DNA from: an uncultured Rubrobacteraceae bacterium
GTDB lineage: Bacteria; Actinomycetota; Rubrobacteria; Rubrobacterales; Rubrobacteraceae
NCBI GenBank assembly: GCA_902806065.1
Contig: CADCVE010000104.1
Span: 1-60,448 of the forward strand
Direction of reading: 5' to 3'
DNA: 60,448 nt
Below, in pieces: positions 1-60,448 of this stretch. Numbering within the stretch: position 1 is the stretch's first letter; each line of letters opens with the position of its first letter. The notes below the pieces were generated by a model. It was not told where the DNA came from. It worked only from the letters and a program-made list of their open reading frames with translations, and searched no databases. The position numbers were made by a program, and so were the translations under genes.

Positions 1-2
1 TT

Positions 3-386
3 GTGGGGGAGGGGGGGTGGGGGGGGGCGCTCGCGATGTGCATGGCCGACCACGTGGCGATGCTGGAGAACTCTTATCTCTCAGTCATAGCGCCCGAGGC
101 GTGCGCTTCGATCATCTTCCGGGATGGGAGCCGGGCGGCGGAGGCGGCGGAGGCCATGAAGATCACCGCCAGAGACCTCATGGCGCATGGGATCATCGAC
201 GAGATCCTACCCGAACCCCTGGGCGGCGCCCATAACGAACCCGAGGCCGCGACCGCCGCCGTCGGTGAAGCCGTCAAGAAGGCGCTCTTCAGGATGCGTG
301 ACGTAGACCCCGGCACCCTCGTCAAGGCGCGCTACGAACGGTACCGCAGGATCGGGACTCACATCGCCGAGGGCACACCCGCGTAG
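3..386 (+). CDS. accA: acetyl-CoA carboxylase carboxyltransferase subunit alpha, C-terminal part
   Basis: This is the C-terminal ~127 residues of AccA, the alpha half of the carboxyltransferase that moves the carboxyl group from carboxy-biotin to acetyl-CoA to make malonyl-CoA in fatty-acid synthesis. The window opens inside the gene, so the true start lies outside; position 3 is only the first in-frame GTG. Family landmarks are the GEGG-x-GGALA glycine loop, MLENSYLSVIAPEACA, and the late IIDEILPEPLGGAH segment. The family usually has Ser or a small residue between GEGG and GGALA; here it is Trp, inside a run of almost pure G at the window edge, so a base-call or assembly error is possible. 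Confidence 0.9.
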   Translation: MGEGGWGGALAMCMADHVAMLENSYLSVIAPEACASIIFRDGSRAAEAAEAMKITARDLMAHGIIDEILPEPLGGAHNEPEAATAAVGEAVKKALFRMRDVDPGTLVKARYERYRRIGTHIAEGTPA

Positions 387-488
387 GGAACGTCAGACCG
401 GCTTTCATCGTCCACCTTCCCCCGTCGAGCACCCACCCTCTCCTGCCCCGTACCGGACGACCGTCGCGGGGCCGGGTATTCGATTCCG

Positions 489-995
489 CTACAGGTTCTT
501 GAAGAACCTTGCTATTGGCAGGTGGACGTAGCCGGCCTTCTCGTACGTGCGCCGCGCCGCAGCATGCCCGGGGTCTCCTCCCGTCTCGACCATCGCTATC
601 GTCATCCCGGCGTCTTTGAGCCTGTCGAGCGCGAACTCGGTCAGGGCGGTCCCGATGCCATCACCCTGGTAGTCGGGGTCGACAGCAAGCATGGAGATCT
701 CACCCATGCTTCTCTCAGGATGATGAAGCTCGACCGCCACGAAGCCGACGACAACGTTTGTACTTACCTCAGCGACCCACACTCGCCTCTTTTTCGCAGC
801 GCAGACGTCCTCTACCGCTCGCCGCTGATCTTCTCGCCAGTCTGGATGCTGTCGCCGGAAAATCTCGGAACCCAACGCCTGCTCAAGAGACGCGAAGACC
901 GGGGCCCACGCCCGTAGCGAGAGGCCAACCACCGCCTCGACGTCGCGATCGTCGAAAGGACGAATTTGCGGCTGGATAGCTTCACCCCCTGACAC
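489..995 (-). CDS. GNAT family N-acetyltransferase
   Basis: A single-domain Gcn5-related N-acetyltransferase of about 168 residues, which would move an acetyl group from acetyl-CoA to an unknown amine. The acetyl-CoA-binding motif A is clear: ISMLAVDPDYQGDGIGTAL, with the QxxGxG loop, followed by ETGGDPGHAAARRTYEKAGY, a typical motif B. I chose the GTG at 995; a TTG one codon upstream is also possible and no strong ribosome site separates them. The gene ends before and runs alongside pfkA in the same direction. The substrate cannot be told from sequence. Confidence 0.85.
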   Translation of the reverse strand: MSGGEAIQPQIRPFDDRDVEAVVGLSLRAWAPVFASLEQALGSEIFRRQHPDWREDQRRAVEDVCAAKKRRVWVAEVSTNVVVGFVAVELHHPERSMGEISMLAVDPDYQGDGIGTALTEFALDRLKDAGMTIAMVETGGDPGHAAARRTYEKAGYVHLPIARFFKNL

Positions 996-1023
996 CAAAC
1001 CTATTCGTCCAGCACGTTCACAC

Positions 1024-2073
1024 TTACCCGAAGAAGGTCTCGGCGGCGCGGTAGAGTTCGTCGGGGACGGTCTTGGTCTCCTCGGTCGCTTCGTTCAGGG
1101 ATACGGTGACGATCTCGCTCCCGCGCAGGGCGACCATCTGGCCCCACTCGCCGTTCTTGACGGCTTCCGCCGCCCGCAGACCGTAACGCGTAGAGAGGAT
1201 GCGATCGTAGGCGGTCGGGGTGCCGCCGCGTTGCAGGTGGCCGAGGACGACGTGGCGGGTGTCTATGCCGGTGCGTTCCTTTATCTCACCGGCGAGCGTC
1301 GCGCCGATGCCGCCAAGCCTGGCGTGGCCGAACTCGTCCTTCTCGGCGTTCTGGGTGATGTAGTCCTCGTCCAAGACTACGCCTTCGCTGACCGCGATGA
1401 CGCCCCACTTCTCGCCTCTCTCGGCGCGGGCTTTGAAGATGTTTGCTATCTCGTCCAAGTCCGGCTCGACTTCGGGGATGAGGGTGACGTTTGCCGCGCC
1501 TGCTACGCCTGCGCCCCAGGTGATCCAACCGGCGTTCCGACCCATGATCTCGACTACGAGTATCCTCTCGTGGCTTTTGGCCGTTGTCCTTACCCGGTCT
1601 ATGGCATCGGTGGCGATGGAGACGGCCGTATCGTATCCGAAGGTGGTGTCGGTAGCCGAGAGGTCGTTGTCTATGGTCTTGGGGCAACCGACGACCTGCA
1701 CGCCGAAGTCGTCGTAGAGACGCCTTGCTACGCCTAGAGTATCGTCGCCGCCGACGGCGACGAGGGCGTCCACGCCGTATTCCTTCATGTTCTCGACTAC
1801 CTTCTCGGCGTCGCCCTCGTTTTTGTAAGGGTTGGTGCGGGAGGAGCCGAGGATGGTCCCTCCCTCCTGGAGGATGTAGCGCGCATCGTCCACGGTGAGG
1901 GGCCTTGTGCTGTCGTCTTCTCTCTGCAGGAGGCCGCGCCAGCCGCGTTTGATGCCAAGTACCTCGTAACCATAGTCGTTGACGCAGCGCATGGTTACGG
2001 CCCGGATCACGCCGTTCAACCCCGGCGCGTCCCCGCCTCCTGTCAGAATCCCAACCCGGTTTACCTCGGCCAT
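1024..2073 (-). CDS. pfkA: 6-phosphofructokinase, probably pyrophosphate-dependent or actinobacterial mixed type
   Basis: A 349-residue phosphofructokinase that phosphorylates fructose 6-phosphate to fructose 1,6-bisphosphate in glycolysis. It begins with the phosphoryl-donor loop GILTGGGDAPGLN and has the catalytic PKTIDND motif and MGRNAGW. The donor-selecting position reads GGDDT rather than the GGDGS of ATP-dependent enzymes. In this family an Asp there, together with the Lys of PKTIDND, marks PPi-using enzymes such as the actinomycete PPi-PFK. The start ATG has a good upstream site (gaaggaggagcag). It is divergent from the membrane-protein gene at 2277. Donor specificity is inferred from these residues. 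Confidence 0.93.
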   Translation of the reverse strand: MAEVNRVGILTGGGDAPGLNGVIRAVTMRCVNDYGYEVLGIKRGWRGLLQREDDSTRPLTVDDARYILQEGGTILGSSRTNPYKNEGDAEKVVENMKEYGVDALVAVGGDDTLGVARRLYDDFGVQVVGCPKTIDNDLSATDTTFGYDTAVSIATDAIDRVRTTAKSHERILVVEIMGRNAGWITWGAGVAGAANVTLIPEVEPDLDEIANIFKARAERGEKWGVIAVSEGVVLDEDYITQNAEKDEFGHARLGGIGATLAGEIKERTGIDTRHVVLGHLQRGGTPTAYDRILSTRYGLRAAEAVKNGEWGQMVALRGSEIVTVSLNEATEETKTVPDELYRAAETFFG

Positions 2074-2276
2074 CTGCTCCTCCTTCTCTGAGCGTGCGAG
2101 AGGGGTCAGTCTAGCAAACCCGCCGCTTCGCGCGCCGCTTCCCTGCGGCGTGGGAGAAAGTTCCCGAAAGAGTCGGGAAACCGCCCGATGCGGCGGGAAA
2201 GTTCCACGCTGTAGAGTGTTTGTAACGTTGAAAGGTGGCCTGGAGATCAGGCGGCGAGAAGAAAGGAGAGTGGATT

Positions 2277-2906
2277 ATGTCTAGAGAGAGTTGGGTCCGT
2301 CGTGGAGGACCGGCGGCGATGGTGGGCGGTGCGCTCTACTTCTGCGCCTTTGGCGCAGCCTACCTGATCTACAGCCTGTTCGCCGAGCAGGCGCAGGGGA
2401 CGTTCTTCGGGGAGCACGCCTTTATACATATCCTGGATGTGGCGATGTTCGCGCTGCTGCTGGTTGGGGCCGTCGGGGTCTACCTCCGCCAGTCGGACCG
2501 GATCGGGAAGGTGGGCAAGGCCGGATTCTACGCGGTTCTCGCCGGTTTCGGGCTCTCAGTGGTCGGTGGGCTGACTATCATCGTGGTCGGGCTTGCGGTG
2601 AGCGACGAGGCTACGCTCGGGGTGCTGGACGTGATCACGCATCCCCTCGCCCACGTCTTGTACGCGATAGGGTCGCTGGTCTTCGGGATCGCCACCTTCC
2701 GGGCAGGCATATTGCCTCGCGGTGGTGCGCTGCTCATGGCCGTCGGCCCGATCTGGCTCTTCGCGTCGTTCATGATCGGCCTCGGCGATACCGTGCTGCC
2801 TATATTGGTGCCCGTCGCCGTTACCGCGCTGGGTTGGATGTGGCTCGGCTACGCACTGCACTCCGAGAGGAAAGAAACCTCCGTGGAGCCCGAGCCCGCC
2901 GTCTAG
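2277..2906 (+). CDS. multi-pass membrane protein of unknown function
   Basis: About 209 residues with roughly six hydrophobic segments and a short charged tail (ERKETSVEPEPAV). I chose the ATG at 2277, which has GAAAGGAG just upstream, over a GTG at 2235 without one. The stretch DVITHPLAHVLYAIGSLVFG and the spacing of helices resemble small actinobacterial integral membrane proteins, but I do not recognise a family with a known role. It is followed by a second small membrane protein with a similar acidic, Pro-rich tail (TPEPAV) and then a sensor kinase; all three run in the same direction and may be cotranscribed. Confidence 0.75.
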   Translation: MSRESWVRRGGPAAMVGGALYFCAFGAAYLIYSLFAEQAQGTFFGEHAFIHILDVAMFALLLVGAVGVYLRQSDRIGKVGKAGFYAVLAGFGLSVVGGLTIIVVGLAVSDEATLGVLDVITHPLAHVLYAIGSLVFGIATFRAGILPRGGALLMAVGPIWLFASFMIGLGDTVLPILVPVAVTALGWMWLGYALHSERKETSVEPEPAV

Positions 2907-3000
2907 TAGCAGACGCGAAACTACCGGAGCGGCGTGAGGTCTGCGCCGCTCCGGATCACAGTCGAACGCCGTCCGAAACAGCAACTAGAAAGGAATCGTC

Positions 3001-3561
3001 ATGAACGACCGAACTTTAGGGACCATCGCCATGATCTGCGCCCCGGCGCTGCTGGTGGAGGGGATACTGGTGCAAGGTCGCGAGAACGCCGTCATCACCG
3101 GTATTGCGAGCATGATCTTCATGCTCGGTTGGATCTGCGCGAACATGGGAATGCGCCGCATGCACGCGGCCGGGACCGACAAATGGGGCTGGGCCGTGCT
3201 GCTCATCCAACTCGTCGGCCTCGTGCTGGCGTTCTCGTTTGGCTTCTTCGAAGCGACGGGCCTGCTCGGTTGGGACAGCATAATCTTCAACGTTACGGAC
3301 GCCGCCTGGCCACTGAGCATGTTGTGGATGCTGGTGGTCGGCGTCACCGTGATCGTGGCGAAGCGGCTCACCGGCTGGCGGCGTTTCGTCCCGGTCCTCT
3401 GCCCCCTCTGGCTCTTACTGGCATTGGGCGGCGGAGCAGTCCTTGGCGACGCGGGTGGCTACATCGGCCTCGCGTGGTCGGCGGTCACCTGGGCCCTGCT
3501 CGGCTACATCGTCCGCGAGAGCCGGGAGCAGGTCGGCGCGACGCCCGAACCCGCCGTCTAG
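3001..3561 (+). CDS. small multi-pass membrane protein of unknown function
   Basis: 186 residues with about six hydrophobic helices. The ATG is preceded by AACTAGAAAGGAATCGTC, which holds an AAAGGA ribosome site. The C-terminus (GATPEPAV) resembles the tail of the gene before it (EPEPAV), so the two may be diverged paralogues or membrane partners. It ends 71 bases before the sensor histidine kinase gene. The context allows a role as a membrane partner of that kinase, but nothing in the sequence shows this directly. Confidence 0.75.
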   Translation: MNDRTLGTIAMICAPALLVEGILVQGRENAVITGIASMIFMLGWICANMGMRRMHAAGTDKWGWAVLLIQLVGLVLAFSFGFFEATGLLGWDSIIFNVTDAAWPLSMLWMLVVGVTVIVAKRLTGWRRFVPVLCPLWLLLALGGGAVLGDAGGYIGLAWSAVTWALLGYIVRESREQVGATPEPAV

Positions 3562-3632
3562 TAAGCCGGGCGAGGAGGGGCGCGAGGGCCGCGCCTCTCC
3601 TCGCCTGCGGATAGAATGCGGGGAGACGAAAG

Positions 3633-5768
3633 ATGCGGATTGCAGTGAAAGATACCGTGAAAGGACGAGAGGCGGAGGCTCGGATCTCCGCTGGGCTCGC
3701 CGCCAGGCTTGCGTGGTCGCTGTGGGCGACCATCATGGCCGTTGGAGTGGCCTCGCTGATCCTGCGCTACCTGAACGGCTCCGCGTTGACTGCGGCGCTC
3801 GAAGGTGCGGAATATCTCGCAGAGATCCTGTGGTGGGACGTACTCGTCCCGGCCGCCATCCCGGCCTACGCGACGATCGGCGCCGTAGTTGCCTCGCGCC
3901 GCCCGGAGAACGCCATCGGCTGGCTGTGCCTGGCCCTGGCGGCGCTGGTCGCTGTTCAGGAAGCCGGCTGGGAGTACACCGCCCGCGCGTTCGAGGCGGT
4001 CCCCGGCTCGCTCCCCGCCGGGATGCCCGTAGCTTGGTTCTCCTATGTCCTGAACCCGCTCATGCTGGTTCCGTTCGTCCTGATACTGCTCCTTTTCCCC
4101 GACGGTCGGCCCCCCTCGCGCCGCTGGCGTCCCGTGGCGTGGGCGGTAGTGGCGGGGGCCGGCCTCGTAGCACTCTCCGCGGCCGTCGGTCCCGTCGTCA
4201 GCGCCGGCCTTCGAACCGAGCTCCCCAATCCCGTTGGGATCGAAGGTCTAGGAGGCGTCGTCGGCTTCGTGGAGACCGCGTGGTTCCCCGCCCTGGCGGT
4301 CTTGCTCCTCGCCTCTATCGCTTCAATCTTCTTTCGGTGGCGGCGGTCGGGCGGTGTCGAGCGGCTGCAGTTGAAGTGGCTTGCCTTCGTGGGGGCCGTC
4401 GTCGGGGCTGCCGTGCTCTGCGGGATAGCGAGCGCCGTGGTCTCCGGCTTCTCCTACCCGACCACGCTCCTTTTCGGCGTTGGCATCGCAGGCATCACCA
4501 CGGGTATTCCGCTCGCCATCGGTGTCGCCGTCCTCCGCTACCGCCTCTACGAGATAGACTTCGTCGTGAACCGGACGCTGGTCTACGGTTCTTTGACCGC
4601 CTGCGTCGTTAGTATCTACGTCCTCGTTGTAGGCTACCTGGGGGCGACGTTCCGGACGGAAGATAACCTCCCCATCTCGCTCGTGGCGACCGGTATCGTC
4701 GCCGTCCTCTTCGCGCCTCTGCGTGACCGTCTCCAGAGGTCCGTGAACCGTCTGATGTACGGCGAGCGCGACGAGCCTTACGCGGTGCTCTCGCGACTGG
4801 GACAACGCCTGGAGGCTACCCTTGCCCCGGAGGCCGCGCTGCCCGCGATAGTCGAGACCGTCGCCGGGGCGCTCAAGGCGCCGCACGTGGAGGTCCTGCT
4901 CCGCAGGAACGGCGGCTTCGAGACCGCCGCCCAACATGGGAAGCCCTCCGGCGGTGAGCCGCTAGTGTTGCCGCTCGCCTACCAGAACGAGACGGTTGGA
5001 CGCCTCGTGGTCTCTCCTCGCGCCGGAGATGAGCCCTTTGCCCCCGCCGATCGCCGGCTTTTAGAGGATCTCGCCCGCCAGGCCGGGGTCGCCCTCTACG
5101 CCGTCCAGCTTACCGACGACCTGCGACGCTCGCGCGAGAGGCTCGTCACGGCGCGGGAGGAGGAGCGGCGTCGCCTGCGTCGGGATCTCCACGACGGCGT
5201 CGGACCGCGGCTGGCGGCACTGACTCTCAAGATCGAGACCGCCCGCAACAAGCTCGCCCAAGACCCGGCCGCCGACGCCCTGCTCTCCGACCTCGCCGAA
5301 CGCGCCCGTGCCGCCATCACCGACGTGCGCGGGGCGGTCCACGACCTGCGCCCACCAGCGCTCGACGAGCTGGGCCTCGTACCCGCCCTGCGCGAGACTG
5401 CCGCTCAGTACGCAGGGACCGGTCTGAAGGTCTCGGTCGAGGCGCCAGCGGCCCTGCCGCCGCTACCCGCCGCCGTCGAGGTCGCCGCCTACCGGATAGC
5501 CCAGGAGGCTCTGACCAACGTCGTGCGCCACGCCGAGGCACGCTCCTGCGTCGTGCGCTTCGGCCTCGACCGGGAAGCCGGGTCGCTGCGCCTGGAGATC
5601 GAAGACGACGGCCGAGGGCTCGCCGCCGACCGCGGGACCGGTGTTGGCCTCTCCTCCATGCGAGAGCGGGCGGAGGAGTTGGGCGGGACCTGTGCCGTTG
5701 AGCCATCCCAGGCGGATGGGACTCGCGTGCATGCCGAGCTGCCGGGCGTGCTGGAGGTGGGCGAGTGA
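3633..5768 (+). CDS. membrane sensor histidine kinase, NarL/LuxR-partner (HisKA_3) type
   Basis: 711 residues. The N-terminal ~330 residues carry several transmembrane helices; a GAF-like region follows (about 385-510), then a HisKA_3 dimerisation domain with phospho-acceptor His520 in RRDLHDGVGPRLAALTLK, and a HATPase domain with ALTNVVRHAEA (N box) and EDDGRG, GVGLSSMRERAEELGG (G boxes). The order is that of kinases that phosphorylate LuxR-type regulators, and its stop overlaps the GTG of just such a regulator, so the pair is translationally coupled. The signal sensed is unknown. The N-terminal helices lack a recognisable periplasmic sensor domain, suggesting sensing in or at the membrane. 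Confidence 0.93.
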   Translation: MRIAVKDTVKGREAEARISAGLAARLAWSLWATIMAVGVASLILRYLNGSALTAALEGAEYLAEILWWDVLVPAAIPAYATIGAVVASRRPENAIGWLCLALAALVAVQEAGWEYTARAFEAVPGSLPAGMPVAWFSYVLNPLMLVPFVLILLLFPDGRPPSRRWRPVAWAVVAGAGLVALSAAVGPVVSAGLRTELPNPVGIEGLGGVVGFVETAWFPALAVLLLASIASIFFRWRRSGGVERLQLKWLAFVGAVVGAAVLCGIASAVVSGFSYPTTLLFGVGIAGITTGIPLAIGVAVLRYRLYEIDFVVNRTLVYGSLTACVVSIYVLVVGYLGATFRTEDNLPISLVATGIVAVLFAPLRDRLQRSVNRLMYGERDEPYAVLSRLGQRLEATLAPEAALPAIVETVAGALKAPHVEVLLRRNGGFETAAQHGKPSGGEPLVLPLAYQNETVGRLVVSPRAGDEPFAPADRRLLEDLARQAGVALYAVQLTDDLRRSRERLVTAREEERRRLRRDLHDGVGPRLAALTLKIETARNKLAQDPAADALLSDLAERARAAITDVRGAVHDLRPPALDELGLVPALRETAAQYAGTGLKVSVEAPAALPPLPAAVEVAAYRIAQEALTNVVRHAEARSCVVRFGLDREAGSLRLEIEDDGRGLAADRGTGVGLSSMRERAEELGGTCAVEPSQADGTRVHAELPGVLEVGE

Positions 5769-6418
5769 GACCTATACGGGTGTTGATCGCCGACGATCAT
5801 CCGCTCTTTCGGGATGGGATGCATGGCCTCTTGGACTCGGTGGAGGAGACCGAGGTGGTGGGGGAGGCGGCGACCGGGGAGGAGGCGGTGTCCCAGGCGC
5901 TGGAGCTGTTGCCAGAGGTGGTTCTCATGGACATAAACATGCCAGGTATGAGCGGTATCGCGGCGACTCGCGGCATCCTGGACCAGGAGCCGAACATCGG
6001 CATTCTCGTCGTTACGATGCTCGAAGACGACGATTCGGTCTTCGCGGCGATGCGGGCCGGCGCTCAGGGTTATCTCCTGAAAGGGGCCGGTCAGGAGGAG
6101 ATCCTGCGGGCCATCCGGGCCGTCGCCAACGGCGAGGCCATCTTCGGCCCCGGTGTCGCCCGGCGGGTCATGCATCTCTTCGCCGCCGAGAAGCCCGAAG
6201 CGCCGCAAGCATTCCCGCAGCTTACCGACCGGGAGCGCGAGGTGCTCGCCCTTATCGCGAGGGGACAGGGGAACGCCGATATCTCCGCGACACTCTCCCT
6301 CAGCCTCAAGACCGTCCAGAACCACGTCTCGAACATCCTCCGCAAGCTCCGGGTCGCCGACCGCACGCAGGCCGCCATCCGTGCCCGTGAGGCCGGTCTT
6401 GGCGGGGACGGTTCCTAA
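5765..6418 (+). CDS. LuxR/NarL family response regulator
   Basis: 217 residues: a receiver domain at 1-120 with acidic pocket DD10-11, phospho-acceptor Asp56 in VVLMDINMPGMSG and the conserved Lys in YLLKGA, followed by a LuxR-type helix-turn-helix at about 150-210 (LTDREREVLALIARG and LKTVQNHVSNILRKL). It starts with a GTG that overlaps the stop of the sensor kinase (GTGA), so both are made together. Known members bind DNA as dimers once phosphorylated by their HisKA_3 partner. Its target promoters are not evident here. Confidence 0.94.
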   Translation: MRPIRVLIADDHPLFRDGMHGLLDSVEETEVVGEAATGEEAVSQALELLPEVVLMDINMPGMSGIAATRGILDQEPNIGILVVTMLEDDDSVFAAMRAGAQGYLLKGAGQEEILRAIRAVANGEAIFGPGVARRVMHLFAAEKPEAPQAFPQLTDREREVLALIARGQGNADISATLSLSLKTVQNHVSNILRKLRVADRTQAAIRAREAGLGGDGS

Positions 6419-6462
6419 CGCGATCCGAAAAAAACGTCGCCCGATGCCCTAGAATCCCACGC

Positions 6463-6957
6463 ATGATCCGCATCTTGTTTGTCTGCATGGGGAATATCTG
6501 CCGCTCGCCGCTCGCCCAGGGCGTCTTCGAGAGGGCCGTTCGACGCGAGGGGCTCGACGCCGAGATAGAGGCCGACTCCGCCGGAACCCACGGCTTCTAC
6601 CACGAGGGCCAGGCGCCGGACCCGCGGGCGCAAAGGAGCGCGGCGCGGCGCGGTATAGATTTGTCTTCCCAGCGGGCGCGGCGGCTCTCACCCGAGGACT
6701 GCCGCTCGTTCGACTACATCCTGACGATGGACGAGGAGAACTACCAGAAGGTCGCGGCTCTCTGTCGCGAGGCTCACCACGATGGGCGCGGCGCGGAGGT
6801 CCGGCCCTTTCTGGACTACGCCCCGGAGCGCCCGGAACGGGAGGTTCCCGACCCGTACTATGGGGAATTGGATGGCTTCGAGTTGTCGATGGACCTCGCC
6901 GAGGCCGCCTCCGAAGGGCTCCTGAAAGATATCCGGGAGAAGCGCCTGGGTGGCTGA
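6463..6957 (+). CDS. low-molecular-weight protein tyrosine phosphatase
   Basis: 164 residues of the LMW-PTP family. The P-loop is VCMGNICRSPLAQGVFE, with the nucleophilic Cys and the Arg-Ser of the C-x5-R-S signature, and the general-acid loop is PDPYYG near residue 130. The last 8 bases overlap the GTG of a fructosamine-kinase-like gene. This pairing is seen in other bacteria, where the phosphatase and ketosamine 3-kinase are thought to act together in repairing glycated proteins, the phosphatase acting on sugar phosphates or on phosphoprotein. That role is an inference from context; the catalytic residues are seen directly. Confidence 0.92.
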   Translation: MIRILFVCMGNICRSPLAQGVFERAVRREGLDAEIEADSAGTHGFYHEGQAPDPRAQRSAARRGIDLSSQRARRLSPEDCRSFDYILTMDEENYQKVAALCREAHHDGRGAEVRPFLDYAPERPEREVPDPYYGELDGFELSMDLAEAASEGLLKDIREKRLGG

Positions 6958-7807
6958 GAAGATCATCGCCGGCGGCGTGGAGACGGCGCTCGGGCAGCGG
7001 CTCCTCAACACTCGTCCTCTGGGTGGCGGGTGCATCGGGGAGGTATATCGGGCGGAGCTCTCGGATGGCTCGCCCGTGGTCGCCAAGGTAGATCGAACCG
7101 GCGAATCGCACCTAAAACGCGAGGCGTACATGCTTCGCTACCTCCGAGAGAACAGCGAGTTGCCCGTCCCGGAGGTCTACCATTCCTCCGGGGATCTGCT
7201 CCTGATGCAGTTCGTGGAGGGTGGTGGCGACTTCTCCAGGGCCGAGACGCACGCCGCCGAGCTTCTGGCGGCGTTACATGGCATAACAGCCGACGCCTAT
7301 GGCCACGAGCGGGACACGCTCATCGGTAGCCTCTCGCAGCCGAACTCGTGGACAGCCTTGTGGGTCGAGTTCTTCCGGGACCATCGGCTGCTGTATTCGG
7401 CCCGCGTTGGAAGCGAGGCGGGGCGGCTGCCGTTGGATCTTCGTGCCCGGATCGACAAGCTCGCCGAAAACCTCGACGAGATTTTGAACGAGCCCGAGCG
7501 TCCTTCGCTGATACATGGCGACGTGTGGAGCGGGAACGTTCTCGCGCAGGATAAAAAGATAACCGCCTTCCTCGACCCGGCCATCTATCACGCCGACCGC
7601 GAGATAGAACTGGCCTACATCTCCCTGTTCAACTCCTTCGGCGAGCATTTCTTCCGGCACTACGCGGAGTTGCGGGAGATACGGCCCGGCTTCTTCGAGG
7701 AGCGGCGCTACCTCTATAGTCTCTACCCCTTGCTCATACACGTTTACTACTTCGGCGGGCACTACGTGGGATCGGTGGAGCGCACGCTCGGCCGACTGGG
7801 TTTTTGA
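6950..7807 (+). CDS. fructosamine/ketosamine 3-kinase family protein
   Basis: 285 residues of the fructosamine kinase family, related to aminoglycoside phosphotransferases. Visible motifs are a nucleotide-binding N-lobe (LGGGCIGEVYRAEL, VVAKVDR), the catalytic loop IHGDVWSGNVL and the metal-binding FLDPAIYHADREIELAY. Family members phosphorylate ketosamine adducts on protein lysines at O3', destabilising them so that the lysine is freed. It starts with a GTG inside the preceding tyrosine phosphatase gene, consistent with coexpression. After its TGA stop the same frame remains open for another 54 codons (see the small ORF at 7829). Confidence 0.9.
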   Translation: MAEKIIAGGVETALGQRLLNTRPLGGGCIGEVYRAELSDGSPVVAKVDRTGESHLKREAYMLRYLRENSELPVPEVYHSSGDLLLMQFVEGGGDFSRAETHAAELLAALHGITADAYGHERDTLIGSLSQPNSWTALWVEFFRDHRLLYSARVGSEAGRLPLDLRARIDKLAENLDEILNEPERPSLIHGDVWSGNVLAQDKKITAFLDPAIYHADREIELAYISLFNSFGEHFFRHYAELREIRPGFFEERRYLYSLYPLLIHVYYFGGHYVGSVERTLGRLGF

Positions 7808-7828
7808 TCCACCTCGCCGAGGGCGCCT

Positions 7829-7972
7829 GTGTCGAGGGAGACTATCCACAACGAGCCTTTCGAGGTCTACCCGCGGATGGTCGTGGACGCCATGCTCGCC
7901 GCCGACGCCTTCGGTCGGCAGCGGTGGGCCGTCCTTGAAGGAGAGGCGCGCCTGCCCGCCGTGGCAGACTGA
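7829..7972 (+). CDS. possible small ORF or detached 3' tail, 47 codons
   Basis: A GTG-started reading frame lies in the same frame as, and immediately behind, the fructosamine-kinase stop, with no other stop between them. Its product begins MSRETIHNEPFEVYPRMVVD and is acidic. I do not recognise it. It may be a short gene, or the residue of a gene whose 5' part was lost. No good ribosome site is visible, so this is a weak call. Confidence 0.3.
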   Translation: MSRETIHNEPFEVYPRMVVDAMLAADAFGRQRWAVLEGEARLPAVAD

Positions 7973-8041
7973 TACAAGAATACGGCTGAGAGCAATGTGT
8001 GGTGGCGTTCGCTGCTACTGAAACTCGGGTTCTGGCCTACC

Positions 8042-9190
8042 TTAGCGTTTGTATGGGTCGTGGTCGGCGTATAACGTCATCTCTTCTGCGATCATTTCCT
8101 TCTCCGACGAGATGAATTGCTCGATGGCGCGTCGGAATTGCGGGTGGCGGATCTCGTGCGCGCTATACGTCAGGGATGGGAGAAAGCCGCGTGAGATCTT
8201 GTGCTCACCCTGTGCACCTGCTTCGAAGAGCGCGATGCCGCGCTCGATGGCGAACTCTATCGCCTGGTAATAGCAAAGCTCGAAGTGCAGGTTGCGCACC
8301 CCACCACGGCCCGCCGCGCCCCAGTAGCGACCGTACAACGTCTGACCCTTGAAGAAGTTGAGCGCGCCTGCGACCGGTCGTTTCGTAAGCGCGTCACGCG
8401 CGAAGACGAGCAGGATACGGTCGCCCATCGTCCGGAAGACCTCGGTAAAGAACGCCCCGGTGAGGTATGGGCTGCCCCATTTTCTATCCAGCGTACTGAT
8501 ATAGAACCGATACATGATGCTCGCGTGCTCCGGGGAGAGCGCCGCCCCTGTAAGGTGCTCGATCTCCAGCCCCTCATCCCCGAGTTGGCGGCGCTCGCGG
8601 GCGATCTGGCGCCGACGTTTGCTCACCATCGCGTCCAGGTAGTCGGAAAATTCACCATAGCCGCGGTTGCGCCAGTGGAACTGCACGGAGTGACGCACCG
8701 CGAACCCGCGCCCTGCAAAATCGTCGAGCTCTCGCTCGGGTAGGAAGAGCGCGTGCGACGAGCTGACGCGGTGCTCGTCGCCGAGCCTCTTGGCCGCGTC
8801 GAGCAGGGCGCTCGTCACCGCCCGGCGGTCACTAACGTCCGGCCTCATTAGGAGCTTCGGGCCGGTCGCGGGTGTGAACGGCACGGCGGCGGTGAGCTTG
8901 GGGTAGTAAGGGACTCCGTACTCGTGGTACGCCCGCGCCCACTCCCAATCGAAGATGTACTCGCCAAAGCTATCCGTCTTGAGGTAGATGCAAAGCGCGC
9001 CGAGGACGCCTCCTGCTTTGTCTCTGCAAACTAAGTAGATCGGCGACCACCCGCTCCCTCTGCCGACGCTACCCGAGCGTTCGAGCGCGCGCAGGAACTC
9101 GAAGTCGAAGAATGGGAAATCCGGCGGCTCCAGCGCACGCCACGCCGCTACCTCCACACGCTCTATACTGGAGAACCGCTCGACCCGCAT
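8042..9190 (-). CDS. FemAB-like / GNAT-fold N-acyltransferase (DUF482-type)
   Basis: 382 residues of the family often named peptidoglycan biosynthesis/recognition or FemAB-like. Landmarks are VPFTPATGPKLLMRP in the middle, FHWRNRGYGEFSDYLDAM, KRRRQIARERR, and a second GNAT-like half with VAGALNFFKGQTLYGRYWGA. FemAB relatives add amino acids from aminoacyl-tRNA to peptidoglycan bridges, but this subfamily is widespread with no settled substrate. The ATG at 9190 is the first in frame. It is separated by almost 500 bases from the next gene upstream. Confidence 0.85.
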   Translation of the reverse strand: MRVERFSSIERVEVAAWRALEPPDFPFFDFEFLRALERSGSVGRGSGWSPIYLVCRDKAGGVLGALCIYLKTDSFGEYIFDWEWARAYHEYGVPYYPKLTAAVPFTPATGPKLLMRPDVSDRRAVTSALLDAAKRLGDEHRVSSSHALFLPERELDDFAGRGFAVRHSVQFHWRNRGYGEFSDYLDAMVSKRRRQIARERRQLGDEGLEIEHLTGAALSPEHASIMYRFYISTLDRKWGSPYLTGAFFTEVFRTMGDRILLVFARDALTKRPVAGALNFFKGQTLYGRYWGAAGRGGVRNLHFELCYYQAIEFAIERGIALFEAGAQGEHKISRGFLPSLTYSAHEIRHPQFRRAIEQFISSEKEMIAEEMTLYADHDPYKR

Positions 9191-9678
9191 CGCGTCAGCG
9201 CCCTTCCTGCTTCGCCGAACCGGTAAACAAGAGCCGGTTGAGTTTCGGGTAGAACTTCGCGATCCACACCGGGACTCCCCACGCGCCCTGCCGCGGTGCC
9301 CGCGTGCATGTTCTTATGGCTGGAAAAGAGATGTTCCAGCGTATCCTTTCGAGGACACGCCTCTCGTGGAACTCTTGACGACACCAGGTGACACAACGGT
9401 CGAAGTGCTCGACCCTGGTCCCCGACGTGCGCCTGTGAGATCCGGCATGCACATGCGAACCTGAGAGCACACAAGCGTGCGAGGCTTCGATAACGAGCTT
9501 CGAGGTACGGGACCCGCTCTCCGTGACTTGATGCAAAAGCAATGGTCGTTCTGTAGAGGAAACCGTAAATTACTCCTGTTCAGTGTCACGGTGACGAATA
9601 TTCTACTTGCACTCGTCCCCGGCTTGCCTTGCTCTGGGCGGTTGCGAATCCGCAACTGCGAGCCATCCCGGCCGGGCT
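9191..9678. other. 488-base stretch without a firm gene
   Basis: No ORF here has a convincing start plus a family match. On the minus strand one frame ends in VWIAKFYPKLNRLLFTGSA and stops 4 bases before the acyltransferase start, and this looks more protein-like than the rest. Upstream the frame is not convincing, so it may be the last piece of a decayed gene. The remainder has a lower GC content than its neighbours and probably holds the promoter of the acyltransferase. Confidence 0.4.
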
Positions 9679-10188
9679 CTAGCTCCTCTTCAACAGGATA
9701 CGTCTTCCCAGGGTGAGGACGAGTCTGTCTTCGAGGGTGGCGAGGACCGGGTCGGGGATTCCCTTGCGGGCGCCTGCTAACCGGAGCCCTTCTCCAGCGT
9801 ATGCGGCGGCGAGCGCCGAGAGCGCCCCAAGTACAGCGCCGGAGTTTCCGTGTCGCCCCTCCGAGGCGAACAGAGTCGCGCCGACTAGGGCGCCGGAGAG
9901 CAGACGTCCGATCAGGGCGGGGGCGGAGGTGCGAGCCGGAATGAAGGGTGTCTTGTCGGCGATCATCTCTCCGACTGCGAGTAGGGTCAGCAGGCCGGAT
10001 ATCTTCGGCGAGCCTAGAACGGGGAGGTCGGGCGCGTGGAGGTCGCCGCGCTGGACGGACCTGGCAAGCAGGGCGGGGGCGGACATGGAGCGCAGACCGG
10101 CGATGGCGCCGAGGCCGAGCGTCGTGAGCGTCGCGGGTGTGACCTTGAACTCGACGCGCGAGCGGCGGCGCCCGAAGAGGCTAGGCAA
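9679..10188 (-). CDS. DUF4126-type membrane protein
   Basis: 169 residues, hydrophobic, with three to four predicted helices. It resembles the DUF4126 family: the N-terminal LGAIAGLRSMSAPALLA and the later IADKTPFIPARTSAPALIGR segments fit that group, whose function is unknown. Its start overlaps the end of the dehydrogenase gene upstream by eight bases, so the two are probably one transcriptional unit. A membrane location is inferred from the hydrophobic segments. Confidence 0.75.
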   Translation of the reverse strand: MPSLFGRRRSRVEFKVTPATLTTLGLGAIAGLRSMSAPALLARSVQRGDLHAPDLPVLGSPKISGLLTLLAVGEMIADKTPFIPARTSAPALIGRLLSGALVGATLFASEGRHGNSGAVLGALSALAAAYAGEGLRLAGARKGIPDPVLATLEDRLVLTLGRRILLKRS

Positions 10189-11254
10189 GCGCGCTCCAGA
10201 CTTCGATCTTGGTCTTGACGTGACGTATTACCTCGTCGGTGAACTCCCGCGTCCCGGTGGAGCCGCCTAACTCCGCGGTCCTTATTCCGTCCAGCACGCT
10301 CTCGAAGGTAGCCTCGTAGATCGCGCGTGAGGCCCGGTCGGCCTCCTCTTCATGGAAGAAGGTAAGGAGGGCGGCGCCCGCGAGGATCATGGCCATCGGG
10401 TTGGCGACGTTCTTGCCCTCCAGAGACGGCGCGGTACCGTGCGGGGCCTCGGACATTACGGTCTCCGGGTTCTCGTCCTCATTCAGCGCGATGAGCAGTG
10501 ACTCCGCGCCCGCTATGGAACCGAACATCTGCAACACCATATCCGACATGCAATCGCCGTCGCGGTTGAGGGTCGGGATGACCAGCGGCTCGCCGTAGGT
10601 CGAGAGCAGCAGAGCATAGGTCGCGTCTATGAGTTGGGGGTCGTAGCGAATATCTTTGTTGTTCGCGGCGGCCCGGTCCATCTCTTCTTTGAGCATTCCT
10701 TCGTAGACGGGTGAGACCGTCCATTTGGGTCCTCCAAAGACCTTGGCGCGCATCTTGCGAGCCTGGACAAATGCGAACTCCGAGACCTGACGACAGACTC
10801 TGCGAGAGATGTGCTCGGTTCGGTAAGCGACCTCGTCGAGGCCCTCGCCTTCGCGCCACTCCTTCGCCCCGTAGGCGTCATCCACGGCCATCCGCACCAC
10901 GGAGATCGGCGCATGGAAGCCCATCAGCGGGTTGACGCCAGGGATGCGCCGTCCCGTGCGCACGATCACCGTACCGTTGATGCCACTACGTAGGATGGCG
11001 TTCGGGGAGCCCAAAGACCCCGTCTCCGGCGTGACTGTCGCGGCCTTTATGCCGAAGCCGGACTCCTTCATTGCGGCGGCGGCTTCGTCTACGACCGTGT
11101 TGTTCGTCTTCTGGCGGTTCTCCAGCGACAGGTCGTACCGTTTCAGCTCCAGGTCCAGGCCCGTCACCGAAGGGTCCAGAACTCGCAGGGCCTCCTCCAG
11201 GAGTTCCTGGCCGGTCTGGTCGCCCTCCATGACGATGATGGTCTTTCGATCCAC
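10181..11254 (-). CDS. isocitrate/isopropylmalate dehydrogenase family protein
   Basis: About 357 residues of the NAD(P)-dependent decarboxylating dehydrogenase family. I chose the GTG at 11254, preceded by AAGAGGAGATAA, rather than a start 96 bases upstream with no ribosome site; the product then begins MDRKTIIVMEGDQTGQELL, the usual first strand. Metal and nucleotide regions are recognisable: DCMSDMVLQMFGSIAGAES, SEAPHGTAPSLEGKNVANPM and the Gly-rich C-terminus. The substrate loop (TGSLGSPNAILR, then VIVRTGRRIPG) does not match textbook isocitrate or isopropylmalate enzymes well, so I do not assign icd or leuB. It is divergent from the first AIM24 gene. Confidence 0.8.
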   Translation of the reverse strand: MDRKTIIVMEGDQTGQELLEEALRVLDPSVTGLDLELKRYDLSLENRQKTNNTVVDEAAAAMKESGFGIKAATVTPETGSLGSPNAILRSGINGTVIVRTGRRIPGVNPLMGFHAPISVVRMAVDDAYGAKEWREGEGLDEVAYRTEHISRRVCRQVSEFAFVQARKMRAKVFGGPKWTVSPVYEGMLKEEMDRAAANNKDIRYDPQLIDATYALLLSTYGEPLVIPTLNRDGDCMSDMVLQMFGSIAGAESLLIALNEDENPETVMSEAPHGTAPSLEGKNVANPMAMILAGAALLTFFHEEEADRASRAIYEATFESVLDGIRTAELGGSTGTREFTDEVIRHVKTKIEVWSALA

Positions 11255-11396
11255 ACTTATCTCCTCTTGAACGCTCCAATAGAGTCTCCAGATGCAAGTA
11301 TACGACCGGGCGAGAGACCTGGCGTATGATCTAAAATACGCTGATGGCAAGATCGGGTCACTGTGGCAATTATCCTGAAGGGTAGGAGGCAGTGAA

Positions 11397-12017
11397 GTGA
11401 CGCATTTTCGGCTCGAAAGCAGCCGGCTCCTGGAGGTAGAGCTCCGGAACGAGCGGGTGATGACGCGGGCGGGCGCGATGGTCGCCTACGACGGCCAGAT
11501 CAAGTTCGAAAAGTCCATCCTCGGCGGTGAGGGCCTCTTCGGCGCCTTGAAACGCAGGGTAGGTGGCGAGGGCTTCGACCTCATGACCACGAGCGGCACC
11601 GGACGAGTGTACATAGCCCAGAATGCCGCCGAGATCCTGCTGGTACCCCTCCAGAATGAGAAGATCTTTATCGAAAGTAGCAGCCTCCTGGCCTTCGACG
11701 ACGGCATGAGGAGTAACACGGTCTTCGCCGGCCTACGGGGCGCATCCTCCGGTCAGGGACTCTTTACCACCACGGTCGAGGGTACCGGTAACGTCGCGGC
11801 AATCTCGGACGGGACTGCGATCTTGCTGGAGGTCACGCCCTCCGAGCCGCTCTTCGTGGACCCGGATGCGTTTATCGGGTTCAAGGGCAACATCCGCCAG
11901 GAGTTCGTCTTCGACGTGAACTGGAAGACCATGATCGGCCAGTCCTCCGGCGAGAGCTACCAGCTAAAGTTCACCGGGCAGGGCCTCGTATACATCCAGC
12001 CTAGCGAGCGCAGGTAA
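11397..12017 (+). CDS. AIM24 family protein, copy 1
   Basis: 206 residues of the AIM24 (formerly DUF124) family, predicted all-beta with a TRAP-like fold. It ends with the family's typical GQSSGESYQLKFTGQGLVYIQ. First of four head-to-tail paralogues; copies 1 and 2 are more alike, and copies 3 and 4 form a second type. The start may be the GTG at 11397, in GAGGCAGTGAAGTGACG. Bacterial AIM24 proteins have no settled function; several sit beside TerD genes, as here. The next gene follows after 10 bases with its own AAAGGAGG site. Confidence 0.88.
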   Translation: MTHFRLESSRLLEVELRNERVMTRAGAMVAYDGQIKFEKSILGGEGLFGALKRRVGGEGFDLMTTSGTGRVYIAQNAAEILLVPLQNEKIFIESSSLLAFDDGMRSNTVFAGLRGASSGQGLFTTTVEGTGNVAAISDGTAILLEVTPSEPLFVDPDAFIGFKGNIRQEFVFDVNWKTMIGQSSGESYQLKFTGQGLVYIQPSERR

Positions 12018-12027
12018 AGGAGGGAGT

Positions 12028-12678
12028 ATGCCGCAGTACTCGCTTATAAACAGCAAGATGCTCTCTATCAAGCTACACGGCGAAGAGGTCTACGCCAAAC
12101 GAGGGTCCATGATCGCGTACACCGGGCAGGTCGATTTCGCCCCGTCCTCCTCGGGCTCCGAGGGTTTGGGTGGCCGGGCAATGCGCAGCGTAACCGGCGA
12201 GCAGATGTCGCTGATGAGCGCCCGTGGGACCGGCGAGGTGCTGTATGCCTTCTACGGGTTGCACGTCACGCTGATACAGCTCTCCGGGGAGACGTTCTTC
12301 GCCGAGAGCGAGAGCCTCCTCGCCTACGACGGCCGCCTGCGGAGCGGGACGCAGTTCATGGGCAGCGGGGGGATGCAGGGTATGCTACGGGGCGCCGCCA
12401 CGGGCAGCGGCCTCTTTACCACGACCCTCGAAGGGGCCGGGGAGTTGGCTATCGTCTCCGACGGGGACTCCTTTGCCCTGGACGTAACGCACGACCGGCC
12501 CATCTTCGTCGACCCGCAGGCGTACATCGGGCACCGGGGACAGCTCCAGTCCAACATCGTCACCGACGTCGGGTGGAAGAGCTTCGTCGGCCAGTCCTCC
12601 GGCGAGAGCTACCAGCTAAAGTTCACGGGCCTCGGCACCGTGTACATCCAGGCTGCCGAGCGCGGCGGCAACCGGTGA
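12028..12678 (+). CDS. AIM24 family protein, copy 2
   Basis: 216 residues, closely related to the gene before it (shared KRGSMIAYTGQVDF-like and VGQSSGESYQLKFTG segments). The ATG has AAAGGAGGGAGT upstream. Its TGA overlaps the GTG of the third copy (GTGA), so translation is coupled. It contains a Gly/Ser-rich insert near residue 110 (MGSGGMQGMLRGAATGSG), as expected between beta strands of this fold. Confidence 0.88.
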   Translation: MPQYSLINSKMLSIKLHGEEVYAKRGSMIAYTGQVDFAPSSSGSEGLGGRAMRSVTGEQMSLMSARGTGEVLYAFYGLHVTLIQLSGETFFAESESLLAYDGRLRSGTQFMGSGGMQGMLRGAATGSGLFTTTLEGAGELAIVSDGDSFALDVTHDRPIFVDPQAYIGHRGQLQSNIVTDVGWKSFVGQSSGESYQLKFTGLGTVYIQAAERGGNR

Positions 12679-13307
12679 TCCTCAACCACCAAACCCTCCC
12701 CGCCAATGGCAACATCAACCCTTACGCCTTCTGCATCGACGTGACCGGCGAGATGCTGATTCGTAAAGGAAAGATGATCGCCTACTACGGCTCCCTGCGC
12801 TTCGAAGCTCTGGGCGCCGGCCCCTTCGAGGTGCTCGTCAACGAGGTGCTCAACTCCCCGCTCCAGGCCCGGAACTTTGTCGTGGTAACAGGTCGAGGCA
12901 AGCTCATTCTCGGCGACCGCGGCCACAACCTCGCCTCCTACGACCTCGAAGACGGCAGCCTCACCATCCGGAGCGAGAATGTGCTTGGCTTCCAGCCCTC
13001 GCTCGCGTGCCACGAGTCCATCATCCCCGGCTACCTCACCCTCCTCGGCACCGGCAGCTTCGTCGCCTCCTCCAACGGCCCGGTGCATTTCCTCGAACCG
13101 CCGGTGAAGGTGGATGAAGACGCCTTGCTGGGGTGGGCGGACATGCCTGCCCCGTCGTACCGCTACGACTACAACTATGTGCGCGGGGCTTTGAGGACGG
13201 TAGGGGCGTTGGTCAAAGGGTGGGGGACTGGCGAGGAGAAGCAGTTGGATTTCAGTGGCAACGGGACCGTGTTGATACAGGCCAGCGAACGTGGAGTACA
13301 GCGATGA
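12675..13307 (+). CDS. AIM24 family protein, copy 3
   Basis: 210 residues from the GTG at 12675, which overlaps the stop of copy 2; a longer frame upstream overlaps copy 2 and is not used. It belongs to the second AIM24 subtype in this row: NHQTLPANGNINPYAFCIDV at the start, then VTGRGKLILGDRGHNLASYDLED and a SGEEKQLDFSGNGTVLIQASE-like end. Its stop overlaps the ATG of copy 4 (ATGA), continuing the coupled chain. Confidence 0.87.
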   Translation: MILNHQTLPANGNINPYAFCIDVTGEMLIRKGKMIAYYGSLRFEALGAGPFEVLVNEVLNSPLQARNFVVVTGRGKLILGDRGHNLASYDLEDGSLTIRSENVLGFQPSLACHESIIPGYLTLLGTGSFVASSNGPVHFLEPPVKVDEDALLGWADMPAPSYRYDYNYVRGALRTVGALVKGWGTGEEKQLDFSGNGTVLIQASERGVQR

Positions 13308-14035
13308 TCTACAACGCCCAGAACCTGCCCGTGAACGGTAACATCAACTCTTACTCCTTCTGTATGGACGTCACGGGCGAGATGTTTATCCAGAAGGGGA
13401 AGATGGTCGCCTACTACGGCGCCCTCAAATTCGAGTCCCTGAGCGCCGGCGCCTACGACGTGCTGGTAAAAGAATCCTTCAACTCACCGCTCTACATGAA
13501 GAACTTCGTCGTGGTAACGGGCCGGGGCAAGCTCATCCTCGGAGACCGTGGAAACCACATAGCCTCCTATGACCTCGAAGATGGCAATTTGACCGTCAGG
13601 AGCACCAACGTCCTCGGCTTCGAGCCGTCCTTGATCTGCCAGGAATCCACCGTCCCCGGGTACCTCACTCTTCTCGGCACCGGCAAGTTCCTCGCCTCCT
13701 CGAACGGCGCCGTCCACTTCCTGGAACCACCCGTGCGCGTAGACGAGGACGCCCTACTTGGCTGGGCGGACATGCCCTCGCCTTCGTACCGCTATGACTA
13801 CAGCTACATGCGCGGCATGTCCGGGATGATAAGGTCCTTTGTGAGCAACCGGAGCAGCGGCGAGGAGAAGCAGCTCGACTTCACCGGCCAGGGTACCATC
13901 CTGATCCAATCCTCAGAGACGGGGCTCGTCGGGAGTACCAACCTCGAAACTATCGTCTCCCAGACTTCCAGCCTCCAGCAGCACGAGCTTCAGCAGCTCT
14001 CCACCCACCTCCAAGGCCTGATGCAGAACCGCTAA
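13304..14035 (+). CDS. AIM24 family protein, copy 4 with C-terminal extension
   Basis: 243 residues, clearly a paralogue of copy 3 (NAQNLPVNGNINSYSFCMDV, VTGRGKLILGDRGNHIASYD). It differs by a C-terminal extension of about 30 residues rich in Gln, Ser and Leu (SQTSSLQQHELQQLSTHLQG), which could form a short coiled helix. Last gene of the rightward run; it converges on the leftward HAD gene with only 46 bases between stops and no clear terminator. The repeated subtypes imply two rounds of duplication. Confidence 0.87.
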   Translation: MIYNAQNLPVNGNINSYSFCMDVTGEMFIQKGKMVAYYGALKFESLSAGAYDVLVKESFNSPLYMKNFVVVTGRGKLILGDRGNHIASYDLEDGNLTVRSTNVLGFEPSLICQESTVPGYLTLLGTGKFLASSNGAVHFLEPPVRVDEDALLGWADMPSPSYRYDYSYMRGMSGMIRSFVSNRSSGEEKQLDFTGQGTILIQSSETGLVGSTNLETIVSQTSSLQQHELQQLSTHLQGLMQNR

Positions 14036-14081
14036 CCGAACCCTCGCCGCCCCGGTGTTTAGATAGCGCCCGTCTGAGAAC

Positions 14082-14852
14082 TCAGTCAAGAGACAGAGAA
14101 GGGATCCGGCGTAGAAGCTCCCCGATCCCCTCGTGCCCCGGCGTCTCCGAGATGAGTCCTCCGGCCTCCCCAACGAGTGAGACGACCGCGGGCGCGGCGC
14201 TCGCAAGCGTACAGGGCGTAGCCACCCGCGAGAGCCAGCACACGTCGTTCGCGCCATCACCGATGCCGACAGCCCCGGCGGCCCGCTCTCCAAGGAGCGC
14301 CTCCAGCGCGGTCCACTTGTCTGCCCGTCTACCCGTCAGATATACCTTTCGCCCGTCCCTAAAAACACGCAGCGTCGGGTCGAGGCTGAGAGCAAGGTCG
14401 CCGAGACGAACGAGCAGGGTTTCGGCCTCCACCGGCGTCTCCGCCCGCGCCACCAGACAAGCCTCGAAGTCCTCCTGCCAGGTGAGCGGAGACTGGCCCG
14501 ACATCGCGTCTTCGAGCGACCGCCGCAACTCCGTCCAGGAGCGTTCGGGTTCCAGAGGGTAATGTTGTCCCGGTGGGCCGAGGAGAGCGCCGTCCTCCAG
14601 CACGACGCCGGAGACGGCGACACCACGCCGCGCGAGGCCATCTACCACGGGCTGTGTCCCATGCCAGGAGCGGGCAGTGGCGAGGGTAATGTCGTAGTAG
14701 TAGCTAGCATGCAGGCTGGCGAGTGCTTCGGCGGTCGCGGTGGCGAGGTACGCGGAGCGGGTGCGGCCAGGAACCTCGATGGCGTCCGGGAGAGCTTGGA
14801 GGTGGAGAAGAGTGTAGTCGAGGTCGAGGACGAGGGCGCGTTGCGGCCGCAC
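14082..14852 (-). CDS. HAD family hydrolase of the ter biosynthetic set (Cof-like)
   Basis: About 257 residues of the haloacid dehalogenase superfamily. Motif I is LVLDLDYTLL with the nucleophile Asp and the general acid Asp, and motif IV is GIGDGANDVCWL. The order and the central cap domain fit Cof-type sugar-phosphate phosphatases. I chose the GTG at 14852, just after the stop of the StiP gene (14858); an upstream ATG would overlap it by 87 bases. In published comparative work on ter systems, a HAD phosphatase accompanies the PRTase genes found here, and it would remove a phosphate from their product. That role is inferred. Confidence 0.85.
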   Translation of the reverse strand: MRPQRALVLDLDYTLLHLQALPDAIEVPGRTRSAYLATATAEALASLHASYYYDITLATARSWHGTQPVVDGLARRGVAVSGVVLEDGALLGPPGQHYPLEPERSWTELRRSLEDAMSGQSPLTWQEDFEACLVARAETPVEAETLLVRLGDLALSLDPTLRVFRDGRKVYLTGRRADKWTALEALLGERAAGAVGIGDGANDVCWLSRVATPCTLASAAPAVVSLVGEAGGLISETPGHEGIGELLRRIPSLSLD

Positions 14853-14857
14853 GAAGG

Positions 14858-15901
14858 CTAGTCCTGCATCCTGGCTGCGGCGACGGCGCCCCACGCGGCG
14901 ACTTCCTGGCGGTCGTAGGAGATTGGAACACCGCGCAGACGGCACAGGTGGAGCACGGGTGCGAGGGAATGCGTTGCCTCTGCCTCGCTTTCACGGAGGA
15001 GGACTTCGCGGGGGGAGCGGTTGATGAGGGCGCGAACTACCTCGTTTACGTGCAGGCGCCAACCGGGAGGGGGAGAGGGGGAAGGCGGAGCCGGGAGACT
15101 CTCGCCCGTTGTTTTCGCGACCGTTTCTCCCTCGGCCATCCAGGCTTCTATGTAGGAGGGGCGAAGGAGGTGATTGGGGAAGCGGTAGACGCGGAACATG
15201 CCACCGTTCGCGGCGGCGAAGCCGCGGGAGAAGCCCAGGGTTTCAGGGGCGGTGAACAGGGAGGAGGGGACGAAGCGATCAGCCTGTACGGCGGAGAAAT
15301 GTGCGACGCCAAGGGGGTCGCAGAGGACGGCGAGGTGCGGGCCTTCTTCGTTCGTGAAGTCGGGGTAGCCAGCGGAGATCCAGCGTTCGTATGATCTTCG
15401 TAGTTCCCGGGCGACGCCGCCACCGCTCGTCCACCCGTCCACGAAGACGATCGGTCTCCCGGGATGGTTCGCGAGTGCGGCTGAGAGCGCGGCCACGTCC
15501 CACCCGAGGCCGTCGAAGAGGGAGAGTGCCGCGAGTGGGACTTTTGCACCGAAGCGGCGCTGCAGGGACCGCGCCAGCAGCGCCCCGACCGGCACGCCGG
15601 CTCGCAGGATGGCAATCAGGAGCGGCGGCGAGCTGACGGAGGCGGCGACTTTATCGGTGAGTGCTTCGACCATGCCCGTTACGGCGGGCTTCTCACGGAC
15701 GATGGAGTCGAGGAGTAGCTTCTCGAAGACAGTGTCCAGGCGCGGCTCGGGGGAGGGTTTGGACCAGCGCCGCCAGCCCATTACTTCCGGCGCGAAGGCT
15801 TCTTCGCCGCGGAAGAGGGGGGCGTTGATCTGGTCGTAGGGGTCTATCTCTCCTGCGGGATCGGCGTAGAGGGTAAGGCTGGGCCAGGGGGCGTCGATCA
15901 C
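14858..15901 (-). CDS. StiP-type protein fused to a C-terminal PELOTA RNA-binding domain
   Basis: 347 residues. The main part matches the StiP family, described both as a PRTase-like fold and as a cysteine protease; visible segments are LLIAILRAGVPVGALLARSL, IVFVDGWTSGGGVARELRR and VLCDPLGVAHFSAVQADRFV. After a Pro-rich linker, the last ~65 residues (VNEVVRALINRSPREVLLRE through ISYDRQEVAAWGAVAAARM) look like an L7Ae-like PELOTA domain. GTG start overlaps the stop of the PRTase-TRSP gene (GTGA). The family is tied to ter operons and to a predicted nucleoside-like metabolite; its exact chemistry is unknown. Confidence 0.8.
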   Translation of the reverse strand: MIDAPWPSLTLYADPAGEIDPYDQINAPLFRGEEAFAPEVMGWRRWSKPSPEPRLDTVFEKLLLDSIVREKPAVTGMVEALTDKVAASVSSPPLLIAILRAGVPVGALLARSLQRRFGAKVPLAALSLFDGLGWDVAALSAALANHPGRPIVFVDGWTSGGGVARELRRSYERWISAGYPDFTNEEGPHLAVLCDPLGVAHFSAVQADRFVPSSLFTAPETLGFSRGFAAANGGMFRVYRFPNHLLRPSYIEAWMAEGETVAKTTGESLPAPPSPSPPPGWRLHVNEVVRALINRSPREVLLRESEAEATHSLAPVLHLCRLRGVPISYDRQEVAAWGAVAAARMQD

Positions 15902-16980
15902 GACCCCGGAACCTCGAAGGTTTCGGTCTCGACTTCCCGGGAGAGTAGCAAGTCCCGTAACCGCCCGGCAATGGCGGCGGTCGACGCTTCACCTACTAGC
16001 AAGGCTCGGGATGGGAGTGAGGTCGTCCAGTTGTAGAGGAAGTGGCGCGGGGCGGGAGGGGCGATAAGGTCCAGGCGACTGGTGACCGCACCGCCGTTCA
16101 CGAGCCACGGGCTACGCGTCACGTGGCGAAAGGCAGGACGCTCGCTCGCCGGAAATGATTCCCAGACCGCCAGGGCCACGTCCACGCACTCCCCGATCGC
16201 GTACAGCCCCCCGGGACGCAAAGAGCGCCACCGACGGCTCAGGTCGTCTAGAGAGGAGTTCAAAATCTCACCCGGCCGCCCGAAGGGGTTGCGGGGAGAC
16301 GGGGTTGTACCATCTGGAGTCTCCTGGCCTGGGAGACACTCCTCGTTCGACAGGTCGAGGACGCGGAGCTCGATACCTAATCCGTCCATCTCCTCGTGTA
16401 AGCGCTCCCGCAAACTCACTGGCCGTCGGTCGGACAAAGTGACTACGTGGTAGCGGTCGGCGACGTTGATAATGCTCAGTAGCAGGTTCCGGAGTGTGGC
16501 GCCGGTCGTTAGCTCATCCTCCACGATCACGACCCGTGGGTAGGTGCGGCCGGAGGGCAGGGAGAGGGAGTGAACCGGGCCGTGCGAGTGAGGTTCTAGG
16601 AAGGTATGGACCTCGCCCGCGGCGTTGTTACGCACGCCCTGGCGTATGGGCTGGCGGTGTTCTCGGGTGGTGAAGCGCAGGTCCACCTCGCCCCCGAGCC
16701 GGGCGGCGAGAAACCAGGAGAGCAGGAGGGCCGACTCGGTCATCCCGATCACGAGCGTCGGGCCGGGGCAAGGGGAGAGGGAGGGAGCGGCGAGACGAGC
16801 TATCTCCTCCAGAGCCCCGGCGTCGAGCGGGGCGACCTTGCCGATGTACGGCGAGACGTAGCCGCGGCGACGTAGCGGGTTGCCGTCACGTTCGACGGCG
16901 AGAAGGCGCGTCGCCGGCAACTTTGGTTCCGAAGACGTGTCTCCGGGTAGACCGGAACCTGGTTTCTGCAGCAGGTCCAT
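15898..16980 (-). CDS. phosphoribosyltransferase with C-terminal TRSP domain
   Basis: About 360 residues from the ATG at 16980; a start 96 bases upstream is possible but overlaps the TerD gene. The PRPP-binding loop is VVIVEDELTTGATLRNLLLS (acidic pair followed by TTGAT). The segment with GMTESALLLSWFLAARLGG precedes it, as in PRTase_2 proteins. The C-terminal TRSP part ends around RHFLYNWTTSLPSRALLVGE. Known work places PRTase_2-TRSP with StiP, PELOTA and HAD proteins in ter loci, presumably joining ribose 5-phosphate to a base-like acceptor. Start codon uncertain. Confidence 0.85.
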   Translation of the reverse strand: MDLLQKPGSGLPGDTSSEPKLPATRLLAVERDGNPLRRRGYVSPYIGKVAPLDAGALEEIARLAAPSLSPCPGPTLVIGMTESALLLSWFLAARLGGEVDLRFTTREHRQPIRQGVRNNAAGEVHTFLEPHSHGPVHSLSLPSGRTYPRVVIVEDELTTGATLRNLLLSIINVADRYHVVTLSDRRPVSLRERLHEEMDGLGIELRVLDLSNEECLPGQETPDGTTPSPRNPFGRPGEILNSSLDDLSRRWRSLRPGGLYAIGECVDVALAVWESFPASERPAFRHVTRSPWLVNGGAVTSRLDLIAPPAPRHFLYNWTTSLPSRALLVGEASTAAIAGRLRDLLLSREVETETFEVPGS

Positions 16981-16994
16981 GAGGGGTGCGGAGC

Positions 16995-17582
16995 TTATAG
17001 GTTTGCGGTCATCGCGGGCATCAGGTCGCGGAAGGTGCGTCCGCTGGTGTTCTCGCCGATAGCGTGCATCTTCCACTCGCCCCCTTGCCGGTAGAGCTTC
17101 GCCATCACCTGGGCGTTGTGGTTCCCTCCGCCGGAGAGCTCGTAGCGGGCGACCTCAGTCCCCGTCCCCTCGTCTACTATGCGACAGAAGGCATTCTCGA
17201 TGCGGCTGAAGTCCTGTCCGGTAAAGGAGTTGACCACGAACATCAGCGCCTCCACGTTCTGCGGTACGCGGGTGAGGTCGACGATGATCTGCTCGTCGTC
17301 ACCTTCGCCCTCGCCCGTCAGGTTGTCTCCCGTATGAACTATCGAGCCGTCCTTACTGCGCAGTTGGCTATAGTAGATCGTATCCACCGGCTGCCCGGCT
17401 CCGTCGAACATCACGCACGAGGCATCGAGGTCGATCGACTCTCCTCCACCTCCCCCGAACATCTTCCGCAGGCCCCTCGGCTGCGCTACGTCCCACCCGA
17501 GACCCATCACGACGCGCGAGAGACTCCCGCCCGCCTCCTTTTCGAGCGAGATCCTCTGTCCCTTCACCAGATCTACCGGCAT
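16995..17582 (-). CDS. TerD domain protein (TerZ-like)
   Basis: 195 residues of the TerD family of calcium-binding all-beta proteins linked to resistance to tellurite, phage and other stress. Landmarks are SIDLDASCVMFD, then [20 protein letters not shown], whose Asp/Glu residues coordinate Ca2+ in known structures, and a late GEWKMHAIGE. It has a Gly-rich loop near residue 42 not seen in its neighbours. Its stop lies 15 bases before the ATG of the PRTase-TRSP gene, so they are likely cotranscribed. Confidence 0.92.
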   Translation of the reverse strand: MPVDLVKGQRISLEKEAGGSLSRVVMGLGWDVAQPRGLRKMFGGGGGESIDLDASCVMFDGAGQPVDTIYYSQLRSKDGSIVHTGDNLTGEGEGDDEQIIVDLTRVPQNVEALMFVVNSFTGQDFSRIENAFCRIVDEGTGTEVARYELSGGGNHNAQVMAKLYRQGGEWKMHAIGENTSGRTFRDLMPAMTANL

Positions 17583-17623
17583 TTTCGGTCCCTTTCCCTT
17601 GATCCCAGGCCACAGCTAAGTTG

Positions 17624-18823
17624 TTACTTGGAGCCCTTACCCCATCGGAACCCAAAGCCGAAGCGTTTGTCGGCTTCCCGGTGACCGCGAAAGTATTGCT
17701 CCTCTTTGGTGATCTCCACCGACTGTCCGGACGCCCGGACAGTGCAGATCGCGCAGAAGTTGAGGTTTCGATCCGGACTATCTAGCCGGATGGAGATTTC
17801 ATCTCCCGACCCGTCCGTGATCGTCAGCCGCCCCCCAACACTCGTAAAATCACTCGCCCCCCCATAAATAAACGCGAAGACCATAACCAGGTCTATCTCC
17901 GCCGCGCGATGCAGATACAGATTCTCTCCATCGCTCGCCGCCCCGCTCCGGTCGTCCTTATCTAGAAAGATGTACGGTGAGCGGTCTTTCGCTCCGAAAT
18001 TCCCACCTAGAGCCTGTATGACGCTCGCATCCCCGTTCTTCAAGCGGTACATGCACCCGAGGTCCAGGTCCGGCGCGCCACCACCGCCGCCGAGGCCGAA
18101 GATACCGCGCTTTCCGCCTCCCGCCGAAGCGTCCCAGTTGAGGTTGATGTGGATCGGGCGCGCCCCTCCGCCTTTCTTCAGGTCCACGACCTGCTTGTCG
18201 CCCTTTTTGTCCAACGTGATCTTGCTGATGTTCACCTTTGGAGCCGCGGGAGGAGGCGCCGCGGGAGCGGGCGGTGGGGGAGCCGGCGCGATGTCCTCTA
18301 TCTCCTGACCCCCGAAGTGCTGCAAGAGCGCACTCAGGCCACCGTTGAAGCCCTGGCCGACGGCGGCGAAGCGCCATACGTCCTTGCGGTAGATCTCCCC
18401 AACGATGACCGCCTTCTCCTGGCTGAAGTCACCTCCACTGAAGGGAAACCGCAATACCTCCGAACCCCCGCTCAGCAGCCGCAAGTGCCCCCGCGAGACT
18501 TGCGACATCGTCCCCGCGCCGTCCAGCGTTACGGTGAATACGAGCTTCTGTATCTTCGGCGGCATTCGCGAGAGGCGCACCTCAAAGACTTCCCGATCGC
18601 CGTTCCGGGGGCCGAGAGCCTCGATCTCTCCCTCCGGCGACCGCTTCTGGTTGTAGAAGACGAAGTACCTGTCGTCGGAGAGCTTGCCTTGCTCGTCCAC
18701 ACCGAAACAGCTTATGTCGAACTCCGGCGAACCCGGAGCCTGAACGTCGAGGCTAACCGTAAGGTCGATCGTGGCCGTCAGGTCCTGGAGCTTTGATTTT
18801 TGTCCGCGAGTGAACTCTCTCAT
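17624..18823 (-). CDS. long TerD-domain fusion protein (TerF/TerA-like)
   Basis: 399 residues from the ATG at 18823, preceded by GAAAGGGCGG. The first half is a TerD-related domain (LTVSLDVQAPG... FDISCFGVDEQGKL, ending [20 protein letters not shown]); a Pro/Ala linker follows (APAPPPPAPAAPPPAAPK, residues ~186-203); the second half starts ITLDKKGDKQVVDLKKGGG and has LNWDAS, DLDLGCMYRL and a TerA-like end. The first domain lacks a GDDE-type loop, so calcium binding there is doubtful. It sits between two shorter TerD genes in the same direction. Confidence 0.88.
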   Translation of the reverse strand: MREFTRGQKSKLQDLTATIDLTVSLDVQAPGSPEFDISCFGVDEQGKLSDDRYFVFYNQKRSPEGEIEALGPRNGDREVFEVRLSRMPPKIQKLVFTVTLDGAGTMSQVSRGHLRLLSGGSEVLRFPFSGGDFSQEKAVIVGEIYRKDVWRFAAVGQGFNGGLSALLQHFGGQEIEDIAPAPPPPAPAAPPPAAPKVNISKITLDKKGDKQVVDLKKGGGARPIHINLNWDASAGGGKRGIFGLGGGGGAPDLDLGCMYRLKNGDASVIQALGGNFGAKDRSPYIFLDKDDRSGAASDGENLYLHRAAEIDLVMVFAFIYGGASDFTSVGGRLTITDGSGDEISIRLDSPDRNLNFCAICTVRASGQSVEITKEEQYFRGHREADKRFGFGFRWGKGSK

Positions 18824-18847
18824 GGGCAATACCGCCCTTTCATTTTA

Positions 18848-19426
18848 TTACCCGACGCTGACGCCGAAGTGGCGGGCCATCGGGCCGAGCCCGCCGTTGA
18901 AGCCCTGGCCGACGGCCCGAAACTTCCACTCGCCCTTGTTGCGATAGACCTCGCCAAAGAGCATGGCGGTCTCCGTGGAGGCGTCTTCGGAGAGATCGTA
19001 GCGCACGATCTCGTTGTTCGACTCCCCATTGACCACCCGGATAAACGCCCCGGAGACCTGTCCGAAGCTCTGGCGGCGTGTCTCTCCCTCGTGGATCGTC
19101 ACGCTGAAGACGAGCTTATTGACGTCGGGCGGTACCCTCTCCAGGTCCACCTTTACCTGCTCGTCGTCGCCCTCGCCCTCACCCGTCAGATTATCCCCGG
19201 TGTGCTCCACCGACCCATCCGACGAGCGCAGGTTGTTGTAGAAGATAAAGTCCGAATCACTACGGACCTTATTCTGTTCGTTGACGATAAAGACCGAGGC
19301 GTCCAGGTCGTAGGCTGCGCCGTCGGTGGCGCGCACGTCCCAGCCCAGACCCACGAGCACCTTCTTGAGGTTAGGGTCCTCTTTGGATAAGGAGACGTTG
19401 CCGCCCTTGCTCAACGAGATCGCCAC
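18848..19426 (-). CDS. terD: TerD family protein
   Basis: 192 residues from the GTG at 19426, which has GGGGAGGT about 8 bases upstream; a start further out is not supported. Typical family order: [71 protein letters not shown] and [17 protein letters not shown]. The Asp-rich loops are intact, so calcium binding is expected. Close paralogue of the gene at 19533. A strong hairpin lies between the two genes. Confidence 0.94.
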
Positions 19427-19477
19427 GGTTCTTACCTCCCCATGCTTGTTACGGACGAGTCGCCACAAACAAACTTA

Positions 19478-19513
19478 CCCCGTCCGGCGCATCGTGCGGC
19501 GCGCCGGACGGGG
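19478..19513 (-). terminator. intrinsic terminator or attenuator between two terD genes
   Basis: A perfect 13-base inverted repeat (CCCCGTCCGGCGC and its complement) with a 10-base loop. On the minus strand it is followed by TAAGTTTGTTTGT, so it should stop or reduce leftward transcription after the first terD gene. This would give more of the promoter-proximal TerD protein than of the genes further left. Confidence 0.75.
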
Positions 19514-19532
19514 CATGTTACTGGTCTATAAG

Positions 19533-20108
19533 CTAGACGCTAACGCCGTAGTTGCGGGCCATTGGTCCCAGGCCCCCGGTGAAGCCCTGGCCAATAGCCT
19601 TGAACTTCCACTCGTTATCCTTGCGGTAGACCTCGCCGAAGAGCATCGCAGTCTCCGTGGAGGCGTCTTCGGAGAGGTCGTAGCGTGCGATCTCGCTGTT
19701 GTCCGACCCGTTTACCACCCGGATAAACGCGTTGCTGACCATGCCGAAGTTCTGGTTGCGGGTATCGGCGTCGTGAATCGTAACCCCAACAGAGAGCTTC
19801 GCCACGTCTTGAGGCACGCCGTCGAGGTTGACCTTTATCTGCTCGTCGTCACCCTCGCCCTCACCGGTGGTATTGTCGCCCAGGTGCTCCACCGAGCCGT
19901 CGCCACTCTTCTTGTTGTTGTAGAAGATGAAATCGCTGTCGGTGCGGACCTTCTCGTCCGTCTTGAGCATGAACATGCTAGCGTCGAGGTCGAAGGCCGA
20001 CCCGTCTGTAGACCGGGTGTCCCACCCCAGCCCGATCACTATGTCTTTCAGCCCCGGGGCTTCCTTGCTCAACGAGACGTTACCGCCTTTAGAGAGCGAT
20101 ACTGGCAT
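19533..20108 (-). CDS. terD: TerD family protein
   Basis: 191 residues from the ATG at 20108, with AAGGAGGTTAAGA upstream. It shares [50 protein letters not shown] and [20 protein letters not shown] with its downstream neighbour. All calcium-binding acidic positions appear present. It is probably the first TerD gene of the leftward run and has a hairpin plus T-rich stretch after its stop, so its own transcript may be more abundant than the rest. Confidence 0.94.
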
Positions 20109-20197
20109 TCTTAACCTCCTTGTGATCTTTCCACCCAACTAACTTCCAAGTATACAACATGCCCCCGAGACGGCCAGACTACCCGGTTAACTTTGCG

Positions 20198-20956
20198 TTA
20201 CAAGGGCTGAAGACGCCCATAATACGCCAGCGTCTCATACTCGATGCTAACCCGCCCATCCTCCTGATAGGTACCGAAAATCTCTTCCAGATCCTCCATC
20301 ATTGTGTTGTAACCCGGATGCCCCGCCTGCGGTACGTAGGAAGAGGACAACATCCGTCCCTTCAGACCGTCCAGATCAAAGGTCTGCTGATGCTCGAAGC
20401 TTTCGGCCTCGAAAGCACCGGGATCGAAGAACGAGCAAACCTCTCCTGGCAAGTCGAACGGCTTGTACTCCTCGGTCTTGTACTCTCGAATCAATCGCTC
20501 ATAAGCCTTCATAAACGGCGTCGCGCCTTCACGCATCTCGTTCCAGAGGAGCGCGACCCACCCCCCCGACCGCAAAACGCGTATGAATTCAGCTCTCGCC
20601 GCATCCGGGTCGAACCAGTGAAACGCCTGTCCAACCACTACGAAGTCCACGCTCTCCGCTTCGAGCATCGTCTCTTCTGCTGACCCCGCGACGCTCGTAA
20701 AGCGGTCGTAACGTTCTAGCCGGTGTTCGCCGGCCTCGCGCATCTCCGCGTTCGGCTCTACCCCGTAGACGCGGTTGCCGTTCTCCAGGAACAGCTCGGA
20801 CAGGAGCCCTGTCCCCGAGGCCACGTCCGCGACGACCGAGTCACTCGTCAACCCGCACTCGCTCCGCAATAGGACCAGGACGGCGCGCGGGTAGCCGGGC
20901 CGGTACCTCACGTAGTTTTTCACCTTGCCGGAGAAGCGTTCCTTCGGGTCCGTCAC
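20198..20956 (-). CDS. class I SAM-dependent methyltransferase
   Basis: 252 residues. The SAM-binding motif I is VVADVASGTGLLSELFLENG, then VYGVEPNAEMREAGEHRL and VDFVVVGQAFHWFDPDAARA, typical of the UbiE/COQ5-like Methyltransf_11 type. It begins with GTG and MTDPKERFSGKVKNYVRYRP, a common start for this small-molecule subgroup. It lies between the TerC-like and TerD genes on the same strand, with about 90 bases before terD. Substrate unknown; the location makes a link with the ter set possible but unproven. Confidence 0.88.
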   Translation of the reverse strand: MTDPKERFSGKVKNYVRYRPGYPRAVLVLLRSECGLTSDSVVADVASGTGLLSELFLENGNRVYGVEPNAEMREAGEHRLERYDRFTSVAGSAEETMLEAESVDFVVVGQAFHWFDPDAARAEFIRVLRSGGWVALLWNEMREGATPFMKAYERLIREYKTEEYKPFDLPGEVCSFFDPGAFEAESFEHQQTFDLDGLKGRMLSSSYVPQAGHPGYNTMMEDLEEIFGTYQEDGRVSIEYETLAYYGRLQPL

Positions 20957-21216
20957 TCTAACCCCGGCTCCTCAGATCGAGATGAGGTGGCACTCTCAGG
21001 CATCTCCTACCCTCTAGACCGACGTCTGTTATACAGAGCGTACCTATCCTACGCCGCACGCTCTCGATTTCTCCCCAGCCACGAATTTCGATTGGCAGGT
21101 AGACGGGGAGGTGTCTCCCGGTGGCCTCCGCGTAATATCCCTCCCACGAACCGAACAAGTGTCAGGACGATGCCAACTGACTATTAGACTTCCGCGTAAT
21201 AGAAAGCTGCAACTCC

Positions 21217-21915
21217 CTAGGCGGCCTTGGATCCCCTGCGGGCGACCAACAGGGCTATCGCCGTAAAGATCGCGGCGGCGGCGAGGGCGATGATTCGGTG
21301 GTACCCCTCCGTCGCCTCCGAGACGGTCTGCACTATCCCCAGCCGGTCGTCGAACATCAACTCGACGGCTACGTAGACCAGAAGCGCCGCGCCAGCATAT
21401 ACGATGATCGGGAAGCGGTTCATCAGGTTGCTCAGGATGGTGGCACCGTAGACGATGATCGGTATCGTCAGCGCAATCCCTAAAGCTACGAGCCACACCC
21501 GCGGTTCACCTGACGAGTCCCTCGAAATAGCGACCAGCGCGATAACGTTGTCGAGCGACATGACCGCGTCGGCGACGGCGATGATCCGGATGGACTGCCA
21601 CAGCCCCGACCCAGCCTTGACGTTCGCTTCTTCATCCTCTTGCCGGACGAGTTGCCAGGAGATGTAGATGAGCAGCAGCCCCCCGATGAGCTGGAGTAAC
21701 GGCAATGTCACGAGGAAAGCGACGATGAAGACGAAGATGACCCGCAACCCAATAGCCGCCGCCACGCCGAGCTGGATGGCTCGCCGGCGCGTGTTGCCTT
21801 CCAGGCGGCGCACCGCCAACGCGATCACAACGGCGTTGTCTCCGGAGAGGATGAGGTCTATGAGCAGAACCCCAATGAACGCGCCCAACACTTCCAGGGT
21901 GAAAAAGTCCCCCAC
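21217..21915 (-). CDS. TerC family integral membrane protein (YjbE type)
   Basis: 232 residues with about seven helices. The two family signatures, LILSGDNAVVIAL near the start and VMSLDNVIALVAI in the middle, each place an Asp-Asn in a helix, as expected for TerC proteins, which are implicated in metal (often manganese) export and in tellurite response. It is the first gene of the leftward ter run. Its position beside TerD genes supports a role in metal homeostasis linked to them, but it could also act alone. Confidence 0.92.
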   Translation of the reverse strand: MGDFFTLEVLGAFIGVLLIDLILSGDNAVVIALAVRRLEGNTRRRAIQLGVAAAIGLRVIFVFIVAFLVTLPLLQLIGGLLLIYISWQLVRQEDEEANVKAGSGLWQSIRIIAVADAVMSLDNVIALVAISRDSSGEPRVWLVALGIALTIPIIVYGATILSNLMNRFPIIVYAGAALLVYVAVELMFDDRLGIVQTVSEATEGYHRIIALAAAAIFTAIALLVARRGSKAA

Positions 21916-22471
21916 AACGCTGCCTTTCGTGAGCCACTATGCCTACGCCAACCATAAGGGCGCAATCGACCGATTATATCCGAAGTAATGGCGAGAGCCG
22001 GATAGCTTCTCTTCTTGCCTTGAAAACGCGGTCCGATATAGCGGGTTTCCGGGTGGAACAAGACGAAGAGAGCGCACCGCCGCCTTCAAGTAAGGCTTAC
22101 AAGCTCCCTGTGTATGGATGGCATGGTGAGGAAGATGGATGGGATAGGGTGGGCAACGTGATACGGACCATAATGGCCCTCGTTTCTCTCATGGTTTTAG
22201 TGAAGATATCCGTCAGTGAGAAGAACCCAGTGTTCCTGCTCATCAGCGTGGTCGTAGCCGTTATCTTCTTGCGCTTCGGAAATCGAGGAACTGCGGAAGG
22301 CGCGGCGGCACAGTGTTCGGCAGGGACGACCATGACTATGGTGGCTAGTTTGGCTACTGTGGAGGAAACGGGGCGTAACCATCCTGACACGACCAGTCCT
22401 ACGCCGGGGGCTTCTTCTTTCGACATCGCGACCGCGTTCGAACTCAGAACGGCTACTTTCTCGAAAACGTA
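21916..22471. other. 556-base stretch upstream of terC-like gene, no firm gene
   Basis: This stretch lies between the TerC-like start and the degraded SnoaL gene. A plus-strand frame is open from 21939 right through to 23111, and its part around 22150-22300 encodes two hydrophobic segments, but it has no family match and runs over the SnoaL remains on the other strand. GC content is lower than in neighbouring genes. The first 100 bases probably hold the promoter of the TerC-like gene. Confidence 0.4.
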
Positions 22472-22894
22472 TTACCTGGATGGCATGCTCTCTTATTCCT
22501 CTCGCTCTATAATCGAAATCAGCATTAGACTGCAACTACCACCTGGCTATCTTGCCAACTCTCAGATGGTAGAAGTACATCACCTCGACATCGACCTTTC
22601 CGCTCGTGACAATAAAATCCGCCGTGTAACGGAACCGAATGGCGAACTTATCCTCTTCGGCGGTTATGTCCTCAATATCGTAGACAGCATTGGCGCTGGT
22701 TTGCGTGTCCCAATCCAGGCGATTGGCGATGTCTTCGTAACCAAGTTCTTGGGTAGAGCCGTCGGCGCGTCGAAGATATCCGACAACGTCCCGATGGTAA
22801 AAGCTCGGCATGGCCGAAGAGTCGAACGGCTCCCAGACCTCCTTCATCAGCTTTTGCGCGAAGGCGCGTGTTTGCGCGTTTATTCGCTAGCCAT
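22472..22894 (-). pseudogene. degraded SnoaL-like / NTF2-fold protein gene
   Basis: The middle of this stretch encodes a SnoaL-like sequence: AQTRAFAQKLMKEVWEPFD, SFYHRDVVGYLRRADGSTQE, ADFIVTSGKVDVEVMYFYHL and GKIARW. A likely start ATG at 22894, with GAGGAGAAGAGG before it, is in a different frame, so a frameshift is needed. After GKIARW comes TAG (22538-22536) and then, in the same frame, LQSNADFDYRARG, which is how such proteins usually continue (WWL...DFDY). The TAG probably replaces TGG. With two lesions this is most likely a dead gene of about 130 codons; sequence error cannot be excluded. Confidence 0.7.
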
Positions 22895-23107
22895 AAGTTC
22901 CTCTTCTCCTCGCCTGGTGGAAAGAGCTTGCATACAGCGAGAATGCTGCCATAAGGCTAATCCTCTTGCACTTTCGGAAGAGCTTGCGCCAGGTTCTTGG
23001 AAACTCGTGGACGGTAATAGCAACGGGATCTTCGAGCGCAGGTCGAGAACCAAACTACTCCCTCTAATGTATATGTTCCCTATTTGCTCTCTGTTCGCTA
23101 CTCGGCG

Positions 23108-24067
23108 TTAAGTAAAGAGATCTATAAGCTGCAAGTTCTCGAACTCGGCGGCCAGGGTGGGGGAGAGCTGGGCGCGGTTGCGCGTCTCACCCATACTGCT
23201 CGCGACCTCCAGGAACGCCTGTACGGTGCCGGTAAGAGGCACGTCGCGGCGGCGCAGAGCTACTATGGGACGCTGTATCTCCGGGCTGTCCTCGACCTCT
23301 ATCAAGGAGAGATGTCCGGCCGCTACGCTACGCACTACTGCTGTACGGGGCAGGAAGGCGACTCCGAGGCGATGCTCGACCATCCTCTTGGCTGCCTCGA
23401 TGTTGTCTAGCTCTATGGCGTTATACTCGCGGATGCCGGCGCTCCTCATTAGCGACTGCGTCAGCTCATAGTAACTGGAAGACTGGTCGAAGAGGATCAA
23501 CTGCTCCCGACCGACCTCGGAGATCTCCGCCGAGCCCTTCTCCGTGAACCGGTGCTCGGGGCTCACTACCAACACTAGCTCGTCCTCATACAATGGCAGA
23601 CTCTCGACCTCCGGGTGGTTCATATCCCGAGCCAGCCCGAGCTGTACCTCCTCCTTCAACACCATCTCCAAAATATCCTGCGAATGTCCGGTGCGCACCG
23701 AGACCGCAACCCGCGGGTGTACGGATGTAAAGCGCTCCAGAATGGCCGGTAACGCGTAGGTGCTAACCCCCGGCGACGCTCCCAATGCCAGACGTCCCCC
23801 CGAAGCCCCCCGCAACTCCCTGAGCCTCTGCTTGCCCTCCTCGATGCCCGCCACGCACCGCTCCGCGTACGGCGCGAACTCCCTGCCCGCCTCCGTCAGC
23901 CGCATCCCCCGGCTCGTGCGTACGAACAATAAATCCCCAAGCTCGTCCTCTAGAGCTTTGATCCTCGCCGTCAATGTCGGCTGCGTCAGATACATCTCCT
24001 CCGCCGCCCGGCTCACGTTCCCTAACCGCGCCACCGCCAAAAAACACTCCATCTGCCGTAAAAGCAT
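23108..24067 (-). CDS. LysR family transcriptional regulator
   Basis: 319 residues. The N-terminal winged helix-turn-helix is typical (FLAVARLGNVSRAAEEMYLT, QPTLTARIKALEDELG, FVRTSRGMRLTEAG), followed by a type-2 periplasmic-binding-protein effector domain (LRLGASPG-like strand, FTEKGSAEIS, GVAFLPRTAVV). It is divergent from the small ORF, aceB and aceA, so it is a good candidate regulator of the glyoxylate shunt. A 15-base palindrome lies between it and its neighbours (24081-24095). The effector could be a CoA- or acid-type metabolite, but sequence does not show this. Confidence 0.92.
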   Translation of the reverse strand: MLLRQMECFLAVARLGNVSRAAEEMYLTQPTLTARIKALEDELGDLLFVRTSRGMRLTEAGREFAPYAERCVAGIEEGKQRLRELRGASGGRLALGASPGVSTYALPAILERFTSVHPRVAVSVRTGHSQDILEMVLKEEVQLGLARDMNHPEVESLPLYEDELVLVVSPEHRFTEKGSAEISEVGREQLILFDQSSSYYELTQSLMRSAGIREYNAIELDNIEAAKRMVEHRLGVAFLPRTAVVRSVAAGHLSLIEVEDSPEIQRPIVALRRRDVPLTGTVQAFLEVASSMGETRNRAQLSPTLAAEFENLQLIDLFT

Positions 24068-24080
24068 CTAGCCTCTCGAT

Positions 24081-24095
24081 ATAGGAGATTTCTAT
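24081..24095. promoter_or_regulatory. candidate LysR operator
   Basis: ATAG-N7-CTAT, an interrupted palindrome 14 bases before the LysR start and about 90 bases before the divergent small ORF. LysR regulators bind T-N11-A palindromes of this size in the divergent region they control. The site and its position are seen; binding is inferred. A second partly symmetric element (CAATT-N9-AATTG) starts nearby at about 24101. Confidence 0.45.
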
Positions 24096-24184
24096 TGCAG
24101 CAATTCAAGCAAACAATTGGACTAATATCAAGGGCGTTGGTACTCTTCGTTTCACGGTCGTTAACTGGCAGGAAGGAGAGGCTG

Positions 24185-24385
24185 ATGATACCGGTGCAGT
24201 ACAGGGACCCGGAGACGGATGAGGTTCTGGACCGCAAGTACGAGGAGGAGGTCCCCGGCATTGGGCAGCGGGTGATGCTCGATGGCGTCTGGGAGTGCGA
24301 GGTGCTTTACAGGTGGCAGTGCCATCCGTCCTCTTGTGTGGTGTATGTGCGTCCGGCGCGGAGGAAGGACACCGTCGCGGCCTAG
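24185..24385 (+). CDS. small hypothetical protein, 66 residues
   Basis: A 66-residue product ([20 protein letters not shown]...) from the ATG at 24185, preceded by GGAAGGAGAGGCTG; a longer frame upstream has no ribosome site. It has three Cys residues, of which two form C-x5-C (CHPSSC), and a basic C-terminus. I do not recognise a family. It is the first ORF divergent from the LysR gene and lies 86 bases before aceB, so it is probably in the same transcript. Confidence 0.6.
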
Positions 24386-24401
24386 CCCTCAAGCGTTGCA
24401 G

Positions 24402-24447
24402 CTTACGGCTTGTTAAAGTAGCTTCAGTTAGATCTAACAGCCGTAAG
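24402..24447. promoter_or_regulatory. aceB: long inverted repeat in the aceB leader
   Basis: The arms CTTACGGCTTGTTA (24402-24415) and TAACAGCCGTAAG (24435-24447) pair over 13 bases with a single one-base bulge. Between the arms lies the perfect 12-base palindrome GTTAGATCTAAC, from 24427 to 24438, which partly overlaps the right arm. It ends about 25 bases before the aceB ATG and is not followed by T residues, so it is not a terminator. It is either a protein-binding operator or an RNA structure that tunes aceB translation. Confidence 0.6.
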
Positions 24448-24471
24448 AGCGAGAGGGAAGGAACCCATAGA

Positions 24472-26070
24472 ATGGCTCAGACGAGGCAATACGCGGAGGG
24501 AATCGAGATAACCGCGCCCATCCCGGACGAGTTCGCCGAGATTATGACGCCCGAGGCGGTCGAGTTCGTGGCAAAGCTCAGCAGGGAGTTTAGCGGGCGC
24601 CGCGATGAACTCTTGCGTAGGCGGGCCGAGCGCCAGGAGCGCATAGACGCTGGCGAGATGCCGGACTTCCTTGAGGAGACGCGCGAGATCCGGGAGAGCG
24701 ACTGGAAGATAGCCCCCATTCCCGAAGACCTCAAAGACAGGCGCGTCGAGCTAACCGGTCCTCCAGACCGCAAGATGACGATAAACGCCCTGAACTCCGG
24801 TGCCAGCACCTGGATGGCCGACTTTGAGGATGCGAACTGCCCAACCTGGTACAACATGCTCGAAAGCCAGCTAAACCTGCGCGATGCGGTGAACCAGACC
24901 ATCACCTACGACGACCCCAACACCGGCAAGGGCTACGAGCTGAACGAGGACGTGGCGGTTATCCTCGCCCGCCCGCGCGGCTGGCATCTCGTCGAGAAGC
25001 ATATGCTCGTGGACGGCAAGCAAGTACCGGCGGGCATCTTCGACTTTGGCCTGTACTTCTTCCACAACGTACGCACCCTGATGGCTCTGGAGAGCGGCCC
25101 TTACTTCTATCTGCCCAAGATGGAGAGCCATCTGGAGGCGAGGCTGTGGAACGATGTCTTCGTCATGGCGCAGGATGAGCTTGGGATACCGCAGGGCACC
25201 ATCAAGGCGACGGTTCTCATTGAGACCATCCTGGCGACGTTCGAGATGCACGAGATCCTCTACGAGCTTCGGGAGCACTCCGCAGGTCTGAACTGCGGCC
25301 GTTGGGACTACATCTTTTCCTACATCAAGAAGTTCCGCAACAAGGATCTGCTGCTCCCGAACCGTGCCGAGGTCACGATGACCGTACCGTTCATGCGGGC
25401 GTACTCCCTTCTGACGATAAAGACCTGTCACGAGCGGGGGGCACACGCCATTGGCGGGATGGCGGCCCAGATCCCCTCCAAAGACCCGGAGGAGAACGAG
25501 GCGGCCTACAACAAGGTCCGGGAGGACAAGGAGCGCGAGGCCAACGACGGCCACGACGGCACCTGGGTGGCCCATCCGGGCATGGTCCCGCTCGCAAAAG
25601 AGGCCTTCGACAAGGTCATGACGGGGGCGAACCAGATCGAGACGAAGCGCCCGGACGTCAACCCGACCGCCGCCGACTTGCTGGAGAAGCCGGAGGGCAA
25701 CATAACCGAGGACGGGTTTCGTAGCAACGTGAATGTCGGAGTGCAGTACCTTGGAGCGTGGCTCGCGGGGCGCGGGGCTGTTCCGGTCTTCGGCCTCATG
25801 GAGGATACGGCGACGGCGGAGATCAGCCGGGCTCAGGTGTGGCAGTGGATCCACCACGAACAAGGCGTCTTTAACGACGGTACCGAAGTGACTGAAGAGT
25901 TGTTCCGCCAGGTCCTCAGCGAAGAGCTGGAGAAGATCAAAGAACTCGTAGGCGAGGAACGCTACAAGAATGACGAGTTCGGCAAGGCCGCCGAACTCTT
26001 CGACCGCATCTCTACCGACGACGAGTTCGTCGAGTTCCTTACCTACCCCGGCTACGAGTACCTGGACTAA
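24472..26070 (+). CDS. aceB: malate synthase A
   Basis: 532 residues, the usual length for the malate synthase A form. It condenses glyoxylate with acetyl-CoA to malate, the second step of the glyoxylate shunt. The family signature [16 protein letters not shown] is intact near residue 270, and [20 protein letters not shown] contains the early conserved region. The ATG at 24472 follows GAGAGGGAAGGAACCCATAGA; a longer frame upstream overlaps the small ORF and is not used. It precedes isocitrate lyase by 220 bases. Cytosolic; probably controlled by the LysR gene and the leader repeat. Confidence 0.97.
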
Positions 26071-26104
26071 AGGAACAAGGATACCCACCCTCCTCAACAC
26101 ACAG

Positions 26105-26138
26105 ACCGGCGGCACGATCCGCCCACCGCCGGTTTATC
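26105..26138 (+). terminator. candidate terminator after aceB
   Basis: An eight-base GC-rich stem (ACCGGCGG with CCGCCGGT) around a 13-base spacer, followed by TTTATCG, 34 bases after the aceB stop. The T tract is short, so termination may be partial. It suggests that aceB and the following aceA can be transcribed separately. Confidence 0.5.
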
Positions 26139-26188
26139 GTTCCATGACGCCCTGTGGCGACTCACCCAGCGTCACGCTCACACATTAT

Positions 26189-26217
26189 TTGACACGCTCC
26201 GAGAAGATATACACAAT
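26189..26217 (+). promoter_or_regulatory. aceA: candidate promoter of aceA
   Basis: A perfect -35 box TTGACA at 26189-26194 is followed after 17 bases by CACAAT (26212-26217), a four-of-six match to the -10 consensus, 73 bases before the aceA ATG. It lies downstream of the aceB terminator. This supports an independent aceA transcript; the start site has not been shown. Confidence 0.5.
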
Positions 26218-26290
26218 GGTTATGTGCAAACTACACGTATGTCTGCTTTATACTTAGTTCAGGCATAAGAGACAGAGAGAAGGAGAGCAT

Positions 26291-27646
26291 ATGCTCAACG
26301 GTAATCAGGTTGCCGAGATACAGCAGGAGTGGCAGGGTCCGCGTTTCGAGGGTATAGAGCGTCCTTATTCTGCGGAGGACGTGGCACGGCTCAGAGGTTC
26401 TGTCAGGATCGAGCAGACGTTGGCGCGGATGGGCGCGGAGCGGCTGTGGGAGTTGATGCACGAGAGGCCGTTCGTCAGGGCGCTTGGGGCGTTGACGGGC
26501 AACCAGGCCGTGCAGCAGGTCAAGGCGGGGCTGGAGGCGATCTACCTCAGCGGCTGGCAGGTCGCGGCGGACGCCAACCTTGCGGGGCAGATGTACCCTG
26601 ACCAGAGCCTGTACCCGGCGAACAGCGTCCCGCACGTGGTCAAGAGGATCAACCAGGCGTTGCAGCGCGCCGACCAGATCGACCACTCCGAGAACAGGAA
26701 CGGCACCCACTGGTTCGCCCCGATCGTGGCCGACGCCGAGGCCGGTTTCGGCGGGGCGCTCAACGTCTTCGAGCTCATGAAGTCCATGATCGAAGCTGGC
26801 GCCGCCGGCGTTCACTTCGAGGACCAGCTCGCGAGCGAGAAGAAGTGCGGCCACATGGGCGGCAAGGTCCTGTTGCCGACGGCACAGGCTGTGAGGAACC
26901 TCATCTCGGCGCGGCTCGCGGCGGACGTCATGGGTGTGCCGACGGTCATCGTCGCCAGGACCGACGCCGACGGCGCGGATCTCATCACCAGCGACGTGGA
27001 CCCGAATGATGGTGAGTTCCTCACCGGCGAGCGGACGATGGAGGGCTTCTACCGTACCAGGGCCGGAATAGACCAGGCCATAGCGCGCGGGCTCTCTTAC
27101 GCCCCGTACGCGGATGTGGTGTGGTGTGAGACTTCCAAGCCGGATCTCGCGCAGGCGAAGAAGTTCGCCGAGGCGATCCACGCCCAGTACCCGGGCAAGC
27201 TCCTCGCATACAACTGCTCTCCATCGTTCAACTGGAGGAAGAACCTCTCCGACGAGGACATCGCCACCTTCCAGGAGCAGATCGGGGACATGGGCTACAA
27301 GTTCCAGTTCATCACGCTCGCGGGCTTCCACGCACTGAACTACAGCATGTTCCAGCTCGCCAACGGCTACAAGGACCGCGGCATGGCCGCCTACACCGAG
27401 CTGCAGCAGGCCGAGTTCGACGCCGAGGAGCAGGGCTACACGGCCACCAAGCACCAGCGTGAAGTCGGCGCAGGCTACTTCGACGATGTCGCCCAGGTCG
27501 TCGCGGGTGGTATGGCCTCCACCACTGCTCTCACCGGCTCGACCGAGGAGGCCCAGTTCAACGCGGACGACCCGCGGTTCAACAACGACTCGGACGACGA
27601 TCCGCGCACCGAGATAGCCGACGAGAAGGGCCAGCTTCTCAAGTAG
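26291..27646 (+). CDS. aceA: isocitrate lyase
   Basis: 451 residues. It splits isocitrate into succinate and glyoxylate, the first step of the glyoxylate shunt. The catalytic loop KKCGHMGGK has its Cys at residue 186; [15 protein letters not shown] carries the metal-binding Asp region, and [16 protein letters not shown] and YNCSPSFNW are also typical. The ATG has AAGGAGAGCAT upstream. It lies between a promoter-like TTGACA and a strong terminator, so it can be a single-gene unit. With aceB it lets the cell grow on acetate or fatty acids. Confidence 0.97.
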
Positions 27647-27680
27647 CCGTTGATAGCGGTCAGCTGTCGGTAACTAGCGA

Positions 27681-27711
27681 GAAGGGCCGGAAAATCTCCG
27701 GCCCTTCTTCT
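27681..27711 (+). terminator. strong intrinsic terminator after aceA
   Basis: A perfect 10-base stem GAAGGGCCGG / CCGGCCCTTC with a seven-base loop (AAAATCT) and then TTCTTG, 35 bases past the aceA stop. The strongest terminator in the window. It closes the glyoxylate unit before bioY. Confidence 0.85.
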
Positions 27712-27780
27712 TGTAAGATTGGCTTGTTTAGAACCGCCGCGTCTGGGGGTGCGGCGTCAGACTACGATGAAGGAGGATGT

Positions 27781-28365
27781 ATGTCTTCGATTGCCGCCCC
27801 GCCACGCACGCTGGTGGACGTACTGTTGCCGCGACAGCGCTCGCTGGTGCTTGATGCCGCGCTAATTGTCGCCTTCAGTGCGTTCGTGGCTCTGACGGCT
27901 CAGGTCTCGTTACCGTTGTTGCCCGTGCCGCTGACGTTGCAGACGCTCGGGGTGCTCTTTACAGGCGCGGTGCTCGGTAGCAAACGCGGCACCCTGGCAT
28001 TGCTCCTGTACGTGGCGGAGGGCGCGATCGGGCTGCCCGTCTTCGCGGGTGGCCTCTCCGGAATTGGGGTGCTTGTAGGGCCGACCGGCGGTTATCTGGT
28101 TGGGTTTATAGTCGCGGCTGGTATCGTGGGGTTGCTCGCGGAGCGCGGTTGGGACCGGCGGCTCGTGTGGGCGGCGCTGGCGATGGTGGTAGGTAACCTG
28201 GCGATCTACGCTTTGGGTGTGGCCTGGCTGACCGTTATATTGGGCGATTTGCGAACCGCGTTGGTTCAGGGGATGTTGATCTTCATCATCGGTGACCTGA
28301 TCAAGATAGTTGTCGCGGCGCTGGCTCTGCCTGGAGGATGGGCGCTGGCAAGGCGCCGGGACTAA
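27781..28365 (+). CDS. bioY: biotin transporter BioY (ECF S component)
   Basis: 194 residues, six helices, the substrate-binding membrane subunit of a biotin ECF transporter. Signatures are VSLPLLPVPLTLQTLGVLFT, EGAIGLPVFAGG and GPTGGYLVGF, with a positively charged C-terminus (ARRRD). The ATG at 27781 follows GAAGGAGGATGT. No bioM/bioN ATPase or T-component genes are adjacent, so it either uses a shared energising module encoded elsewhere or works alone, as some BioY proteins do. Confidence 0.92.
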   Translation: MSSIAAPPRTLVDVLLPRQRSLVLDAALIVAFSAFVALTAQVSLPLLPVPLTLQTLGVLFTGAVLGSKRGTLALLLYVAEGAIGLPVFAGGLSGIGVLVGPTGGYLVGFIVAAGIVGLLAERGWDRRLVWAALAMVVGNLAIYALGVAWLTVILGDLRTALVQGMLIFIIGDLIKIVVAALALPGGWALARRRD

Positions 28366-28417
28366 CGCCGCTCCCAAGAACGAACTAAGTACCCTTCACG
28401 GGACGTACAATACGAGC

Positions 28418-28729
28418 ATGAGCCTGAAGAACAGGGAAGAGCGGTTGCTGCCGAACGGCCTGCCCCGATACGTCTGAAGTTACGATAACGGCGGCGTGAC
28501 CGCCGAACGCTACACCGCAATTCTCACTGGCGCCCTCACCGGAAAGAAATCCGGCGAATACCTCTACCTGACTATGAGCGAGGATCCGGAAGGTCCCGGT
28601 GGTAGCAGCACGCTGCACCGGGGGCGCCCTCCTTATAAGCGGTTGGGGCGCGAGATCTCATTCGATGACTTCCCGGAGGTATGTCGGGGTCTGATCCTGG
28701 AGCACTACCGGAGGTTGTGGGACCTGTAG
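28418..28729 (+). pseudogene. small conserved-looking gene with in-frame TGA at codon 20
   Basis: A frame runs from the ATG at 28418 to the TAG ending at 28729 with a single in-frame stop, TGA at 28475-28477. The product reads MSLKNREERLLPNGLPRYV, then the stop, then SYDNGGVTAERYTAILTGAL and on to LEHYRRLWDL. PRYV-x-SYDNGG reads as one continuous motif, and TGA differs from the Arg codon CGA by one base. The likely states are a recent nonsense mutation, a sequencing error or, less likely, recoding. An internal GTG at 28496 could give a shorter 77-residue protein. Function unknown. Confidence 0.65.
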
Positions 28730-28816
28730 GGGTGCGTTCTGAGAGCCTCAACTACAGCTTCCGACCACCATCTCTGGCAGTATGGGGCGAAACCCGGTAT
28801 GGGGAGGAGATAGGTA

Positions 28817-29272
28817 ATGAGAGCCAACGGCTTTACTCACGTAAGCGTCCACGCGTACGACCTCGACGAGTCGGTACGCTTCTACAAGGATCTCTTCGGG
28901 ATGGAGGAACTCCCCGCCCCGGGCTTCCCCTTCCCGGTGCGCTGGCTGCGCGTCGGCGACCTGCAGCTACACCTCTTTCAGAGCGACGAGACCGCCCCCT
29001 CGGGCCACCACTTCGGCCTGGACGTGGACGACTTCGAGGCGACGTACGAGAAGGCCCGAGAGATGGGTGCTCAGGAGAAAGAGGGCTACTTCTCCAACAT
29101 CTACGAGTTGCCGGATGGAGCCGTTCAACTCTACCTGCGTGATCCGGCCGGCAACATGGTCGAGGTCAACTGGCCGGATGCTTCGACGCTAAACCGCTCC
29201 GTGGTCGGCGAAATTAAGAAGGTGGATGCTGGAACTGGCGGCGCCGCGCTTTACCTTGAACGCCTTCAGTAA
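28817..29272 (+). CDS. VOC family (glyoxalase/bleomycin-resistance/dioxygenase) protein
   Basis: 151 residues in two beta-alpha-beta-beta-beta units: FTHVSVHAYDLDESVRFYKD at the start, GHHFGLDVDDFEATYEKARE in the middle and LYLRDPAGNMVEVNWPD near the end. Candidate metal ligands are His8, His-His near residue 75 and the Glu of GNMVEVNW. The ATG has GGGGAGGAGATAG upstream. VOC proteins include glyoxalases, ring-cleavage dioxygenases and resistance proteins; nothing here picks one. It converges on the APC permease. Confidence 0.9.
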   Translation: MRANGFTHVSVHAYDLDESVRFYKDLFGMEELPAPGFPFPVRWLRVGDLQLHLFQSDETAPSGHHFGLDVDDFEATYEKAREMGAQEKEGYFSNIYELPDGAVQLYLRDPAGNMVEVNWPDASTLNRSVVGEIKKVDAGTGGAALYLERLQ

Positions 29273-29380
29273 AGATTGTCCGTGATCCAGCCGCTCTCTC
29301 GTTTCGGGCTGCTACGGTCGTGAATAGAACCTGGTTGCTACCTGATGGTGTAAACGCGTTTGTTTCTTTAGAGTCGTTTG

Positions 29381-30670
29381 CTAATGACGGCGTCCTGGGG
29401 TTTCTGCCGAGTCTAGTCTGCGCCGCAACAGGTTGTTTATAGTGTACAGTGCAAATCCGATGATGAGCAGGATGCCGGCGTATGCGTATACACCGATATC
29501 GTTTATGCCTATCTGCACCAGTAGTACGAGGCACGCCACTATCCCAAGTATAGGAAACAAGGTAGGGGCCGTGAAGTGATCGTGGTCTACGCGGTCCCTG
29601 CGTAGGACTAGCACCGAGGCGTTGACGAGCACGAAGACTATGAGTATGAACACGACCGTGGTATCAGCGAGGCGGCCCACGTCGGCAGTGGTGAGCAGGA
29701 CTAGGGTGACGAGCGTGGTGAAAATTATCGCAACCCACGGTGTGCGGCGGGAGCGGTGGGTCCTGGCTAGAATGCGGGGCAAGACGCCTTCGCGGGCCAT
29801 ACCGTAGAGGACGCGGGACGCCATGATCAGGGCGACCAGCGCCGTGTTGGAGACGGCGACGAGCGCGATGAGGGAGAACAATCGCTCCGGGATGGGAATG
29901 GGTCCTGCCCGGACCACCTCCAAGAGGGCGCCTTCGGAGTTGGCGAGCTGCTCTGTAGGCACCACCATCGAGGCGGTAAAGCTGACCGCCAGGTACAGCA
30001 AGCTCGCCAGGAGAAGGCCGCCGAATAGGGCGCGCGGGTACGTCCTGCTCGGGTTGTGGGTCTCCTCTGCCACGTTCACCGCATTCTCGAAGCCGATCAG
30101 GGCGAAGAACGCGAGCGTCGCGCCGCCCAGAGTCGCGATCGCCGGATTCACGCCCTCCCGAAACTCGAAGGGCCGGGTGAGGTCGGCGTCGCCCGAGAAC
30201 AGCACCACCGCCCCGATCACCAAGATTATCGCGAGGCCACTCAACTCGATGAGGCTCATGACCGTATTGGCCCGCACCGACTCGGAGATACCGCGGAAGT
30301 TGATGAAACCCAGCGCCGCGATAAAGAGGCCAGCCACGAGAAGGGTTGGCCCGTTCAGGAATGCCTGGAAGTACGGACCGCCGAATACCCGGGCCAGTGC
30401 GCCGGCGGCGGAGACGCCGGCAGCGACCAGGGAGAACGCCACCAGGAAGGTCAGCAGACGGTTATCGAACGCCTTATTGACGTACAGCGACGCGCCGGCT
30501 GCCTTCGGGTACTTCGTCACCAACTCCGCATAAGAGAAGCCGATAAGGAAGGCGAAAGCGATAGCGATCAGGAACGAGGCCCAGATAGCGCCGCCTACTT
30601 CGCCCGCGATAACGCCAACCAGCGCATAGATCCCCGACCCCAGAATGTCACCCACGACAAAGAAAAACAA
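29381..30670 (-). CDS. APC family amino acid permease, start unclear
   Basis: About 429 residues and twelve helices of the amino acid-polyamine-organocation superfamily. The first helix carries GDILGSGIYALVGVIAGEVG, with the GSGI loop of the substrate site, and IGFENAVNVAEETHNPSRTY is the typical helix 6 region. TTG at 30670 is inside the first helix. The frame is open upstream and encodes RPVDQPEQLARRITAPLLF before it, with GGGAGAGGAG at about 30764-30773, but no ATG, GTG or TTG there. So the true start is probably a rare codon (ATT at 30751 or ATC at 30760). The substrate is unknown. Confidence 0.88.
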   Translation of the reverse strand: MFFFVVGDILGSGIYALVGVIAGEVGGAIWASFLIAIAFAFLIGFSYAELVTKYPKAAGASLYVNKAFDNRLLTFLVAFSLVAAGVSAAGALARVFGGPYFQAFLNGPTLLVAGLFIAALGFINFRGISESVRANTVMSLIELSGLAIILVIGAVVLFSGDADLTRPFEFREGVNPAIATLGGATLAFFALIGFENAVNVAEETHNPSRTYPRALFGGLLLASLLYLAVSFTASMVVPTEQLANSEGALLEVVRAGPIPIPERLFSLIALVAVSNTALVALIMASRVLYGMAREGVLPRILARTHRSRRTPWVAIIFTTLVTLVLLTTADVGRLADTTVVFILIVFVLVNASVLVLRRDRVDHDHFTAPTLFPILGIVACLVLLVQIGINDIGVYAYAGILLIIGFALYTINNLLRRRLDSAETPGRRH

Positions 30671-31027
30671 AAGCGGCGCGGTGATGCGGCGCGCGAGTTG
30701 CTCCGGCTGGTCAACCGGCCGCCCACTGTCGGCAGGTCTAGTATCAGAAATACTTACGATCGTCTCCTCTCCCGGCCATCTCGTGCTGTGTCCGGTTTTG
30801 ATCCCGCGGGCTCCGGGTTTACCCGGTTGCTCGCTATTGTCGTCTCTTACCGTCTGAAGTGTGCGGGTCTTCTCTTACAGAACGCAGGCCGTTAGACCAC
30901 CCTGTCTCTCGCACACGGGCACGCCTCGCTCGCGTGTCTACGGTGTCGCGTAAGAGCGATTGGTTAGTTGTACGCGCGAGCGGGGCTGTTATTTGGTTTT
31001 TGCAAAACCGCTGGTACGAGGTTAGGA

Positions 31028-32044
31028 TTAGGAGGGGATGTCGAGAATTATCTTCCCGATCCCTTTGCCCTCCTCCATGTGCTTCTGCGCTGCCGTGGCC
31101 TCTTCCAGGGTGAAGGTCTCGTTGATGACCGGATGCAGGTCATGCTTCTCGTAGAACTCGAGCATGTCACCAAACTCCTGGGCGTTGCCCATCGCGGTTC
31201 CGAAGACGTCGAGGTTCTTGAGGGCCATGGCGATGGTCATCATCTTCGGCACTGGTCCCTGCGTGGACCCGAAAATGACTATGCGGCTGCCGGGCTTGGC
31301 GAGCTGGACCAGGGCGTTGAAGACCTCGCCACCGATGGAATCGACCGAGAGGTCCACACCCCCGGTCATTTTCTTTAGCTCTTTGGACCAGTCCTCGGAG
31401 TTGTAGTTGACGCCGCCCTCGGCCCCAAGTTCCTTGGCGCGTTCGATCTTCTCGTCGCTCCCGGAGGTGACGAAGACCGTAGCGCCGGCCGCATTAGCCA
31501 TCTGCACCAGGAACGTTGCCACGCCGCCCCCGATGCCGGGTATGAGGACCGTCTCGCCTTCCTGTAGCTGTCCGCGGGTAAAGAGCGCCCGGTACGCGGT
31601 AAGCGCCGCGAGCGGGAGAGCCGCCGCTTCCTCGTGCGAGAGGTGTGAGGGCTTGGGGAAGACGTGATCCCCGGGAACCTTCACGAACTGGGCGTAGGTG
31701 CCGTCGTCCGGTAGCCCGAGGATACGGTACTCCTTACCCGGTATCTTGGGGTTGTCCCCCCAGTACAGCGCCGGGTTGATAACGACCTCTGCGCCCTCTT
31801 CGGGGCCGTCGGCGCCGTCGCCTTTCGCGTAGATCTCACCGGAGCCGTCGGAGCCAAGGGTTATGGGCAGCGCATCGGGTTTGGCGCCCGGATACATGCC
31901 CTGCGTGACGAACACGTCGCGGCGGTTGAGGGCCGCGTTATGCAGGCGGACGACGACCTCGCCAGAGCCCGGCTCCGGGTCGGGGACGTCCTCGTAGCTC
32001 AGAGCCTCGGGGCCTTCCAGCTCGTTTAGTCTTATTGCTTTCAT
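31028..32044 (-). CDS. quinone-oxidoreductase-like medium-chain dehydrogenase
   Basis: 338 residues of the MDR superfamily: a GroES-like domain at 1-130 (NAALNRRDVFVTQGMYPG, ITLGSDGSGEI) and a Rossmann domain with IPGIGGGVATFLVQMANAAG and VDLSVDSIGGEVFNALVQLA. I see no Cys-rich structural zinc loop, as is usual for the quinone oxidoreductase/crotonyl-reductase branch. It would use NADPH to reduce a quinone or an enone. It lies just downstream (leftward) of the acyl-CoA dehydrogenase, with 166 bases between them. Confidence 0.9.
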   Translation of the reverse strand: MKAIRLNELEGPEALSYEDVPDPEPGSGEVVVRLHNAALNRRDVFVTQGMYPGAKPDALPITLGSDGSGEIYAKGDGADGPEEGAEVVINPALYWGDNPKIPGKEYRILGLPDDGTYAQFVKVPGDHVFPKPSHLSHEEAAALPLAALTAYRALFTRGQLQEGETVLIPGIGGGVATFLVQMANAAGATVFVTSGSDEKIERAKELGAEGGVNYNSEDWSKELKKMTGGVDLSVDSIGGEVFNALVQLAKPGSRIVIFGSTQGPVPKMMTIAMALKNLDVFGTAMGNAQEFGDMLEFYEKHDLHPVINETFTLEEATAAQKHMEEGKGIGKIILDIPS

Positions 32045-32210
32045 TGTTGCTCCCTTCGGTCACGGCTTTTTAGCCGATGGCTGGCTACCGTATGGTTGCG
32101 CTCTGGCCTTTTGTGGGTTTTTACCCAAAACGCCCGGTTTTCTCTACCAACGTCGAAGACCACTTCTTGACTGATTGCCGTGCCGACAAGCTGAACGCTG
32201 GTAGCTTCTT

Positions 32211-33404
32211 TTATACGAACGCTCCGACGCCGGTGACGTCGCGGCCTACTATAAGGGACTGGATGGTATCGGTGCCTTCGTAGGTGTACACGATCTCCAT
32301 GTCTGAGAGGTGTCTTGCGACGTGGTACTCCAGAAGGACGCCGTTGCCGCCCATAATGTCCCGGGCGTCGGAGCAGACTTGCTTTGCCTTTTTGGCGTTG
32401 TTCATCTTGGCGAGCGAGGCTTGCGGGCCGGTCATCTTGCCCTGCTCCTGGAGTTGGCCGAGCCGGTAGCACATGAGCTGCATTAAGGTGATCTCCGCGA
32501 GCATGTTCGCCAGCTTGTTCTGAATGAGCTGGAAGCCCGCTATCGGCCTGCCGAACTGCTCGCGCTGCCTGGAGTATGTAAGCGCCGCTTCGTAGGCTGC
32601 TATCGCATGACCGATGGCCTCCCATGCGACTCCCCCGCGCGTGGCCGTGAGGACCTTGTTGGTGTCCTTGAAGGAGTTGGCGTGCTCCAGCTTGTTCTCC
32701 ACCGGGATGCGGACTTCTTCTAGCTTTATATCCGGCTGCCACACGGCGCGCTTGCCCATCTTGCCGGTTATAAGTTCTGTGGAGTAGCCTTCCGTGCCCT
32801 TTTCGACCAGGAAGCCCTTTACTTCGCCGTCATCTTCGTCGCGGGCCCATATAACGATCACGTCGGCGAAGGTGGCGTTGCCGATCCAACGCTTCTCCCC
32901 GTTCAACACATATTGGTCACCCTCGCGGCGTGCGCTGGTCTCCAGCCTCACGGAGTCGGAGCCGTGCTTGGCCTCGGTGAGGCCCCACGCTCCGATCTTC
33001 TCCATCCGCGCCATCTGGGGGAGCCACCTCTCCTTCTGTTCCTCGCTGCCGCAGATCGCGAGAGTGCTCATTACCAGCCCCGAATGCACCCCGAAGAACG
33101 TATTGAAGCTACCATCGCCCCGCGCCATCTCTATCGCCACGAGTCCCGCCGCGACCTGGCTCATCCCCGGACAGCCGTAGCCTTGTATAGCCGTGCCCGC
33201 GATGTTCAGCTCCGCGACCTTCGGCACCAGCTCGAACGGGAACTGAGCCTTGTCCCAGTAGTCGTTGATTATGGGGATGACCTCCCGGTCGGCGAACGCC
33301 CGGACCTTGTCCCGGATCTCGCGCTCCTCATCCGTCAACAACTCTTCGATGAGGTAATAATCAGTCCCTAGCGATTGAGATACGTCAGCCAGTAATGGCT
33401 TCAA
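32211..33404 (-). CDS. acyl-CoA dehydrogenase, glutaryl-CoA dehydrogenase-like
   Basis: 397 residues, FAD-dependent. Landmarks are GAWGLTEAKHGSDSVRLETS and GEKRWIGNATFADVIVIWAR (FAD and substrate region), SRQREQFGRPIAGFQLIQNK, and IVYTYEGTDTIQSLIVGR, which carries the catalytic Glu. The YEGT-x-x-IQ end and the segment CSDARDIMGGNGVLLEYHVA resemble glutaryl-CoA and related dehydrogenases. It is divergent from the beta-oxidation fusion gene, with 158 bases between their starts. The carboxyl-CoA specificity is a guess; an ordinary short-chain acyl-CoA is also possible. Confidence 0.92.
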   Translation of the reverse strand: MKPLLADVSQSLGTDYYLIEELLTDEEREIRDKVRAFADREVIPIINDYWDKAQFPFELVPKVAELNIAGTAIQGYGCPGMSQVAAGLVAIEMARGDGSFNTFFGVHSGLVMSTLAICGSEEQKERWLPQMARMEKIGAWGLTEAKHGSDSVRLETSARREGDQYVLNGEKRWIGNATFADVIVIWARDEDDGEVKGFLVEKGTEGYSTELITGKMGKRAVWQPDIKLEEVRIPVENKLEHANSFKDTNKVLTATRGGVAWEAIGHAIAAYEAALTYSRQREQFGRPIAGFQLIQNKLANMLAEITLMQLMCYRLGQLQEQGKMTGPQASLAKMNNAKKAKQVCSDARDIMGGNGVLLEYHVARHLSDMEIVYTYEGTDTIQSLIVGRDVTGVGAFV

Positions 33405-33562
33405 TGGCTCCTCCTTCTCTCACCCTTGATTGGCGTCCCGGGCGCCACGAAAGTAACTCTAGCACGCGCATACATCAGCCGCCTGTAGGAGCGCGAGGCG
33501 GTGTTTTGGGGTACATTGAGAGCGTTTGCGGAACGGGTGAGGGAAAGACCACGGAGGTAACA

Positions 33563-35938
33563 ATGACGCATCGCATCAATCGGGTCGCCGTCCTCGGTGC
33601 GGGGACGATGGGCGCCGCTATCGCGGGACACTGCGCTAACGCAGGTCTCGAAGTAGACCTGCTGGACATCGCCCCGGACGACGACGATAACAACAACGCC
33701 GTCGTGGCCGCGGGCTACGAGCGGATGATAAAGGCAAGGCCCCCGGCGCTAATGAGCAAACGCGTCGCGGAACGCATGCGTATAGGGAACTTCGAGGACG
33801 ACCTGGAGCGGGTAAGAGACGCTGATTGGATCATAGAAGTAGTCATCGAGAAGCTAGAACCAAAGCAGGAGTTGATGACGCGGGTCGAGGAGCTTGCCAA
33901 AGACGACGCGATCATCTCGTCCAACACCTCTGGTATCCCGCTGCACAGCATCGCCGAGGGACGTTCGGAGTCGTTCAAAAAGCGTTTCCTGGGGACGCAC
34001 TTCTTCAACCCGCCGCGCTATCTGAAGCTGCTGGAGATCATCCCGACGGAAGACACCGATCCTCATATCGTGGAGGAGGTGCGGGCTTTGGGGGAGCGGG
34101 TCTTGGGCAAGGGTGGTGTGATCGCCAAGGACACCCCGAACTTTATCGGCAACCGTCTCGGTAGCTTCTCCATGATAAACGCCATAAGCTACGCCTTCGA
34201 GAACGGATACGGTATCGAGGAGGTAGACGCTATATCGGGGCCACTGATCGGGCACCCCAAGACCGCGCTCTTCCGCCTTCAGGACCAGGTCGGGCTGGAC
34301 ATCGCCATCGGCGTCGCCGAGAACCTCTACGACCTCGTCCCCGAAGACGAGTCCCGCGAGCAACTCCGCCCCCCCGAGAAGCTGCACGAGATGAAGGAGA
34401 AGGAACTTCTCGGAGCTAAGAGCGGAGCCGGCTTCTACAAGCGAGACAAGCGCAACGGCGAGACCGTCTTCGACATCCTGAACCTCGAAACCTTCGAGCA
34501 TGAGCCTGCCGAGAACCCGGAGGTACCGCTCGTCGCCGAGGCGCAAAAACAGGGCGATCTCGGGGCGCGGCTGCGCTTTATCATGCAGCAGGCGGAGAAG
34601 GACCGGCACGCCCGCTTTCTGCGGGATACCATCCTGCCCGACCTCGCCTACGCCTCTCGCCGGATACCGGAGATCTCCGACACCCTGGAGAACGCCGACC
34701 ACGCGATGGAGTGGGGCTACGGCCATGAGGCCGGACCGTTCAGGATTTGGGACCTCCTCGGCGTCAAAGAGACCGTCGATCAGATGGACTCGTTGGGCAT
34801 CGAAGTCGCGCCCTGGGTCAGGGAGATGCTCGAAGGTGGCAACGAGAGCTTTTATAAGAAGGACGGGACCAGCGAGCTACAGTTCAGCCCTGTAAAGGGC
34901 GAGTATGAGCCGGTGCGCGAGGACCCGATGCAGCTCTCGCTCGATACGCTGCGCGAGGAGGGCAAGGAGATCTCGCGCAACGACTCGGCGAGCATACTCG
35001 ATCTCGACGACGGCGTGCTGTGCTTCGAGATCCACTCCAGGGGCAACTCCATAGACGCGTCCGTCGTAGAGATGGGTAACGAGGCACTGCGGCGGCTCGA
35101 AGAAGAGGACGAGTGGCTGGGGCTCGTGATCGGCAACGAGGGCAGGAACTTCTGCGTCGGCGCCAACATTGGCGAGATGGCCGAAGAGGCTCAAAACGGA
35201 GATCTGGATAGCATCGGCGAGGCCGTAGACGCTTTGCAGGGCCTCCTCATGGGCTTCAGGTTCGCCTCCAAACCGGTCGTTGCGGCGCCACACGGGCAGA
35301 CTCTGGGGGGTGGGGCGGAGATATGCCTGCACGCCGACCGCATCTGCGCGGCGGGGGAGACCTATATGGGGCTCGTAGAGACCGGCGTGGGGCTCATTCC
35401 GGCGGGCGGCGGGGTGAAGGAGTTGCTCCGCCGTCTCGTCTCTCCAGCTATGCATACCCGTGCCCCGTCTCTGCCCTACGTGCAGGAAGTCTTCGAGAGG
35501 ATAGCGATGGCCAAAGTCTCGGGGAGTGCTCTTGAGGCGCGTGAGATGGGCTTCCTCAAAGAAGAGGACCGGGTGGTGATGAACGCGGATCATCTCATCA
35601 ACACCGCAAAGCGCGAGGCGCTCGAACTCGCCGACGGCTATACCCCACCCACCCGTGACGACTCTATCTATGCCGCCGGGACGGTAACGCGCGGTGCTCT
35701 GGAGGTCGGGGCGATCAAGCCAATGGTGTGGGGCGGCTACGCGAGCGAGTACGATGGCGTCATCTCCAGCCACCTCGCCCGCGTCCTCACCGGCGGCGAC
35801 CTCTCCATGGCCCAGTGGGTCCCCGAAGAGCATATACTGAAGCTCGAAAAAGAGGCCTTTCTGGAACTTCTAAAGAACGAGAAGACCCACGAGCGTATTA
35901 GCGCCATGCTGGAGACCGGGAAGCCGCTCAGGAATTAA
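33563..35938 (+). CDS. fused 3-hydroxyacyl-CoA dehydrogenase / enoyl-CoA hydratase
   Basis: 791 residues carrying two steps of fatty-acid beta-oxidation. The N-terminal dehydrogenase begins RVAVLGAGTMGAAIAGHCAN (NAD loop GxGxxG) and has FFNPPRYLKLLEIIPT; the C-terminal part is a crotonase domain with GNEGRNFCVGANIGEMAEE and LGGGAEICLHADRICAAGET. The order (dehydrogenase first) is the reverse of FadB. The ATG at 33563 has GGAGGTAACA upstream. It is followed 27 bases later by the thiolase, so the two together with the divergent acyl-CoA dehydrogenase form one functional set. Confidence 0.94.
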   Translation: MTHRINRVAVLGAGTMGAAIAGHCANAGLEVDLLDIAPDDDDNNNAVVAAGYERMIKARPPALMSKRVAERMRIGNFEDDLERVRDADWIIEVVIEKLEPKQELMTRVEELAKDDAIISSNTSGIPLHSIAEGRSESFKKRFLGTHFFNPPRYLKLLEIIPTEDTDPHIVEEVRALGERVLGKGGVIAKDTPNFIGNRLGSFSMINAISYAFENGYGIEEVDAISGPLIGHPKTALFRLQDQVGLDIAIGVAENLYDLVPEDESREQLRPPEKLHEMKEKELLGAKSGAGFYKRDKRNGETVFDILNLETFEHEPAENPEVPLVAEAQKQGDLGARLRFIMQQAEKDRHARFLRDTILPDLAYASRRIPEISDTLENADHAMEWGYGHEAGPFRIWDLLGVKETVDQMDSLGIEVAPWVREMLEGGNESFYKKDGTSELQFSPVKGEYEPVREDPMQLSLDTLREEGKEISRNDSASILDLDDGVLCFEIHSRGNSIDASVVEMGNEALRRLEEEDEWLGLVIGNEGRNFCVGANIGEMAEEAQNGDLDSIGEAVDALQGLLMGFRFASKPVVAAPHGQTLGGGAEICLHADRICAAGETYMGLVETGVGLIPAGGGVKELLRRLVSPAMHTRAPSLPYVQEVFERIAMAKVSGSALEAREMGFLKEEDRVVMNADHLINTAKREALELADGYTPPTRDDSIYAAGTVTRGALEVGAIKPMVWGGYASEYDGVISSHLARVLTGGDLSMAQWVPEEHILKLEKEAFLELLKNEKTHERISAMLETGKPLRN

Positions 35939-35965
35939 CTGAATGCTTCCGATAAAGGAGGAACG

Positions 35966-37144
35966 ATGAAAGAAGCCGTAATAGTCTCGGGTGCAAGGAC
36001 CGCTGTTGGGCGTGCTCCCAAGGGTACGTTGCGGGGTTCGCACCCGGCGGATATGGCCGCCGCTTGTATAACGGAAGCTCTCAACAGGGCCGAGGGTCTG
36101 GACCATTCGGAGATCGAGGACGTCATCCTGGGGTGCGCGATGCCGGAGGGTACGCAAGGCTACAACGTCGCTCGCCTGTCTCTTCTACGGGCCGGGCTGC
36201 CGGAGACTGTCGCCGGACAGACGGTCAACCGGTTCTGCTCTTCGGGGCTGCAGACTATCGCGGCGGCGGCCGAGAGGATTATGGTCGGTCACGCGACCGC
36301 GATAGTCTCCGGGGGTGTCGAGCATATGTCTACTACTCTGGAGATGCCGAACTTCTCGCCAAACCCGACGCTCGTGGAGACCAACCCGGCCGTGTACATG
36401 GGCATGGGCCTCACGGCGGAGCAGGTCGCGCAGGAGTTCGACGTATCACGCGAAGACCAGGATGAATTCGCCTTGAGGAGTCACAACCTCGCGAGCAAGG
36501 CCGTCGAGTCCGGGCTCTTTGACGAAGAGATCGTACCGATGGATGTGAAGCTCGACTGGGTGGACGATAACGGTGAGCCCCAGCACATGCAGACGACCTT
36601 CGAGCGCGACGAGGGGCCGCGAGACACCTCCAAAGAGAAGCTCGCCAAGCTCCCGACCGTCTTCCGGCAGGACGGCACCGTAACCGCGGGGAACTCCTCT
36701 CAACGCTCGGACGGCGCGGCGGCGGTCGTGGTCATGGAGCGCGAGAGGGCCGAGGAGCTTGGGCTCACGCCGCTCGCCCGGTTCGTCGGGTTTGCTACTG
36801 GCGGGGTGCGTCCAGAGGTCATGGGTATTGGACCGATGGTTGCCATCCCGAAGGTTTTGAGGCTCACCGGTCTCTCGTTAGAGGATATAGACTTGATCGA
36901 GTTCAACGAGGCGTTCGCGGCGCAGGCGTTGGCCGTGATCCGGGAGCTAGGCATGGACCTCGAGAAGACCAACGTAAACGGTGGAGCGATAGCTCTGGGT
37001 CACCCGATGGGCGCGACCGGCACCAAGCTCACCGTACATCTCCTGAGCGAGATGAAGCGCCGCGACTCGAAGTACGGCATGGTGACTATGTGCATCGGTG
37101 GTGGCATGGGCGCTGCGGGCATCTTCGAGAACCTGCAGAATTAA
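35966..37144 (+). CDS. fadA: acetyl-CoA C-acyltransferase (thiolase)
   Basis: 392 residues. The acyl-accepting Cys91 is in NRFCSSGLQTI, the catalytic His in NGGAIALGHPMGATG, and the second Cys (about 376) in TMCIGGGMGAAG. It cleaves 3-ketoacyl-CoA to acetyl-CoA and a shortened acyl-CoA. The ATG follows AAAGGAGGAACG. It overlaps no other gene and is directly downstream of the dehydrogenase-hydratase fusion. Degradative rather than biosynthetic function is inferred from the neighbours. Confidence 0.95.
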   Translation: MKEAVIVSGARTAVGRAPKGTLRGSHPADMAAACITEALNRAEGLDHSEIEDVILGCAMPEGTQGYNVARLSLLRAGLPETVAGQTVNRFCSSGLQTIAAAAERIMVGHATAIVSGGVEHMSTTLEMPNFSPNPTLVETNPAVYMGMGLTAEQVAQEFDVSREDQDEFALRSHNLASKAVESGLFDEEIVPMDVKLDWVDDNGEPQHMQTTFERDEGPRDTSKEKLAKLPTVFRQDGTVTAGNSSQRSDGAAAVVVMERERAEELGLTPLARFVGFATGGVRPEVMGIGPMVAIPKVLRLTGLSLEDIDLIEFNEAFAAQALAVIRELGMDLEKTNVNGGAIALGHPMGATGTKLTVHLLSEMKRRDSKYGMVTMCIGGGMGAAGIFENLQN

Positions 37145-37179
37145 CCGGGAGAAAGCTTCCGGCAAGGGGGTTAATCCTC

Positions 37180-37581
37180 GTGCAACGGAAGAAGTATATT
37201 GTCGCCTTTCTGGTAGTGGCAATATTGGGACTGGCCGTCAGGATATACACTCCGGTGGTCGTTGGTGAACTGTTTGGCACGAACGCTTTTGGTCTCAAGT
37301 TCCTTGGTTCAAGGCTTCTCCTACCGGCGATCGTGGCTGCGGTAGCCGGTTACGTCTTGCCAAAGGGCTTCTTTTTGTGGGGCGTTGGAGTGGTCTTTCT
37401 GCATCCGTTGGTAGAGGTGTGGCAGACACATCGGGCGAATGAAGGGGGAGCTTTTGGCCCTTCAGGTATAGGAGATGGACAGATCTTCGGTCTGGCGCTC
37501 CTCTTGGTAATGATGCTGACGGTCTACGCGTTTGCCTGCACGGCCGCCGCTGCTCTGGGTGCGGGCCTGCGATTGCTGTAG
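37180..37581 (+). CDS. small membrane protein of unknown function
   Basis: 133 residues from the GTG at 37180, preceded by AAGGGGGTTAAT. Three to four hydrophobic segments (YIVAFLVVAILGLAVRIYTP, LLLPAIVAAVAGYVLPKGFF and the last helix) and no recognised motif. A longer frame upstream overlaps thiolase and is rejected. It lies between thiolase and the epoxide-hydrolase-like gene in the same direction. Confidence 0.6.
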   Translation: MQRKKYIVAFLVVAILGLAVRIYTPVVVGELFGTNAFGLKFLGSRLLLPAIVAAVAGYVLPKGFFLWGVGVVFLHPLVEVWQTHRANEGGAFGPSGIGDGQIFGLALLLVMMLTVYAFACTAAAALGAGLRLL

Positions 37582-37666
37582 TGGTGGCTTAGGGGAGAGC
37601 CCATCGGAGCCAGGCTTGGGATATTCTCTGGAAGTAACAATCCCGTGTGACGAAGGAGGGGACACC

Positions 37667-38554
37667 GTGAACGAGCCAGGCTGGAACCACCAGTACCTCG
37701 ATGTCAACGACATTGAGATCCACTATGTGCGCCACGGAGAGGGCACACCACTTGTGCTTCTGCACGGCTGGCCGGAGTTCTGGCTAACGTGGCGCAAGAA
37801 CATCTTGCCGCTCGCCGAGAGCTTCGATGTTGTCGCGCCGGACCTGCGAGGGTTCGGAGATACCGAGAAGACCCCTTTGCCTGATCCCCCGAGCGATCTC
37901 CTCAAAGAGTACGTGGAGGACCTGCGCGGGCTCGCGGACGCCCTGGGTTTCGAGAGGTTCGGGATCGTGAGTCATGATGTGGGCGCTTACGTAGCGCAGG
38001 GCTTCGCGCGGACGTACCCGGAGCGCCTCTCGGGGCTGTTCTTCTTCAACTGCCCTTACCCTGGCATCGGGGAGCGCTGGGCGGAAGCCGAGCACATAAA
38101 CGAGATCTGGTACCAGACCTTCAACCAGCAGCCCTGGGCTGCACCCCTCGTCGGCGACAACCGCGAGACCTGCGAGATCTACATCCGCCACTTCCTCGAC
38201 CACTGGCCCCATGAGCCCGGCCTCTTCGACGAAGATTCGGAGGCGTGGGTAGATAACTTCATGAAGGCGGGAAACCTTCAGGGAGGGTTCAACTGGTACA
38301 TCGCGACGAACGAGGGCCGGATAAAGCAGATCCGGGACGGCGCGCCCTCGCTACCGAAGATAGAGACGCCCACGCGCGTCCTGTGGGGGGAGAGCGACAG
38401 CGTTCTCAAGGTCGAGTGGGCCGACCGTCTCGGGGACTACTTCGCCGATTACAGCTTTGACCCCGCGCCGGAGGCCGGGCACTTCGTCCACTACGAGCGG
38501 CCGGACCTCGCCAACCGGGAGATCTCCGACTTCTTCTCCGGGCTAACCGCGTAA
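37667..38554 (+). CDS. alpha/beta hydrolase, epoxide hydrolase / dehalogenase type
   Basis: 295 residues from the GTG at 37667, preceded by GAAGGAGGGGACACC. Motifs are the oxyanion HGWPEFW (HGxP) after LVLLHG, the nucleophile elbow SHDVGAYVAQ with Asp as nucleophile, and the catalytic His near the end (PEAGHFVHYERP). An Asp nucleophile with HGxP is the mark of epoxide hydrolases and haloalkane dehalogenases rather than esterases. The substrate is not evident. Probably cytosolic. Confidence 0.9.
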   Translation: MNEPGWNHQYLDVNDIEIHYVRHGEGTPLVLLHGWPEFWLTWRKNILPLAESFDVVAPDLRGFGDTEKTPLPDPPSDLLKEYVEDLRGLADALGFERFGIVSHDVGAYVAQGFARTYPERLSGLFFFNCPYPGIGERWAEAEHINEIWYQTFNQQPWAAPLVGDNRETCEIYIRHFLDHWPHEPGLFDEDSEAWVDNFMKAGNLQGGFNWYIATNEGRIKQIRDGAPSLPKIETPTRVLWGESDSVLKVEWADRLGDYFADYSFDPAPEAGHFVHYERPDLANREISDFFSGLTA

Positions 38555-38575
38555 CGTGAGTCCTAAACTTTGCGA

Positions 38576-39589
38576 ATGGTCCTTGCGGTGACGGATGGAG
38601 TGAAGCCTTCGTGGTTGGGTGCGCAGCCGGTGGGGGAGATCGCGGAGGTCGCGGAAGGGGTCTACCAGCTCAAGGTGCCGGTGCCGATTCCCCTCGTGTT
38701 CGTCTCCGCTTATCTGATCGAGGGTAGGGATGGGTGGACGGTTGTAGATACCGGCTTCGACTACCCGGAGGGACGGGCAGCGTGGGAGGCCGGGGCGAAG
38801 GCTGTTGGGCTCGACCTTCGCCGGGATATGTCTCGTATCGTTGTTACGCATTTTCATCCGGACCACCTCGGGGCGGCGCACTGGTTGCAGGAGCGGTCGG
38901 GGGCGCCGGTGTACATGCTGGAGGGTGAGATCCGGAACTCCCGCAATGTCTGGGGTGATCCGGACCCCGCGCCGTTTATCGAGCATCTGGTGAGTAATGG
39001 GATGAACCGGAGCCTGGCCGAGAGGGGTGCGTCGAAGATGCGAGCGGGCCTGACCTTGCCCGAGAAGATGCTCCCCTTGCGAGCGGGGGAGGAGATGCCT
39101 TTGGGCGCCGGAATGGTCCGGGTGGTACACGCGCCTGGACATGCCGAGCATCAGGTCGTGCTGCACGATGAGGAGCGGAAGATACTCTTCGCCGCGGACC
39201 ACGTCCTGCTCAGGATTACACCGAACATCGGCCGCTGGCCGGAGTCGGGGCCGAACCCGCTCGCCCGCTACCTGAGGAGTCTGCGGAGCATGCGCGACCT
39301 CCCGGTTGATCTGGTACTCCCGGGGCACGGTCCGCTCTTTCACGACTTGAAGGGCCGGATAGATGAGCTATCACGTCACCACGAGGAACGGCTGGATCTG
39401 ATGCTGCGGGAGATCGACGGTGCGCCGAGGACGCCGTTCGAGGTCTCCCGCAAGGTCTTTCGCTACGGCCTCTCGCTCTACGAGCAGTGCTTCGCTCTTA
39501 GCGAGACGCTCGCCCATCTTGAGCATCTGGTCCACGAGGGCCGAGCGGAACGTATGGAGAACGGAATCTTCTCCTTCCGGGCGGCATAG
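38576..39589 (+). CDS. MBL fold metallo-hydrolase
   Basis: About 337 residues of the metallo-beta-lactamase superfamily. The metal signature is THFHPDHLGAAHW (HxHxDH); a second His is in VVHAPGHAEHQVVLHDEE, then FAADHVLL and LVLPGHGPLF supply the later Asp and His. The C-terminal ~90 residues form a helical domain, as in MBL proteins of the glyoxalase II-like and thioesterase-like group. The ATG at 38576 is two codons after a TTG; a GTG at 38588 is also possible. It is followed two bases later by the hemolysin III gene. Substrate unknown. Confidence 0.88.
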   Translation: MVLAVTDGVKPSWLGAQPVGEIAEVAEGVYQLKVPVPIPLVFVSAYLIEGRDGWTVVDTGFDYPEGRAAWEAGAKAVGLDLRRDMSRIVVTHFHPDHLGAAHWLQERSGAPVYMLEGEIRNSRNVWGDPDPAPFIEHLVSNGMNRSLAERGASKMRAGLTLPEKMLPLRAGEEMPLGAGMVRVVHAPGHAEHQVVLHDEERKILFAADHVLLRITPNIGRWPESGPNPLARYLRSLRSMRDLPVDLVLPGHGPLFHDLKGRIDELSRHHEERLDLMLREIDGAPRTPFEVSRKVFRYGLSLYEQCFALSETLAHLEHLVHEGRAERMENGIFSFRAA

Positions 39590-39590
39590 C

Positions 39591-40253
39591 GTGGCGGGGG
39601 GCAAGATACCGTCGCCTCCGGTGGTCATACGGGAGGAGATCGCCAATAGCGTAACTCATGGCATCGGCCTTTTGGCTAGCCTGATCGGGGCCGTCGTGCT
39701 CGTGTCTCTGGCCGCCCAGCAGGGGGAGGCGTGGCACGTCGTTAGCGCCGCCATCTACGGTATTGCTCTGGTAGCGCTGTATTCGGCCTCGACTTTCTAC
39801 CACGCGTTCAAGGGCACTGGGGCGAGGGACGTGCTGAGGGTGTTGGACCACTGCGCGATCTACCTGCTCATCGCCGGTACTTACACACCGGTCACGCTCG
39901 TTAGCCTGCGCGGAGCCTGGGGCTGGTCGCTCTTCGGCGCCGTATGGTTCCTCGCGGTGGCCGGCATTATCTTCAAGGTCTTCGCCACCGGACGCTTCGC
40001 CGCCCTCTCTACTGTTGCCTACGTGCTCATGGGCTGGCTGTGCATCGTCGCCCTGAAGCCCATGTTCATACTGCTCTCGCCGGGCGCGCTCGCTTTGTTC
40101 GCCGCGGGTGGTGTGTTTTACACTGCCGGGACCATCTTCTATCACTCCAAACGTGTCCCATACTCCCACGCCGTCTGGCATCTCTTCGTCGTGGCCGGGA
40201 GCGTCTGTCACTACCTGGCCATCGCCCTGTACGTGCTCGCGCCGTTCTCTTAG
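39591..40253 (+). CDS. hemolysin III / TrhA family membrane protein
   Basis: 220 residues, seven helices. Landmarks are REEIANSVTHGIGLLASLIG, STFYHAFKGTGARDVLRVLD, HCAIYLLIAGTYTPVTLV and the final HAVWHLFVVAGSVCHYLAIA, the Ser/His/Asp pattern shared with the PAQR receptor family and thought to bind zinc. The GTG start is two bases after the MBL stop, so the two are coupled. Bacterial TrhA proteins affect membrane energetics and fluidity; hemolysis itself is not implied. Confidence 0.9.
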   Translation: MAGGKIPSPPVVIREEIANSVTHGIGLLASLIGAVVLVSLAAQQGEAWHVVSAAIYGIALVALYSASTFYHAFKGTGARDVLRVLDHCAIYLLIAGTYTPVTLVSLRGAWGWSLFGAVWFLAVAGIIFKVFATGRFAALSTVAYVLMGWLCIVALKPMFILLSPGALALFAAGGVFYTAGTIFYHSKRVPYSHAVWHLFVVAGSVCHYLAIALYVLAPFS

Positions 40254-40275
40254 GACAGTACCTGGATAAGCCTGC

Positions 40276-41637
40276 TCAGAAGAACAGCAACGTCAGCAGT
40301 GCCAGATACGCTGCCGCGGCCAGCGCCATGACCAGGCCGAACTTCCAATTTCTTTTTAGCCCGATCTCTAGCGGGTGCAGCCCCGTGAGGCGGGCGAGCA
40401 TAGTCAGGTTGTTGGAGAACGGGGTCAAAAGTAAGGCGGCCTGGGCGCCGAGCAGTATCGCCATCGCCCACAGGACTGGGGCCGGGCCACTATCCAGGGG
40501 GAACGCGGTGTTTATCAGGAGCACCAGCGGCACGACGTGTATCCCGGCTATAAATCCCAGCCCCGTGACGAGCGCGAGCGCTGGCGCGACGAGTACCGGG
40601 GGCAGGGAGGCGAAGACGTCGCCGACCGGCGCGAGCGCCCCTACGGCTTCGAGCGAGAGCACGAGGACGCCCGCTGACCCGAAGAGGGCGAACTCCGCGT
40701 GCGACTCGGTAAGCGCAGTGCGGGTCTCGTTGCCGAGCCTGCGCAGGGGTGAGGACTGGCGCAGCAGGACCGCCGCCAGAACCGCTATCAGGAAGACCAC
40801 CGCGGCGACCGTCAGCGCGATGGTTGCCGTCAGCGAGAGAGCGGGTACGAGCACGTTCACGAGCGCGACCGCCGCGACCAGCAGCACGGGGTAGAGGAGA
40901 ACCGCTGCTGACCCGCGGTCCAGCGGTGTGTCGGGGGCTTCTTCGACCTCGCCCTTCTTTCTCTGGGCCAGGAGGAGCAGGACGGCCATTCCTACAAACA
41001 CGAACGGGAGCGAGGCTGCGAGCAGCCCCCCGTAGGAGACGCCGGTCAGCATGATCGTGGTCACGGTAAGCACGTTCAGGTTGGTCCAGAGGGGGGCGAA
41101 CGAGAAGGCCCGGCCCGCCCATATCAAAGCGTCGACACGCTCTTTAGGGGCGGCGCGGCGCAGGATCACGTCTATCAGTACGAACGAACCCACGTCGAGG
41201 ACCGCTCCGAGCACGTGCCCTAGAGCCCCGGACGTCGTCCTGACGCCCACTCCCCTCCGCGTCATCGCCGCTAGGAGTGCCCGGATCTGGACCGTGTAAC
41301 GCTGGGCCCGGATCGGATACCCGGCGATGCTCAGGACCACCAGGATCGCGATGATATCGAAGTAGGCGGGGAGTCCATCCAAGAACGCCGACGCGTCGAA
41401 TCGCCCTAGTAGCACCGCGGCTGCGAGCGTGAGGAACGCCACGAGCGCGAGTGCCTTGTGGAAGGCGCTCGCATAGGGCACCGAGATCGCATACAGAATC
41501 GTGCCCGCCCCAAGGTAAACGGCCGTGGCCCAAAGAGTGCCGGGTACGAAGGACGCCGCCGCGTAGCCTACGAGAAATATGGCGCCGAGCAGCGGGCGCA
41601 GACCGTCGAGTCGTTCCTTTACCTCCTTCGCCACCAA
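40276..41637 (-). CDS. large multi-pass membrane protein, transporter-like
   Basis: 453 residues with about twelve hydrophobic helices and a short charged loop in the middle (LLAQRKKGEVEEAPDTPLDR, residues ~222-241). The layout of two six-helix halves and the phrase TPFSNNLTMLARLTGLHPLE resemble ion-transporter superfamily permeases, but I cannot name the family. The start is TTG at 41637 or GTG one codon later; GGAGAGG sits directly before them. It converges on the hemolysin III gene. Confidence 0.78.
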   Translation of the reverse strand: MVAKEVKERLDGLRPLLGAIFLVGYAAASFVPGTLWATAVYLGAGTILYAISVPYASAFHKALALVAFLTLAAAVLLGRFDASAFLDGLPAYFDIIAILVVLSIAGYPIRAQRYTVQIRALLAAMTRRGVGVRTTSGALGHVLGAVLDVGSFVLIDVILRRAAPKERVDALIWAGRAFSFAPLWTNLNVLTVTTIMLTGVSYGGLLAASLPFVFVGMAVLLLLAQRKKGEVEEAPDTPLDRGSAAVLLYPVLLVAAVALVNVLVPALSLTATIALTVAAVVFLIAVLAAVLLRQSSPLRRLGNETRTALTESHAEFALFGSAGVLVLSLEAVGALAPVGDVFASLPPVLVAPALALVTGLGFIAGIHVVPLVLLINTAFPLDSGPAPVLWAMAILLGAQAALLLTPFSNNLTMLARLTGLHPLEIGLKRNWKFGLVMALAAAAYLALLTLLFF

Positions 41638-41743
41638 CCTCTCCGATCATTAAATACAAATGCCAAAGACAAGCGATTCTAGATCATATATAGACATCTC
41701 ACCCGACCGTGGCGGTAGTTACAGGCCAGGCTGGACGCCGGAC

Positions 41744-41749
41744 TATAAT
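41744..41749 (+). promoter_or_regulatory. candidate -10 box before the sugar dehydrogenase gene
   Basis: A perfect TATAAT, 36 bases before the annotated ATG. Upstream, TTACAG at 41719-41724 is a loose -35 candidate at 19 bases. GGAGGT touches the ATG directly, which is unusually close and raises the chance that a start a few codons downstream is used. Confidence 0.4.
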
Positions 41750-41784
41750 CGGAGCAACTCAATCATCTGATCTGCTTTGGAGGT

Positions 41785-43047
41785 ATGGTGCCGCTTTTGG
41801 ACTCAACCGACCCGCTCCGAGAGAAGACTTACGCGAAAGACGCAACCGGACGTCTTCTGACCTCCATCGCTATCCTCCTCGCCGCCATGGTCTTCGCTGG
41901 ATGCGGAGGTACGGAACAAGGGTCATCGGACGAGCCGGGGGACCCGGGTGGTAGTGGCTCGCAGACCGAGCCAACCCAGACCGAGCTAACCCAGAGCGGT
42001 ACACCCCCCGCCGAAGACACGGGAACGCCGGAGCCGGAGAGTACTACGGCGAATGCCGGGCCCGTGCAGGTAGAGACTAGCGTAGTGGCTACCGGCCTCG
42101 AAGCTCCCTGGGGGCTTGTGTTTACCCCTGGAGGCGAGGCGTTGGTAACCGAGCGCGATTCCGGCCGGCTTCTCTCGCTAGATGCCTCGGGTAATACCGA
42201 GGAGGTTCAGCAACTGCCGGAGGGGGGCAGTGGGGAGGGGGGCTTGCTCGGCCTCGCGCTCTCACCCGACTACGCGAATGACGGTCTGATCTACGCTTAC
42301 TACTCGACGGGATCGGATAACCGTGTGGTTCGCTTCCGCCAGGGCGAGGACCTGGAGCCGATCCTGACCGGCATCCCGGTAAACACCTTTCACAACGGTG
42401 GCCGCATAGCCTTCGGTCCCGACGGGCTCTTGTACATCGGTACCGGCGACGCGGGCGACACGCAGAGTTCTCAGGACATCAACTCTCTGGCTGGCAAGAT
42501 CTTACGTATCACCCCTGAGGGAGAGGCGCCCCCGGACAACCCATTCCAGGGCAACCCACTCTACTCCTACGGCCACCGCAACGTGCAGGGCCTGGCCTGG
42601 GACGCGAGCGGTGGGCTCTACGCTAGCGAGTTCGGCCCGAGCAGTGTAGACGAGGTCAACCGCATAGAGTCGGGGGGCAACTACGGCTGGCCCAACGTTG
42701 AGGGCATAGCCGGAGACCCCAACTACATAGACCCGATCTCGTTCTGGCCCACGGCCGAGGCCTCCCCGAGCGGCGCGGAGATCCTCAAGAACGGTGTGAT
42801 CCCCCAGTGGGAGGGCGACTTCTTTATGGCCGGCTTGCGTGGCCAACGCCTCTGGCGACTGGACCTCGACGAGAACGGCGACGTCATCGAACAAGAACCG
42901 CTCCTGCAAGGCGAGGCCGGTCGCCTGCGCCACGTTACTCAGGCCCCCGACGGCTCCCTATGGGTCCTCACCAGTAACCGTGACGGCCGCGGTAACCCGG
43001 TTGCCGACGATGACCGTATCCTCCGCCTCGCCCCCGCAGACAGCTAG
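41785..43047 (+). CDS. PQQ-dependent sugar dehydrogenase-type lipoprotein
   Basis: 420 residues. A signal peptide ends in the lipobox VFAGCG near residue 39, so the mature protein should be a membrane-anchored lipoprotein outside the cell. A Thr/Glu/Pro linker follows (residues ~45-90), then a glucose/sorbosone dehydrogenase beta-propeller with LEAPWGLVFTPGGEALVTER, GLLGLALSPDY, TFHNGGRIAFGPDGLLYIGT and YGHRNVQGLAWDASGGLYAS. Family members oxidise sugars with PQQ; many homologues are uncharacterised. The start is uncertain because GGAGGT abuts the ATG. Confidence 0.88.
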   Translation: MVPLLDSTDPLREKTYAKDATGRLLTSIAILLAAMVFAGCGGTEQGSSDEPGDPGGSGSQTEPTQTELTQSGTPPAEDTGTPEPESTTANAGPVQVETSVVATGLEAPWGLVFTPGGEALVTERDSGRLLSLDASGNTEEVQQLPEGGSGEGGLLGLALSPDYANDGLIYAYYSTGSDNRVVRFRQGEDLEPILTGIPVNTFHNGGRIAFGPDGLLYIGTGDAGDTQSSQDINSLAGKILRITPEGEAPPDNPFQGNPLYSYGHRNVQGLAWDASGGLYASEFGPSSVDEVNRIESGGNYGWPNVEGIAGDPNYIDPISFWPTAEASPSGAEILKNGVIPQWEGDFFMAGLRGQRLWRLDLDENGDVIEQEPLLQGEAGRLRHVTQAPDGSLWVLTSNRDGRGNPVADDDRILRLAPADS

Positions 43048-43180
43048 ATAGGGGGCTGGAGGGGTCTGTTCAGGGCGAGGCCGCAAGGCGCGTGCTCTGG
43101 TCCTTGAAACAGAACCCCACGTGAAGCTGTATCCTTGCTAGAGATAAAGATGATCGTGGCCGCAACCTTCTCTGGAGATA

Positions 43181-44467
43181 ATGGAACACGCTTACCCTCA
43201 AGATTTAGTCCCCTTCCTGCGAGAACGGTGGGACGATAAGGTAGCTGCTCCCCTGCCGGCCCCGGCCGTGCTAGAGGACCTCGTCTCATCGTGTTACCAG
43301 GCAAGCCTGTTGTGTGAAGAGGAGCGGCCCGTCAGGTTCCGGGTTATCCTTTGCGATCCCGATCGGCTTCCTCTCAGGGAGGGACCGCCTAGCGGTCTGC
43401 ACCGGCTCGATTTCCCCGAGTCCCGGCCGTTCAACGTCCACGAGCTTCGGCGGATCTCTCCGGCCGCCAACTACTATCGTTCGCTCATCGGGATCGAGCC
43501 GGACGGGGAGCGGGGGCTCCGGATCTGGGGGCTGGTTCACTCCGGTCCCCGTTGGTTGAGGGCGGACCAGGGAGGAAGGGATACTCCTCCTCCGCTGCCG
43601 CCGGTGCTGATCGTACGCGTGTCCGGTCCGGGACGTATCAGCATGGACTGCGGCTCCGCCGTCGTCGCTAAGCTCGACGGGGGCGAGCTCTCTGACTCCA
43701 AGTTGGACGTTTACGCCTCACGCTGGCTGCCGGATACTTTCGCTCCCGTTCGGGCCGAGCTCGCGGAGATCCACTTGGAGGCCCGTAAGTTAGCGCAGGA
43801 GAAATCCGGCGAGACCTGGGCGCCAATGGACAATGACATCACGCGCATCATAGGCCAGCATACTGTGAAGCGGATCGTCTCCGCCATCAGGAACTCTCAC
43901 CACGGTGGGACCCTGATCATCATCCCCCCGGACCTGGCGGACGATATTCTCGAAGACCGTTTTGTAACCCTGAAGTACAAGCTTGCCGAGGGAGAGCCCC
44001 GGCGCCGGTTCCGCACCCTGATAGTCAAAGTTATGAACGCTCTAGCGGAATCCCACGGGCGCGACGGCGCCCCAAGCGGTAAAGAGGTAGGCTGGAGAGC
44101 GTATGAGGCGAGCAACGAAGAGAAGCTTTCGGACCTCGATGAGGCCATCTTCGAGGTTGCGCATCTTATTGCTGGCCTCGCCGCGGTCGACGGCGCGGTC
44201 GTCATGACCCAACGCTTCGAGGTTCTTGGATTTGGTGGTGAGATCTCGGGTGAACTCCCCGGGGTAAAGACAGTGTCCAAGGCCCTCGACGTCGAAGGAA
44301 ACAAAACCGTAGAAGAGCCGACCGAAGACTTTGGTACTCGCCACCGCTCCGCTTATCGCCTCTGCAACGATCTTCGCGACGTCATCACTGTAGTCGTCTC
44401 TCAGGACAGCAACGTCCGGTTCGTCAAGTACAAAGACGGTGCCGTCACCTACTGGGACCAAGCATGA
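43181..44467 (+). CDS. DAC-like sensor protein (DACNV type)
   Basis: 428 residues. The C-terminal ~150 residues look like a DisA_N/DAC-fold domain: AAVDGAVVMTQRFEVLGFGG has DGA at 337-339, FGTRHRSAYRLCNDL has RHR at 387-389, and ITVVVSQDSNVRFVKYKDG follows. In diadenylate cyclases DGA and RHR are the active-site motifs. The N-terminal ~300 residues have no domain I can name. DACNV proteins are described as probable nucleotide-sensor domains, often in conflict systems. Whether this one makes c-di-AMP or binds a nucleotide is undecided. It converges on clpS. Confidence 0.75.
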   Translation: MEHAYPQDLVPFLRERWDDKVAAPLPAPAVLEDLVSSCYQASLLCEEERPVRFRVILCDPDRLPLREGPPSGLHRLDFPESRPFNVHELRRISPAANYYRSLIGIEPDGERGLRIWGLVHSGPRWLRADQGGRDTPPPLPPVLIVRVSGPGRISMDCGSAVVAKLDGGELSDSKLDVYASRWLPDTFAPVRAELAEIHLEARKLAQEKSGETWAPMDNDITRIIGQHTVKRIVSAIRNSHHGGTLIIIPPDLADDILEDRFVTLKYKLAEGEPRRRFRTLIVKVMNALAESHGRDGAPSGKEVGWRAYEASNEEKLSDLDEAIFEVAHLIAGLAAVDGAVVMTQRFEVLGFGGEISGELPGVKTVSKALDVEGNKTVEEPTEDFGTRHRSAYRLCNDLRDVITVVVSQDSNVRFVKYKDGAVTYWDQA

Positions 44468-44536
44468 CTATCGTACATCTTACAAAGGACAACGCCGTTC
44501 GTGACGAGAATCCCGGGACCGCTCGGTGAAGCGGAG

Positions 44537-44860
44537 TCAGTGAGACGCTGGCTCTATAGTCGCCGACATCGAGCCTTTGCAGTGCGGGATCAGTGGGTCG
44601 GAACCGAAAGCGTGGATCTGGTCGCGTTTGAGTTCGGCCTGCTCCAGATTGGTGGTGGCAACGACGACCCGGCCGCTCGTATCTACCTCTATAGCCATCC
44701 GGTAGCCCTTCTCCGGTGGATGCCCGAAGATCGTCTTCAGCATGTAGATCACGTACTCGAAGCTGTGATCGTCGTCGTCGAGCAGAACTACGTTGTACGG
44801 GGGCATCCCCTCCGTTTTTTGCTCTTTCTTTTCCCGGGGTTGTGTGATGGTATCCGTCAT
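44537..44860 (-). CDS. clpS: ATP-dependent Clp protease adaptor ClpS
   Basis: About 107 residues from the ATG at 44860. The family core is clear: YNVVLLDDDDHSFEYVIYML (the NVVLLDDD loop that recognises N-degrons), FGHPPEKGYRMAIEVDTSGR and TTNLEQAELKRDQIHAFG. ClpS hands N-end-rule substrates to ClpA/ClpC for degradation in the cytosol. The gene is directly downstream of an enoyl-CoA hydratase; a GTG at 44890 overlaps that gene and is less likely. Confidence 0.94.
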   Translation of the reverse strand: MTDTITQPREKKEQKTEGMPPYNVVLLDDDDHSFEYVIYMLKTIFGHPPEKGYRMAIEVDTSGRVVVATTNLEQAELKRDQIHAFGSDPLIPHCKGSMSATIEPASH

Positions 44861-44874
44861 CGCATTCCCGCAGT

Positions 44875-45669
44875 TCAGCGTCCCTTCCACTCCGGATTGC
44901 GCTTCTCCAGAAAGGCGCAGATACCCTCCTGGGCGTCGGCAAAGGTGGCGTTGAAGGACATGACCTCTTTGGTATAGGCGTAGGCCTGGTCCGTGGGCAT
45001 CTCCAGTTGGCGGTAGAAGGCCTGCTTACCAACCCCAACGACGAGCGGGCTGGCCTCCGCTATCTTCTCCGCGAGAGCGCGGGTCTCCGCCTCCAGCTCT
45101 CCGGCCGGGACTACCTTGTTCACGAGCCCTTCAGCGCGAGCCTCTTCGGCGGAGATGAACTCACCGGTGAGGAGCATCTCCATCGCCTTCTTCCGGCCGA
45201 TGGCGCGGGTGAGGGCGACCATCGGGGTGGAGCAGAACAGACCTATCTTGACACCGGGGCAGGCGAAACGGGCGTCTTCGGAGGCGACGACGAGGTCGCA
45301 GGTGGCGGCGAGCTGGCATCCGGCAGCGGTTGCGACGCCGTGGACCTGGGCTATGACAGGCTGCGGGATGGTCTGAATAGTCTGCATCAACTCGCAGCAG
45401 ACATCGAAGAGGTGGCGGTAGAAGTTGGGGTCGCGGCCGACCATCTCGGAGAGGTCGTGTCCGGCACAGAACGTGGGGCCGGCGCCGTGCAACACGACGA
45501 CCGACGTCTCGCCAGTCTCGCCTATTGCTTTGAGGCAGCTTATAAGCTCTTGCATGTGCTCCAGCGAGAGGGCGTTGCGCTTTTTGGGGCGGTTCATGGT
45601 GACGAGGGCTACGGTCTCGTCACCCTCGTAGCGGATGTGTTCGTAGGCGCGGTCTTGGGCTTCGATCAT
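44875..45669 (-). CDS. enoyl-CoA hydratase/isomerase family protein
   Basis: 264 residues of the crotonase fold. The oxyanion-hole segments are FCAGHDLSEM and HGVATAAGCQLAATCDLVVA, with NRPKKRNALS near the start. The second catalytic region KIGLFCSTPMVALTRAIGRK lacks the Glu of classical hydratases in the usual place, as in ECHDC3-like members, so activity as an ordinary hydratase is uncertain. It starts at an ATG with AAAGGAG upstream and ends 15 bases before clpS. Confidence 0.9.
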   Translation of the reverse strand: MIEAQDRAYEHIRYEGDETVALVTMNRPKKRNALSLEHMQELISCLKAIGETGETSVVVLHGAGPTFCAGHDLSEMVGRDPNFYRHLFDVCCELMQTIQTIPQPVIAQVHGVATAAGCQLAATCDLVVASEDARFACPGVKIGLFCSTPMVALTRAIGRKKAMEMLLTGEFISAEEARAEGLVNKVVPAGELEAETRALAEKIAEASPLVVGVGKQAFYRQLEMPTDQAYAYTKEVMSFNATFADAQEGICAFLEKRNPEWKGR

Positions 45670-45689
45670 CGGTTTCTCCTTTGTTGTCT

Positions 45690-46367
45690 CTAGTCTATAC
45701 GTTCTTCACGCGCTTCGACGAACACTACGCGCCCCCCGAATTCGACCGCGCCGCCAGGACTCGGGCGGGCGAGGATGCGGGAGCCTTCTCCCTGCCGGAT
45801 GATAATCTCCTGTCCGAGCAAGGCACACAACCGCGCCGCGTACGCCCCTGTCGCCTCGTCTTCGTCTACACCGAGACGCGGGACGAACACCCGGACCCGC
45901 ACGAGCCCTGCTTCCTTATCCTCCCAGGCCCAGACACCGACGAGGTCTCTGCCGCCGGGTGGCCCCGGGAGCGAGTTGACCTCCTCGGGGGAGGCTAACT
46001 CGACGATATCGAACGCGGGTGCCCACTCTGGCCGCCCTGTTACAAAGACGGCCTCGCCCTCCGTTCTCACCGGTACCTCTCCAGCCGGCGGCCTGAGCGC
46101 CGGGACATCGAAGCCCTCTTGTAGGAGCAGCCAGGCGGTACCGACGAGCGGGTGACCGGCGAACGGGAGCTCGGCGGCCGGAGTGAAGATGCGGACCTCG
46201 CCTCGCTCCCCGTCATCCACAAAGACGGTCTCCGAGAAGCCGAGGCGCGCGGCGACCTCCTGGCGGGCGGACTCCCGTACCGCGGGGCCGTCAAGGAAGA
46301 TTCCTAGAGGGTTGCCGCCCGTCCCATCTTCACCCACAAATACCTTCAGGACGTGCAGTTTAGGCAT
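45690..46367 (-). CDS. PhzF family protein, short
   Basis: 225 residues of the PhzF isomerase family (usual length 260-300). Landmarks are LHVLKVFVGEDGTGGNPLGI, PAAELPFAGHPLVGTAWLL and DEDEATGAYAARLCALLGQE. Known members isomerise dihydro-hydroxyanthranilate or act as epimerases; the whole family shares a diaminopimelate-epimerase-like fold. The N-terminal lobe is slightly reduced. The gene stands alone, 20 bases after the enoyl-CoA hydratase start. Confidence 0.85.
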   Translation of the reverse strand: MPKLHVLKVFVGEDGTGGNPLGIFLDGPAVRESARQEVAARLGFSETVFVDDGERGEVRIFTPAAELPFAGHPLVGTAWLLLQEGFDVPALRPPAGEVPVRTEGEAVFVTGRPEWAPAFDIVELASPEEVNSLPGPPGGRDLVGVWAWEDKEAGLVRVRVFVPRLGVDEDEATGAYAARLCALLGQEIIIRQGEGSRILARPSPGGAVEFGGRVVFVEAREERID

Positions 46368-46385
46368 CAGGGACCTTCCGGTTCG

Positions 46386-46529
46386 TCAGTTCACCTTCTT
46401 CCCGTAGTGCTTCCACTTCCTTCCTTGCAAGACGAACTCCTGGGCGTAAGCGGTGGAGTTCGTCTCGAAGTGGACGATGCGTTACTCGCATAGTTCTATA
46501 AACTCCTTCTCTGCGGGAAGGGCGATCAC
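46386..46529 (-). pseudogene. small ORF of 47 codons interrupted by TAA
   Basis: From GTG at 46529 the frame reads MIALPAEKEFIELCE, then TAA (46484-46482), then RIVHFETNSTAYAQEFVLQG and RKWKHYGKKVN before the TGA ending at 46386. The two parts read as one protein if TAA was CAA (Gln). I recognise no family and see no strong ribosome site, so this is a modest call. It lies 19 bases upstream of the PhzF start on the same strand. Confidence 0.45.
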
Positions 46530-46678
46530 GGCGTACCTAGGACAGCCGGGTGCTTGTCGATAGCCCGGGGACCTCGAAATACCGAGGCCGTGTGCTTTTG
46601 TGCTTCACGACGACGAGGGCGACGATACAGTCGCCCTCGTCCAGGAAGTGTTTGCAGGTTTAGCCTTTCAGTATAGTT
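46530..46678. other. intergenic stretch with a strong hairpin
   Basis: This is the stretch between the small broken ORF and the acyl-CoA synthetase stop. It holds an 11-base perfect inverted repeat, GACGAGGGCGA at 46612-46622 with its complement at 46631-46641. No T tract follows on either strand, so it may be a weak terminator for the acyl-CoA synthetase or another structure. Confidence 0.5.
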
Positions 46679-48262
46679 CTAGCTTCCGTCGGATTGGCCG
46701 TCCTCGTTCTCTTCTTCCTTCTCACGGAGTACGTATTTCTGGACCTTGCCGGTGGAGGTCTTGGGTAGCTCGTCTATAAACTCGACGGCGGCGGGGGCTT
46801 TGAAGCGGGCGATGCGCTCCTTGACGAAGTCTATGACCTCTTCTTCGGTGGTCTCCTCACCTTGCTTGAGGGTGACGAAGGCCTTGGGACGCTCGCCATA
46901 GTGCTCGTCCGGCATTGCGGTGACGGCAGCCTCCAGTATGGACGGGTGCTCTGCGAGGACCTGTTCGATCTCGACCCCCGAGATGTTCTCGCCGCCGGAG
47001 ATGATCACGTCCTTGTCGCGATCCTTGATCTCGACGTACCCATCCGGGTGCCACACCGCCAAATCGCCGGAGTGGTACCAGCCGCCCTTGAACGACTCGT
47101 TCGTCTCTTCTTCGTTGTCGAGGTAGCCCTTCATGACCATATTGCCGCGCATGACGATCTCGCCCATCGTCTCCCCGTCGAGCGGCACGTCGTTCATATC
47201 CTCGTCCACAACCCTCACGAGGTCCGCGGTGACGTAGCCCTGGCCCTGGCGCGAGAGCAACCGCGCGTGCTCCTCGGGGTCCTTGTCTTCCCACTCCTTG
47301 CGCGGAGCGCTCGTGGTCATGGGACCATACGTCTCGGTCAAACCGTAGGTGTGTACCGGCCTTACGTTCAGATCGAGGAGCTGGTTGAGAAGGGTAGGCG
47401 TCGGCACGTAGCCGGCGATGACGGCGGTGACCTGCTGGTCGAGCTCGCGCTTACTTTCGTGGTTGGCGAGCGGTATCTGCACCGTCGGCGCCGCGCAGTA
47501 GTGCGTTATCCTCTCGGACTCGAAGAGCTCCCAGATCCTCTCCGGATCGACTTTCCTCAAACACACGTGCGTCCCGGCGACGGCGGTTACCGCCCAGGGG
47601 TAGGTCCAGCCGTTGCAGTGGAACATCGGAAGCGTCCACAGGTACCTGGACTCGTAGTTCATCTGTGACTCGATAACGTTACCCAGGGCGCTGAGGTACG
47701 CTCCGCGGTAGGTATACAGCACGCCCTTGGGGCGCCCCGTCGTCCCGGAGGTGTAGTTTACGGAGATGGTCTCCTCTTCATCCTCCAGGATACTCTCCAC
47801 CGGTTCCGGCGAGCCCTCGGCCAGGTAATCTTCGTAAGGGTCGCCTTTCTCGCCGGTGTCGTCTATGCGGATGATCTCGACGCTCTCGTCTACGCCCTCC
47901 AAAAGGTCCTCTAGCTCGTGGTCCACGAAGACCATCTTGGACTTCGAGTGCTCGACGATGTATTCGACCTCACCGGCGCTCAAACGGGTGTTGATGGTGA
48001 CCATGACCAGGCCCGCTGCCGGTATGGCGAAGCTGCCTTCGAGCATCGGTGGCGTGTTCGGGCAGAGAAAGGCGATCCTATCACCCTTCTGAAAGCCCGC
48101 GTCCTTGAGGCGCGAGGCGAGCCGATGCACCCTCTCCTCGAACTCCGAGTAGGTGTAGCGGCGGTCGCCGTAAATGACGGCCTCCTTGTCGGGGAACATA
48201 TACGCGCTGCGCTTCAGGAAGCTCAACGGCGTGAGCTCCGTGCGGTAGACCTTCTCGTTCAT
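46679..48262 (-). CDS. acyl-CoA synthetase (AMP-forming)
   Basis: 527 residues of the ANL superfamily. The AMP-binding loop is YTSGTTGRPKGVLYTYRGAY, followed by YGLTETYGP, GWYHSGDLAVWHPDGYVEIK and the C-terminal KTSTGKVQKYVLRE, whose Lys is the adenylating residue. The length and the N-terminal TPLSFLKRSAYMFPDKEAVI fit medium- or long-chain and plant 4-coumarate-like ligases. It activates fatty acids for the beta-oxidation genes elsewhere in the window. ATG at 48262, with GAGGAAAGGG upstream. Confidence 0.94.
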   Translation of the reverse strand: MNEKVYRTELTPLSFLKRSAYMFPDKEAVIYGDRRYTYSEFEERVHRLASRLKDAGFQKGDRIAFLCPNTPPMLEGSFAIPAAGLVMVTINTRLSAGEVEYIVEHSKSKMVFVDHELEDLLEGVDESVEIIRIDDTGEKGDPYEDYLAEGSPEPVESILEDEEETISVNYTSGTTGRPKGVLYTYRGAYLSALGNVIESQMNYESRYLWTLPMFHCNGWTYPWAVTAVAGTHVCLRKVDPERIWELFESERITHYCAAPTVQIPLANHESKRELDQQVTAVIAGYVPTPTLLNQLLDLNVRPVHTYGLTETYGPMTTSAPRKEWEDKDPEEHARLLSRQGQGYVTADLVRVVDEDMNDVPLDGETMGEIVMRGNMVMKGYLDNEEETNESFKGGWYHSGDLAVWHPDGYVEIKDRDKDVIISGGENISGVEIEQVLAEHPSILEAAVTAMPDEHYGERPKAFVTLKQGEETTEEEVIDFVKERIARFKAPAAVEFIDELPKTSTGKVQKYVLREKEEENEDGQSDGS

Positions 48263-48680
48263 ACAGACATCCCTTTCCTCTCTTGATTCTCTCTCAGTCT
48301 TCCCCGGACTGCCGGTAGTATAATCCCCGTCCCTTTGCGTCCGCTAGCGCATGGGACCATCGTCGACGTTCTGTTGCTGTATTCGGGCTCCAGAATAGGG
48401 CGTAAGATGCTGAAACGATCGCCGGAAGGAATTTTTGTGCTGAAGCGTGGTATGCCGGATGGTAACCACTCCAAAGAGCGGTTGGGTCTCATGTCAGCTC
48501 CCATAAGGGTGGTAGGCAGCAGCGGCGAGACCGCGAAAGGCGTCTTTTATATGCTACGCAGTGGTCGAGGCCGAACAGGTAAGGGCAGGTTCGAGAAGCG
48601 CGTGGAGGGTTTGTTGGCCGAAGGGGCTTGCGATAACCAAATCTTGCAACACCGGCCAGCCTCGCCGGGGGGCTCCTGAT
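48263..48680. other. 418-base divergent intergenic region
   Basis: This lies between the divergent acyl-CoA synthetase and glycosyltransferase genes. A perfect TATAAT is present at 48319-48324 on the plus strand, but no matching -35 at a usual distance. A plus frame at 48335-48679 and the longer frame into the glycosyltransferase have no ribosome site or family match. I take the region as two promoters with no gene. Confidence 0.45.
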
Positions 48681-50234
48681 ATGGATTGGGGCGCCAAACC
48701 TCTCGTGCACCGGCCGCTTCTCGGCGGCGTGGCCATAGTCGTGTATCTGGCCTGCGCGAAGCTGATCACGCACGTACTTACAGCCGGGAACTACGGGTTC
48801 TATCGAGACGAACTGTACTTCGTCGCCGCCAGCAAGCACCTGGACTTTGGTTACGTGGATTTTCCTCCTCTCGTCGCCGTTGTTACGGCGCTGGCGCGTG
48901 TGGTGTTCGGAGACTCGGCGGCCGCGTTGCAGTTCTTCCCTGCTCTGGCGAGTGCGGGAGTCGTGGTGCTTGCTGGATTGATGGCGCGAGAGCTAGGCGG
49001 AGGACGGTTTGCGCAGGGGATCGCGGCTCTCGCGACGCTCGTCGCGCCGAACATCCTCGTCTTCGGCACCTGGCTCTCGATGGACGCGTTCGACCAGTTC
49101 AACTGGGCTTTGGCCTCGTACGCTCTGATCCTGGTCTTCAAACGCGGCCGTCCGAGGCTGTGGCTCTTCTTCGGGCTGGCGGCGGGCGTCGGGCTTCTGA
49201 CCAAGGTGACCATCCTGTACTTCGGGTTCGCGGTCTTTGCGGCACTGTTGCTTACGCCCGCCCGCAGGCATTTGCTGACCCCTTGGCCCTGGCTCGGTGG
49301 GGCTGTGGCGTTTGTTTTCCTGTTACCGTACCTGTACTGGCAGGTCACGCATGGCTGGCCGACGCTGGAGTTCTGGGGGAACTATGGGGGGAAGCTGGAC
49401 CCGAACTCTCCGTGGGAGTTCCTCCTCGAACAGGTGCTGACCATGAACCCGGTGACTCTGCCGGTGTGGGCAGCGGGGCTGTACTATTATCTGTTCTCCA
49501 GAGAAGGACGGCCGTACCGGGTGTTCGGGTTCGTGTTCGTGATCCTCTTCGCTATATTCGCCTTCCAGAACGCGAAGTTCTACTTCCTCGCCCCGGCCTA
49601 TCCCATGCTCTTTGCCGCGGGAGGCCTGACTATCGAACGCTTTATCCGGCTGCACGAATGGAACTGGCTGAAGCCCGCATACGTATCACTCCTGATGGTC
49701 GCTGGCGTGTTCGTCGCCGTCCTATCGGTGTTGCCGGTGCTGCCCGTGGAGGCGGTCGCAAAGACCACGGGCCTCGTGGGAGGGAACGCCGGTATAGAGT
49801 CAGAGGCCCGCAAAACGGCAGAACTTCCACAGACCTTCGCTTTCAGGCATGGCTGGGAGGACATGGTGGAGACTATCGCCGGGGTCCACGACAGCCTCTC
49901 CGATAGAGAGCGGACGGTAAGCTGCGTCCTCGCCGGAGACTTCGGTGAGGCCGGGGCCGTGGACTTCTTCGGGCCAGCGTACGGTCTCCCACAGGCTATC
50001 AGCGGGCACAACAACTACTACCTCTGGGGACCGGGGGGGTGCTCGGGCGAGGTGGTAATCTCCGTTGGAGTCCCTCTCGAACGGCTCGAAGCGGTCTTCG
50101 AGGAAATCGAGCACGCGGATACCGTTACCTGCGAGTATTGCATGCCCGTGGAGAACGACCTTCCAGTCTACGTAGCCCGGGACCCCAGGATACCGTTCGA
50201 AGAAGCCTGGCCGCAGTTCAAGCACTACAACTGA
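48681..50234 (+). CDS. glycosyltransferase family 39 (ArnT-like) membrane protein
   Basis: 517 residues with about twelve helices, of the GT-C fold. The first outer loop has the FYRDELYFVAASKHLDFGYV region with the conserved acidic residues of ArnT/PMT enzymes, and VDFPPLVAVVTALARVVFGD follows. The C-terminal ~110 residues are soluble and hold HGWEDMVETIAG. Family members use polyprenyl-phosphate sugars to glycosylate lipids or proteins at the outer face. The ATG at 48681 is used; an upstream frame is not. The gene stands alone. Confidence 0.88.
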   Translation: MDWGAKPLVHRPLLGGVAIVVYLACAKLITHVLTAGNYGFYRDELYFVAASKHLDFGYVDFPPLVAVVTALARVVFGDSAAALQFFPALASAGVVVLAGLMARELGGGRFAQGIAALATLVAPNILVFGTWLSMDAFDQFNWALASYALILVFKRGRPRLWLFFGLAAGVGLLTKVTILYFGFAVFAALLLTPARRHLLTPWPWLGGAVAFVFLLPYLYWQVTHGWPTLEFWGNYGGKLDPNSPWEFLLEQVLTMNPVTLPVWAAGLYYYLFSREGRPYRVFGFVFVILFAIFAFQNAKFYFLAPAYPMLFAAGGLTIERFIRLHEWNWLKPAYVSLLMVAGVFVAVLSVLPVLPVEAVAKTTGLVGGNAGIESEARKTAELPQTFAFRHGWEDMVETIAGVHDSLSDRERTVSCVLAGDFGEAGAVDFFGPAYGLPQAISGHNNYYLWGPGGCSGEVVISVGVPLERLEAVFEEIEHADTVTCEYCMPVENDLPVYVARDPRIPFEEAWPQFKHYN

Positions 50235-50669
50235 GCGGCTGTGTGCCAAACTGACTGGGAAGACTATCATCCCGATATGCATCCATAGCGGCGGAGGCTG
50301 CTAGAGCGTAGAACGGCGAGTTGCTGAGGCTCGCGCAAGAGGAGTTCTACGCCCTCCTCAGCATGGACCGGTCATCTCATACCATCTTTAAAATTGGCGG
50401 TCGAGGTACTGCGTTTGGCGCGATCTAGAGAAGTGGCCCGTGTAGCGGGATAACGCAGATTGCCCGAGCAGACCACGCGGAAGAGATTGCGTAAGGAACG
50501 AGGAGCGGAAGATGTGCTGTCGATTCTCGCTCTTCGGTACGGGATTGACCACTAGGTACGGCGGGAACTGGTATCCGCGCCTCACGAAGAACTGCACGCT
50601 GCACGCGGTGTATAGTGATTTCAAGGAAGTAGAAGAGACCGGGCAGAGGCAAAGCATTATCGGAGAGGC
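50235..50669. other. 435-base stretch without a firm gene
   Basis: A short open stretch at about 50321-50428 encodes LLRLAQEEFYALLSMDRSSH and could be a decayed gene end, but there is no start or family match. Frames on the minus strand (50388-50682) look random. The last 60 bases probably include the promoter of the FUSC gene. Slightly lower GC than the flanks. Confidence 0.35.
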
Positions 50670-51776
50670 GTGAACACCGCAAGAGGTTGGAGCGCGTTAC
50701 GTGGGGGGCGTCTGGCGGCGGGAGCCGGGCGTGTGCGGGCCAACGGTTGGCCGATACTCCAGACCGCGGTCGCCGCCAGCGTCGCTTACTTCTTTGCGAC
50801 CGTCGTGCTCGGGCAACAGCAACCCTTCTTCGCCCCGATAGCGGCGGTGATCTCTCTTGGCCTGACGCTCGGGCAGCGTGGGAGGCGGGCGGTCGAGGTG
50901 ATTATCGGGGTCACGGTAGGACTGTTGGTTGCTGACCTGATCGTGCTGGCTATCGGCATCGGTACCTTGCAGATCGGCATCGTGGTCGCGATTGCGATGG
51001 CGGCGGCCGTGCTCTTCGCGGAGAGGTCTCTGTTCGTGAACCAGGCGGCGATCTCGGCGATTCTGGTCATCGTCCTGCAACCCCCGGACTCCGGCTTCTC
51101 GCCCGACCGCGTCCTCAACGCGCTCGTAGGGGGAGGGGTAGCTCTGGTGGTCCACTACCTGCTCCCCGTGAACCCCGAGCGCGTGGTCGAGAGGGCGGCC
51201 CGTCCGATCTTCGAGCAACTGGCGGCCGTGCTCGAAGAGATAGCCGCCGCATTAAGCGCGAACGACCTGACCCTGGCCGAGAGTGCCCTCGGAAAGGCCC
51301 GGGAGATAGACAGGAGCGTGGCCAATCTCCGGGAGGCGCTGGAGGCCGGCTACGAGACCGCCCGGCTCTCCCCGACGCGCCGCAGATCCCTCCGGCACCT
51401 GGAGTTCTACTCGGGCGCCAGCATCAGGATAGAACTGACCGTTATCAACACGCGAGTCCTGGCCCGGGGCGCCGTCAACGCTATCAGACGCGAGGACGCT
51501 ATCCCGCCGGTCCTGCCGGAGGCCGTGCTCGACCTCTCGCGGTCGGTGAGCGCGCTCGCGACGTTCCTCGAACACCCCGGCCCGCCCGACGAAGCTCGCC
51601 GGTGCGCCCTCGAAGCCGCCCGTCGCGCCACCGAAATACTCGAAGAGAGACACGATCTGGCAATCAGCGTCCTCGTCGGGCAGATCCGCTCGGCCGCCGT
51701 AGACCTCCTTAGGAGTACCGGCATGGACCAGGCCTCGGCCCTCCATGCGCTTGAGGAGGCAGCAGGCCGCACATAG
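50670..51776 (+). CDS. FUSC family (aromatic acid exporter-like) membrane protein
   Basis: 368 residues. The N-terminal half holds five to six helices with ILQTAVAASVAYFFATVVLG, QQQPFFAPIAAVISLGLTLG and GQRGRRAVEVIIGVTVGLLV, typical of FUSC/ArAE proteins; the C-terminal half is a long helical cytoplasmic domain (residues ~175-365). The family exports aromatic acids or related compounds. GTG start with TCGGAGAGGC upstream. It is followed by a small ORF and the M24 gene in the same direction. Confidence 0.88.
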   Translation: MNTARGWSALRGGRLAAGAGRVRANGWPILQTAVAASVAYFFATVVLGQQQPFFAPIAAVISLGLTLGQRGRRAVEVIIGVTVGLLVADLIVLAIGIGTLQIGIVVAIAMAAAVLFAERSLFVNQAAISAILVIVLQPPDSGFSPDRVLNALVGGGVALVVHYLLPVNPERVVERAARPIFEQLAAVLEEIAAALSANDLTLAESALGKAREIDRSVANLREALEAGYETARLSPTRRRSLRHLEFYSGASIRIELTVINTRVLARGAVNAIRREDAIPPVLPEAVLDLSRSVSALATFLEHPGPPDEARRCALEAARRATEILEERHDLAISVLVGQIRSAAVDLLRSTGMDQASALHALEEAAGRT

Positions 51777-51861
51777 GAAACCGACCGAAACGTTGTGGAG
51801 GGCTCCGAGCGAAGTTGACCGGGGTTTTGCGTGTTGTTAGTGTGCGCCTGGCTACAAGGGT

Positions 51862-52023
51862 ATGACGCACTTCCACACCGAGTTCTACCCGCCGGAGCGT
51901 ACCGCCGAGAAGCTCGAATACCTCACCGGGAGCGAAGTGGGAGCGGGGGCGTTTATAGTAGACGCTGTGCCGGGGACGAGCTCCGCCACGCTGCGCGAGA
52001 CTACCGAGGAGGCCCAAAGATGA
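51862..52023 (+). CDS. small hypothetical protein coupled to the M24 gene
   Basis: A 53-residue frame starting MTHFHTEFYPPERTAEKLEY and ending TLRETTEEAQR. Its TGA overlaps the ATG of the next gene (ATGA), which suggests real, coupled translation. The product is acidic; the central VGAGAFIVDAVPGTSSA looks structured. I recognise no family. It could also be the tail of a longer lost gene. Confidence 0.5.
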   Translation: MTHFHTEFYPPERTAEKLEYLTGSEVGAGAFIVDAVPGTSSATLRETTEEAQR

Positions 52024-53033
52024 GTCAGGGAGACCGTCGCCAGAACCTGTTGGGAACCATGGATCGTCTCGGCCTAGGGGCGGTTCTGCTGGGTCTTCCG
52101 GCGAACTTCGCCTGGTACACTGGTGGCGCGGATAACCGGGTGGACCCCTCCGTACCTCTCGGGGTCGCCGCCGTCCTCGTTACCCCCGACGCCGAATACG
52201 TCGTAACGGACAATATCGAGGCCGGGCGGATGCGCGAAGAGCAGACCACTGGCTTTGAGGTAGTAGAGCACCCCTGGTACGAAAAAGCGTCGTCACTCTA
52301 CCGGGAACTGGCCGGTGGCGCTACGTTGGGGACTGACTTTCCCCTGGAGGGCGCCCGGGACGTTTCGGAGGAGGTCGCCCCGCTACGCTACGTGCTGGAC
52401 GCGGAGGCTATCGAACTCTACCGGAGAGCTGGCGCCGAGACCGCGGCGGCGATAGGGGAGGCGGCCGCGTCCGTCTCGGTTGGCATGACCGAGTACGAGG
52501 CCGGCGCGGACCTTGTAGCCGCTTGCCGGGAGCGGGGGCTCACTACCTCTGTGACACTGGTGGCAGCGGACGACCGCATTGCCCGTTACCGGCACCCGAT
52601 CCCTCAAGGAGACACCATACAACGCCGGGTAATGCTCGTGGTCTGCGCCGAGCGTGGTGGGCTCTACGTCAGCCTGACACGGATCGTGGACTTCGAGGAA
52701 CCGGAACCGGAACTCGCACGTCGGCAGGAGGCGAGCGAGGAGGTCCTGCGTCGCTTTCGGGAGGAGGCCACCCGTCCCGGCCGCACCCTCGCCGACGCCT
52801 TCAAGGACTGCAAGAGCTTCTACGCCGAGGCCGGCTTCCCCGATGAATGGCGGCTGCACCACCAGGGTGGGATGGCCGGTTACGCCGCCCGCGAGATCAT
52901 AGCAACTCCTGAGACTCGTCAAGAGATACAGGTCGGGCAAGCATTCGCCTGGAACCCTTCCATAACCGGCGCGAAGGCAGAGGAGACCTTTATCCTCACC
53001 GGGGATGGGCCGGAAGTGATCACCGTCCCGTGA
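52020..53033 (+). CDS. M24 (pita-bread) family protein lacking two metal ligands
   Basis: 337 residues: a creatinase-like N-terminal domain (ANFAWYTGGADNRVDPSVPL) and a C-terminal pita-bread domain. Peptidase M24 enzymes need Asp, Asp, His, Glu and Glu to bind two metal ions. Here the first two Asp positions read LVVCAERGGLYVSLTRIVDF, with Cys and Ser in place of Asp, while a His (HHQGGMAGY) and a Glu (GAKAEETFIL) remain. It is therefore probably not an aminopeptidase. Its stop overlaps a galE start. ATG at 52020; the upstream frame is not used. Confidence 0.85.
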   Translation: MSQGDRRQNLLGTMDRLGLGAVLLGLPANFAWYTGGADNRVDPSVPLGVAAVLVTPDAEYVVTDNIEAGRMREEQTTGFEVVEHPWYEKASSLYRELAGGATLGTDFPLEGARDVSEEVAPLRYVLDAEAIELYRRAGAETAAAIGEAAASVSVGMTEYEAGADLVAACRERGLTTSVTLVAADDRIARYRHPIPQGDTIQRRVMLVVCAERGGLYVSLTRIVDFEEPEPELARRQEASEEVLRRFREEATRPGRTLADAFKDCKSFYAEAGFPDEWRLHHQGGMAGYAAREIIATPETRQEIQVGQAFAWNPSITGAKAEETFILTGDGPEVITVP

Positions 53034-53143
53034 AGCTCCTGGTTACAGGCGGCGCGGGTTACATTGGCAGTGTCGTTGCTCTGCAATTGATCGAGGCGAG
53101 TCTACATTTCTTACTTCAAGCGTGGGGCGTGGCGGATGGGTAG
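53030..53143 (+). pseudogene. galE: truncated galE (UDP-glucose 4-epimerase) start fragment
   Basis: From a GTG that overlaps the stop of the M24 gene, the first ~23 residues are MKLLVTGGAGYIGSVVALQL and then IEA, the Rossmann start of GalE-type epimerases. After that the frame leaves the family (SLHFLLQAWGVADG) and stops at 53143, inside the end of the oppositely oriented EVE-NERD gene. So the rest of galE is lost, and a joint lies near 53098-53102. The coupled start shows that the M24 gene was once followed by an intact galE. Confidence 0.8.
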
Positions 53144-54321
53144 CAGCCAGTGGCGTTGGTCAGGTCGTTGACGGCGGTCTTGACGGTGGGGAGGTCGTGT
53201 CGATTATTCGAGCTTAGGATTTCATGGACCAGCCAGGTCAGCGGGAGGACGCGGACGCCACGGCAGGAGATGCGGCCCTCTACGAAGGCGTTGGAGAACA
53301 GCAAGATAGGCGCGACTTCGGCTGCCAGGATCTCCCGCAGCCGGTAAGTTCCTCGCCAGGTTTGCTTGATGAAGTCTTTGCCGGTCGAACGCCCGTTGAT
53401 AGAGAGCTCGCCCTTCGCGGACGTCACCCGCCCCTTGTGGCTCTTCGTCTCGATGCAGAAGAATCCCGTCTCGCCGAGCACGACGTGATCCACGTTGCCA
53501 AGCCCCGGCAGCGGGAGGTCATGGAAGACGTAGTAGCCGTGCGCCCGCAGCTTCCCCAACTCGGCCCCAACAGCCTCTTCAGCCCTGCCGCCCGAGATCC
53601 AGGTCCTCTCCGCCGCCCGGACCTTCTCTTGGGCATGGCGCTCGACTCTCTTGAGCCCGAATAACGACGCACCCATCTCGGCCACCGTCCATAACGCCGT
53701 CCGCTTGCGTCCCTCGGCCAGGGCGTGCTGCCCCGCATCCCGCTTCTCATACTTCCTCTCACGCTCCCCTGAAAAGCGGGCGAGATCCAGAACCGGAGGT
53801 TCGGAGACCGGAAGTTCGGAGACCGGAAGTTCGGAGACCGGAGGTTCGGAGACCGGAGGTTCGGAGACCGGAGGTTCTGGGGTTAGATCTTCCGCGATTT
53901 CAGTGGCGGGCGTGGTCGCGGCGACTCTCTTGAGCACGTCCTCGAATCCGCTGTCGGGGATCGCCAGGAACCCACCAGTCAGAGCGTAGCGATGGAACCC
54001 CAAGACGGGATGGGGACCATCTTTTGGAAACGTGTACGGAATGCTTTCGGGGAACGCCCGCATGCGGGTAACCGGTATGGCCCACAATGGCGGGTTCTTC
54101 GATGACCAGTCCGTTGCTTCGCCGGGGGCAGCGGCCGCTTCGGATACCTCTGCCGCGCCCACGAAACCCTCCCCAGCCATGTAAAAGAGCGCCTGGTCGC
54201 CGGGGAGCGCCTTTCGCGCCGGGGTCCGGTTCGACGAGACATGGAACGTGCACCCGCGACGTACTGACTCGAAGTTGTCCCGAGCGTGGTCCCCGACGAA
54301 CGACATCACCCAGTTGCTCAC
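53116..54321 (-). CDS. EVE-like domain fused to a NERD nuclease-like domain
   Basis: 401 residues from the GTG at 54321, with TTAGGAGGCTGG upstream. Residues ~1-140 resemble an EVE/PUA-like domain (SNWVMSFVGDHARDNFESVR, GDQALFYMAGEGFVGAAEVS, FHRYALTGGFLAIPD), a fold that reads modified bases in DNA or RNA. A repeated linker follows (about 155-190), then a charged helical region and a NERD domain (about 250-345) with GNVDHVVLGETGFFCIETKS, the D-x(n)-ExK core of PD-(D/E)xK nucleases. Such a fusion suits modified-nucleic-acid restriction. It sits beside a truncated galE, which suggests arrival by insertion. Confidence 0.75.
   Translation of the reverse strand: MSNWVMSFVGDHARDNFESVRRGCTFHVSSNRTPARKALPGDQALFYMAGEGFVGAAEVSEAAAAPGEATDWSSKNPPLWAIPVTRMRAFPESIPYTFPKDGPHPVLGFHRYALTGGFLAIPDSGFEDVLKRVAATTPATEIAEDLTPEPPVSEPPVSEPPVSELPVSELPVSEPPVLDLARFSGERERKYEKRDAGQHALAEGRKRTALWTVAEMGASLFGLKRVERHAQEKVRAAERTWISGGRAEEAVGAELGKLRAHGYYVFHDLPLPGLGNVDHVVLGETGFFCIETKSHKGRVTSAKGELSINGRSTGKDFIKQTWRGTYRLREILAAEVAPILLFSNAFVEGRISCRGVRVLPLTWLVHEILSSNNRHDLPTVKTAVNDLTNATGCYPSATPHA
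53792..53881. repeat. six tandem 15-base units inside the EVE-NERD gene
   Basis: The unit ACCGGAGGTTCGGAG, with a g/a change in two copies, is repeated six times without gaps; the last copy ends TCTGGG. On the minus strand each unit encodes PVSEP or PVSEL, giving a flexible linker between the two domains. Copy number may vary between strains by slippage. Confidence 0.9.
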
Positions 54322-54324
54322 CAA

Positions 54325-54776
54325 CCCAGCCTCCTAAAGAGCTACCGAATCCATTATAGGCCGTAGAGGCGGGGCGGGGATATGCCAAGGTAGCCTTCGG
54401 TGAAGGCGTGTTCAAAACAAAAAGGACGCGGGGTGAGGAAGACCACTACCGAATGCACGGACTTTGCATCACGGTGGCTTCGTCTTGACGTACTCTATCG
54501 AACGCCGCGTCGCCATCGTCCTTGTTTGCGTGAACGAAGCTGATACCCATGCAGACTCCACTCTTTGCAACTTCGAGGCGAACGGTGACTATAAGCCTGC
54601 ATTCTGTATGTTTGACGCCTCTGCTGGTGTAGAGGTCGTGAGCCGAGACGGGTTGCAACAAAACGGCTATTTGCAGGCGAAAGAACGACCGCGAGATCTC
54701 ACGGAACCGTGTTTAGAGACGCCTGGTTTCGGTGACATACACAGTGTAAGGCACCACTATAGATGGAGGTTCGATC
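54325..54776. other. 452-base stretch without a firm gene
   Basis: This stretch lies between the EVE-NERD gene and the PfpI-like gene. A plus frame at 54464-54937 runs over the PfpI start, and a minus frame at 54446-54661 has no start signal; neither shows a family match. GC content is lower than in the flanking genes. If the EVE-NERD gene came in with an insertion, the right joint could be here. Confidence 0.4.
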
Positions 54777-55352
54777 ATGGCAAACGAGTTGCAGGGACGC
54801 AAGGTAGCCATACTACTAGCTCCCGTGGGCACCGAGCAGGTCGAGTTCACAGAGCCCAAGAAGGCCGTCGAGGACGCCGGAGCCGAGGTCGAGGTCGTTG
54901 GCATCCAGACCGGCGACGCGCAGACTATGAACGGTGACGTCAACCCGGGTGATACCTTCAAGGTGGAGAAGGCTTTCTCCGATGTCTCCGCGGGGGATTA
55001 CGACGCTCTGATTATACCGGGCGGCACCGTAGGGTCGGATAATCTGCGCGGCAGCGATGAGGCGGTAAGCTTCGTGCGTGCTTTCTTCGAGCAGGAGAAG
55101 CCGGTCGGTGTAATTTGTCACGGTCCGTGGACTCTGGTGGAGGCGGACGTGGTGAAGGGCCGGACGCTTACCTCCTATCCGACGCTCCAGACCGACATCC
55201 GCAACGCGGGTGGCAACTGGGTGGATCAAGAGGTCGTTACCGACGCGGGGCTCGTCACGAGCCGGAACCCCGACGATCTGCCGGCGTTCTGCTCCAAGCT
55301 AGTCGAGGAGATCTCCGAGGGCAAGCACGCCGAGCAGGCCAGCAGCGTTTAG
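54777..55352 (+). CDS. DJ-1/PfpI family protein
   Basis: 191 residues of the DJ-1/PfpI superfamily. The nucleophile Cys is in VGVICHGPWTLVEADVVKGR (CHG), the conserved Glu in the GTEQVEFTEPKKAVED segment, and ALIIPGGTVGSDNLRGSD precedes them. Members are described as proteases, chaperones, or enzymes acting on methylglyoxal; the first is doubtful. The ATG has GATGGAGGTTCGATC upstream. A hairpin follows the stop, so it is likely a single-gene unit. Confidence 0.92.
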   Translation: MANELQGRKVAILLAPVGTEQVEFTEPKKAVEDAGAEVEVVGIQTGDAQTMNGDVNPGDTFKVEKAFSDVSAGDYDALIIPGGTVGSDNLRGSDEAVSFVRAFFEQEKPVGVICHGPWTLVEADVVKGRTLTSYPTLQTDIRNAGGNWVDQEVVTDAGLVTSRNPDDLPAFCSKLVEEISEGKHAEQASSV

Positions 55353-55381
55353 CTGATCGTACATAAGACAATTCAGGATAG

Positions 55382-55404
55382 AGCCTCGCTTTGGCGGGGC
55401 TTTA
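55382..55404 (+). terminator. terminator after the PfpI gene
   Basis: AGCCTCGC and GCGGGGCT pair with one G-T wobble around a short TTTG-containing loop, followed by TTACCTTT, 30 bases after the stop. A plausible intrinsic terminator. Confidence 0.6.
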
Positions 55405-55443
55405 CCTTTGCCTGAAGAGGGACCAGAGATAGGAGATTGTGTA

Positions 55444-56664
55444 GTGAAAGCGGTCGTTTTCCACGGTGTAGGAGATATAAGGCTCGACGACGTCGAGGAG
55501 CCGAAGATACAGGACCCTTCTGATGCCATTGTGCGGCTCACGTCCAGCGCGATCTGCGGGACGGATCTACACATGATCCGCGGCACGTTGGCGGGGATGA
55601 AGCCGGGTACGATCCTCGGCCACGAGGGCGTCGGTGTCGTCGAGGAGATCGGCCCCGAGGTCCGGAACCTGCGGGTAGGAGACAGAGTAGTTATCCCCTC
55701 GACCATCGGTTGTGGGTACTGCTCGTACTGCCGGGCCGGGTACTACGCGCAGTGTGACAACGCCAACCCCAACGGACCACAGGCCGGGACCGCGTTCTTC
55801 GGTGGGCCGGAGCCCACGGGACCGTTCGACGGGCTGCAGGCCGAGTTCGCGCGAGTCCCATATGCCGCTATCAACCTCGTAAAGCTGCCCGAGCAGGTCA
55901 CCGACGAGCAGGCGATTATGATCTCCGACATCTTCCCGACCGCTTACTTTGGAGCGGAGATAGCCGAGGTCTCCGATGGCGACTCGGTCGCGGTCTTCGG
56001 CTGCGGACCCGTAGGACAGTTCGCCATTGCTAGCGCGAAGATTCTAGGCGCCGGACGCGTCTTCGCGGTGGACAAGGAAGAGTCGCGCCTGGAGATGGCC
56101 CGCGCGCAGGGTGCGGAGGTCATCAACTTCAACGAGGAGGATCCGGTCGAGGTCATCTTCAACCTTACCGGCGGCATTGGGGTGGACCGCGTTATAGAGG
56201 CCGTCGGGGTGGACGCCGAGCACGCGCATTCCGGTCCCGCCGCCGAGCAGGGCGAGCAGTTGGCGGGGCAGTTCGAGCAGGACCTGAGCGAGGTCGCCCC
56301 CGAGACGAATCCACAGGGTGACAACTGGCACCCCGGCGACGCGCCTTCTCAATCCCTTATCTGGTCCACGCAGTGTGTCGCCAAGGGTGGGACCATCGGG
56401 GTTATCGGTGTCTTCCCGCCGCAGGCGATGACGTTCCCCGTGGGGGCTCTGCAGCAGCGCAACCTGACCCTCAAGGGTGGTAACTGCAACCACCGCAAGT
56501 ATATCCCCGGGCTCGTCGGGCTCGTGGCGACGGGTGCGTTGGACCCAACCAGCATCCTCACCAACAGAGAGCCCGTGACGGACGCCATCGAAGCCTACAA
56601 AATCTTCGACCAGCGGCAGCCTGGCTGGATCAAGGTGGAGCTACTACCCACGATGGCAGGCTAA
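55444..56664 (+). CDS. zinc-dependent alcohol dehydrogenase, formaldehyde dehydrogenase-like
   Basis: 406 residues from the GTG at 55444, with ATAGGAGATTG upstream. Catalytic zinc residues are in ICGTDLHMIRG and ILGHEGVGVVEEIG; the structural zinc loop has four Cys in GCGYCSYCRAGYYAQC. The NAD loop is VFGCGPVGQFAIASAKILGA. A ~35-residue insert after IGVDRVIEAVGVDAEH (HAHSGPAAEQGEQLAGQFEQ) is typical of glutathione-independent formaldehyde dehydrogenase-like enzymes. Substrate not fixed. No neighbouring C1 genes. Confidence 0.93.
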   Translation: MKAVVFHGVGDIRLDDVEEPKIQDPSDAIVRLTSSAICGTDLHMIRGTLAGMKPGTILGHEGVGVVEEIGPEVRNLRVGDRVVIPSTIGCGYCSYCRAGYYAQCDNANPNGPQAGTAFFGGPEPTGPFDGLQAEFARVPYAAINLVKLPEQVTDEQAIMISDIFPTAYFGAEIAEVSDGDSVAVFGCGPVGQFAIASAKILGAGRVFAVDKEESRLEMARAQGAEVINFNEEDPVEVIFNLTGGIGVDRVIEAVGVDAEHAHSGPAAEQGEQLAGQFEQDLSEVAPETNPQGDNWHPGDAPSQSLIWSTQCVAKGGTIGVIGVFPPQAMTFPVGALQQRNLTLKGGNCNHRKYIPGLVGLVATGALDPTSILTNREPVTDAIEAYKIFDQRQPGWIKVELLPTMAG

Positions 56665-56703
56665 CCCAACGGGAGCACCTCCCCAAAGCGAAGCCTGGAA
56701 GAT

Positions 56704-56736
56704 GCGCCCGCTCTGGACCGCCTCCGGGACGGGCGC
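56704..56736 (+). terminator. candidate terminator after the dehydrogenase
   Basis: A seven-base all-GC stem, GCGCCCG with CGGGCGC, around a 19-base spacer, 40 bases after the stop. It is followed by TCTCATG with no T run, so it would be a weak terminator. Confidence 0.35.
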
Positions 56737-56854
56737 TCTCATGGAAGCTACATACACCATCGATTGACAAGTCCCGACGTGGGCGCAATGCATCAACATT
56801 ACAACATCAACTCAGCAAGTAAGACTACAGGTACGAGCCGGCCCTCAGGGAGAT

Positions 56855-57049
56855 ACCGTGCAAGTTGGAGAGTATGCTACCCAAAAGAGATCTACCAGAA
56901 CTGGCCATGGTCTAGGGCCCCGAAGAACACGTTCAGAGGATGCAAGACTTCCTCGACCAGGCGACACGCGCATTTTCGTCTACTCTGGCTAGCAGGACCA
57001 GAAAAGGGTCATCGACTTCTACGGCTCTGAGGTGCTGCCGCTGCTACGC
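56855..57049 (+). pseudogene. remnant of an LLM-class F420-dependent oxidoreductase, C-terminus
   Basis: Three frames together give the C-terminal end of a luciferase-like F420-dependent oxidoreductase: YPKEIYQNWPWS in one, GPEEHVQRMQDFLDQATR in the next, then TRIFVYSG, a TAG (56990-56992) and QDQKRVIDFYGSEVLPLLR in the third. The last part, QKRVIDFYGSEVLPLLR, is the usual ending of this family. So two frameshifts and one nonsense codon are present, and nothing of the N-terminal part is seen. It is clearly dead. Confidence 0.75.
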
Positions 57050-57137
57050 TTCTGGCAGATCCTCGTAGGTCTCCGGCTGTATTTCGGCAAACAACCTGTC
57101 GCTCCGGGATCAGCTATGATCGACCGAAATCCGGCCT

Positions 57138-58460
57138 GTGGCAGCCGAGAACGAGACCGGGGTGAGTTTGCGCGCCAAAGATCAACTGCAAGCGAACGTG
57201 GCGGAGAGCCAGCGAGATACCGCGATACGGCCGCCCGCTGGTCCGCTAACCGTCCCCGAGGTTCTGCACCGGCCCGCGTGCGACCGCTACGAGTTTGTGA
57301 TCCTGGGCGCGGGTTGCTCGGGGCTTAGCCTCTGCTACTACCTGTTAGAGAAAGGGATAGACGCTCCTATCCTGATCCTCGACCGCAGACAAACGTTCGA
57401 GGACGATCGTACGTGGTGTTTCTGGGACGTGGAGTCTACTCCGTTTACCCACCTCGCCCTCAAGGAGTGGCGCTCCTGGGTCTTCGTCGCGGCCGGAGGA
57501 AGCGTAACGCAGACCACGAGCCGCTACCCGTACAAGTTCCTCGCGGGCCGGGACTTCTACGAGCACGCCCTGGCTCGCCTCGCCGAGAGCCCCAACGTGA
57601 CGCTCCGGCTCGGCGCGAAAGTGGGAGGTTACGCTGAAGAGAACGGGGAGGCGCTCGTCGAGACCTCGGATGGAATCATCCGCGCCCGCCACGTCTTCGA
57701 CGGACGCGGCCTGATACCAGGTTCCCTTGAATTCGAGGAGGCGCGGCGGCGGAGCGTCTGGGTGCCGCAGAAGTTCCTCGGGCTCCGCCTTCAAACGGAG
57801 AGGCCCGTCTTCAACCCGGAACGCTGCACGTTAATGGACTTCTCCGTAGACCAGTCACGGGGGTTGCGCTTTACGTATGTATTGCCGGTGGGGGAGAGGG
57901 AGGCGCTAGTCGAGAACGTCTACCTCTCGGAGGCTGAGGTCACGATGGGGGAGCACCGGGCGGAGATCGAAGCGTACCTGGAACATGCATATGAGCTGGA
58001 GTCCGGGAACTACGAGATACTCGGGGAGGAGAGGGGTTACATCCCGATGACGGACTACACCTTTCCCCGGAGGCTCGGAGAGCGCGTCTACAACATCGGC
58101 ACGCTCGGCGGTGAGACCCGCCCCTCTACGGGCTACACTTTCCTGCGCATCCAACGCTACTGTCGCGAACTGGCCGCGGCTATCGCTTCGGGCGGAGAGC
58201 CTCCCGACAACGTCCATCCCTGGCGCCTCGACCTGCTCGACGCGCTCTTTCTACGCTTCGTGCGCGAGCGACCCAAAGAATGTCCAGAAATCTACCGCCG
58301 AATGTTCGCCGGGGTTGCGCCGGACTCTCTGGTACGTTTCCTGACCGAGAGAAGCACCCCGCTGGACGAGGCGCGCCTCATCGCCGCGCTCCCCAAGACG
58401 CCCTTCTTGAAGCTTACCGGCCGTACGCTCCTCGAAAAGCTCCCCATCCCGGCTCCATAA
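57138..58460 (+). CDS. lycopene cyclase family protein (CrtY/CrtL type)
   Basis: 440 residues. The FAD/NAD loop is VILGAGCSGLSLCYYLLEKG, followed by DDRTWCFWDVE, YKFLAGRDFYEHALARL, VFDGRGL and IPMTDYTFPRRLGERVYNIG, GGETRPSTGYTFLRIQ, all typical of lycopene beta-cyclase, which makes the beta-ionone rings of beta-carotene. The GTG at 57138 gives a 40-residue N-terminal tail; a later start is possible. It is followed after two bases by a Blh gene. The lycopene-forming genes are not in the window. Confidence 0.9.
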   Translation: MAAENETGVSLRAKDQLQANVAESQRDTAIRPPAGPLTVPEVLHRPACDRYEFVILGAGCSGLSLCYYLLEKGIDAPILILDRRQTFEDDRTWCFWDVESTPFTHLALKEWRSWVFVAAGGSVTQTTSRYPYKFLAGRDFYEHALARLAESPNVTLRLGAKVGGYAEENGEALVETSDGIIRARHVFDGRGLIPGSLEFEEARRRSVWVPQKFLGLRLQTERPVFNPERCTLMDFSVDQSRGLRFTYVLPVGEREALVENVYLSEAEVTMGEHRAEIEAYLEHAYELESGNYEILGEERGYIPMTDYTFPRRLGERVYNIGTLGGETRPSTGYTFLRIQRYCRELAAAIASGGEPPDNVHPWRLDLLDALFLRFVRERPKECPEIYRRMFAGVAPDSLVRFLTERSTPLDEARLIAALPKTPFLKLTGRTLLEKLPIPAP

Positions 58461-58462
58461 AC

Positions 58463-59560
58463 ATGGGGTCGGGGTCCGTCTCACGAATACCCGGCGCCGG
58501 GATTTCTCCTGGCGCACACCGCGCCATCCGCTGCCGGGTATTGTGGCCCTCCTGGCTCCTCACCGCCGCCCTCACGCTGCTCTTTGCTACTGGACTTACG
58601 GTGCCGTCGTGGGCCGAGTACTTGCCGTTCGCGCTGAGCCTCGTCCTCTTCGGCCTGCCGCATGGGGCCGTGGATCATCTCGCGGCGCCGCGCCTCTTGG
58701 GGCGCAGGCCCTGGCCGTGGCCCGCGCTCGCGGTGGGCCTCCTGTATCTCTTTCTAGGTGGCGCTTATCTCTACCTCTGGTTCGTCGCCCCGGTCGCGGC
58801 TTTTGTAAGTTTCATAGCCCTGACGTGGCTGCATTGGGGCGGGGGAGACCTGCACGCACTTACGGCGTTCGTCTCCAATTGGGGCGCGTATCCCGTTGGA
58901 CGCGCGCGTCGAGTTCTGGCCCTGATCCTGCGGGGCGGGCTGCCGATGCTCATACCGCTCCTCGCCTTTCCGGAGACCTATCGCGCCGTTGCCGAAAGCG
59001 CTGTCAACCTCTTCGCTCCAGCGAGTAGCGGTGTCCTCTCCTGGGTCTTCGAGCCCTCCTTCCGCCTCATCGCCGGGACGGCCTTCGCCCTTCTAGCCGT
59101 TGCGGCGCTCGCCTCCGGGTACGGGAGCGCGAAGAAGAGCGGTGCGCGCGGGGTGTGGTGGATAGACGTCGCGGAGACGGCACTCCTGGCTGTGTACTTC
59201 GCGCTCGTGCCGCCTGTACTCGCCGTGGGCCTGTACTTCTGCCTGTGGCACGCCCCCCGGCATGTCGCCCGTCTGGTCCTGCTCGACGAGAAGAGCGCCG
59301 GTGCTCTGGAGGCTGGACGAATATCGTCTGCTCTCGCCCGGTTCGCGCGGGACGCGGCTCCGCTCACCATCGCGGCGCTGGTTTTTCTCCTCGGACTCTA
59401 CTTCGTAGTGCCGGGAACTGGTAGTCAGGGGCTGTCGCCGGACTCGCTCCTCGCTGTGTATCTCGTCCTCATCTCGGTGCTTACACTGCCGCATGTCGTG
59501 ATCGTTTTGTTTATGGATGTTCGTCAGGGTCTCTGGCGGCGGGCGGCGCCGGGAGCATGA
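58463..59560 (+). CDS. blh: Brp/Blh family beta-carotene 15,15'-dioxygenase
   Basis: 365 residues with about nine helices. The iron-binding His residues expected for Blh are in LFGLPHGAVDHLAAPRLLG, WLHWGGGDLHALTAF, LWHAPRHVARLVLL and LTLPHVVIVLFMD. The enzyme cleaves beta-carotene to two retinals. The ATG at 58463 follows the lycopene cyclase stop by two bases, a typical carotenoid-to-retinal operon. Rubrobacter relatives use retinal for rhodopsins; no rhodopsin gene is visible here. The stop overlaps the nuclease ATG. Confidence 0.92.
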   Translation: MGSGSVSRIPGAGISPGAHRAIRCRVLWPSWLLTAALTLLFATGLTVPSWAEYLPFALSLVLFGLPHGAVDHLAAPRLLGRRPWPWPALAVGLLYLFLGGAYLYLWFVAPVAAFVSFIALTWLHWGGGDLHALTAFVSNWGAYPVGRARRVLALILRGGLPMLIPLLAFPETYRAVAESAVNLFAPASSGVLSWVFEPSFRLIAGTAFALLAVAALASGYGSAKKSGARGVWWIDVAETALLAVYFALVPPVLAVGLYFCLWHAPRHVARLVLLDEKSAGALEAGRISSALARFARDAAPLTIAALVFLLGLYFVVPGTGSQGLSPDSLLAVYLVLISVLTLPHVVIVLFMDVRQGLWRRAAPGA

Positions 59561-60162
59561 AAAAGATTGGCCTTACCGATAGCTGGCTCCTCGTTGTTCT
59601 CTGTGTTCTTGCTGTACTCTGTGCTGTACCTGGTTGTTCTTCGCGGCTCATCTCCAGTGATTCCTTAGTCAAGGGCCAAGAGGAGGAGGCGTCGGCGTCG
59701 GCGGAGGTCGAAGTTACCGTGACCCGGGTAACGGACGGGGATACCGTGAGGGTCTCCCCGGAGATCGGTGGCGAGGACAGGGTGCGGCTTATCGGGGTAG
59801 ATACTCCGGAGACGACCCCCGGGCGGAGGCCGGACCCCTACGGCGAAGAGGCCGCCCGTTTCACGCGGGAGAGGCTCGAAGGCCGTGACGTGAGCCTGCA
59901 GTTCGACGCCGAGAGAGTAGATGACTACGGAAGGCTGCTTGCCTACGCATACCTCTCTGATGGCTCGATGTTCAATGAGACGCTCCTTCGAGAGGGTTAC
60001 GCCCAGGTCGCCACCTTTCCGCCGAACACGCGCTACCTGGAACGCTTCGAGGACGCGCAAGAAGAAGCCCGGGAGGCGCGGCGTGGGATCTGGGGCCTGC
60101 CGGAGGACGAGCTTTGCCGTCTCAGGGACCGGGATAACGGTATCGGGGGCTGTTGCGAATAA
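59557..60162 (+). CDS. thermonuclease (SNase) family lipoprotein
   Basis: 201 residues. The signal peptide ends in a lipobox (LCAVPGC) at residues ~21-27, so it should be an outer lipoprotein. The staphylococcal nuclease core has VTRVTDGDTVRVSPE, RVRLIGVDTPET and DDYGRLLAYAYL, with the catalytic Arg, Glu and Asp positions present, and ends DELCRLRDRDNGIGGC. It cleaves DNA or RNA with calcium. ATG overlaps the Blh stop (ATGA), so it is coupled to the carotenoid genes for no obvious reason. Confidence 0.93.
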   Translation: MKKIGLTDSWLLVVLCVLAVLCAVPGCSSRLISSDSLVKGQEEEASASAEVEVTVTRVTDGDTVRVSPEIGGEDRVRLIGVDTPETTPGRRPDPYGEEAARFTRERLEGRDVSLQFDAERVDDYGRLLAYAYLSDGSMFNETLLREGYAQVATFPPNTRYLERFEDAQEEAREARRGIWGLPEDELCRLRDRDNGIGGCCE

Positions 60163-60344
60163 CGACCATACTCATGTGTCAAGAAATATTTACTGACTCT
60201 CTGTCTGGCTGAGTATGGAGGGTAACCAGAGGCCATTGCTAAGGCTGCCTGACGAGTGGCGCTCATGGCCTCCGACCGTATTTCAGCGGCCTCGCGCCTC
60301 TCGGACAGAGGTTCGAAGAGCGCGGTGACCAGCCGGTGATGTCC

Positions 60345-60447
60345 CTACATCTGCTCGTCTGCTCCGTCTAGGATCTCGTCTAGAGCGTGTTGCAGATTGA
60401 ATGGTCCCTTGAGATCCTGTATCCATGAACGGTTACTCGAAGGATCT
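60345..60447 (-). CDS. possible partial gene at the right edge
   Basis: On the minus strand a frame is open from the edge to the TAG at 60345 and encodes ...GPFNLQHALDEILDGADEQM. It reads like a protein C-terminus, and its start would lie beyond the window. There is no family match. The stretch from 60163 to 60344 shows no other gene. Confidence 0.35.
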   Translation of the reverse strand, partial: DPSSNRSWIQDLKGPFNLQHALDEILDGADEQM

Positions 60448-60448
60448 C

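What the first reader, a model, noticed from the sequence alone, without database searches (positions are those of the whole stretch)
53116..54321. EVE-like reader fused to a NERD nuclease domain
Seen: a GDQALFYMAG-type PUA/EVE-like N-terminus, a PVSEP/PVSEL repeat linker and a NERD domain with VDHVVLGETGFFCIETKS. Known: EVE domains bind modified bases and are found in type IV-like restriction; NERD is a PD-(D/E)xK relative. Inferred: a single-protein restriction factor that cuts modified phage nucleic acid. I cannot say from memory how common this pairing is.
Basis: partly seen in the sequence, partly recalled or inferred. Interest (0 to 1): 0.7.

Follow-up and report, generated by a model that had tools for sequence, protein, structure and literature searches.

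The report
EVE–NERD fusion, putative modified-DNA nuclease
A Rubrobacter gene encodes one protein that joins a domain resembling known readers of chemically modified DNA bases to a DNA-cutting-type nuclease domain; it probably lets the cell destroy phage DNA carrying modified bases, and is a new family within an already predicted kind of enzyme.

Summary
Window 53119-54321 (minus strand, 401 codons, GTG start with an AGGAGG eight bases upstream) encodes an N-terminal EVE/PUA-fold domain, a disordered Pro/Ser linker (PVSE(P/L)-type repeats, in this copy only) and a NERD-type PD-(D/E)xK nuclease with all catalytic residues. The NERD match is strong. The EVE match is sub-threshold for this protein, but six of eight relatives match EVE (best 5.4e-6), profile-profile comparison with other actinobacterial EVEs gives 1.1e-5, and the predicted fold's best solved match is the EVE-HNH restriction enzyme VcaM4I, then YTH m6A readers. 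Five other complete copies exist, all in one family (Rubrobacteraceae), under purifying selection. In relatives it is a one-gene insertion at a single housekeeping site, empty in many genomes and decayed in several; in the window's genome it sits elsewhere, amid remains of galE-galK. It is not in a defence island and PADLOC does not know it. Most likely it is a solitary modification-dependent (type IV) restriction endonuclease, built like VcaM4I with NERD in place of HNH. EVE-PD(D/E)xK fusions were already predicted as a class; EVE-NERD was not named in the papers available. No activity is shown; the modification is unknown.

The parts
53119..54321 (-). EVE-NERD fusion gene, 401 codons, GTG start
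   Evidence: Open frame; five other full-length homologues at 54-62% identity; dN/dS well below 1 over both domains
54330..54335 (-). Shine-Dalgarno AGGAGG, 8 nt before the GTG start
   Evidence: Sequence read directly
53917..54321 (-). EVE/PUA-like domain, residues 1-135; invariant W4, N16, D42 (of the PGD motif), Y47, G52-F53, W72, H110, G117-F118
   Evidence: PF01878 in 6 of 8 relatives, best 5.4e-6; hhalign to actinobacterial EVEs E 1.1e-5 over 119 columns; AF2 pLDDT about 70-92 in this domain; Foldseek top hits VcaM4I and YTH domains; invariant residues
53752..53916 (-). Disordered Pro/Ser-rich linker, residues 136-190
   Evidence: pLDDT about 30-40; dN 0.7-1.8, poorly conserved in sequence and length
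53792..53877 (-). 15-nt tandem repeat encoding PVSE(P/L)-type units inside the linker
   Evidence: TRF, 5.7 copies, 97% matches; absent from relatives
53119..53751 (-). Helical lead-in plus NERD nuclease, residues 191-401
   Evidence: AF2 pLDDT 92.1, pTM 0.85; Foldseek hits among PD-(D/E)xK proteins: SfsA-DNA, NucS/EndoMS, Hjc, Can2
53305..53592 (-). NERD Pfam core, residues 244-339, with E248, D278, E291-x-K293, Q320
   Evidence: PF08378 E 2.1e-15; residues invariant in 11 aligned NERDs including three distant membrane-type paralogues
53030..53098 (+). galE stub: first 23 codons of UDP-glucose 4-epimerase, then homology ends; left edge of the replaced segment
   Evidence: 81-91% protein identity to intact galE in relatives at the same place after the M24 peptidase gene
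54450..54519 (+). galK remnant (HGGFVLTYSIERRVAI against NGGFVLPCAIERRVAA); right edge of the replaced segment
   Evidence: BLASTN to DNA downstream of galE in L062, L063, L065; translations

Best explanation
A solitary, single-chain modification-dependent (type IV) restriction endonuclease. The N-terminal EVE domain scans DNA, flips out a modified base (cytosine- or adenine-derived) and holds it in an aromatic pocket; a flexible linker and long helices connect it to a NERD PD-(D/E)xK domain that cuts nearby with a divalent metal, so incoming phage DNA carrying the modification is destroyed while unmodified host DNA is spared. Shown here: both domains, conserved catalytic residues, purifying selection, patchy one-gene insertion and decay. 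Inferred: DNA as the substrate, base flipping, identity of the modification, cleavage and phage defence.
For: Closest solved fold of the N-domain is VcaM4I (6yex, Foldseek E 2.3e-4), followed by m6A-reading YTH domains; VcaM4I is laid out as EVE 1-147, helical linker 148-178, nuclease 179-309, and flips 5mC/5hmC into a pocket of P24, W82 and Y130 (PMC7897488), closely parallel to this protein. NERD is strong and catalytically complete. EVE-PD(D/E)XK fusions have been predicted to be type IV enzymes (PMC7641849). Empty and filled states of one site across the family, faster divergence than the neighbouring ketoacyl synthase gene (68% against 91% identity between the same two genomes), and decay in G003, G005, G019, G026 and G029 fit an accessory defence gene. 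The window's genome has no PF00145 C5-cytosine methyltransferase.
Against: No assay. Not in a defence island; PADLOC does not match the protein. Mostly one fixed site in relatives, which is less mobile than typical restriction genes. EVE is below the Pfam cut-off for this protein. Two genomes with intact copies (G002, G025) encode C5-cytosine methyltransferases, so generic 5mC cannot be the trigger unless their sequence contexts differ. NERD domains have little biochemical precedent as stand-alone restriction nucleases (own knowledge).
Confidence: 0.58

Rival explanations
1. An RNA-acting or abortive-infection nuclease: the EVE/YTH-like domain recognises modified RNA (for example tRNA or m6A-type marks) and the PD-(D/E)xK domain cuts nucleic acid to stop growth on infection.
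For: PUA, EVE and YTH domains also bind modified RNA (PMC7641849); most Foldseek hits after the first are m6A-RNA readers; NERD in Type-2 BREX PglW is proposed to act in suicidal responses (PMC12839542).
Against: The top fold hit is a DNA modification-dependent restriction enzyme; the NERD model's hits are mostly DNA nucleases (SfsA-DNA, NucS-DNA, Hjc); no antitoxin-like partner beside it in the window.
Confidence: 0.17
2. A house-cleaning or DNA repair endonuclease acting on the cell's own damaged or aberrantly modified bases.
For: NERD model resembles SfsA and the mismatch nuclease NucS/EndoMS; the gene is kept at one housekeeping site near serS in several genomes; Rubrobacter is known for radiation tolerance (own knowledge).
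Against: Absent from most family members, with empty sites, repeatedly decayed, fast-evolving relative to its neighbour; a repair gene would be expected to be kept more widely.
Confidence: 0.13
3. The nuclease has no cutting role, or the gene is a selfish or decaying ORF without defence function.
For: Decay in five genomes; lies in the wreck of galE-galK in the window's genome.
Against: Catalytic residues invariant across copies 54-62% identical to the window protein, dN well below dS in both domains, good ribosome-binding site in the window copy.
Confidence: 0.12

Closest known systems
VcaM4I and other EVE-HNH modification-dependent restriction endonucleases
   Same: N-terminal EVE of about 140 residues, helical linker, C-terminal nuclease in one chain; best solved fold match of the N-domain
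   Different: Nuclease is NERD PD-(D/E)xK, not HNH; longer disordered linker; modification specificity unknown; N-domain sequence barely recognisable as EVE
Predicted EVE-PD(D/E)XK type IV enzymes (Bell, Wolf and Koonin 2020)
   Same: Same general architecture class: EVE plus PD-(D/E)xK nuclease in one protein
   Different: NERD is not named anywhere in the main text of that paper; whether their supplementary lists hold this family could not be checked
NERD-domain proteins (PF08378), including NERD of BREX PglW, methylation-associated defence kinase MAD6, and membrane-type NERDs of Rubrobacteraceae
   Same: Same nuclease-related core with D...ExK...Q
   Different: No kinase or membrane segments; fused instead to an EVE reader
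YTH-domain proteins and YTH-McrB
   Same: Same PUA-superfamily fold, high Foldseek probability
   Different: No YTH family match in Pfam and no AAA+ partner beside it; not a McrBC system

Membership tests
NERD nuclease-related domain (PF08378) | Sequence match above the curated cut-off | tested here: met
   57.6 bits against 22.1
NERD nuclease-related domain (PF08378) | PD-(D/E)xK fold and catalytic D...ExK...Q | tested here: met
   Invariant residues; model pLDDT 92 with PD-(D/E)xK proteins among Foldseek hits, though TM-scores are modest
EVE domain (PF01878) | Match above the curated cut-off | tested here: inconclusive
   Window protein 18-21 bits against 23; 6 of 8 relatives match at E up to 1, best E 5.4e-6
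EVE domain (PF01878) | EVE/PUA fold and profile-level homology | tested here: met
   hhalign E 1.1e-5 over the whole domain; Foldseek VcaM4I, YTH and EVE structures 2gbs, 1zce
EVE domain (PF01878) | Aromatic pocket for the flipped base | tested here: inconclusive
   W72 aligns with the conserved Trp of other EVEs, and Y/F112 with H110 may play the Y130/Q128 roles; no residue-level structural alignment could be made
Modification-dependent (type IV) restriction endonuclease | Cleaves modified but not unmodified DNA | not testable with these tools
   Needs biochemistry
Modification-dependent (type IV) restriction endonuclease | Stand-alone, no cognate methyltransferase beside it | tested here: met
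   Neighbours are a M24 peptidase, DJ-1/PfpI, alcohol dehydrogenase; no C5-methyltransferase (PF00145) in the genome
Known anti-phage system in PADLOC | Match to a PADLOC model | tested here: not met
   0 families at E 1 or below

The most novel reading that the evidence does not exclude
EVE-NERD is an undescribed family of single-protein modification-dependent nucleases in which NERD, otherwise an orphan or 'backup' nuclease domain, is the primary effector, and whose reader senses a mark other than ordinary 5mC (perhaps an adenine or hypermodified base of Rubrobacter phages).
Probability: 0.3. Interest if true: 0.55.

Novelty: new variant of a known kind. Interest (0 to 1): 0.42.

Why it matters
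NERD domains are widespread and appear in several defence systems, but their trigger and target are generally inferred. A compact two-domain protein with a base-reader directly fused to NERD gives a directly testable system: feed it DNA with defined modifications and ask whether and where NERD cuts. If active, it adds a nuclease type to the toolbox of modified-base-dependent enzymes, from a lineage known for heat and radiation tolerance (own knowledge).

Tried and rejected
Direct sequence search of PDB with the window protein found nothing; the profile of full-length relatives hit zinc-binding ZnuA proteins weakly, judged a chance match in the helical region. NCBIfam PglW/MAD6 and a PHROG hit reflect the NERD domain only. 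Plasmid and phage searches returned only NERD-region matches; no viral contig carries the N-domain. The idea of a defence island was tested and rejected: window genes gave no coherent defence system. Thirty other EVE loci of the phylum contained no NERD neighbour or fusion. A functional role for the PVSEP repeat was rejected because no relative has it. The idea that an intact copy remains at the usual site in the window's genome was rejected: a metallo-beta-lactamase-fold gene sits there. Mobile-element signs at the window's insertion were looked for; no inverted repeats were found. Presence of C5-methyltransferases does not anticorrelate cleanly with intact copies. The supplements of Bell et al. 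2020 and the paper of Lutz et al. 2019 could not be read.

Full report
Observation. The minus-strand ORF at 53119-54321 (stop to 53116) encodes 401 residues and begins with GTG, eight bases after AGGAGG. Pfam gives NERD at residues 244-339 with 57.6 bits (cut-off 22.1) and a weak EVE match at residues 31-94 with 18.3 bits (cut-off 23). PADLOC gives nothing.

The genome. Relatives place the window in Rubrobacter (contig C104 of a 3.75 Mb, 112-contig assembly). It has one NERD match.

Relatives. Full-length fused relatives exist in G009, G008, G002 (R. marinus), G013 and G025, at 54-62% identity; G006 has both halves at contig ends in the same gene context, so probably also an intact copy. The N-domain family was found in 10 of 396 genomes drawn from the phylum, all of one family, and in no viral contig.

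N-terminal domain. Scanned alone, the window's N-domain scores 21.0 bits against EVE, and 6 of 8 relatives match with a best E-value of 5.4e-6. Profile-profile alignment with ten EVE domains found elsewhere in the phylum covers 119 columns with E 1.1e-5, probability 82%. The AlphaFold2 model of this part is confident (block-mean pLDDT 71-92), unlike the rest of that first model. Its best solved matches are VcaM4I, an EVE-HNH restriction endonuclease (E 2.3e-4), and then a long series of YTH domains, with EVE structures 2gbs and 1zce also listed. In VcaM4I the EVE flips 5mC/5hmC into a pocket of P24, W82 and Y130 with Q128 as the wedge (PMC7897488). In the new family W72 is invariant and aligns with the conserved Trp of other EVEs; H110-x-Y/F112 is a plausible wedge and pocket pair. 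That last assignment is my inference.

C-terminal domain. A model built from 11 NERD sequences is of high confidence (pLDDT 92.1, pTM 0.85). E57, D87, E100, K102 and Q129 of that alignment (residues 248, 278, 291, 293 and 320 in the protein) are invariant even in three distant paralogues with membrane-like segments. Foldseek's top hits include SfsA with DNA, NucS/EndoMS with DNA, Holliday junction resolvases and Can2, all PD-(D/E)xK proteins, with modest TM-scores.

Linker. Residues 136-190 are predicted disordered, evolve fast (dN 0.7-1.8) and vary in length. The PVSEP repeat is a 15-nt tandem array in this copy only. dN/dS is about 0.2-0.4 in both domains (dS is near saturation for many pairs, so ratios are approximate).

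Genome context in relatives. In every relative with the gene and sufficient flanks it lies between a divergent ketoacyl synthase gene and downstream a small membrane-protein gene, oxygenase or nitroreductase, FabH-like, ICMT and serS genes (in G002 one more gene lies between). In at least ten family members the two flanking genes are direct neighbours: the site is empty. In G003, G005 and G029 the gene is broken by frameshifts or decay, in G026 only a NERD part with an early stop is left, and in G019 the EVE part has been joined to the last residues of the protein (GCYPSAVPD) with NERD deleted. The gene therefore behaves as a one-gene accessory insertion that is gained or lost. It diverges faster than the neighbouring ketoacyl synthase (68% against 91% between G009 and G002).

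Genome context in the window. Here the usual site holds a metallo-beta-lactamase-fold gene, and the EVE-NERD gene lies elsewhere. In G007, G008 and G009 the M24 peptidase gene is followed by intact galE and then galK. In the window galE stops after 23 codons at 53098, the EVE-NERD gene follows on the opposite strand, and a galK remnant starts at about 54450. So a segment carrying the single gene replaced most of galE and part of galK. No recognisable transposase and no inverted repeat marks the junctions. Neighbours are metabolic.

Mechanism. The most economical reading is a VcaM4I-like enzyme with a NERD nuclease: modified-base recognition by EVE licenses cutting by NERD. Domain identity, catalytic residues, selection and accessory behaviour are shown; binding, flipping, cleavage, DNA rather than RNA, and phage defence are inferred. 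The window's genome lacks a C5-cytosine methyltransferase, but two carriers with intact copies have them, so plain 5mC is not an obvious trigger.

Comparison with the known. Bell, Wolf and Koonin (PMC7641849) described EVE-PD(D/E)XK fusions as putative type IV enzymes; NERD is not mentioned in their main text. Text searches for an EVE-NERD pairing in 5.39 million open papers found none. NERD is known from PglW in Type-2 BREX and from DndF, where it is thought to be a backup or suicidal nuclease (PMC12839542). I therefore file the protein as a new variant of a known kind.

Limits. The genomes searched are one per species and many are drafts; broken copies could in part be assembly errors. The sample of other EVE loci searched for NERD was 30. 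No supplement could be read.

Noticed in passing
window 53030-53098 and 54450-54519: Remains of galE and galK flank the EVE-NERD gene; relatives have intact galE-galK after the same peptidase gene.
   Followed up: yes
L058 (G000:C103) 2193-2945: A metallo-beta-lactamase-fold gene (PF12706, weak Apyc1-like match below cut-off) occupies the site where relatives carry EVE-NERD; the site between the ketoacyl synthase and the small membrane protein may be a small integration hot spot.
   Followed up: partly
L031 8577-9038 (G019): EVE part alone, with the C-terminal tail GCYPSAVPD of the fused protein: NERD lost by internal deletion, leaving a stand-alone reader.
   Followed up: partly
L033, L034, L035: Rubrobacteraceae also carry distant NERD paralogues with membrane-like segments on both sides of the nuclease core.
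   Followed up: no
window 16998-21915: Several proteins read by eye as TerD-like ([13 protein letters not shown]) plus a TerC-like membrane protein: a possible Ter stress cluster about 31 kb from the finding; not tested with profiles.
   Followed up: no
L137 (G021) about 2720-3926: About 1.2 kb of other sequence lies between the ketoacyl synthase and the small membrane protein where EVE-NERD sits in relatives; not identified.
   Followed up: no
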